This document shows positions 1-30,386 of a DNA stretch of 30,386 bases, one piece after another. The stretch is from a virus. Within the stretch, counting starts at the first letter, position 1. Every line of letters starts with the position of its first letter. The notes beneath the pieces are model-generated. The model was not told the DNA's origin. It made no database searches and saw only the letters and a list, made by a program, of their open reading frames with translations. The translations under genes were made by a program, and so were the position numbers. The stretch spans positions 1-30,386 of IMG/VR virus record IMGVR_UViG_3300031758_000379. One strand, written 5' to 3'.

Positions 1-1
1 C

Positions 2-229
2 ATCCACAGCGTCCGCGTCCGCACCGGAGGCGTTCACTTCACGGGCGCCAGGATCGTCACCACCCTCACCACCGATCAGGCCGCTCAGAATCTTACGGGA
101 AGCAACGTTGTCGTCTGCAAGGACATCCGCTTCCACCCTGCCGGGATCTTTTTCGAGTCCGTGCCGAGCGAGGGTGCCGGAAGCCATGTCATCCCTTACG
201 CCAACATCGAGGTCGTCAACCTCGCCTAA
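2..229 (+). CDS. 3' end of an unidentified gene (partial)
   Basis: The frame is open from base 2 to the TAA at 227-229 and encodes the last 75 residues of a protein whose start lies outside the window. The visible part is rich in beta-branched and small residues, with stretches such as RVRTGGVHFTGARIVTTLTT and a hydrophobic tail ending EVVNLA, which suggests a beta-rich fold. I do not recognise a family. It runs in the same direction as terS, which starts 30 bases after its stop. A perfect inverted repeat overlaps its stop codon. Function is unknown; a structural or DNA-metabolism role cannot be separated from what is visible. Confidence 0.6.
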   Translation: MHSVRVRTGGVHFTGARIVTTLTTDQAAQNLTGSNVVVCKDIRFHPAGIFFESVPSEGAGSHVIPYANIEVVNLA

Positions 230-241
230 CGCACTGCGTTA
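227..241. promoter_or_regulatory. 15-bp perfect palindrome before terS
   Basis: TAACGCA and TGCGTTA form perfect 7-bp arms around a single central C. The first arm contains the stop codon of the upstream gene. One central base is too little for an RNA hairpin loop, so a dimeric protein operator is a better reading than a terminator. No U-tract follows. Function is inferred from symmetry only. Confidence 0.4.
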
Positions 242-259
242 CGGCTCCCAAGGTGCGCC

Positions 260-673
260 ATGAATCGCAAATCTGACGCACTCACTTTGAAACAGGAAAA
301 ATTCTTAGAGGAATACCTCAAGGACAAAAACGGATTCCAGGCCGCGATCCGTGCCGGATACTCTCAAGGTTCCGCTCGCGGCATAGCTTTAAAGAATCTG
401 CAAAACCCCGTCATCGCCTCTAAGATCAAGGAAATTTCGGCCCGCGCGATTCAGCGTTCCGAGGTCGATGCCGCTTTTGTTATTCGCGAACTAAAAAAGG
501 TCGCTGAGCAGGAAGATGTCGCGCAGTCGACAAAAGTGCGCGCCCTGGAGCTCATCGCCAAGCATCTCGGGATGCTGGAAGACCGCGTTTCGCTGAAAGT
601 GGACGGCCTCACGGGCGAGCAACGCGCGGAGCGGGTTGCGATCTTGCTTGAGCGGGTCAAGCAGCGCGAATAA
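260..673 (+). CDS. terS: Terminase small subunit
   Basis: A 137-residue protein of the Terminase_2-type small subunit family. The signature is the N-terminal LTLKQEKFLEEYLKDKNGF followed by QAAIRAGYS (about residues 9-36), the helix-turn-helix region that recognises the packaging site. A helical oligomerisation region (about 60-105) and a charged tail follow. In tailed phages TerS forms a ring, binds pac or cos DNA and activates the large-subunit motor. The start is an ATG with a weak AAGG 9 bases upstream. Unusually, terL does not follow: its start is 4.67 kb downstream, with an inverted gene cluster between them. A repeat (AAAAGTGCG) begins inside the gene at 532 and recurs just after it. 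Family length and motif agree well. Confidence 0.92.
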   Translation: MNRKSDALTLKQEKFLEEYLKDKNGFQAAIRAGYSQGSARGIALKNLQNPVIASKIKEISARAIQRSEVDAAFVIRELKKVAEQEDVAQSTKVRALELIAKHLGMLEDRVSLKVDGLTGEQRAERVAILLERVKQRE

Positions 674-875
674 GTGCGACGGGGTATCAAAAAGTGCGGT
701 GAGGTTCGCAGCGCAAGGCAGGAATATCAAGAGATCCATAGATCGGGCACGCGCGCGACCCCAGAATTAGCAGTAGTGCGTGGACACAGTCAAGCACGAA
801 AAGTGCGGTGGCGTAAATCTGCGAAAACAGGGCACAAAAAAGTGCGCTTGGTCTGTGTTTAGAACAAAAAGTGCG
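532..875 (+). repeat. Six dispersed direct copies of (AA)AAGTGCG in and after terS
   Basis: AAAAGTGCG occurs at 532-540, 690-698, 800-808 (within AAAAGTGCGGTG), 838-846 and 867-875; a shorter AAGTGCG lies at 672-678, across the terS stop. All copies are in the same orientation. AGTGCG starts at 535, 673, 693, 802, 841 and 870, giving spacings of 138, 20, 109, 39 and 29. Flanks are also shared: ACAAAA precedes three copies, and GTGCGGTG follows two. AAATCTGCG is repeated at 815-823 and 890-898. I noticed no AAAAGTGCG elsewhere in the window. The placement next to terS suggests terminase-recognition (pac/cosB-like) sites, but that is inference. Confidence 0.6.
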
Positions 876-993
876 CCTCTTGTGGTAGCAAATCTGCGCC
901 AAGCCTGGTGCGGCCCGGATGAATTCTGCGCGCGGAAACGCTGTAAAACAAGGGCATCGCGGAGTGTTGCCAGAAAGGCGTTGTCAGGGCGGC
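674..993. other. Non-coding stretch after terS carrying the AAAAGTGCG repeats
   Basis: No open frame here has a credible start and composition. The longest plus-strand frames start at GTG codons that belong to the repeat itself. The stretch is A-rich around the repeats and otherwise GC-rich. It holds five of the six AAGTGCG copies and both AAATCTGCG copies. No clear promoter or intrinsic terminator was found. Confidence 0.5.
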
Positions 994-1233
994 ATGATCT
1001 GGACAAAAGAGGACGGCGAAGACCAGCGGAGCGCGGCCAAGAAGTGCCGCGAAGTAGCAGAGTTGCTCGAGGCAGACGCCGGCTCACGTAGGGCACGCTG
1101 GCAGACCCGTCGCGCCCTGGACGCCGCTATGGCCGCCTTGCTTGCCCTGGACGATGTCTATTTCGAGGATGAGGCCGGCGGCCCGGTGCCGCAAGCCTGG
1201 CGCCGTGCTCGCGAGCTGCTACGCAAGGCGTAA
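994..1233 (+). CDS. Small hypothetical protein, helical
   Basis: A 79-residue protein starting MIWTKEDGEDQ, rich in Ala, Arg and Glu, predicted by eye to be mostly helical (AAKKCREVAELLEAD, then RALDAAMAALLALDDVYFED). The open frame extends upstream to an ATG at 919, but the upstream part is Arg/Gly-rich and unlike the rest, so the ATG at 994 is preferred; its ribosome-binding site (AGGGCGG) is weak. The stop abuts a minus-strand terminator and faces the convergent gene at 1281-1721. I do not recognise a family. Lack of a strong Shine-Dalgarno keeps confidence moderate. Confidence 0.5.
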   Translation: MIWTKEDGEDQRSAAKKCREVAELLEADAGSRRARWQTRRALDAAMAALLALDDVYFEDEAGGPVPQAWRRARELLRKA

Positions 1234-1261
1234 AAAAGGCCCCGGCCCTAAGACCGGAGCC
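1232..1261 (-). terminator. Intrinsic terminator of the minus-strand cluster
   Basis: Read on the minus strand, GGCTCCGG pairs with CCGGGGCC (eight pairs, one mismatch) around an 8-base loop and is followed directly by six Ts (1237-1232). It lies 20 bases after the stop of the 1281-1721 gene. A second small hairpin, GGTGC-2-GCACC at 1268-1279, sits between stop and terminator. On the plus strand no T-run follows, so it acts mainly for the minus strand. Confidence 0.8.
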
Positions 1262-1280
1262 TGTAAGGTGCGAGCACCGA

Positions 1281-1721
1281 TTAGCGCATTTTGTTCTTAA
1301 TCTCTTTTGGCAATTCATCAGGGAAGGCTTGAAATGCCATCTCAGCAAGCCGCGATTTGTGCCCCGATATGCGTATATCGTGCCTGGTCATGAATTCTGC
1401 CAAGTATCCGACATTCATGTCCGAAACGTTGCCGTCTTCGTTGTCAAACCATGCTTCTAGGCAACCGATACAGAGGTTTTGATTTTTAATGCCATAAAAT
1501 TGCACGCTCGCATCAGTGATACGTCCGCAGTGGGTGCATTCCGTTGCGCCCACAAGTTGCGTTAGGTTGTGGATTTTCTGCGACATATCGCGCACTTGGT
1601 CAAGCATAATCGCGAAAACAAGGGGCGCGGGAACGTCTTGTCCACACAACCCACACAGGATGCCGCTATCAGGCCCGATAGCGGGCCGAATACGCGAGAA
1701 AGGGTGGTCGCATCGTTTCAT
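1281..1721 (-). CDS. Double zinc-finger hypothetical protein
   Basis: A 146-residue protein with two probable metal sites. The first uses C4, H6 and C23-x2-C26; the second is C62-x2-C65 with C84-x2-C87. A helical linker (about 34-58) joins them, and the C-terminal 55 residues are charged and helical. The start is fixed by GGAGG six bases before the ATG, in a 13-base sequence shared with the neighbouring 1799-2161 gene. It is the last gene of the minus-strand run and is followed by a good terminator. Its base composition is visibly more AT-rich than the genes upstream of it, suggesting a separate origin. Such zinc ribbons commonly bind nucleic acid or partner proteins; no specific function can be assigned. 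Confidence 0.8.
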   Translation of the reverse strand: MKRCDHPFSRIRPAIGPDSGILCGLCGQDVPAPLVFAIMLDQVRDMSQKIHNLTQLVGATECTHCGRITDASVQFYGIKNQNLCIGCLEAWFDNEDGNVSDMNVGYLAEFMTRHDIRISGHKSRLAEMAFQAFPDELPKEIKNKMR

Positions 1722-1757
1722 CGTGCCTCCAGTTGCGCATCATGTCCGCAAGGTTAA

Positions 1758-1779
1758 GCCCCGACCGCGAGGCCGGGGC
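1758..1779 (-). terminator. Hairpin after the 1799-2161 gene
   Basis: On the minus strand GCCCCG pairs with CGGGGC around a 10-base loop, followed by TTAACCTT, a poor U-tract. It follows the GTAAGGTGCGAGC repeat shared with the terminator region at 1232-1275. It may be a weak terminator or a structure protecting the message 3' end, allowing read-through into the 1281-1721 gene. Confidence 0.5.
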
Positions 1780-1798
1780 CGTAAGGTGCGAGCGGCTG

Positions 1799-2161
1799 TT
1801 ATTCGTAACGCCCGACGCTGGTCACGGCGTGCTCACCGGGGGTATCTTCCCATGCGATAAACACGGCCTCTCGCGCCAACACCGACGAAACGTCGCGCCC
1901 GTCGTCACGATCCGAGAAGGCGTCCCACAATGTGCGCGCGACCGCCAGCGGGTCATCATCGGGGCGCACAAGCGCGGAACCAAGCGGGATCCAAAGCTCC
2001 GTGTACCAGCCGCCCTCCTCGGGGCCGCCATAGGCAAGCGCGACGGAATAGGCGCCAGCCCAACGGGGGCGGTGGTGCGTTTCGTTGCCGTCGTCATCGA
2101 ACCGTCGCCGGTAGGGATTGGACGGCAAGCGATCTTCGCGGGGGTTGTCGGTGTCGGTCAT
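1799..2161 (-). CDS. Hypothetical acidic protein
   Basis: A 120-residue protein, acidic overall, with a charged N-terminal 30 residues (Asp/Arg-rich) and a more ordered middle (YSVALAYGGPEEGGWYTELW), then a helical segment (DPLAVARTLWDAFSDRDD). I see no metal-binding or membrane pattern. The start is secure: GGAGG six bases upstream, and the ATG overlaps the stop of the preceding minus-strand gene as ATGA, which implies translational coupling. The 5' and 3' flanks repeat those of the 1281-1721 gene. No family recognised. Confidence 0.72.
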   Translation of the reverse strand: MTDTDNPREDRLPSNPYRRRFDDDGNETHHRPRWAGAYSVALAYGGPEEGGWYTELWIPLGSALVRPDDDPLAVARTLWDAFSDRDDGRDVSSVLAREAVFIAWEDTPGEHAVTSVGRYE

Positions 2162-2346
2162 CGTGCCTCCCAGTCGCGGACCAGGTCCGCATAGGTGCGC
2201 CGCTCACGGCGTGTGGTCGCTTGCCAAGTTGCTTGCACCAAGGCGCGGGCCTCGAGCCGCGCTGAACAACTCTCGCACACCGCGTGCCCCTCGCGGATAA
2301 AGCGCGCGGACTCCTCGGCGCATCGGTCGCAGGGGTGATCTACCAT
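2158..2346 (-). CDS. Small zinc-finger protein
   Basis: A 62-residue protein with one C6-x2-C9 ... C24-x2-C27 site, flanked by H4 and H21, then a basic helical tail rich in Arg (TTRRERRTYADLVRDWE). This looks like a compact zinc ribbon that could bind nucleic acid. The frame is open further upstream, but the start at 2346 is preferred because it overlaps the previous gene's stop as ATGGTAG and the upstream part antisenses a better gene. There is no strong Shine-Dalgarno, so coupling to the upstream gene is likely. It overlaps the next gene by ATGA. Confidence 0.68.
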   Translation of the reverse strand: MVDHPCDRCAEESARFIREGHAVCESCSARLEARALVQATWQATTRRERRTYADLVRDWEAR

Positions 2347-2618
2347 GCGAGCTTGTCCAGGTATTCGCCCGCCGCACGGATAAATTCCGACGCCGTCACG
2401 CCGCACTGGCAATCAACGGTTCCATCGGTGTACGGGTGAGCGCAAGCCGTGTTACGGCTCGGGCGCCGCGCCAGGTGCCGCACGTTGGGGCCGACGCGCT
2501 GGACGCGCCGGATAGACCAGCCAAGCGCCGACGCCGTTGCGGGGTATTCCCAGTCAGTCTGGACAAGGGCGCCATTTACAATAAAGGCGCCATAATGCCT
2601 TTCCACGTCGCGTTTCAT
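2340..2618 (-). CDS. Hypothetical protein with C-x-H / C-x-C motif
   Basis: A 92-residue protein. The N-terminal half (HYGAFIVNGALVQTDWEYP) looks like a beta hairpin; the C-terminal part holds C59-x-H61 and C70-x-C72, a possible metal site, then a helix (TASEFIRAAGEYLDKLAW). The frame extends upstream to 2777, but GGAGG seven bases before the ATG at 2618 marks that start, and the upstream extension is Arg/Ala-rich and overlaps the gene at 2701-2988. No family recognised. Confidence 0.7.
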   Translation of the reverse strand: MKRDVERHYGAFIVNGALVQTDWEYPATASALGWSIRRVQRVGPNVRHLARRPSRNTACAHPYTDGTVDCQCGVTASEFIRAAGEYLDKLAW

Positions 2619-2700
2619 GTTCCCTCCGCCCGTCACGCGGGCACATTGTGCGCGGTAGGCGCACGCTGCAAGGGCCCTCGCGAGCTCCTGCGACGCGCGT

Positions 2701-2988
2701 CTACTCTCCGCCCTTGGCAAAATATGCGGCCGCTGCGTGAGCCGTCCGCGCGTCCCGGTACGCCTGGAACCCGCCAACAGTGTCGATGTCCGCGCCGTCG
2801 CGCGTCACGCGCACGGTGTAGCGGCGAGGATCGTTCCGGTGACGCTCGGACGTGACGAAAAACGTGCGCCCGTCCGTCGCCGGATAGGTGCGATCCGACA
2901 CGCGCGACTTGAAAAAGCGCAACGTTTCGCGCTCAAAAAAGTACCGACCCGCTTGTGCGTTTGCCGCCATGATTTGCTGCAATGTCAT
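2701..2988 (-). CDS. Small phage-type hypothetical protein
   Basis: A 95-residue protein with the pattern MTLQQIMAANAQAG...FFERETLRFFKSR...FFVTSERH...YTVRV...IDTVGGFQAYRDARTAHAAA. From memory this resembles a widespread, uncharacterised family of about 90-100 residues found on phages and conjugative elements, in which a sheet built from the FFKSR, FFVTSE and YTVRV strands is followed by the IDTVG-FQAY motif. The start at 2988 has AAGGG upstream. It is the first gene after a 106-base spacer with three hairpins, so it may be translated or stabilised separately from the genes upstream. Biochemical role unknown. Confidence 0.78.
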   Translation of the reverse strand: MTLQQIMAANAQAGRYFFERETLRFFKSRVSDRTYPATDGRTFFVTSERHRNDPRRYTVRVTRDGADIDTVGGFQAYRDARTAHAAAAYFAKGGE

Positions 2989-3017
2989 TTTCTACCCTTG
3001 CGCGTCACGCGCGCCAT

Positions 3018-3084
3018 CCGGGTTGAGCCCCGGTGCCAACGTCCCTCGCAGGGGCGCTCGCACCGAGACGCGGCCTGAGCCGCG
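3018..3084 (-). other. Three consecutive hairpins between minus-strand genes
   Basis: In the 106 bases between two minus-strand genes lie CCGGG-6-CCCGG (3018-3033), CCCT-3-AGGG (3043-3053) and CGCGGC-4-GCCGCG (3069-3084). None is followed by a T-run on the minus strand, so they are not canonical terminators. They could be RNA processing or stability elements. Confidence 0.45.
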
Positions 3085-3094
3085 CCCGGACGTG

Positions 3095-3289
3095 CTAGTC
3101 GTGCCACTCCCCGTCCTCGAACACACGCCGTGCCTCGTATCGGTGATCCTCGCGATCCGCGCAGCCGCAGCCCGTGTGATCGCCCCACGCTACCGCGTGG
3201 TTGATTGCGTTCGCCAACAGCCGCGCGAACCGTTGCGCCTGCGCGTCCGTCACGTTCCCCAGCGTGTCCCGCTTGATATAATAGACCAC
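3095..3289 (-). CDS. Small hypothetical protein, GTG start
   Basis: A 64-residue protein beginning VVYYIKRDTLGNVTDAQAQ after initiation at GTG, with helix RFARLLANAINHAVAW, a central H-x2-G-C-x-C segment and an acidic C-terminus (VFEDGEWHD). Initiation at 3289 is supported by GGGGG six bases upstream and by a TAGTG overlap with the stop of the 36-residue gene before it. An in-frame ATG exists further upstream at 3343, but it would overlap that gene almost completely. No family recognised. Confidence 0.62.
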   Translation of the reverse strand: MVYYIKRDTLGNVTDAQAQRFARLLANAINHAVAWGDHTGCGCADREDHRYEARRVFEDGEWHD

Positions 3290-3399
3290 TATCGCCCCCG
3301 TGCGGCATATGCCGCGTCGATAGACCGATCCTGCGCCGTCCACACGTACCCGATACCGGCGGCGAGCTCCGCCGCGAGCATCAAGACCGCTAGTGCCAT
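3289..3399 (-). CDS. 36-residue membrane microprotein
   Basis: ATG at 3399-3397 opens 36 codons ending at TAG 3291-3289. Residues 1-20 (MALAVLMLAAELAAGIGYVW) form one hydrophobic helix containing a single glutamate, followed by a short polar tail ending in AAYAARGR. It fits exactly between its neighbours: 8 bases after the stop of the 3408-3602 gene, and its stop shares one base with the GTG start of the next gene. AAGG lies a few bases upstream of the ATG. A single-helix inner-membrane peptide is the natural reading; no function can be given. Confidence 0.55.
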   Translation of the reverse strand: MALAVLMLAAELAAGIGYVWTAQDRSIDAAYAARGR

Positions 3400-3407
3400 G
3401 CCCTTGG

Positions 3408-3602
3408 TCACGACAGCACCGCCGCCCAAGCCGCGTCTCGCTTGTCCTTCAGCCGCCAAGCCGCCGCCTGAGCCGCCGCCGCCTCCCGGCTGTCGATGCC
3501 GTACGTCGCCACGGCTTCGGCCGCCGCGATGTATGCATCGCGCGTCGCCGCTGTCATTGCGTCCGCCAGGTCTTCCGCCGCTCGCCGCTCTCGTGTGGTC
3601 AT
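3408..3602 (-). CDS. Small Ala-rich helical protein
   Basis: A 64-residue protein, about one third alanine, built of charged helices (MTTRERRAAEDLADAMTAA, then DSREAAAAQAAAWRLKDKRD). It is the first gene of the minus-strand cluster. The start at 3602 is chosen because GGAGG lies 8 bases upstream; the frame extends further to 3671 but across the promoter. Composition suggests a small helical bundle or oligomer. No family recognised. Confidence 0.65.
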   Translation of the reverse strand: MTTRERRAAEDLADAMTAATRDAYIAAAEAVATYGIDSREAAAAQAAAWRLKDKRDAAWAAVLS

Positions 3603-3642
3603 CCGGTTATCCTCCGTCGCTGCACCGTGCCGCGATGATGAG

Positions 3643-3671
3643 AAGGTACAACGTGACGCCACGCTCGTCAA
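3643..3671 (-). promoter_or_regulatory. Sigma70-type promoter for the minus-strand cluster
   Basis: On the minus strand TTGACG (3671-3666, five of six consensus) is followed after 17 bases by TACCTT (3648-3643, three of six). The first gene's ATG is about 40 bases further on, with a GGAGG site between. The weak -10 box leaves room for an activator. Confidence 0.5.
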
Positions 3672-3867
3672 GTGTTCGTTGTCGATTTTCTGTTTTGGCC
3701 TTTATTTGCAGCGGATCCGCGATGCGCTTTTTTTTGATAGAGTAACCCGACAAGGTGCGCGGGCCGCAACGCCTGACGCCTGACATGCGACTAGTGCGCG
3801 ACGACTGCGCGACCGGGGCAACGCCTCACCCGTCATAGCGCAACGCGTCAAGGCGGGCCTCTCGAGC

Positions 3868-3890
3868 CCTACCCCCACCCCCCCCCCACC
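3868..3890 (-). other. Potential G-quadruplex tract
   Basis: The plus strand reads C-runs of 3, 5, 9 and 2 separated by TA, A and A. The minus strand therefore carries G-runs long enough for a four-layer-strand G-quadruplex with one- or two-base loops. It lies upstream of the minus-strand promoter. Formation in vivo is not shown. Confidence 0.45.
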
Positions 3891-3922
3891 ATGCGCGCGC
3901 GGGATTACTTCAATATATATAT

Positions 3923-4028
3923 ACCCCCCAGAGAGTACCCACCATGTTTGGTGGCGTGATGCTACGCCTATACCCACCCCCCAGAGAGCAACAACCCTTG
4001 CCTGTGGCGTGGCGCTACGGTAGGGTTG
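3923..4028 (+). repeat. 53-bp direct repeat, two copies with two conserved blocks
   Basis: Copies at 3923-3975 and 3976-4028 share ACCCCCCAGAGAG at the start (13 of 13) and GTGGCGTGnnGCTACG 28 bases in (3951-3966 and 4004-4019), while the bases between differ. The period of 53 equals about five helical turns. The second GTGGCGTG block lies exactly in the 17-base spacer of a weak promoter candidate. The first copy also contains CCACCA-4-TGGTGG (3939-3954). A protein binding site in tandem is the simplest explanation. Confidence 0.65.
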
Positions 4029-4058
4029 CGGGTGCCGCAGTGACGGCAGAGGTGGCAT

Positions 4059-4337
4059 ATGAAGCGAGCAAGGGTGACGAAGAAGCAGTTGTTGGCAGAG
4101 ATTATGAATTTGCAGGCGCGGCTGGCTGACCCGGAAGGGGAGATACAGCGTGGTGTAGCTGCGCTTTATCGGCGTGATTTGCGAGAGCGGGAGATGGAGC
4201 ACCATGCGTCCTGGGACGCGGAAGTGGTGGTGCATAAGATGGCGGCTGCGCGTTGGATGCGTAGCTGTGTGCTTGATTTGGTAGCGGATGAAGCGGTGCG
4301 TACTGCGATTGAGGCGCTGCCGTTGGTGCCGGAATGA
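4059..4337 (+). CDS. Small hypothetical coiled-coil protein
   Basis: A 92-residue protein, largely helical and charged. Residues 1-30 (TKKQLLAEIMNLQARLAD) form a short heptad-like helix and the rest is rich in Glu, Arg and Trp/His (REREMEHHASWDAEVVVHKM). It is the first plus-strand gene after the divergent regulatory region and is preceded by GAGGTGG. Its stop overlaps the next start as ATGA, beginning a chain of overlapping genes that ends in terL. No family recognised. Confidence 0.7.
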   Translation: MKRARVTKKQLLAEIMNLQARLADPEGEIQRGVAALYRRDLREREMEHHASWDAEVVVHKMAAARWMRSCVLDLVADEAVRTAIEALPLVPE

Positions 4338-4672
4338 AGCCATGCGACACGCCGTTGTGCAAGAACCAGGTGGTGCGGGCTGCGCTGTGTAGATGGTGCT
4401 ACGAGCGGAAGCGGTCGCAAGATCCGGTGCGTCGGGCAACGTTAAAGAAGTGGATGAAGAAGTACCTGAAGAGGCCAGAGGTGCGAGAGGCGCATCGGTT
4501 GGCGTGTCAGGCGTATAGGGATGCAGGGAAGGTGGAGCAGGGCGAGTGCGTGTACTGCGGGGGAGCGACGAACGACAAGCGGGCGAAGAGGTGTTGGCGC
4601 TGTTATCGGGCGCGGGTGCTGCCGGTGGCGAGTAGGCGTGGGTTGGAGGCGATTCACGGGAGGCCGGTATGA
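4334..4672 (+). CDS. Small basic protein with two zinc ribbons
   Basis: A 112-residue, strongly basic protein with two Cys4 sites: C4-x4-C9-x9-C19-x2-C22 and C72-x2-C75-x11-C87-x2-C90, joined by a Lys/Arg-rich helix (ATLKKWMKKYLKRPEVREAH). This pattern is common in small phage proteins that bind DNA or RNA. There is no His-Asn-His catalytic arrangement, so I do not call it an HNH nuclease. It overlaps both neighbours by ATGA and so is translated with the pre-terL operon. Function is inferred only as nucleic-acid or zinc binding. Confidence 0.75.
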   Translation: MKPCDTPLCKNQVVRAALCRWCYERKRSQDPVRRATLKKWMKKYLKRPEVREAHRLACQAYRDAGKVEQGECVYCGGATNDKRAKRCWRCYRARVLPVASRRGLEAIHGRPV

Positions 4673-4983
4673 GGGACGAGCTGCTGGCGTTGAAGGCGCG
4701 GCTGGAGCAGTTGCGCTGGGAGGGAAAGACGGACGAGGACATCGACGCCGCGTACTGGACGGTGGATCGGGCGTTGGAGGGGCGCGGGTGGGGGACGCCG
4801 ACTGCGGCGTTGTCATACGGTCGCGAGGTGGTGGCGCGGTACGACCAAGCGACGCGGAAGAAGGTGGAGTTGCAGACGCGGACGCTGACGAAGGAGGAGC
4901 ATGACGCGTTGCTGGCGTCGGATGCGCCGAAGTCGGTGTCGCGGGAAGACTATGAGCGGATGATGCGGGAGGCGCAGGAATGA
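4669..4983 (+). CDS. Hypothetical charged helical protein
   Basis: A 104-residue protein. Residues 1-40 form charged helices (MRDELLALKARLEQLRWEGK); the middle has GWGTPTAALSYGREVVARYD, and the end is again helical and acidic (KEEHDALLASDAPKSVSRED). Codon use here favours G strongly (GCG, GTG, CGG), more than in terL. Start and stop overlap neighbours by ATGA. No family recognised. Confidence 0.7.
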   Translation: MRDELLALKARLEQLRWEGKTDEDIDAAYWTVDRALEGRGWGTPTAALSYGREVVARYDQATRKKVELQTRTLTKEEHDALLASDAPKSVSREDYERMMREAQE

Positions 4984-5345
4984 CTTGGTTTCGCAGAGCA
5001 TGGTGGGATTTTTTCTTTTGGGTTGCTCATTGGTTTGCGCCGCCAGATCCGATGCGCAAGCCACCAAAACCGCTGTTTGACAAAAGCGCCCATGATTTGA
5101 TTAATCTTTGCCGAAAGATTCGTGAGCAACAGAAAGAAATGATTGATGGTCAGTCGCGCTCTCGTTTTTTGAGCGTTGACGAATACCAACGGCTTCGCGA
5201 AGAGCAAATGCAGGCAATGCCTAGCATTCCGACAGGCATCTATCGCAGCACATCGTTAAGGCATTGTATGGATGCGGTAGAGCGAGACAGGAAGACTGCA
5301 ATAAAGGCGCAAAGCCAGCCGCTGACGCTCAAGGTTCAGAAATGA
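4980..5345 (+). CDS. Hypothetical protein with aromatic N-terminus
   Basis: A 121-residue protein. The first 20 residues are dominated by Trp and Phe (MTWFRRAWWDFFFWVAHWFA), interrupted by two Arg and one Asp, so it may be an amphipathic membrane-surface helix rather than a plain transmembrane span. A proline-rich turn (PPDPMRKPPKP) leads into charged helices (KIREQQKEMI). It is more AT-rich than the gene before it. It overlaps the preceding gene and terL by ATGA. Role unknown; position immediately before terL makes a packaging-linked or early accessory role possible but unproven. Confidence 0.7.
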   Translation: MTWFRRAWWDFFFWVAHWFAPPDPMRKPPKPLFDKSAHDLINLCRKIREQQKEMIDGQSRSRFLSVDEYQRLREEQMQAMPSIPTGIYRSTSLRHCMDAVERDRKTAIKAQSQPLTLKVQK

Positions 5346-6847
5346 CCAAGGAAGAACTTGACCGTTTGATCGCCAAGATGACGCCGACTGAGAAGTCGGA
5401 GTTTTTTGCCTTGATCGCGGCTGAGAAGAAAGAGCCTGTGTTCAAGGACGTGGCGTTCAAGGCGCAGACGGCGTTCTTGGAAGATCCGGCGCGCATGAAG
5501 GTGGTGCTGTGTACGCGCCGCTCGGGCAAGTCGTATGGCGCCGGCCTGATGCTGATGCGTGATGCCTACGAGACACCCAACGTGTCGTGCTTGTACGTGG
5601 CGCTGACGCGGGCGTCTGCCAAGCGGATTATGTGGAAGGACGTGCTGAAGACGATTGATCGTGAGCAGGCGCTTGGGTGCCGGTTCAACGAGACTGAGTT
5701 GTCGGTGACGCTGCCCAACGGGAGCATGATCTACCTGCTTGGCATGGACGCGGACGAGCAGGAAAAGGACAAGGCGCTCGGTCAGAAGTTCAAGAGCGTG
5801 GTGATTGATGAGGCTGCGTCCTACGGCGTGGACTTGCATGAGATGGTGTACGGCATTTTGAAGCCGGCGACCGCTGACTATCGCGGCACGATTGCGATGA
5901 TCGGGACGCCGGGAAACATGAAGCGCGGGTTGTTTTACGACCTGACGAAGGGCCAGGTTCCCGGCGAGGCGGGTCGCTGGGAAAAGATGGGCTGGAGCGG
6001 CCATCGTTGGACGGCGTTCGACAACCCGCACATGGCAGACAAGTGGAAGGCAGAGATTGAGGATTTGAAGCTGGCAAACCCGCTGATTGAGGAAACGCCG
6101 CTGTTTCAGCAGCACTACCTCGGCAAGTGGGTGATTGACGACAGCAACCTGGTCTACCGCTTTGACTACGAGAAGAACACGTTTGACGAGTTGCCGGCGA
6201 TCACCAAGAAGGGGCGCTGGCACTACGTGCTGGGCATCGACCTTGGGTTTAACGACCCGACCGCGTGGGTGGTGTGCGCGTATCACGACAGCGACCGCAC
6301 CTTGTACGTGCTCGGGGCGCACAAGAAAGACAAGTGCGACATCACCGAGGTCGCTGACCAGACGCGCAAGCTGATGGGGCGCTTTGACTTTGACCGGATC
6401 GTGATCGACAACGCCAACAAGCAGGCGGTCGAGGAAATGCGGCGTCGGCATGACATCCCGCTTGTGGGCGCAGAGAAGGCGGGCAAAGCTGACTTCATGG
6501 AACTGATGAACGGCGACTTTGTGAGTGCGCGGATCAAGCTGCACAAGAAGGCGGCTGCGCCGTTGATTGACGAGTACTCGCAACTGATCTGGGATGACCG
6601 GAGCCAGAGGCGCGAAGAGCATCCTGGGTGTGCCAACCACTGCACGGACGCGGCGTTGTACGCATGGCGGCACTGCTACGCCTACCTGTCGGACATGAGG
6701 CAGGACAACGGGTTGCGTTACGGCAAGAGCGAGGATGAGTGGATGCTGATGCAGGAGGAGCAGGAGTTGGAGCGACTGCTGCAAGAGAAGCGGAACATGG
6801 AAGCGGAGATTGAGTTGTACGGCGACCCGCTGGATCAACTGAACTAA
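5342..6847 (+). CDS. terL: Terminase large subunit (ATPase and nuclease)
   Basis: A 501-residue packaging motor. The ATPase domain has Walker A CTRRSGKS (57-64) and Walker B VVIDEA (153-158), followed by the coupling segment IAMIGTPGN (184-192). The C-terminal RNase H-like nuclease has acidic residues D300 (VLGIDLGFND), D356 (RIVIDNAN) and D436 (CTDAALYAW), as in headful and cos-cutting terminases. The enzyme docks on the portal, pumps DNA into the procapsid and cuts the concatemer. The start at 5342 overlaps the previous stop as ATGA; the frame extends 26 codons upstream, but that part antagonises the overlapping gene. TerS lies 4.67 kb upstream, not adjacent as usual. The highly charged C-terminal tail (QEEQELERLLQEKRNMEAE) is a coiled coil. 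Confidence 0.95.
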   Translation: MTKEELDRLIAKMTPTEKSEFFALIAAEKKEPVFKDVAFKAQTAFLEDPARMKVVLCTRRSGKSYGAGLMLMRDAYETPNVSCLYVALTRASAKRIMWKDVLKTIDREQALGCRFNETELSVTLPNGSMIYLLGMDADEQEKDKALGQKFKSVVIDEAASYGVDLHEMVYGILKPATADYRGTIAMIGTPGNMKRGLFYDLTKGQVPGEAGRWEKMGWSGHRWTAFDNPHMADKWKAEIEDLKLANPLIEETPLFQQHYLGKWVIDDSNLVYRFDYEKNTFDELPAITKKGRWHYVLGIDLGFNDPTAWVVCAYHDSDRTLYVLGAHKKDKCDITEVADQTRKLMGRFDFDRIVIDNANKQAVEEMRRRHDIPLVGAEKAGKADFMELMNGDFVSARIKLHKKAAAPLIDEYSQLIWDDRSQRREEHPGCANHCTDAALYAWRHCYAYLSDMRQDNGLRYGKSEDEWMLMQEEQELERLLQEKRNMEAEIELYGDPLDQLN

Positions 6848-6901
6848 GCGTCTTGATTGTCAAGCAGTAGTCTTATACCGTCGCCGCGATTGGAGGCCGT
6901 T

Positions 6902-7171
6902 GTGGATCAGCACCAGGTCGAGAAGTGGGTGGGGTTCATGCGCGAGCATGGGCTGAAGCGACTTGCGATCAGCGGCCTTGAGGTTGAACTCGGCGCACCT
7001 CCATCGTCCCACTCAGCAAAAGAAGCCCCAGTGGCAACGCAGGGAGTGTTTGAAGGTGGCGCCGAGTCTTTTTGTGGTTGCGGTCACCAGTGGATTGACC
7101 ACAGTGATGCAGGGTGCTTGATGGGTTGCTCGCACGGTCTTTGCGTGAAGCAGGAGGCGCTGGGTGAGTGA
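6902..7171 (+). CDS. Small Cys/His-rich protein
   Basis: An 89-residue protein initiated at GTG with GGAGG five bases upstream; an in-frame TTG at 6857 lacks a site. The N-terminal half is helical (VEKWVGFMREHGLKRLAISG). The C-terminal third clusters C58, C60, H62, H67, C72, C76 and C81 within 24 residues, enough for one or two zinc ions. It lies between terL and portal, where phages often carry small accessory genes. It overlaps the next gene by 8 bases. No family recognised. Confidence 0.65.
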   Translation: MDQHQVEKWVGFMREHGLKRLAISGLEVELGAPPSSHSAKEAPVATQGVFEGGAESFCGCGHQWIDHSDAGCLMGCSHGLCVKQEALGE

Positions 7172-7493
7172 CGACATCAAGCACGACGACGCAGCAATGA
7201 CGGACGAGGAGCAGGCGCGGGTCAGCTCGCGGGAGCATCTCTGGCGTGCGGCGATGTGGGCGGGATTTGCTCACGCAGAGGAAGTGGTAGCGGCGCTGAA
7301 GGTTGGACAGCGCCCGTGGTTCAACGAGCTTGCGCCGCTGAACGTCAACGAGCGCGTGTTCGTGATGACCCAGATCTGCAAGTACTTCTTCCCCGAGATG
7401 ACCGGCGAGAACGAGATCAAGGCCGTCAAGATGCTCGGCAAGTTGTACGGCGTGAAGCGCACGACGCGCATGGAGCGACGCTATGCCCATTGA
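7164..7493 (+). CDS. Hypothetical protein upstream of portal
   Basis: A 109-residue protein initiated at GTG 7164, with AGGAGG seven bases upstream (7151-7156). It is acidic at the N-terminus, with an ordered centre (LWRAAMWAGFAHAEEVVAAL and ERVFVMTQICKYFFPEM) and a basic C-terminus (VKRTTRMERRYAH). It overlaps the preceding gene by 8 bases and the portal gene by 11, so the three are coupled. Small head-completion or packaging accessory roles are possible from position alone. No family recognised. Confidence 0.7.
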   Translation: MSDDIKHDDAAMTDEEQARVSSREHLWRAAMWAGFAHAEEVVAALKVGQRPWFNELAPLNVNERVFVMTQICKYFFPEMTGENEIKAVKMLGKLYGVKRTTRMERRYAH

Positions 7494-9372
7494 ATTTCGG
7501 GATTTTACGATTGGCGGCGAGCGTTCTGGTGTGCCGGACAAGTTGCCGGACAACAAGGAGCGTCGTTGGTGGATGCTGAAGGGATCCGACGCTGCTGACG
7601 TGATCAGCGGGACGCTGAACCTGATCCGCGACGCGCAGTCGTTCCGGGCCACGCAGTGGATCGTGAGCGCGCGTCTGTACGGCAACCTGGCGCCGACGAC
7701 GCTTGCGGGCGTGTCGTTCAGCAAGCTTGCAGCGCAGCAGCCGGCGCTGCGTGACCGCATCTCGTACAACCTTGTGCAGAGCGTTGTGGATACGGTGTGC
7801 GCGAAGATCACGCGCAACCGTCCCAAGCCGCTGTTCCTCACGTCTGGTGGCGACTACAAGAAGCAGCGTGAAGCCAAGAAGATGAACGCCTTCCTTGATG
7901 GCGTGTTCTACGAGAACTCGACGCATGAGATCGGGATGCAGGTGTTCCGTGACGCTGCCGTCTGGGGCGACGGGTTCATCCATGTGTTCGCCAAGGGTGA
8001 CCGCGTTTGCCATGAGCGCGTGATGTCGAGCGAGATTTTCGTGGACGACGTGGAGTCGCTCTACGGGATTCCCCGGCAGATGCATCGCGTCAAGCAGGTG
8101 GACCGTCAGGTGTTGTTCGATATGTTCCCTGACGACGTGGACGTGATTGCTGGAGCCAAGCCCTCGAGGACCGAGGAGGCGGGCCGCAGCATGGTCGCGG
8201 ACATGATCACCGTGCGCGAGTCGTGGCATCTGCCCAGCGGCCCTGGCGCGGATGACGGTAAGCACTGCATCACGATTGACGGCGCGGTGCTGGGCGAGAT
8301 GGAGCCTTGGCCGCACTCGTTTTTTCCGTTTGCACGTTGCCAGTGGTCGCCGCGTCTGTACGGGTACTGGGGCCAGGGTCTTGCGGAGCAGTTGCAGAAC
8401 ATCCAGTTGGAGATCAACAAGCTCCTGTGGGTGATCCAGCGTAGCTTCCATCTGGCCGGCTCGTTCAAGGTGTTCATTGAGAACGGCAGCAAGGTCGTGA
8501 AGGAGCACCTCAACAACGACGTGGGCAGCATCATCAACTACACGGGGACGCCGCCGCAGTACGTGGTGCCTCCGATTGTGGCGCCCGAGGTCTTTGCTCA
8601 CCTCCAGAACCTGATCAACAAGGGGTACGAGCAAGCGGGCGTGTCGCAGCTTGCTGCCTCAAGCCTGAAGCCCGAGGGCTTGAACAGCGGTCGCGCCATC
8701 CGCGAGTACAACGACATCCAGACGGATCGACTGCACGTTCCGGCCAAGAGCTACGAGCAGATGTTCATGGACGTGGCGCGGCTGTCGATTGAGGTCGTGA
8801 AGATGATCGCCGCCGAGGACAAGGGCTACGAGGTCCGAGTCCCCGGTCGCAAAACGATCCAGATGGTTGAGTGGAAGGACATCAAGTTGTCCGACGAGGA
8901 CTACGTGATGCAGTGCTACCCCGTGTCGTCGTTGCCGAGCGATCCTGCGGGCCGCTTGCAGACGATTCAGGAGTACGCACAGGCCGGCTTCCTCTCGCCG
9001 CGTCAGGCTCGTCGTCTGCTGGACTTCCCTGATCTTGACCAGGTGGAGAGCCTTGCCAACGCGGAAGAGGACTATCTGACGATGGTCTTCGACAAGATCG
9101 TGGACGAGGGCGACTACACCTCGCCGGACCCGCTGGACGACTTGCAGTTGTCCAAGCAGTTGTGCCTTGAGTACTACGCCAAGGGGAAGGCCAACAACCT
9201 GCGCGAGGACCGGCTTGAACTGCTGCGTCGATATCTGGCGCAGATCAACGAGATTGAGCAGGCGATGATGCCGCCTCCGATGCTGCCGATCCCCGGCGCA
9301 ACCGGAGAACCGCTGGCACCGCCGATGCCGATGCAGGCTAGCGATCTTGTACCGAATGTTCCGGTACAGTAA
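7483..9372 (+). CDS. Portal protein
   Basis: A 629-residue protein in the position and size range of podovirus-type portals. Portal subunits form the dodecameric ring at one capsid vertex through which DNA enters and to which tail parts attach. Visible features include YNLVQSVVDTVCAKITRNRP (about 95-114), WGDGFIHVFAK, the repeated aromatic stretch FPFARCQWSPRLYGYWGQGL and the clip/stem region with QNIQLEINKLLWVIQRSF. The C-terminal 60 residues hold a helix (DRLELLRRYLAQINEIEQAM) and then a Met/Pro-rich tail. It overlaps the gene before and is followed after 14 bases by the scaffold. Assignment rests on residue patterns and on order terL-portal-scaffold-capsid. Confidence 0.88.
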   Translation: MPIEFRDFTIGGERSGVPDKLPDNKERRWWMLKGSDAADVISGTLNLIRDAQSFRATQWIVSARLYGNLAPTTLAGVSFSKLAAQQPALRDRISYNLVQSVVDTVCAKITRNRPKPLFLTSGGDYKKQREAKKMNAFLDGVFYENSTHEIGMQVFRDAAVWGDGFIHVFAKGDRVCHERVMSSEIFVDDVESLYGIPRQMHRVKQVDRQVLFDMFPDDVDVIAGAKPSRTEEAGRSMVADMITVRESWHLPSGPGADDGKHCITIDGAVLGEMEPWPHSFFPFARCQWSPRLYGYWGQGLAEQLQNIQLEINKLLWVIQRSFHLAGSFKVFIENGSKVVKEHLNNDVGSIINYTGTPPQYVVPPIVAPEVFAHLQNLINKGYEQAGVSQLAASSLKPEGLNSGRAIREYNDIQTDRLHVPAKSYEQMFMDVARLSIEVVKMIAAEDKGYEVRVPGRKTIQMVEWKDIKLSDEDYVMQCYPVSSLPSDPAGRLQTIQEYAQAGFLSPRQARRLLDFPDLDQVESLANAEEDYLTMVFDKIVDEGDYTSPDPLDDLQLSKQLCLEYYAKGKANNLREDRLELLRRYLAQINEIEQAMMPPPMLPIPGATGEPLAPPMPMQASDLVPNVPVQ

Positions 9373-9386
9373 CCAGGGAGTGACGC

Positions 9387-10274
9387 ATGGGAGTTGAGGG
9401 AGTGATGACGAATATGACCACCGGCACTGTGGGTGGTCCGGTGCCTGCGCCTACGGCAGCAGAGGTGCTTGCTCCGCAGCAGGAGGCTGCTCCGGTTGAG
9501 GCGCCTGCACCTGTTGAGGAGAAGCCAGCGCCGCCGAAGGCAGATCGCTTTGCGATGCTGGCTCGTAAGGAGCAGGATCTTTACCGCAAGCAGCAGGCGG
9601 TGAAACAGCAGCAGCAAATGCTGGCGCAGCAGGCCGAGCAGATCCGCGCGTTTGAGCAAGCCAAGAAGCAGGCGATGCTGAACCCGCTGGACGCGCTGAA
9701 GCAGCTTGGCCTCACCTACGAGCAGATTACCGAGTACGTGCTCAACGACAACAAGCCGACGCCTAATGCCGAGGTGCAGTCGGTGCGCCAGGAGCTTGAG
9801 GAGTTCAAGCGTCAGGCGCGCGAGGAGCAGGAGCGCATTCTGGAGCAGCAGCGGGAGATGCAGACCCGCGAGCAGCAGCAGATCATTGAGCAGTTCCGCT
9901 CCGAGGTGAATGAGTACGTTGAGCAGCACGCTGAAAACTATGAGTTGACAAACCTTTATGGTGGTGCTCATCTGGTATCTGAGGTTATCGAAGAGCATTT
10001 CCGACAGACTCAGAAGCTGCTGACGATCCCCGAGGCAGCAAAGCTGGTGGAAGAGCACTACGAAGACCTCGCTCGCAAGAGCCTAGCGACCAAGAAGTTT
10101 GCAGCGACACAGCAGAAAGCGGCCTCACCGCAGGAAACGGCGGCGGCGGCGGCGCCCAGGATGGGACCGACGCTCTCCAACGACCTGACGGCAAGCGTGG
10201 CAGCGGCTCCGAAGTCACAGCGCACGGACGCTGATCGGATCGCGGCAGCACTTGCTCGGCTTGAGGGACGGTAA
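9387..10274 (+). CDS. Capsid scaffold protein
   Basis: A 295-residue protein between portal and major capsid genes. It starts with a Pro/Ala/Glu-rich disordered region (about 15-50). A long Gln/Glu/Lys-rich coiled coil follows in two runs (KQQQQMLAQQAEQIRAFEQ, and 130-170, REEQERILEQQREMQTREQQ). The C-terminus is Ala-rich then ends in a basic helix (RIAAALARLEGR). Scaffold proteins of this build direct procapsid assembly and bind the capsid through a basic C-terminal helix. No protease motif is visible. GGGAG lies six bases before the ATG. Family identity is not recognised by sequence, so the call is positional and compositional. Confidence 0.8.
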   Translation: MGVEGVMTNMTTGTVGGPVPAPTAAEVLAPQQEAAPVEAPAPVEEKPAPPKADRFAMLARKEQDLYRKQQAVKQQQQMLAQQAEQIRAFEQAKKQAMLNPLDALKQLGLTYEQITEYVLNDNKPTPNAEVQSVRQELEEFKRQAREEQERILEQQREMQTREQQQIIEQFRSEVNEYVEQHAENYELTNLYGGAHLVSEVIEEHFRQTQKLLTIPEAAKLVEEHYEDLARKSLATKKFAATQQKAASPQETAAAAAPRMGPTLSNDLTASVAAAPKSQRTDADRIAAALARLEGR

Positions 10275-10403
10275 CCGCGCGAACGGCAGCGACGCTAGAA
10301 CGCATCCTTTTACAACCGACTGCTAACTCTCCGCTGGTAGCGCATGGCGCGCTCGACGCGGATTTGCGGACGCGCATGAGGCGCTGTCTGCGTAGGTACT
10401 CAC

Positions 10404-11693
10404 ATGGCTTGGCCTTCTGCTGGTACTCCTCCCACCCCGGCTCTTAACCAGACCGGTGGCCCCTCGTTCTCGTTCGACCTTGGCGCGGCCAACGCGGCGC
10501 TCAAGGAGCTTTACGACGACCAGAAGATCGCGAACCTGGTCTACAAGAACAACCCGTTCCTCGCGATGGTCCCGAAGATGGAGGAGTTCGGCGGCAAGTA
10601 TATGCCGATCCCCCTGATCGTGAACACCTCGCAGGGCCGCAGCGCGACCTTCTCCTCGGCGCAGGGCAACCAGACTGCCGCTACGGTGGAGTCGTTTGCT
10701 CTGACCCGCGTTGCCAACTACAGCATTGCGCAGATCGACAACCAAACGATGCTCGCCAGCAAGACCGACAAGATGGCGTTCATCAACGGCGCGACCGTGG
10801 TAATCGACGGCGCGATCCGCGCTCTGACCAACTCGCTTGCCACGCAGATCTTCCGCGACGGCTCGGGCGCGATTGGCGTGATCAGCGCCTCTTCCACGCT
10901 TGGCAACATCGTCCTGACCAATGCGTCTGATGTCGTGAACTTCGAGGTCAACATGACCCTTGAGGCTCGCGATCCCTCGACCGGCACGCTGCGGACGGGT
11001 GGCCCTGCGTATGTGGTTGCCGTTAACCGCACCACGGGTCTTGTTCAGGTGTCGGGCAGCATGGGTGGCGCTGTTGGCGTTGGTCTTGGTTCGTGGCTGG
11101 CTACCACCAGCGACACCCTGAATGTCCAGGGCGATTACAACCTTGGCATCAAGGGTCTTGCCGCGTGGGTGCCCACGACGAGCCCGACCTCAGCGTCGTT
11201 CTTTGGTGTTGACCGCAGCACCGACCCGACCCGCCTCGGCGGCGTGCGCTTCAACGGCTCCTCGCAGAGCATTGAGGAGGCCGTGATCGACGCCTCGCTC
11301 CTCGTCGCTCGCGAGGGTGGCACGCCGGACGTGTGCATTATGAACTTCGCCTCCTACGCCGCGCTCGAGAAGTCGCTCGGTGCCAAGGCGCAGTACATCT
11401 CGTTCGACGGGCCGGCGAAGCTCTACTACCCCGGCATCCTGATCAACGGCGCCGCCGGTCAGATCAAGGTGTTCCCCGACCGCTCCTGCCCCGCGAAGAC
11501 CGCGTACCTGCTCCAGATGGACACCTGGAAGCTCTACTCGCTCGGGCCGGCGCCCCACATCGCCAAGTACGCTGACGGGCTCGAGATGCTCCGCGTGTAC
11601 AACAGCGACGCCGCTGAGCTCCGCGTGGTCAGCTACGCGAACCTCGGCTGCAACGCCCCCGGCTTCAACGCCGTCGTGCAGCTCGGCGCCTAA
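10404..11693 (+). CDS. Major capsid protein (HK97-like fold expected)
   Basis: A 429-residue protein following the scaffold. It opens with a Pro/Gly-rich arm (MAWPSAGTPPTP), then helix AALKELYDDQKIANLVYKNN and the segment KYMPIPLIVNTSQGRSATFS, typical of the N-arm, E-loop transition in HK97-like capsid proteins. A central Gly/Thr-rich region (165-235) and a C-terminal domain with VCIMNFASYAALEK and AELRVVSYANLGCNAP complete it. Codon use is strongly biased to C-ending codons, as expected for the most abundant product. The Shine-Dalgarno is weak (GTAGGT). A 129-base gap precedes it and a long hairpin follows the stop. Confidence comes from order, size and these segments. Confidence 0.9.
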   Translation: MAWPSAGTPPTPALNQTGGPSFSFDLGAANAALKELYDDQKIANLVYKNNPFLAMVPKMEEFGGKYMPIPLIVNTSQGRSATFSSAQGNQTAATVESFALTRVANYSIAQIDNQTMLASKTDKMAFINGATVVIDGAIRALTNSLATQIFRDGSGAIGVISASSTLGNIVLTNASDVVNFEVNMTLEARDPSTGTLRTGGPAYVVAVNRTTGLVQVSGSMGGAVGVGLGSWLATTSDTLNVQGDYNLGIKGLAAWVPTTSPTSASFFGVDRSTDPTRLGGVRFNGSSQSIEEAVIDASLLVAREGGTPDVCIMNFASYAALEKSLGAKAQYISFDGPAKLYYPGILINGAAGQIKVFPDRSCPAKTAYLLQMDTWKLYSLGPAPHIAKYADGLEMLRVYNSDAAELRVVSYANLGCNAPGFNAVVQLGA

Positions 11694-11708
11694 CAACTAA
11701 CTAGGCGA

Positions 11709-11740
11709 GGGGCGGCTCTGGCGTTTGCTGGGGTCGCCCC
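11709..11740 (+). terminator. Long hairpin after the major capsid gene
   Basis: GGGGCGGCTCTGG pairs with the complementary run ending CGCCCC (13 pairs, several G-U, 6-base loop) and is followed by TTG, a short U-tract. It lies 16 bases after the capsid stop and 12 bases before the next Shine-Dalgarno. A related hairpin occurs at 12562-12591. It could be a partial terminator that lowers expression of downstream genes. Confidence 0.6.
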
Positions 11741-11761
11741 TTGTCCTAACAGGAGGCCAAC

Positions 11762-12247
11762 ATGGCTAACCGTACCTACAATCAGTTCGCGGGAACGCTT
11801 GAGCGCAAGGTCGTCAAGCTGTTCGCCAAGATCCTCTGGACCGGCGGCGCTCCGACGCTGGTTACCAGCGAGGTGCTGAACAGCAGCACGTCGCCCGTCA
11901 CCATCAACCCGTCGCAGGGGTTTGAGTCGCTCACCGACTCTGGCGGCGGCCAGTTTGTTCTTACGCTTGGCGCCAACAACGGCGGCGTTCCGACTTACGA
12001 CCCGTATGTGCGTCTGCTCAACGTGTCGATGACGGCTGTGCCCGCCGGAAGCGTTGCGGCTGCGCCGATTGCTTTGGCGGTGAATAACGACAACGTGAAC
12101 GGTTCGTCGGGCAATCCGTCTATCGAGTTGGTTACGGTGACGATTGACACCAGCGCCTCTCCGATCACGGTGAGCACCAGCACCGTGCCCGACAACGGCA
12201 CCGTCATGTACGTCGAGCTTACGCTGTCGAACACGACCGCGTACTAA
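11762..12247 (+). CDS. Probable virion protein, beta-rich
   Basis: A 161-residue protein with AGGAGG six bases before the ATG, directly downstream of the major capsid gene. After a basic N-terminal helix (TLERKVVKLFAKILW) it is almost entirely beta-type sequence with many Thr, Ser, Val and Asn (VTINPSQGFESLTDSGGGQF, IELVTVTIDTSASPITVSTS). This composition and position fit a head decoration or auxiliary capsid protein. No family recognised, so the role is inferred from context only. Confidence 0.72.
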   Translation: MANRTYNQFAGTLERKVVKLFAKILWTGGAPTLVTSEVLNSSTSPVTINPSQGFESLTDSGGGQFVLTLGANNGGVPTYDPYVRLLNVSMTAVPAGSVAAAPIALAVNNDNVNGSSGNPSIELVTVTIDTSASPITVSTSTVPDNGTVMYVELTLSNTTAY

Positions 12248-12259
12248 CCGGAGGCTGTC

Positions 12260-12541
12260 ATGGTTCACGATGACAAGGCTGCGGTTGCGATCATCCTTGG
12301 GAAGATGAAGCCCAAGGGCGGCAAGCCCGAGATGAAGCCTGAGCATGGCGACGGCAAGGTGGGCCACGGTCACGCGATGAAGGCGTGCGCCGAGGATCTC
12401 CTTGAGTCGATCAAGGCGGGCGACGCTGACGGCGTGGCTGCTGCGCTGATGTCGGCCTTCCACATTGCGGACGCGATGCCGCACATGGAGGGTGTGCATG
12501 AGGACATCGGTGAAGAGGAAGAGGACGAGAGCGAGTACTAG
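12260..12541 (+). CDS. Small hypothetical protein, acidic C-terminus
   Basis: A 93-residue protein with GGAGG six bases upstream. It begins VHDDKAAVAIILGKMKPKGG, has a Lys/Gly/His-rich linker, then a helical domain (MKACAEDLLESIKAGDADGV, AAALMSAFHIADAM) and ends in an acidic run (EEEEDESEY). I have seen small proteins with a similar AEDLL-x-AI/SIKAGD helical core near capsid genes of other phages, with no function known. It lies between two virion-type genes and so may be a minor structural or assembly factor. Confidence 0.7.
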   Translation: MVHDDKAAVAIILGKMKPKGGKPEMKPEHGDGKVGHGHAMKACAEDLLESIKAGDADGVAAALMSAFHIADAMPHMEGVHEDIGEEEEDESEY

Positions 12542-12561
12542 GCTCTTGTGCTAGCGTGGCG

Positions 12562-12591
12562 GGGGCGCTCCGGTGTGTGCCGGGGCGTCCC
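12562..12591 (+). terminator. Strong hairpin before the connector gene
   Basis: GGGGCGCTCCGG pairs with CCGGGGCGTCCC (12 pairs, two G-U) around the loop TGTGTG and is followed by TTG. It lies 20 bases after the preceding stop and 10 bases before AGGAGG of the connector gene. Order and downstream bases repeat those of the hairpin at 11709-11740. Confidence 0.6.
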
Positions 12592-12612
12592 TTGCCGCAG
12601 TAGGAGGTCGTC

Positions 12613-13629
12613 GTGGCGATCTACCCGAAGATGAGCCTGTCCGACCTCCGAGTGGCGTGCCGACAGCGTGCGGACATGGTGAACTCGACGTTCATCTCCG
12701 ACGCTGAGTTGAACTCCTACATCAACGCCTCGTACTACGAGTTGTATGACCTGTTGGTGCAGAAGTACGGCAACGACTACTACATGAAGGAGTACTCGTT
12801 CCAACTCCAGGGGAACGTGTCGCGATACGACCTCCCTGACGATTTTTTCAAGCTTCTCGGCGTGGACTTGGAGATCAGCAGCGGCCCTGACGGCTACGTG
12901 TCGCTGCGCCCGTTCACGCTGGCCGAGCGCAATCGGTACTCCACCGCCAACGTGCAGACGTGGATTGGTGTGACGAACCTGCGCTACCGGATCAGCGGCA
13001 ACAAGTTGTGGTTCACGCCCTCGCCGCAGACGGGGCAGACGATCCGCATCTGGTACGTGCCGCGCCTGTCGCAGTTGGTGGATCAGACCACGCTGACGGT
13101 GGCTAACCCGATTGCGGGTGACTTCATCACGATTGGCGCGACAACTCTGACCGCTGGCGCGCAGTGGACGATTACGGCGGGCAACAACACTGCGACCGCT
13201 GCAAGCATCGCTGCTGCGATCAACGCTGCTAGCATTGTGGACGTGTCGGCTACCAGCAACGGCGCGGTTGTCACATTGGTACAGGACGATGCCACTGACC
13301 TCGCGCTTGCCGTGGGCGGCTCAACTCCGCTCGGCGCCTCGACGCGGCTTCAGTTCTCGTCCAGCACGTTGAGCAACGGCTCCCAGGTCGCTGACGGCAT
13401 CAGCGGCTGGCTCGAGTACGTTGTGACCGATGTCGGCATCAAGATGCTTCAGAAGGAGGAGTCCGACACGTCGGTCCTTCAGTTGCAGAAGCAGGCACTG
13501 ATTCGCCGCATTGAGGCTGCCGCTGAGAACCGTGACGCCGGCTCGCCGGCGACGATTGCCGACGTGCAGTGGACGAATGGCACTTGGCCGTTTGGTAACG
13601 GCTTTGGCGGCGGCGGCGGTATCCCGTAA
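12613..13629 (+). CDS. Head-tail connector (adaptor) protein with inserted domain
   Basis: A 338-residue protein initiated at GTG with AGGAGG five bases upstream. The first 150 residues have the pattern of tail-adaptor proteins (gp4/gp11-like helical bundles): LRVACRQRADMVNSTFISDA, ELNSYINASYYELYDLLVQK, YDLPDDFFKLLGVDLEI and LRYRISGNKLWFTPSP. Residues about 160-240 are a Thr/Ala-rich beta insert (TLTAGAQWTITAGNNTATAA), which resembles small repeated domains of flagellin-type or tail surface proteins. The C-terminal helix (KMLQKEESDTSVLQLQKQAL) closes the bundle, then a Gly tail. It joins portal to tail. The stop overlaps the next start as TAATG. Confidence 0.82.
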   Translation: MAIYPKMSLSDLRVACRQRADMVNSTFISDAELNSYINASYYELYDLLVQKYGNDYYMKEYSFQLQGNVSRYDLPDDFFKLLGVDLEISSGPDGYVSLRPFTLAERNRYSTANVQTWIGVTNLRYRISGNKLWFTPSPQTGQTIRIWYVPRLSQLVDQTTLTVANPIAGDFITIGATTLTAGAQWTITAGNNTATAASIAAAINAASIVDVSATSNGAVVTLVQDDATDLALAVGGSTPLGASTRLQFSSSTLSNGSQVADGISGWLEYVVTDVGIKMLQKEESDTSVLQLQKQALIRRIEAAAENRDAGSPATIADVQWTNGTWPFGNGFGGGGGIP

Positions 13630-15227
13630 TGCCGACGATCAAGCGACTGTCCCGCATCTTCAGCAGCGACGACTCGCTGAACCGTTTGCAGGATCAGCTC
13701 GCTGCGGCGTTCAATCCAATCCTTCGCAACGTGCAGGGCGATCTGACGGGGCCGCTTGAGAGCCCAACCGTCAAGGGTTTGCAGGGCCGCAACGTGTCGG
13801 CAGTTGCGCCTACGATCGGTCAGTCGCTTGTGTGGAGTGGTAGCGAGTGGGCGCCTGGGTCTGGTGGTGGCGGGTTCATCACCAGTGTTTTGCCGCCGTT
13901 GACGGTTGTGTCTGGCGTGCTGTCAATCCCGCAGGCCACCTCGACGGCTGATGGCTATCTGTCGGCGGCTGACTGGGTCACGTTCAACAACAAGATCAGC
14001 AACGTGACGGCAACGTCGCCCTTGTCAGCGACGGGCACCACGACGCGCGACATCGCGTTGACCGGCGTAGTGGCGGCGGCTAACGGCGGCACGGGACTCT
14101 CAAGCCCCGGCACGATTGGCAACGTGCTGACTAGCACGGGCACCGGCTGGACAAGCGCAGCGGCGACGGCGGCTCCAAGCGGCCCTGCTGGTGGTGTCCT
14201 TGGGTATACCGGATCGACCTATCCCAACCCCAACGGGTTGGCGGCGATTTTCAGTTTGCTTGATCCTCCAGGCGAGACGTACATCCGGGTCTTGAACGGC
14301 TCAGGCATGACGTACTTCCGCATGGATGACAATACAAATACCGTCACCAACGTGGACCGCAGCATCGGCATCCTTGCGGGCACGGCAACAGGCGGCTTTT
14401 TTGGCGTGGACATTCGTGGTGGAGACATCCGGGTGCGAGGCGGTACCGGATCTAGCGCGGTGTCTGGCGGTGGTGGCGGTTCTGTCTACCTACTCGGCGG
14501 CGACGGTGGCACCGGTAACTGGTCTGGCGGCAGCGCCTACGTGCAGGGCGGTCAAGGATCGTCCAGCAATGGGCCTGGCGGCACCGCAGAGGTCACGGGC
14601 GGCACGGGGCTTGGCACGGGCAACGGTGGCCTTGTAAGGCTCAAGGGAGGCTTTGCTGGGCCTAGCGCGACCGCTGGCGGTGACGCTTACGTTGAGGGCG
14701 GTAGCGGCGGCGGTGGCCGCAACGGTGGTGATGTCTACATCCTCGGCGGCACCAACCAACTGACGAATGCTACTGGCGGCGATGTCACAATCCGTGGTGG
14801 CGATGGAACAACTGACGGCACCGTTTACGTTGGAGACAGTGTCACGGCATCGGTCAGGCTTGCGACGACCAACATTAAGACGCACGTCAACGGTCCCACG
14901 GTTCTCACGCCCAAGGCTACGCAGACAATCACGGCGGCTACGGCAGACTTTGATCCGACCACGACTTATTTGCCGTTTGACGTGACCGGCGGCAACTACA
15001 CGCTGACCTCGACGCCCACCATTTTGACGGCTGGAGCGGTAGCTGGTCAGACCGTGATCCTCTACAATTTGAGTGCTGCAAATCACATCAACCTTAATCG
15101 CGGCGCAACCTATGCGTTGTCGTTGAGTAACGCTACGGCAAAGATCGACCCAGGCGGCTCTATGATGTTAGTGTTCGACGGCACTTACTGGGTTGAGATC
15201 GCACATACGGTTGCTACGAGCATCTAG
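13629..15227 (+). CDS. Tail fibre-like protein with a glycine-repeat shaft
   Basis: A 532-residue protein. Residues 1-75 include DLTGPLESPTVKGLQGR and GQSLVWSGSEWAPG, a module common at the start of phage and bacterial surface fibres. Next comes the ANGGTGLSS motif (151-159). Residues 264-400 contain eight imperfect 16-19 residue repeats of the form GG-x-[AV]-x-[VIL]-x-GG, starting near 264, 283, 300, 317, 333, 350, 366 and 383, with Gly/Ser/Thr linkers. The C-terminal 130 residues are a beta-rich head (TILTAGAVAGQTVILYNLSA). Such glycine patterns can pack as polyglycine helices or stacked beta turns. The start overlaps the connector stop and has no strong site, so it is translationally coupled. 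Host recognition is probable. Confidence 0.78.
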   Translation: MPTIKRLSRIFSSDDSLNRLQDQLAAAFNPILRNVQGDLTGPLESPTVKGLQGRNVSAVAPTIGQSLVWSGSEWAPGSGGGGFITSVLPPLTVVSGVLSIPQATSTADGYLSAADWVTFNNKISNVTATSPLSATGTTTRDIALTGVVAAANGGTGLSSPGTIGNVLTSTGTGWTSAAATAAPSGPAGGVLGYTGSTYPNPNGLAAIFSLLDPPGETYIRVLNGSGMTYFRMDDNTNTVTNVDRSIGILAGTATGGFFGVDIRGGDIRVRGGTGSSAVSGGGGGSVYLLGGDGGTGNWSGGSAYVQGGQGSSSNGPGGTAEVTGGTGLGTGNGGLVRLKGGFAGPSATAGGDAYVEGGSGGGGRNGGDVYILGGTNQLTNATGGDVTIRGGDGTTDGTVYVGDSVTASVRLATTNIKTHVNGPTVLTPKATQTITAATADFDPTTTYLPFDVTGGNYTLTSTPTILTAGAVAGQTVILYNLSAANHINLNRGATYALSLSNATAKIDPGGSMMLVFDGTYWVEIAHTVATSI

Positions 15228-15235
15228 GAGCACGC

Positions 15236-16324
15236 ATGACGACGCCAAACATGAACCTGACCTTGCCGGTGGTGTCGCAGACGCCTGGGCCGACGTGGGC
15301 AAGCGAGATCAACGCGGACCTTACGCTGTTGGACGAGCACAACCACACCAGCGGCAAGGGCGTTTTGGTCCCGGTGGCGGGGCTGAACATTGACTCCGAC
15401 CTTTCGCTTGCCACGCACGCGCTAACTGACGTGACCAAGGTGGTTTTGCTAGATCAGGCATCTGTAGCGACTTTGGGCGCTATTTACGCCAAGAGCGGCA
15501 ACCTGTATTGGCGCAGCGGAAGCGGATCTGAGGTCAGATTGACCGTTGGCGGCGCGATTGATGTTGCTAGCGTCAATGGGATTAACGGACTTCCAAATGG
15601 ATCAGCAGCCGTCACCTATGACAACCCATCGCTGTCTTATGAATTCGTGGACTCTGGTGGTGCCAATGCTGGAATTCTTGCCGGCGGGATTATCTGTGAC
15701 GAGGTCGTTCTTGCTCCTCACAACGTCACGCTGAACACTTCCGCTGGAACTTCGGCCTACACGTTAAATATGCCGCAGACCAACGTGTCTGTTGCTTCGT
15801 TTGTGACGGCTACATCCAGCGGCGGTCAAACGCAGTTGAACTACCTCACCCAGGCTAACGGCATCACTCGCGCGATGCAGGCAGCGGTTGGACAGCAAAT
15901 TAGCAGTTATACGTCTAGCGGGCCGTTTTCATCTGGCAGCAACGTTCTTAACCCTGTTACGCTTACGACCACCGGACGACCCGTTGTGATCGGACTGCAA
16001 AGCCCTGCCGGTGTCGGCGTGGCTTCTTTTATCCGACTGACTGGCGATATTGCTGGCAGGTACATGGTGAACGTTGGAATTGACGTTTCATCGGGAAGCC
16101 CGCCAATGGGATTTACTGCCGGAATTTATGCTTACGGCAACATTGCGGTTTACATTAATCAGCTTGCAGATCCCTTCCAGATTCCTGCATCCATGATTCA
16201 TGGCGTTTATGCCTTGCCCGCTGGAACCTATACGTTCCAGCCTGTGGTTGGGGTAACTTCTGGTCCCGGTGGCTCCACTTCTTCAGTCACCGTCAATGGT
16301 CAGTGTTACGCCTACGAGCTTTAG
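15236..16324 (+). CDS. Second tail fibre-like protein
   Basis: A 362-residue protein with GGAG six bases upstream. Residues 1-60 carry a recognisable fibre N-terminal module: P-x-V-x-Q-TPGPTWASEINADLTLLDEH, then TSGKGVLVPVAGLNI. This module is seen at the attachment end of many phage tail fibres. The remainder is beta-rich with Gly, Ser and Thr and ends in a compact domain with GVYALPAGTYTFQPVVG. It lies 8 bases after the glycine-repeat fibre, so the two may form one receptor-binding apparatus. No enzyme domain is visible. Confidence 0.8.
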   Translation: MTTPNMNLTLPVVSQTPGPTWASEINADLTLLDEHNHTSGKGVLVPVAGLNIDSDLSLATHALTDVTKVVLLDQASVATLGAIYAKSGNLYWRSGSGSEVRLTVGGAIDVASVNGINGLPNGSAAVTYDNPSLSYEFVDSGGANAGILAGGIICDEVVLAPHNVTLNTSAGTSAYTLNMPQTNVSVASFVTATSSGGQTQLNYLTQANGITRAMQAAVGQQISSYTSSGPFSSGSNVLNPVTLTTTGRPVVIGLQSPAGVGVASFIRLTGDIAGRYMVNVGIDVSSGSPPMGFTAGIYAYGNIAVYINQLADPFQIPASMIHGVYALPAGTYTFQPVVGVTSGPGGSTSSVTVNGQCYAYEL

Positions 16325-16333
16325 GAGGCAGCG

Positions 16334-19300
16334 ATGCTTGACCGGCAAAACATCGTTGTCCCGCTCGCGCAGGGCGTAGACACCAAGACCGACGAGAAGC
16401 AGGTTGAGGCCGGCAAACTCCTTGAGTTGGAGAACGGCATTTTCACTCGCTTGCGTTCTATTCAAAAGCGTCCCGGTAGCGTTGCGCTGTCGCAGTCGAT
16501 TGCCAACACGCCTGGTACGCAAGTTGAAACCGGCATCGGACTTGCGAAGTACGGCAACGAACTTCTTGAGGCTGATGGTCGTCGCTTGTATAGCTACGAT
16601 CAGGGTGCCGACAGTTGGGCCAACAAAGGCTCGTTCGTTCACACGTTTGTAACCCAAACGCCTGTCATCAAGGACAATTATCAACAGACCATGCCGGATG
16701 GTGCGACGGCGGCTAACGGAACGCAACTGTATGCGTGGGAGGATTCATCGGCTCCCGGTGCTGTTCGATACTGCATCATCGACGGCCAGACGCAGCAGAC
16801 AATCGTGTCCAACACGCTTTTGTACGCAAACGCATCCAAGCCTCGCGTGCTGGTGAACGACACACACTTCCTTGTTTATTTCGTGAACGGCTTGTCGTAC
16901 TTGTCGCTTGCCATGATCCCCTTGGCAAATCCCACAACTGCTCCGGTGATTCATCAGATCACTAGCTTGGGTTCTACCGACAACGCGCTGTCTGCATCAT
17001 CTGCAAACTATGATGCATCGTTGATCTTGGTTGATCCAAGCACCGACTACAAAATCATCTGTGTTGCGTTCAACAACAACAACAGTGGCACTACTTTTCG
17101 TGTTTACACCTACTCGTCGCCGCTTGTGATCGAAGACCAAGACTCTGTCAACGAGGTGTCGCGTACGATCACCATTGGCGAGATTTACCTTGGCTCTTTT
17201 TCAAACGTACGCGGACCTTGCTTGGTGTACTCGACCGACAACAACAGCGCACCGTATACGCAGTCAATCAAGTTTCGCGTGTACTACAAGGTATCTGTAC
17301 TGTTCGTTCTGACGGCCTCGGGCACGATTACGACCGGCCTCACAACTGATCAGGCAAAAGCTATTACGGTAGCGACAAACGATTACGCCAACATCGGCTT
17401 CACGGTTTTCTACTCAACCTGCACCAGCACGCCGCAGTCGATGACCAAGTGTGTTGTTGATTCTTCGTACACGCCGGGAGCGCAAACGCTTGTCTTGCAA
17501 AACGTAACGCCTATTGCCAAGGCGTTTAACTACAACGGAACTGCATATGTTCCGGTTGTGTACTTTTATCCCGGCGCACAAGATTCAGTCTACGGTGACA
17601 CGGCAACGCAGTCGGGTATTTTCTTGGTTGATGCCAACGGAAGCGTTGTTGGCAAGGCATTTGCGGATCTCTCAGGTAACGCGCGGGTTGCGGTCGCTTC
17701 CTATCCTGGCATCTTGTCTACGCCTCTGCTCGCTAACTCCTCTGCCGTCAACGGTTCCGTATTTCGCCTTGCGGTGACTGATCAGGTTGCGTCTGAAGCG
17801 TCTAGCTTGGTTTCTCAGACCAACGTTTCTGCTCTGACAATCGACATGGACTCTGAGCAGCACTCGCTTAACCATGAGGAGCTAGCACAGAACCTTCACC
17901 TTTCTAGCGGGGCCATGCAAATGTACGACGGGCAAAGCGTCGTTGAGCATGGCTTCTTGACGTACCCGATTTTCTCTATCACCAGCGAGGCGTCCGGCGG
18001 CAATCTTGGTGCAGGTCAGTACTCGTACACCATCTGCTACGAGTGGACCGACAACCAAGGGAACATTCATCAAAGTTATCCGGCGTCGTTTAAGAGGGTG
18101 ACGCCAACTGCTGCCGGTAAATCCATTACGTTGACCGTGAACTATTTGAATCTGACCGCCAAAGACGGCGTGCAGTTGGTTGTTTATCGAACCGCAAGTG
18201 ACGGTACGATCCTTTACAGAACCAACAGTTTGACGCCTTCTACTGCGACCGCAAACGGAAGCATCTACAACGTCCCGACCGGGACGACGGTAACGTACAC
18301 CGACTCCATGTCAGACGCTGACTTGGAGAGAATGCCACAGCTTTACACGCAACCCCTTGAGCCTGGAGTGGATGCTGTTGTTAGCAATCAGCCTGCGCCG
18401 CCCACCGGACTGATCCAGTTGCATCGCAACCGCTTGTGGGTGGTGGATAGCACCAACCCGCTCAACGTCTGGTACTCCAAGTTCATCGGGCCGGCGACTC
18501 CCGTGGCCTTCAGCGACGAGTTTGTGAAGACGGTAGACCCTCGAGGTGGGCCGATCACCGCGCTCGCGACGATTGATGACAAGTTGCTGGTGTTTAAGTA
18601 CGACCAGATGTTCTTCATCGTCGGCCAAGGCCCGGAGAACACGGGCGTCAACAACGACCTCTCGGACGCCATCCTGATCACAACTGACGTGGGCTGCATT
18701 GACCCCAGGTCGATTGTGGGTTCGCCGTTTGGCATCTTGTTCAAGAGCCGCAAGGGCATATACCTGATCGACCGCTCGTTGGCGGTGCAGTACATCGGCG
18801 CTGCGGTTGAGGCGTACAACGACGAGACAATCACGTCGGCAACCTTGGTCGCAAACACCAACCAGGTCCGTTTCACGCTCGGGTCGGGCATCACGCTGGT
18901 GTACGACTACTTTGTGCAGCAGTGGGGCATCTTCACCAACCAGAACGCTGTGGACTCGTTGGTGTGGCAGAGTTCAACGATGCTCTTGCGCGCCAACGGC
19001 AAGGTGCTGCAAGAGACTGAGGGCGTGTACACCGACGACGGCCAGCCGATCCGGTTGAAGCTTGCGACCTCGTGGTTCTCGTTTGCGAACGTGCAGGGGT
19101 TTCAGCGCGTGCGTCGAGCGCAGTTGCTGGGCGCATGGAAGAGCGCGCATGACTTAAGCATCAGCGTTTGTGTAGACTTTGACGACACGGTGATCCAGCA
19201 GATGACGGTGTCTCCTACGCCGCCAACTTTCTACGGTGGAGGCTCACCCTATGGCGCGGGCTCGTATGGCGGGACGTTCCAACTTTACCAGTGGCGCGTA

Positions 19301-19459
19301 GACCTTGCGCGGCAGAAGTGCCAAGCGGTAAAGTTCATCATTGAAGATGTCCCCTCAGTGACGGGCAGCGGTGAAGGTGTGAGCTTGTCGTCGCTCGCGT
19401 TTGAGGTTGGAGCCAAGCAGGGGCTGAACAAGGTTCCTGCGTCCCAGATTGTCAGTTAG
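16334..19459 (+). CDS. Large tail protein (tail nozzle/stabilisation type)
   Basis: A 1041-residue protein with AGGAGG five bases upstream. It opens IVVPLAQGVDTKTDEKQVEA and LLELENGIFTRLRSIQKRPG, the start typical of large podovirus tail tubular or stabilisation proteins (T7 gp12 or P22 gp10-like role). Later segments include LIQLHRNRLWVVDSTNPLNV and PVAFSDEFVKTVDPRGGPIT, then ALATIDDKLLVFKYDQMFFI and LFKSRKGIYLIDRSLAVQYI, repeated blade-like strands as in beta-propellers. It is expected to sit at the tail below the connector and to close the DNA channel. Family name rests on motif memory; a large tail component is secure from length, composition and order. Confidence 0.82.
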   Translation: MLDRQNIVVPLAQGVDTKTDEKQVEAGKLLELENGIFTRLRSIQKRPGSVALSQSIANTPGTQVETGIGLAKYGNELLEADGRRLYSYDQGADSWANKGSFVHTFVTQTPVIKDNYQQTMPDGATAANGTQLYAWEDSSAPGAVRYCIIDGQTQQTIVSNTLLYANASKPRVLVNDTHFLVYFVNGLSYLSLAMIPLANPTTAPVIHQITSLGSTDNALSASSANYDASLILVDPSTDYKIICVAFNNNNSGTTFRVYTYSSPLVIEDQDSVNEVSRTITIGEIYLGSFSNVRGPCLVYSTDNNSAPYTQSIKFRVYYKVSVLFVLTASGTITTGLTTDQAKAITVATNDYANIGFTVFYSTCTSTPQSMTKCVVDSSYTPGAQTLVLQNVTPIAKAFNYNGTAYVPVVYFYPGAQDSVYGDTATQSGIFLVDANGSVVGKAFADLSGNARVAVASYPGILSTPLLANSSAVNGSVFRLAVTDQVASEASSLVSQTNVSALTIDMDSEQHSLNHEELAQNLHLSSGAMQMYDGQSVVEHGFLTYPIFSITSEASGGNLGAGQYSYTICYEWTDNQGNIHQSYPASFKRVTPTAAGKSITLTVNYLNLTAKDGVQLVVYRTASDGTILYRTNSLTPSTATANGSIYNVPTGTTVTYTDSMSDADLERMPQLYTQPLEPGVDAVVSNQPAPPTGLIQLHRNRLWVVDSTNPLNVWYSKFIGPATPVAFSDEFVKTVDPRGGPITALATIDDKLLVFKYDQMFFIVGQGPENTGVNNDLSDAILITTDVGCIDPRSIVGSPFGILFKSRKGIYLIDRSLAVQYIGAAVEAYNDETITSATLVANTNQVRFTLGSGITLVYDYFVQQWGIFTNQNAVDSLVWQSSTMLLRANGKVLQETEGVYTDDGQPIRLKLATSWFSFANVQGFQRVRRAQLLGAWKSAHDLSISVCVDFDDTVIQQMTVSPTPPTFYGGGSPYGAGSYGGTFQLYQWRVDLARQKCQAVKFIIEDVPSVTGSGEGVSLSSLAFEVGAKQGLNKVPASQIVS

Positions 19460-19468
19460 GAGCCTTAT

Positions 19469-20545
19469 ATGGACATTTTCGGACCTGAGTACGCTGACCC
19501 TGGTAGCCCGGAATACAAAAAGCGCAAGGCTGCATTGACAACCACGATCACGGGTGCTCCGCAGACAGGAACTGCGTTTGCTGGCGCTGAGCAAGAGACT
19601 TTTGGTGCACTTGCTGGATCGCGTGGGGTTGGCGCGGAACAGGCGTCGTTGGCCGAGGCGCTTAGGGCACAGGCAGAGGGACGCGGGCCAAGTCTTGCTC
19701 AGATGCAGTATGAGCGTGCGCTTCAAGGCGCACAGGCGGCTGCACAGTCGCAACTTGCGTCCGCTCGGGGCTTGTCGCCGGCTCAGGCCCAACGGCTTTT
19801 GTTGACTCGCCAAGCTGGAGCACAGGCAGCGGCTGCCTCGCAGTCGGCGCAGTTGCGGTTGCAGGAGCAGCAAGCGGCGCAGGCGGCGCTTGGCAACTTG
19901 CTTGGTCAGCGTCGTCAGCAGGAGCTTCTCGGCGGGCAACTTGCGGCTGGTTTGTACGGCACAGCCGGTGGCCTCGGGATGCAGCAGGCAATTGCACAAG
20001 CTGGGTTTGAGCAGGCAGCGGCCCAAGCAGTTCAGCAGCAGGCTGCGGCGGAGCGTCAAGCCAATCAGCAGTTCATCTCATCGTTAATTGGTGCTGGTGG
20101 CGCCGCCCTTGGTGTTGGTGTTGAGGCTGGAACCAAGACCGATGTCGCTAGAATGGGGCTTGAGGCTGAGAAATACAGAGCGCAGGCGGCTCAGGCCCAA
20201 GCGCAAGCAGCCAAGTATTCGGCTGGCATGGGTCCATCTAAAGATGCGCGTGGCCGACAGATTACCGCTCGCGAGGTCCCCGGCAAGGCCAAGTTCAAGG
20301 GCGACACGCGGTCCAACGACACGGTGCCGGCGCTGCTGAGCCCTGGCGAGATCGTGCTGCCCCGCACTGTCGCGCAGTCGGAAGACGCGCCTGAGAAGGC
20401 CAAGAAGTTTGTTGAGGCGATCAAGAAGCAGAAGCGCCCGTCGCCTAGGGCGTATGCTCAGGCTCTTGCACGATTGGCAGAGCTTGAGTCGCGCATGGAT
20501 GCTATGGAGGCGCTGGCCGACCTTGAGGCCGAGGAAGAGGGCTAA
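19469..20545 (+). CDS. Ala/Gln-rich virion-internal protein
   Basis: A 358-residue protein with GGAG upstream. Residues about 40-215 are Ala/Gln/Leu-rich helices (AAAQSQLASARGLSPAQAQR). A short glycine-rich hydrophobic stretch follows (FISSLIGAGGAALGVGV, about 202-218). Near 279-300 lies DTRSNDTVPALLSPGEIVLP, a motif often seen in phage tail or internal proteins. The C-terminus is a charged helix ending EEEG. It starts a group of three coiled-coil genes placed where podoviruses encode ejection proteins, which leave the head with DNA and make a path across the envelope. The function is inferred from this. Confidence 0.7.
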   Translation: MDIFGPEYADPGSPEYKKRKAALTTTITGAPQTGTAFAGAEQETFGALAGSRGVGAEQASLAEALRAQAEGRGPSLAQMQYERALQGAQAAAQSQLASARGLSPAQAQRLLLTRQAGAQAAAASQSAQLRLQEQQAAQAALGNLLGQRRQQELLGGQLAAGLYGTAGGLGMQQAIAQAGFEQAAAQAVQQQAAAERQANQQFISSLIGAGGAALGVGVEAGTKTDVARMGLEAEKYRAQAAQAQAQAAKYSAGMGPSKDARGRQITAREVPGKAKFKGDTRSNDTVPALLSPGEIVLPRTVAQSEDAPEKAKKFVEAIKKQKRPSPRAYAQALARLAELESRMDAMEALADLEAEEEG

Positions 20546-20548
20546 CCG

Positions 20549-22564
20549 ATGAAGAAGCCGACGCTCCGCTTGCGCCAGGTGTTTGAGGGTCCGACGCACT
20601 TCAAGGTGGTGAAGCCGCTGGGGAACCCGATCAAGATCGCCAAGAAGGGGTTGTCGCCCAACCTGATGAGCCGTTTGCGGAAATACGCAGATGGCACGCC
20701 TGACGAGCCTGTTCAGCCGCCAACCGATGAAGAGATTTCGATTGCGGAGCAGATGCAGCAAGCACGTTTGCCTGCTGGCACTGAGTTTCCGCCGATGGCT
20801 GGTGAAGGATCGTTTGGCGTGCCGCCGCTCCCCGCAGAGCCGGATGCTAATGTTTTGCCGGTTCCTGAGCCTATTGCTGCGCCCGTCGCACCTATTGTTC
20901 AGCCTGTAGTTGTTGCGCCGGTTACGACCTCGGGGGCTGCTGCTTCTGCTGCCGGTACGGGTGAGCCAATCATTGCCAAGCCCCGTCCTCGGCCGCGACG
21001 ACCTGATGCTGTTGAGCCTGCTGTTTCTGCTGAAGAGGTCGCGCCGGCAGAGTCTGTTGCAGTCGAGGCTAAACCTGCTGTTCCCGTGGCAAAGGAACCT
21101 GCGCCTGCGGAGCCAAGTCCGTTTGAGCAGGCGCTTAGCTTGGTCAACTTTGACCTTGCCAAGTACGAGGCTGCATCTCCCGAGATGAAGCCCATCATCC
21201 GGCAGGCCGCTCAGGCTGCGTTTACTGCCAAAGCCGCTGCGGATGCAGATGTCGCCGCTGCCGAGGCAGAGACTTCTGCGCTTGCTGCTGAGCAAACCGC
21301 ACAAAAGGAAGAACTACAGCGCCTTCAGAAAAGCGCCGATGAGGCGCGAATCATTCAAAAAAACATTTTGACGGATTTTGACTACCTTAAGAACCCGACG
21401 ACCTATCTTGGCAGCATGAGCACGCTTGGGCAGATCGGCACCGCCATCTCGCTTGCGGCTGGAGCGTTTGCTTCCGGCATGACCGGGATGCCCAACTTTG
21501 CCCAGAAGATCTACGACAACGCGATTGAGCAGGACTTGCAAGCACAGAAGCGTCGTGCGGACTCGCTCTATCAGCGGCTCGTGAATGCTGGCAACTCTGT
21601 TGAGAACGCCGAGAACATGGTGCGGGCACAGTTGAAGTTGGTGGGCGCCGCTGAGCAGACTCGACGTGCCGCCGAGATTAAACTGCCTCAGGTCAAGGCC
21701 AAGATCCAAGCTGAGGCTGCCAAGTCCGCGTTGGATGCAACGCAGACGATGGCTCGCATCGCCAAGGATCAGGCCGATGAAGCGCGTGAAGCCTCTCTTG
21801 CGCCGCTGCGTGAGCGTGAACTAAAAACTCGCGTTGGTGAAGCGGAGGCTGAGGCTGGGTTGCGTCCGCTCAAGAAGCGACGGCTTGAGGCTGAGGTTGC
21901 GATTGCGGAACTGACTCCCAAGAAGTTGAAGGAAGAAATGAATCAGCGCCGCGAGGATGCTGCATTCAAACGTGAAAAGGCCGAGCAAGACCGGCAGGAT
22001 CGCAAAGACGCAGCTCAAGACAAGGCCGATCAGAAACGCATTGCTCGCGAGTTGACGCTTGGCGATGTCAATCTTGAACTGAAGACCGATCAACGGGCTC
22101 CTCTTATTCGCGAAGGCATCTCGCAGCGCGCACAAGCTCTTGAGTCGCTGTTGAAGCTTGAGGCGCTGTTAAATAAGGCCAAGGATGGCTATGAGCTTTG
22201 GAAACCTGGTTCCAACACAAGAAACGCAGCAATTGCAGAGTTGAACTTTGCAATTGAGAACTTCCCCAAGGGTGCAGGTTTTGGTCGAGCAATTTCCGTT
22301 GCTGCCAAGGAACTGATCGCCAAGGCAATTCAAGAGCCGACTTCCTATAAGTCTTTGTTCAAGCAAGTATTCCTTGATAAAGATCCTGCTATGGGCATCA
22401 AGGTTCTGCGCCAAGAAGTTGCTCGCAACTTTGAAGAAGAAATTGCTGCTCAATCAAGGAACACTCGCCCAGAGATCAAGTCCGCGCTTGACTCATGGTA
22501 TAAGAGCGCCGAAGACAAAATTAAACGTTACGAAACCGAAATGACCGCTGACGAGGAACTCTAG
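20549..22564 (+). CDS. Long coiled-coil virion-internal protein
   Basis: A 671-residue protein 3 bases after the previous stop. Residues 1-50 are basic (KKPTLRLRQVFEGPTHFKVV). Residues about 50-190 are Pro/Ala/Val/Glu-rich and probably disordered. Residues about 225-500 form long charged heptad helices (DRQDRKDAAQDKADQKRIAR) with a Gly/Ala-rich hydrophobic break near 285-315 (GQIGTAISLAAGAFASGM). The end is a charged helical domain. The hydrophobic break suggests possible membrane insertion, consistent with an ejection protein. No catalytic motif seen. Confidence 0.7.
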   Translation: MKKPTLRLRQVFEGPTHFKVVKPLGNPIKIAKKGLSPNLMSRLRKYADGTPDEPVQPPTDEEISIAEQMQQARLPAGTEFPPMAGEGSFGVPPLPAEPDANVLPVPEPIAAPVAPIVQPVVVAPVTTSGAAASAAGTGEPIIAKPRPRPRRPDAVEPAVSAEEVAPAESVAVEAKPAVPVAKEPAPAEPSPFEQALSLVNFDLAKYEAASPEMKPIIRQAAQAAFTAKAAADADVAAAEAETSALAAEQTAQKEELQRLQKSADEARIIQKNILTDFDYLKNPTTYLGSMSTLGQIGTAISLAAGAFASGMTGMPNFAQKIYDNAIEQDLQAQKRRADSLYQRLVNAGNSVENAENMVRAQLKLVGAAEQTRRAAEIKLPQVKAKIQAEAAKSALDATQTMARIAKDQADEAREASLAPLRERELKTRVGEAEAEAGLRPLKKRRLEAEVAIAELTPKKLKEEMNQRREDAAFKREKAEQDRQDRKDAAQDKADQKRIARELTLGDVNLELKTDQRAPLIREGISQRAQALESLLKLEALLNKAKDGYELWKPGSNTRNAAIAELNFAIENFPKGAGFGRAISVAAKELIAKAIQEPTSYKSLFKQVFLDKDPAMGIKVLRQEVARNFEEEIAAQSRNTRPEIKSALDSWYKSAEDKIKRYETEMTADEEL

Positions 22565-22576
22565 GCCAAGGAGCGC

Positions 22577-25500
22577 ATGGGAATGGCTGATCCGAGTCAG
22601 TATTTTGTGCTTAACTCGGGCGACGTTCACGTCGTCAAGCCTGAGAACATTGAAGAGGCCAAGCGTCGTGGCCTGGTGCCGGCTACCGAGGAGCAGCGGC
22701 GTCAGTACGACTTGGTGCAAGAGGCTAAGAAAGACCCGCTGGGCGCGGTCAAGGCGGGAGTCCAGGCGCTAGGCGAAGGCGTTGTTGGCCTGGCCGGCCT
22801 GCCTGCGGCGTTGATTGGTGTTACGCCAAGCATCCCTGAACTCAGGGAAAAAGCTTTTTCGTACATCCCCGAGTCTATTCGCGGTGTTTCTGAGGAAGAG
22901 GTTCAGCAGGAAGCGGCTATCGCCAAGCAGAAGCGCATGGAGATGCTCCGTGCGGTGGAGAGCGTATCGCCCACGCTGCCGCGCATCCAGCAGGAACTTG
23001 GACTGCGCACCGCCGAGGAGATCAAAGCTGAGGCCGAGGCGTTCCCTGTTGCCCGCGGCGTTGGAACCGTTGCCAGTTTCTTTGTTGGTCCCGCCGTAAG
23101 CAAGTTGGTCAAGACCGCAGCGACTAAGGCTGTTCCCGTTCTAGCGGCTGAGGAAACTCTTAGGGCCACGGGTGCGTTGTCTGACGCGGTGACCAAGGCT
23201 GTTGGTCTTGAGGCTAAGAACGCTGCGTACCAAGCCGCGCAGGCTGAGTTGGCGGCGGCTACCGCAGCGGGCGATGCGGTTGAGATTGCTGCCAAGCGAG
23301 CGTCGGTAAACGAGGCGGCAGCGGCGGCTCAGGCGGCTGTTGATGACGGGTTTAAACTTCGCACGGCATTGCTGGCCGAGGCCGACACGGTACCCGCGGA
23401 GTTGGCTCCGCTGGTTACCAAGGAAGTCCAAGCGGCCAGCAGGGCGGCAATCAAGTCTGCTGAACGAATGTCGTTGGGAGAATCGCGGCGATTGTTGGCT
23501 AGTGTGCCTAAGTCGCAGCGAGCCGTTGCTGATCGCATTAAGTTGTTGCAGGAAGTAACGATCAGCAGCCCCGCGATCACGTCCAAGATCGGGACTGACG
23601 CCGCCAAGGCGATTGAGCAGTCTGCGCTGACTCGCTTGCAGCGTGCTCCTGGCTTCAGCACCGCGTTGGCTGAGGCTGATGTTGCAGCGGCTCGAGTGGC
23701 TGATGATCTTGCTGTTGGCGCGGACAAGGCTGTTACCGCTGCTCGTCTTGCCAAGGCTGAGGAAAGCCTCGCAACGCTCAAGGTCCGGCAGGAGTTGACC
23801 GCTAAGGCCATCGGTCTTGGCCTGGGTCGCTCTGCTGAGATGATGATGTTTGGGTTGCAGGGTGTCGCCAACGAGATGGCGTTGGGCGATCCTGCGTTGG
23901 TGGCTGAGAGCGCGTACGCAACGCTTGGCTTCGACGCTGGTTTGGGCGCTGGATTTGGCGTAGCCGAGGCGCTGGTGCCGCCGACCCTGCGTGCTGGCCT
24001 GCGTGCCGCAAGAGCCACCGGCAACAAGATCAAGGACGCGATTGGCAAGGTGTACCCAGAGATCGCGTCGTTCATCACGGGCGCGGAACCCGAAACGATC
24101 CGCGCGGTCATGGATGCTAAGGAGGATCTAGCCAAGAAGGGTTTGCGCCGTGTGATTGAAGAGGCTACGCCGATGCCAGCCAGGGCGCCGCTGCCCCCAG
24201 AAATCACACCTCCTGTCGTTCCTCCTCCGATCCCCAAACCGCCGCCGATGGGCAAGCCGGTGATGCCGCCTCCCGTGCCGAAGCCTGAGATGCCGCCTCC
24301 GGTTCCTCGTCCGTACATTCCCACGTCGCTTGAGCCGGTTGCTGTTGCTGGTACTCCGTTGAAGCCTGTTGATTACGACGCCGTTGCGCGTGAACTTCGC
24401 GGCGCTCTTGAGCAGGATATTCGGCAGATTGCTGCTCCTAAAAAAGGCGGGCTGCTTTACGACGCCAATACTGAGTGGCGCAAGGTGCAGATCAATCAGA
24501 CCATTCGCAATCGGCTTCAGAAGCAGACGGATGAGATGGTCAACGCTCTATACGAAAGCAAGATGGGAGAGCCGTTGACGTTTGCTGACGAGGCGTTTCT
24601 CGCACAAATTGAATCTGGGGAGTTCATTAATACTCCATACAGAAACGCGCTCAAGGATTTGATCGGTCGCGTCAAGTCGGCAAGGCAGGTTGCCAAGACT
24701 TACGGCATGACGGGAGAGATGGTTCCATCCGCTCAAGAGGCTGCGTACAAGGTTAATCGAACCTTGGAGGGGCTTGAGGATCGTCTGACGGCGTTTGAAG
24801 CCGCCAACCCAACGCCAGAGCAAATCTTCCAAGAGATGAAGTGGGTTGACCAAGAGCTGTTTTACAAGCGCAAGGAGGGAGCGGTTTTTGCGAAAGAACT
24901 GGCGTTGTTGCCGCGCCAGGTCAACGCGGCGTACGGTTCCTTGAAGCAAGACTTTAAGAACATGGTGCTGAACAAAGACCTCTGGGGAGATGCAGCCGTT
25001 CTTGAGAGCGAGTGGAAGGCAGATGCCCGCCGGTATTACGCAGGGCTTAAAAACCTTAAGAAGGCCGCACCCAAGTTGGTTGACATTATTGACGATCCTG
25101 TAACCGGCCTGCCGACCGAGTTGATTGTAGACGCCAAAAAACTTAAGTCTATTGTCAAGAACATTAACGCTGATGAGTCGGCTCGGTTTAGGGATGCGCT
25201 CGGGCAGTATTTTGAGGGGCGTCGCGCACTTGTTGATCGCATCGTATCTGTCTCTGACTATGTAAAGGCCAATGTTGACAAGGGCGCAGTTGTAGACCGC
25301 ATGGCCGCGACTGAGCGTGCGTATGATCGCGCCATCCAGAATGCGGTTAACGATGCGTCTAATGCCGCAATTGAAGAGTCCAACGCGCTCGCCACTGGCA
25401 TGACCAAGGATCAGATTAAGGCTGCACGCAAGGCCAAGATTGAAGAGATTAAAGCGACGTACGCACAGCAAAAAGCAACGCGCCAGATGGAGGTTGATGA

Positions 25501-26698
25501 CCTCAAGCATGCGTACGAAGAGGCCAAGCAGGCTCGCAGCGCCGATGTAGATGAGATCAAGTTCCGGTTTGAACGCGCCAAAGAAGCGCGGGACTTGGAG
25601 TTTCAAGCCGCCAAAGAGGCGAGAACCGAAGGCATCAACGCGGCGAGCCTAGAGTACCAGCGACAAGTTGCTATCCGTGATGAGGTCGTTAGGTCTTTGA
25701 ACGAAGAGTTTTCCAAGGCCACAGCGGCACGACAGCAGCAGATCACAGAGCAAATCAATCTGTTGCGTTCTGCTTCTTCAGCGGGATCTTTGGCGTCCGT
25801 GATCAAGTTTGCGGTTAAGGCCGGCGCTCCGGTCCTGGGCGGCGCAACTCTTGGTCCCTTGGGTGCTATTGGTGGTGCGGCTCTGACGGCTGCATCATCT
25901 CCTGTTACGACCGCCAAGACGCTTGCCAAGTTAAACAAGGCGATGATCACGGTCAGCGACAAGGTTGGCGGCGTTGCCAACGTGCTGACCGGAACTGGTG
26001 CGGTTGCCGTAAAGACGGGCGAGGCGCTTGGAAGCTTTGCCACGCGCAAGAAGTTGGATGAGGAATACAAAAAGGTTGAGCGCCGCGTGCGTGAGCTTGC
26101 GGTTGATGCGGACGCACTGATGGATCAGCAGGATGCGATGCTGGCCGACATGGTTGATGACGCGCCGACGATTGCGGATGCGACCAAGACCGTGAACGCC
26201 ACGGCGCTTCAGTATCTTGCCAACGTGAAGCCTAAGCCGCCGGCTAATATGCCTCCCATGCAGTTGCTTACCTGGGAACCGGTAGATGCCGACAAGCGCA
26301 AGTTTTTGCGGATCACAGACGCCGTGATGAACCCGGTTGAAACGCTGGAGTTGGCAGGAAAGGGTGCGCTTCTGCCTGAGCAGATTGACGCTCTGAACAC
26401 CGTGTATCCGTCGCTTATGGCAGACGTGCGATCCAAGTTGCTTGAGCGTATTGAGCAGACCGGGAAGGTGCCTGAGAAGCATCGGATGATGGTGTCCATG
26501 ATTCTGGGCAAAGACATCGACGGACGGATGCAGGCGGCAAAGATTGTCCCGGCTCAATCGGTTTACGGCCAGCAGCGCCAAGTGGACGCGCAGAAGCGCG
26601 AGCAGGCGCAAATGCCGCTGAGTCGCGCCAAGGCGTTGAGGCTTCCTGAGCGTGCGGATTACGAAGGATCTGCTCGCCGGAATGCACAGTTGAAGTAG
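22577..26698 (+). CDS. Giant virion-internal (ejection-type) protein
   Basis: A 1373-residue protein, the largest here. Two starts are possible: ATG 22577 (three bases after AAGGAG) and ATG 22583 (nine bases after). Features in order: N-terminal FVLNSGDVHVVKPENIEEAK; hydrophobic Gly/Ala segments (ALGEGVVGLAGLPAALIGV); Ala-rich helices (about 170-300); a proline-rich hinge near 531-584 (PPVVPPPIPKPPPMGKP); further helices; a dense coiled coil near 948-1071 (KEARDLEFQAAKEARTEG); and a hydrophobic glycine-rich stretch near 1073-1115 (VLGGATLGPLGAIGGAALTA). Such layout is typical of very large podovirus internal proteins. I see neither a lytic transglycosylase Glu motif nor a polymerase motif. 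A tape-measure role is less likely as no tail tube genes are present. Confidence 0.75.
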   Translation: MGMADPSQYFVLNSGDVHVVKPENIEEAKRRGLVPATEEQRRQYDLVQEAKKDPLGAVKAGVQALGEGVVGLAGLPAALIGVTPSIPELREKAFSYIPESIRGVSEEEVQQEAAIAKQKRMEMLRAVESVSPTLPRIQQELGLRTAEEIKAEAEAFPVARGVGTVASFFVGPAVSKLVKTAATKAVPVLAAEETLRATGALSDAVTKAVGLEAKNAAYQAAQAELAAATAAGDAVEIAAKRASVNEAAAAAQAAVDDGFKLRTALLAEADTVPAELAPLVTKEVQAASRAAIKSAERMSLGESRRLLASVPKSQRAVADRIKLLQEVTISSPAITSKIGTDAAKAIEQSALTRLQRAPGFSTALAEADVAAARVADDLAVGADKAVTAARLAKAEESLATLKVRQELTAKAIGLGLGRSAEMMMFGLQGVANEMALGDPALVAESAYATLGFDAGLGAGFGVAEALVPPTLRAGLRAARATGNKIKDAIGKVYPEIASFITGAEPETIRAVMDAKEDLAKKGLRRVIEEATPMPARAPLPPEITPPVVPPPIPKPPPMGKPVMPPPVPKPEMPPPVPRPYIPTSLEPVAVAGTPLKPVDYDAVARELRGALEQDIRQIAAPKKGGLLYDANTEWRKVQINQTIRNRLQKQTDEMVNALYESKMGEPLTFADEAFLAQIESGEFINTPYRNALKDLIGRVKSARQVAKTYGMTGEMVPSAQEAAYKVNRTLEGLEDRLTAFEAANPTPEQIFQEMKWVDQELFYKRKEGAVFAKELALLPRQVNAAYGSLKQDFKNMVLNKDLWGDAAVLESEWKADARRYYAGLKNLKKAAPKLVDIIDDPVTGLPTELIVDAKKLKSIVKNINADESARFRDALGQYFEGRRALVDRIVSVSDYVKANVDKGAVVDRMAATERAYDRAIQNAVNDASNAAIEESNALATGMTKDQIKAARKAKIEEIKATYAQQKATRQMEVDDLKHAYEEAKQARSADVDEIKFRFERAKEARDLEFQAAKEARTEGINAASLEYQRQVAIRDEVVRSLNEEFSKATAARQQQITEQINLLRSASSAGSLASVIKFAVKAGAPVLGGATLGPLGAIGGAALTAASSPVTTAKTLAKLNKAMITVSDKVGGVANVLTGTGAVAVKTGEALGSFATRKKLDEEYKKVERRVRELAVDADALMDQQDAMLADMVDDAPTIADATKTVNATALQYLANVKPKPPANMPPMQLLTWEPVDADKRKFLRITDAVMNPVETLELAGKGALLPEQIDALNTVYPSLMADVRSKLLERIEQTGKVPEKHRMMVSMILGKDIDGRMQAAKIVPAQSVYGQQRQVDAQKREQAQMPLSRAKALRLPERADYEGSARRNAQLK

Positions 26699-26716
26699 TA
26701 AACGGAGTCGGATAAC

Positions 26717-26743
26717 GTGTGCTCGCCCTCAGTGACGGCACAC
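26717..26743 (+). other. Hairpin between the ejection gene and the zinc-ribbon gene
   Basis: GTGTGC (26717-26722) and GCACAC (26738-26743) form a 6-bp stem with a 15-base loop whose flanks (CG/CG) can add pairs. No U-tract follows. It lies in the 93-base gap between two plus-strand genes and may be a processing or attenuation element. Confidence 0.35.
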
Positions 26744-26791
26744 CAACAGGTGGTCATCAACTAGGCCCGAGTGGCCGTTACGGAGAGGCTC

Positions 26792-27337
26792 ATGCCCTAC
26801 AAGTCGCAAGCGCAGCGTCGTCTGTTCCACTTCCTTGCCAAGCAGGGGAAGCTCGCCCCGGAAACGGTCAAGGAGTACGACCGTGAGTCCAAGGGCAAGG
26901 ATCTGCCCGAGTACGCCAAGAAGAAGGCGTTTGGCGGTCAGATTGAGGCCAAGGCCGGCACGCGCTGCCCTGCGTGCGATTACCCGCTGGACTCGGCTCC
27001 GGTGGCGATGGACGCTGGCGAGGGTTGCCCGCGCTGTGGCTACGGTGACGCCAAGGACGTGCCGCAGAAGGCGCACGGCGGCGAGATCATGGACGAGACT
27101 TCGTACCGCGCTCGAGGCGGCGAGATGCACTGCGCCCGTTGCGGCTCCAAGATGGCGATGGGCGGCTACGTTCCGCTCAAGGCGATGGGTGGCGAGGTCA
27201 CCGACATCGCGTCGCTTTATGGCGACATGAAGGAACTGTACCCGTCGCGCAAGTCGGGCGGTGCGACTCTTGATGACGGCAAGATCCGTCCGTTTGGTCA
27301 GATGTTCGCTCGCGCCCTCAAGATGGGTCGGAGGTAG
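26792..27337 (+). CDS. Zinc-ribbon protein with GGE repeats
   Basis: A 181-residue protein. GGAGAGG three bases before ATG 26792 and the start MPYKSQAQRRLFHFLAKQGK, a beginning shared by many small phage proteins, set the start over an upstream ATG at 26771. Zinc ligands are C59-x2-C62 with C79-x2-C82, plus a lone C114-x2-C117 (H113 beside it). Short Gly-Gly segments recur: AFGGQIE, AHGGEIM, ARGGEMH, AMGGYVP, AMGGEVT. The end is basic (MFARALKMGRR). It sits between the internal proteins and the spike-like pair. Function unknown; metal and protein binding likely. Confidence 0.75.
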   Translation: MPYKSQAQRRLFHFLAKQGKLAPETVKEYDRESKGKDLPEYAKKKAFGGQIEAKAGTRCPACDYPLDSAPVAMDAGEGCPRCGYGDAKDVPQKAHGGEIMDETSYRARGGEMHCARCGSKMAMGGYVPLKAMGGEVTDIASLYGDMKELYPSRKSGGATLDDGKIRPFGQMFARALKMGRR

Positions 27338-27339
27338 TC

Positions 27340-27591
27340 ATGGCTTGGTACAAGAACGCTTCTGATCCTGCCAACGGCGCAGCGGTCATCACGCCGAGCA
27401 ACACCACCGATCTCACCGTGTACGCGCGCGGCATCTACGTGGGCGTTGGCGGCAACATCACGGTGGACATGACCGACTCGGGCACCAACATCACGTTCCT
27501 CGCGGTGCCGCAGGGGACGATCCTGCCGATCCAGGTCAAGCGCGTGTACTCGACGGGCACGACGGCGACCAACCTCGTCGCGCTGCTCTAA
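27340..27591 (+). CDS. Spike-base-like small protein (Rcc01079 type)
   Basis: An 83-residue protein with GGAGG five bases upstream. Its body, ITPSNTTDLTVYARGIYVGV then GGNITVDMTDSGTNITFLAV and QGTILPIQVKRV...GTTATNLVAL, fits my memory of the small family typified by Rhodobacter gene-transfer-agent head-spike base protein (Rcc01079, GhsA). In that agent it partners a second protein to form capsid spikes that bind cell-surface polysaccharide. Here a LamG-like gene follows after 10 bases, repeating that two-gene layout. Assignment is by recalled motif and needs a profile comparison; beta-sandwich virion protein is safer. Confidence 0.72.
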   Translation: MAWYKNASDPANGAAVITPSNTTDLTVYARGIYVGVGGNITVDMTDSGTNITFLAVPQGTILPIQVKRVYSTGTTATNLVALL

Positions 27592-27601
27592 GGAGTCGGC
27601 C

Positions 27602-28342
27602 ATGCCGATGCGATTGGGTGCCAGCCTTGCGATTGGCGGGTACGACAAGATCCCGTTCCAGCCGCAGTCGCTGGGCTCGGCGCTTGTTGCTTGGTGGGAC
27701 CCTGACTACGGGATCACCAAGAACAGCGTGTCCAACCGCGTTTCCGCTTGGCAGGACAGGGTTACCAATACGACGCTGATCCAGAACACGGGTGCTCGAC
27801 AGCCGCTGTATGTAGCTGCCGCAACGGAGATGAACAGCAGACCGTCTCTGCGTTATGACGTGCAGCCGTCGTTCTTGTTTGTGAACCCATCGCCAGCGGC
27901 CCTTCGCGTTCAACAGCAGCAGAACACTTATCTCGCTGTGGTACGGGGCGAGAAGGATGTCCTGTCTACCGGCGGCATCGTCACCGGCAATATGTTGTTG
28001 ATGCTGTTCAACAACAAGGTCCGCGCCCATGTTTGGTTCGCTAGCTCGCTCAGTACACAGGATGGGTTGAGCACCGTAACTAACACCACTCGCGCCATGA
28101 TTGGTCAGATGACTGACGCGACCAAGGTGTATCCCATCCTGAACGGCACCAAGGACAACGTTGGTGTGGCTATCGGCACACCCACGACGCCTACCTCGGT
28201 CTTCAGTATCGGATGGCGAGGCTCGGGTAGCGGCGACGCTTTCTTGGGCCGCGTGGGTGATGTGCTGGTGTTCAACCGCGCGTTGACTGACGCGGAGTTG
28301 ACCAAGATGTATCTCTGGGCCAAGGAAAGGTGGGCGCTCTGA
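27602..28342 (+). CDS. LamG/concanavalin-like protein, probable spike or fibre
   Basis: A 246-residue protein with AAGGAG seven bases upstream. It shows the LamG-like pattern: LVAWWDPDYGI and VSAWQDRV (residues 29-56), then RPSLRYDVQPSFLF, beta strands such as NTYLAVVRGEKDVL, and the end VGDVLVFNRALTDAELTKMY typical of concanavalin-like domains in phage and bacterial surface proteins. These folds bind glycans. With the spike-base-like gene just before it, it is the likely outer part of a virion spike. The stop overlaps the next start as TGATG. No catalytic residues for glycan cleavage are evident. Confidence 0.75.
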   Translation: MPMRLGASLAIGGYDKIPFQPQSLGSALVAWWDPDYGITKNSVSNRVSAWQDRVTNTTLIQNTGARQPLYVAAATEMNSRPSLRYDVQPSFLFVNPSPAALRVQQQQNTYLAVVRGEKDVLSTGGIVTGNMLLMLFNNKVRAHVWFASSLSTQDGLSTVTNTTRAMIGQMTDATKVYPILNGTKDNVGVAIGTPTTPTSVFSIGWRGSGSGDAFLGRVGDVLVFNRALTDAELTKMYLWAKERWAL

Positions 28343-28575
28343 TGCCGTATGTCATCTTTGAAACGCTTGCTGATGCCGAGGCGTACACCGAGGAGATTGA
28401 GCAGATCCAAGGTATTCCTCGTCCTGGCACCGACACTTGGGGTGACCCGATGAAGTCGGCGCAGCAGAACCTGTGGGCTGTCGTTGAGTCCAACGGATAT
28501 CCCGTGCCTATCCCAGACTCCGCCGTGGACATCTTGGACTTGTTGCCGGAAAGCTGGTGGGGGAGCGCGCGATGA
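28342..28575 (+). CDS. Small hypothetical protein
   Basis: A 77-residue acidic protein starting MPYVIFETLADAEAYTEEIE, with PGTDTWGDPMKSAQQNLWAV in the middle and ending LDLLPESWWGSAR. ATG 28342 is chosen because it overlaps the previous stop as TGATG; an in-frame codon further upstream would extend into the LamG-like gene. Its stop overlaps the next gene as ATGA. The pattern resembles small fibre-linked or chaperone-like genes found after virion spike genes, but no family is recognised. Confidence 0.7.
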   Translation: MPYVIFETLADAEAYTEEIEQIQGIPRPGTDTWGDPMKSAQQNLWAVVESNGYPVPIPDSAVDILDLLPESWWGSAR

Positions 28576-29114
28576 CGATGGATTGTCCTGCGTGCTGGGG
28601 CAAGAAGAAGACCTGCCCCAAGTGCAAGGGTACCGGCAAGGTGCCTGATCGTCAGTTGTCGCCCAACTTCAAACTGTCTGAACTTGTGGGCAGCAATACC
28701 GCCAAGGCCAAGGGGCTTGCGAACGATCCGACGCCTGAGATCGAAGAGGCGCTTGAGGATCTGTGCAAGGACGCCCTTGAGCCGATCCGCGCCCTCGTCG
28801 GCCCGCTCAAGGTGAACAGCGGTTATCGCAGCGAGGCCGTGAATAAGTCTGTCGGCGGCAGCAAGAACAGCGCGCACTGCCACGGTCATGCAGCAGATGT
28901 CGTGCCGCTCAAGTGCACCTGGAAGGAGGCGATGGACAAGGTGGTCGCCTCTGACATTGAACTCGACCAACTCATCTACGAGCACACCTGGCTGCACGTT
29001 GGCCATGTGCATCCGAAGACGGGCGACAAGCGCGGCGACGTGCTGGCGATGTTCAAGAAGGGCGGCAAGGCGACGTACGAGGAATATGACCCTGACGACG
29101 AAAGGATCGCGTGA
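28572..29114 (+). CDS. Peptidase M15-type endolysin with N-terminal zinc ribbon
   Basis: A 180-residue protein. Residues 5-22 form a DnaJ-like zinc ribbon (C5-x2-C8, C15-x2-C18-x-G-x-G). The rest is a Peptidase_M15-type domain: FKLSELV (33-39), VNSGYRS (81-87), SAHCHGHAAD (100-109) and WLHVGHVH (140-147). Expected zinc ligands are H102, D109 and H142, with E137 as catalytic base. Such enzymes cleave peptide crosslinks in peptidoglycan and act as phage endolysins. The start is ATG 28572 with GGGGGAG upstream and ATGA overlap; ATG 28578 is an alternative that keeps the cysteines. No signal peptide, so a holin or pinholin would be needed. The zinc ribbon fused in front is unusual. Confidence 0.86.
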   Translation: MTMDCPACWGKKKTCPKCKGTGKVPDRQLSPNFKLSELVGSNTAKAKGLANDPTPEIEEALEDLCKDALEPIRALVGPLKVNSGYRSEAVNKSVGGSKNSAHCHGHAADVVPLKCTWKEAMDKVVASDIELDQLIYEHTWLHVGHVHPKTGDKRGDVLAMFKKGGKATYEEYDPDDERIA

Positions 29115-29452
29115 TGGACAGCGAGATCGTTGCGTGGGCAGGGCTCGTCACGTCGGCTGGCTCCGTGATCGTCGCGGTGCTGAAGGCGCGTGATTGGGTG
29201 GAGAGCGTGGCCTTGGCGGCGCTGAAGTCTGGCGCTGGGCGAGCGGCTGTTTCTGAGGTTGTGCAGGATCGCCAGTCGCGCGCCGAGGACAAGATGGACG
29301 CACTGGCGAAGAGCTTGGAGAGCGTGGCCGACAGACTGGAGACTCGCATCGAGGCGCTAGCGACTCGCATGGAGGCGCGACTGGACCGGCTTGACCGGGA
29401 CACGCACGCGATTGACGTGCGGTTGAGCGTGATTGAGAGCGCCGACAAGTGA
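29114..29452 (+). CDS. Membrane-anchored coiled-coil protein (holin or spanin candidate)
   Basis: A 112-residue protein. One hydrophobic helix near residues 5-23 (IVAWAGLVTSAGSVIVAVL) is followed by a helical region and a coiled coil (DALAKSLESVADRLETRIEA). ATG 29114 overlaps the endolysin stop as TGATG; GTG 29111 is an alternative start one codon earlier. One N-terminal helix with a long coiled coil is compatible with an inner-membrane spanin or a holin-associated protein. The position next to the endolysin supports a lysis role. No family recognised. Confidence 0.68.
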   Translation: MDSEIVAWAGLVTSAGSVIVAVLKARDWVESVALAALKSGAGRAAVSEVVQDRQSRAEDKMDALAKSLESVADRLETRIEALATRMEARLDRLDRDTHAIDVRLSVIESADK

Positions 29453-30135
29453 GTGACGCGGGGCGTCCAGCGTGTAAGACGCACGACGGGATGTCCTTCA
29501 CGGAGTTCCTGGCAGCCGGTCACGAGGACTGCGTTTACGATTTTGGCGACGCGGGATCGCGCACCTTCAACGTGTCGATGGATGACGATGCTGTGGAGAA
29601 GAAGATGGGACATCACTCCAAGAAGGCGCCGCCGCCCGAGCCTGAGCACAAGCCTGAGCCTGAGCCGCAGGCGCCCGCGACGACCGTCACGATGCCGCCG
29701 ATTGTGGGCCAGATGACCGCGAGCGTGGGCGTGCCCGAGAACGCGATTGCCGAGGTGAAGAGCTTGGTGCCGGCAGACGGGAACGCCAACATCATCACGG
29801 TGGCGCTGGCGGTAGTGGGCGTCGCTGGTGGCGGCGCTGCGATCAAGCTCTACCAGAACATGGTGAAGAGCAAGCACGATCAGGAAATGAAGCGGCTGGA
29901 GATTGAAGAGAAGCGCAGCGAGAAGCAGGACGACAAGCACCAGTCGTGCGCTGCGGAGCGGGTGGCGCTCGAGGCCAGGGTGGCGGCGCTGACGGCGAAA
30001 GTGGATGAGCTTGCTGCCAAGCAGCCCTCGACGGGTTCGTCGTTCGATCTGGGCGACTTTGACCCGGAGGAACTCGAGGAGCGGCTTGCCAAGATTGAGG
30101 CTGCGCTGAAGCCGGCGAAGGGGAAGAAGCGATGA
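29449..30135 (+). CDS. Membrane/coiled-coil protein with Pro-rich linker
   Basis: A 228-residue protein initiated at GTG that overlaps the previous stop as GTGA. Residues 60-80 are Pro/Glu/Lys-rich (PPPEPEHKPEPEPQAP). One predicted transmembrane helix lies at 114-135 (IITVALAVVGVAGGGAAIKL). A coiled coil follows (residues 136-190), then an acidic segment and a basic end. N-terminal Cys9 and Cys28 and a later Cys167 may bridge. The mid-protein membrane helix and the flanking domains do not match a standard holin. It may bridge envelope layers or be a virion/lysis accessory. No family recognised. Confidence 0.68.
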   Translation: MSDAGRPACKTHDGMSFTEFLAAGHEDCVYDFGDAGSRTFNVSMDDDAVEKKMGHHSKKAPPPEPEHKPEPEPQAPATTVTMPPIVGQMTASVGVPENAIAEVKSLVPADGNANIITVALAVVGVAGGGAAIKLYQNMVKSKHDQEMKRLEIEEKRSEKQDDKHQSCAAERVALEARVAALTAKVDELAAKQPSTGSSFDLGDFDPEELEERLAKIEAALKPAKGKKR

Positions 30136-30365
30136 CTCCCGAGCAGAAGCTTGAGCACGCGCTGGCTTTCGTTGGCGCGCTGGTGCCGCTGATGTCGGCG
30201 CTGGCCTCGCTGATCAACCACATCGTGCGCGAGAAGCAAGCCAAGGGCGAGGCGGTGTCTCCGGTGCTGCTCCAGGGTGGCGCGCTGCTGAATGTGGGCG
30301 CGATCAACCTCGATAAGGCGGTGCAGCTCGCCAACCTCGCCAAGGAGAAGCGCCGTGCGAAGTAA
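30132..30365 (+). CDS. Small hydrophobic protein in the lysis region
   Basis: A 77-residue protein overlapping the previous gene as ATGA. Residues 9-29 are hydrophobic (LAFVGALVPLMSALASLINH), then a basic tail, a hydrophobic middle (PVLLQGGALLNVGAINLDKA) and a basic end (AKEKRRAK). One or two short membrane segments are possible, so holin-like function is a candidate, but the second segment is weak. No family recognised. Confidence 0.62.
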   Translation: MTPEQKLEHALAFVGALVPLMSALASLINHIVREKQAKGEAVSPVLLQGGALLNVGAINLDKAVQLANLAKEKRRAK

Positions 30366-30386
30366 GCTTGTGTGGCTGCTGATGTT
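30355..30386 (+). CDS. Start of a possible secreted or lipoprotein gene (partial)
   Basis: GTG 30355 has AAGGAG seven bases upstream and overlaps the previous stop. The ten visible codons give MRSKLVWLLM, two basic residues followed by a hydrophobic run, like the start of a signal peptide. An outer-membrane spanin or another secreted protein would fit this place. Only the first codons are in the window. Confidence 0.45.
   Translation, partial: MRSKLVWLLM

Follow-up and report, generated by a model that had tools for sequence, protein, structure and literature searches.

An array of a nine-base word repeated in one direction at the small terminase gene of an uncultured phage, a candidate packaging-initiation site

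The stretch of DNA we analysed (the window) is a linear record of one uncultured tailed phage, 30,386 b long, whose terS gene (Table 1) encodes a terminase small subunit. This protein matched Pfam Terminase_2 (PF03592) with an E-value of 9e-22 and 78.6 bits against a cutoff of 26.1, and it also matched PHROG 51, terminase small subunit, and PDB entry 3zqp (E-value 3e-10). An AF2 model had a mean pLDDT of 69.6, with ~90 in the DNA-binding domain (DBD), which matched 4zc3 at a TM of 0.90; the HTH helices were predicted at residues 25-31 and 36-47. Given the score above the PF03592 cutoff and the SF6-like DBD fold, TerS is a Terminase_2/SPP1-type protein. The gene that follows, for which no family was found, probably starts at 994 because that start is common to the relatives, and positions 674-993 are then non-coding. 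Between this gene and a converging minus-strand block lies a terminator-like hairpin (1237-1262), which was scored only on the minus strand. The minus-strand ORFs at 1281-3671, between terS and terL, form a variable accessory island that is mostly different in the relatives, and many contigs of the window's family break within this region. After terL come a P22/SU10-like portal gene and an SU10-like capsid gene, the latter with no match in any cultured phage.

Five exact copies of AAAAGTGCG lie within 532-875, all on the plus strand, and the word occurs nowhere else on either strand of the 30,386-base record. An earlier sequence-only reading of this DNA had counted six copies in the same direction, five of them full-length, and this was correct, the sixth being the degenerate TAAGTGCG (also present in L006-L012, L015, and L016); the coordinates likewise confirmed its placement of one copy in terS, one across the stop, and the rest behind. 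Two AAATCTGCG variants stretch the end of the array to 898, so that it begins in the 3' portion of terS and ends ~230 bp behind the gene, with repeats on both sides of a GC-rich core. Shuffling gave a mean expectation of 0.35 copies of AAAAGTGCG per record and none of 100 shuffles reached five. Any other 9-mer in the window had at most three copies per 400 nt, and in 100 Markov-3 simulations the maximum for any 9-mer in 400 nt was four copies, seen once; five were never seen. AAGTGCG by itself is not rare (10 copies in the window vs 7.6 expected).

Table 1. Features of the window at and around terS
Feature	Position	Strand	Basis or remark
terS, terminase small subunit, 137 aa, SF6/SPP1 G1P type	260..673	+	Pfam, PHROG, PDB, AF2
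TerS DNA-binding domain (DBD) coding region, hypervariable among close relatives	260..463	+	
Array copy 1, AAAAGTGCG	532..540	+	inside terS, codons K92 V93 R94
Degenerate copy, TAAGTGCG	671..678	+	overlaps terS stop TAA (671-673)
Array copy 2, AAAAGTGCG	690..698	+	
Conserved GC-rich core AGATCGGGCACGCGCGCGA, candidate cleavage or organising site	740..758	+	between repeats
Array copy 3, AAAAGTGCG	799..807	+	
Variant copy, AAATCTGCG	815..823	+	
Array copy 4, AAAAGTGCG	838..846	+	
Array copy 5 (867-875) with conserved flank, CCTCTTGTGG	867..885	+	
Variant copy, AAATCTGCG	890..898	+	
Gene of unknown function, 79 aa	994..1233	+	homologues in relatives
terL, terminase large subunit	5342..6847	+	Pfam Terminase_6N, PHROG 2

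Close and distant relatives were gathered by TerS and TerL scans, and conservation was counted in ten sequences from nine lineages, with a near zone running from terS -260 to the terS stop +560 (11.0 kb). Within this zone the terS strand carried 45 occurrences of AAA[AT][GC]TGCG and the other strand 0, compared with 6 in the 167.8 kb outside it, making the near zone ~115-fold denser. In eight lineages the array is linked to terS, with a single direction throughout and 3-8 copies of the nine-base word per phage, and it may lie in front of the gene (L233/L237), in front of, inside, and behind it (L014), or inside and behind it (the other lineages); spacing, copy number, and side of terS thus differ among lineages, while the word and its direction are constant. 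The copy within the gene, AAA GTG CGC, was invariant in 12 of 12 sequences, whereas all other invariant V and R positions compared vary in codon, and we therefore take this copy to be under synonymous constraint. In L244 the array near terS has been lost and the copy within the gene has changed to AAAGTTCG; L243, like L244, encodes a TerS of the window's family and carries no array. Among 33 more distant Terminase_2 loci none had AAAGTGCG near terS and most had no array whatever, and 8-mer repeats were rare near the terS genes of other Terminase_2 loci. On another Terminase_2 terS contig (L102, near 1841-2197) a different word, around TTAAGGGTTCA, occurs four times close to terS. The 19-mer AAAAGTGCSCCKCTTGTGG, comprising copy 5 and its flank, was found in nine contigs only, all of the window's family, a confinement on which we rejected the idea of satellites bearing the site without terS.

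A near-complete relative, a 45,569-b contig on which terS and the genes for structure, lysis, and replication follow one order, holds five copies of AAAAGTGCG, all at 42,939-43,434 beside terS, so that the genome-wide count proposed in the sequence-only reading found no scatter of the word. (This contig was placed in an 'Actinomycetales' MAG, perhaps wrongly, and the placement does not fix the host.) Short direct repeats in one direction beside a GC-rich core look iteron-like, and they might be replication-origin iterons bound by a phage initiator, but this same relative has an O-like gene (35,771-36,739) with iteron-like repeats of its own, ~7 kb from the array, and the array lies neither in nor beside an initiator gene; we consider an origin at the array very improbable. 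The 12-base iteron-like repeats within that O-like gene (L206, 16191-16248) are themselves likely the origin of the near-complete relative.

The edges of the word are sharp. Across 50 near sites, which were picked by the core of the word and hence are informative for their flanks only, the flanking bases were random, apart from a bias towards A immediately ahead of the word and C immediately behind it. This bears on whether the word is a DNA uptake sequence of the Pasteurellaceae type (USS, AAGTGCGGT) or has arisen by chance. The copies at 690 and 799 do read AAGTGCGGT, and GTGCGGT repeats were present in three loci of the array scan described below, but the remaining copies lack GGT, the word is confined to one place, and AAGTGCGGT was not found in many copies genome-wide on both strands as expected of an uptake sequence. 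We give an uptake or chance origin practically no credence.

Between the repeats the pattern AGANCGGGCACGCGCNNGA is present in most lineages, and it accompanies the array in the window's family only. Related cores, likewise GC-rich, occur in more distant lineages, in some cases with inverted arms that match each other; the core of the window has no arms. Where such arms lie behind terS (L244 3785-3850; L013 2725-2770; L233 2800-2850) their sequence differs by lineage and is still self-matching. The core at 740-758 could be a cleavage site. Contig ends in the window's family scatter over the terS-terL region and none falls in the array or core, giving no hint of cohesive ends. A hairpin-telomere site was rejected, as we noticed no protelomerase-like ORF among the ORFs of the near-complete relative (by reading them, not by profile search) and the core is not a consistent palindrome. 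An RNA hairpin at the core was rejected as well, the arms being present in some lineages only. More broadly, the repeats might act in the terS transcript as a leader, a sponge, or a structured RNA, and the arms that have changed yet still match in L013, L233, and L244 speak for such an element. The array region has no Rfam match, however, the window lacks arms, the repeats occur before, inside, and behind terS, and the word has no known RNA role, and we regard an RNA-level function as highly improbable.

The main rival to a packaging site is an operator array, in which the repeats would be bound by a regulator of phage or host origin, or by TerS acting on its own synthesis, so that transcription of either terS or the gene at 994 is controlled. 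Direct-repeat operators exist. Lineages L012 and L016 have a small LuxR/GerE-like HTH gene (read from sequence) directly behind the array, one copy follows an AATAGA-like element in L086, L204, and L016, and, going by the title of a reference cited in PMC6316719, SPP1 TerS binds pac and represses its own synthesis. On the other hand, we found no sigma-70-like promoter in positions 1-1400 of the window, and no convincing homologue of the small HTH gene turned up in other lineages, so there is no constant regulator gene; the restriction of that HTH gene to L012 and L016 also led us to reject a LuxR-type HTH protein as the general binder. Neither a promoter nor a cognate regulator was thus linked to the array in all lineages. 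Moreover, copies lie inside terS, the side of terS changes, and an operator does not need a strict one-strand orientation for its function. We therefore rate an operator as unlikely, though it is the strongest of the rivals.

If TerS is the protein that recognizes the array, its DBD behaves unexpectedly. In a comparison of L007 with L011, nucleotide identity is 91% over the upstream 250 bp, falls to 67% in the DBD-coding part (38 of 68 DBD residues identical), and is 96% in the C-terminal part and 100% in the 330 bp holding the array. The DBD island (L007 5969-6172 vs L011 6001-6204; 260-463 in the window) looks as if it had been swapped by recombination, and selection from interference with packaging is possibly responsible. 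As the DBD, its recognition helix included, is hypervariable and the array identical, the HTH may not be a base-specific reader. Recognition that co-varies with the TerS DBD, which would support a pac site and does not strictly define one, was accordingly not seen in L007 and L011. In lambda-like phages packaging specificity is tied to the recognition helix (PMC4669245), but work on SF6 found no sequence preference when its DBD bound pac DNA and proposed shape selection of bent DNA (PMC4737164); since the SF6 DBD is itself non-specific, the pairing of a variable DBD with a constant array is compatible with a pac site. If TerS does read the array, it probably makes contact otherwise than through the variable face of its HTH recognition helix. 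The reader of the word would be either another part of the terminase, a host protein, or the DBD by way of its conserved residues.

A host DNA-bending or nucleoid protein, acting in packaging or in transcription and with the host providing the specificity, would account for a constant array beside a variable TerS DBD, and also for one word in phages with unrelated TerS (see below). A peak of predicted curvature at 843-865 (99.8th percentile) fits such a protein, but stronger bends are predicted elsewhere in the window, we identified no known host protein with such a site, and the arrays are specifically at terS; we think this explanation quite unlikely. Curvature as the main signal was rejected, the array not being the maximum.

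We also scanned IMG/VR for triple AAAGTGCG arrays, with the reversed word as control. The scan returned 69 contigs and the control word 21; about half of the 69 belonged to one low-GC family, five to the window's family, and three had uptake-sequence repeats (GTGCGGT). With 21 control matches against 69, and most of the remaining matches near background, we rejected the idea that the word is unique to these phages. In the low-GC family (L017, L019, L020, L022, and ~30 more) three AAAGTGCG copies at 14-15 base spacing lie between an HNH-like and another minus-strand gene, and no TerS of the window's family was found near them. The scan also led to phages with a different TerS, which carries an N-terminal 'KEWC' HTH with the consensus DWGALQ..F..EHA.TGIS.K.WC...GLNY.TARRYIK. 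These phages come from seven host genera, among Enterobacterales, Aeromonas, Pasteurella, and Vibrio (e.g., RothD, PhiR12_3, and vB_YenM_29.18). All nine records of cultured phages checked had at least one exact AAANTGCG[AC]A inside terS on the gene strand, and seven had two or more; one further record, Vibrio phage 1.155.O, had no copy of AAANTGCG[AC]A. Near-variants such as AATCTGCG occur alongside these copies, and several of the genes use more than one reading frame. In L251-L259, L261-L263, L030, L052, and L057 the AAANTGCG[AC]A arrays lie in the linker behind the KEWC HTH, in several frames, and a relaxed array pattern added L262, L263, and L264, each encoding a KEWC HTH beside the array. 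On the low-GC contig L264 (1234-2400) the AAANTGCG array is just before the KEWC-HTH gene, mostly on the opposite strand, and beside a ParA-like gene.

The control word retrieved no KEWC TerS, and we find the association of the KEWC HTH with the word credible. The window's family lacks the KEWC HTH, and homology of the KEWC HTH to the Terminase_2 DBD was not supported, profile comparison having found none. That two types of TerS share the word may reflect convergence or chance, these phages having been found through a search for the word, and the common word would back a packaging role by analogy only. A bolder proposal, which we put forward tentatively and consider doubtful, is that the direct AAANTGCG array is the packaging word of at least two unrelated TerS families (Terminase_2 podovirus-like and KEWC-HTH), a portable specificity cassette linked to terS that is not read by the variable recognition helix of Terminase_2.

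Taken together, our best reading is that the array is a packaging-initiation site linked to TerS, of pac or cosB type, and we hold it with moderate confidence. A terminase recognition site fits the terS linkage and the KEWC parallel better than an operator does, and we prefer it because of the one-direction link to terS in eight lineages and the arrays within KEWC terS genes. As expected of pac, a repeated sequence is present in and beside terS; the array keeps company with the gene when its side changes (L233/L237, L014), and L244 has lost both the array and the copy within the gene. The sharp edges of the word, the synonymous constraint on the copy within terS, and the clustering on one strand, also in the near-complete relative, speak for a packaging site as well. 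Counting against it are the DBD that varies beside an identical array, the TerS of L244 and L243 without an array, the 33 distant loci without AAAGTGCG, and the lack of contig ends in the array. The pac or cosB-like role suggested in the sequence-only reading thus gained from the unscattered, one-directional link to terS, and its attribution to TerS binding was weakened by the variable DBD beside a constant array. Mechanistically, direct AAA[AT][GC]TGCG copies would bring the terminase, first a TerS ring and afterwards TerL, to concatemeric phage DNA, their common orientation would set the direction of packaging, and the core would possibly receive the first cut. A 2022 review (PMC9611059) describes how small terminases select phage DNA as a question still to be answered, in vitro binding by the TerS of pac phages being weak and showing no sequence preference. 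The array, with its natural losses (L244), relocations (L233/L237), and DBD swaps (L007/L011), offers natural pairs in which to ask if bases are read by the DBD at all, and the cultured enterobacterial phages that share the core word, with an unrelated TerS group, bring tractable hosts.

Recognition sites adjacent to terS are already known from SPP1, P22, and lambda; in the open-licence papers searched we found no multi-copy word in one direction and of such sharpness behind the terS of a Terminase_2 phage. In SPP1, pac extends over the beginning of terS and has direct repeats within it (PMC6316719, PMC4737164), and SPP1/SF6 share with the window the TerS family and DBD fold, a site beside or overlapping terS, direct repeats, and a cut region between recognition regions (PMC6316719, PMC4737164), to which we liken the core. 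However, SPP1 pac is at the terS promoter and start whereas the window array is mostly behind terS, the box repeats of SPP1 and SF6 are only moderately conserved in contrast to one sharp nine-base word, and terL in the window is 4.7 kb from terS, unlike in SPP1/SF6. Lambda cosB has three TerS sites (PMC4669245), and cosB and cosN resemble the window in having repeated short sites beside a GC-rich site of partial symmetry; R2 of the three R sites is inverted (PMC4669245) whereas the window copies all have one direction, and lambda TerS is a winged-HTH dimer of another family (PMC4669245), the window showing no evidence of cohesive ends. P22 pac is inside terS (PMC9611059), as is part of the window array, but it is a single 22-bp asymmetric sequence (PMC9611059) and not an array. 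For the KEWC-HTH phages, no packaging sites were found in the literature searched; their array, inside terS, follows an N-terminal HTH absent from the window's family, and like the window they carry the word, as AAANTGCG[AC]A arrays, on the coding strand and within terS.
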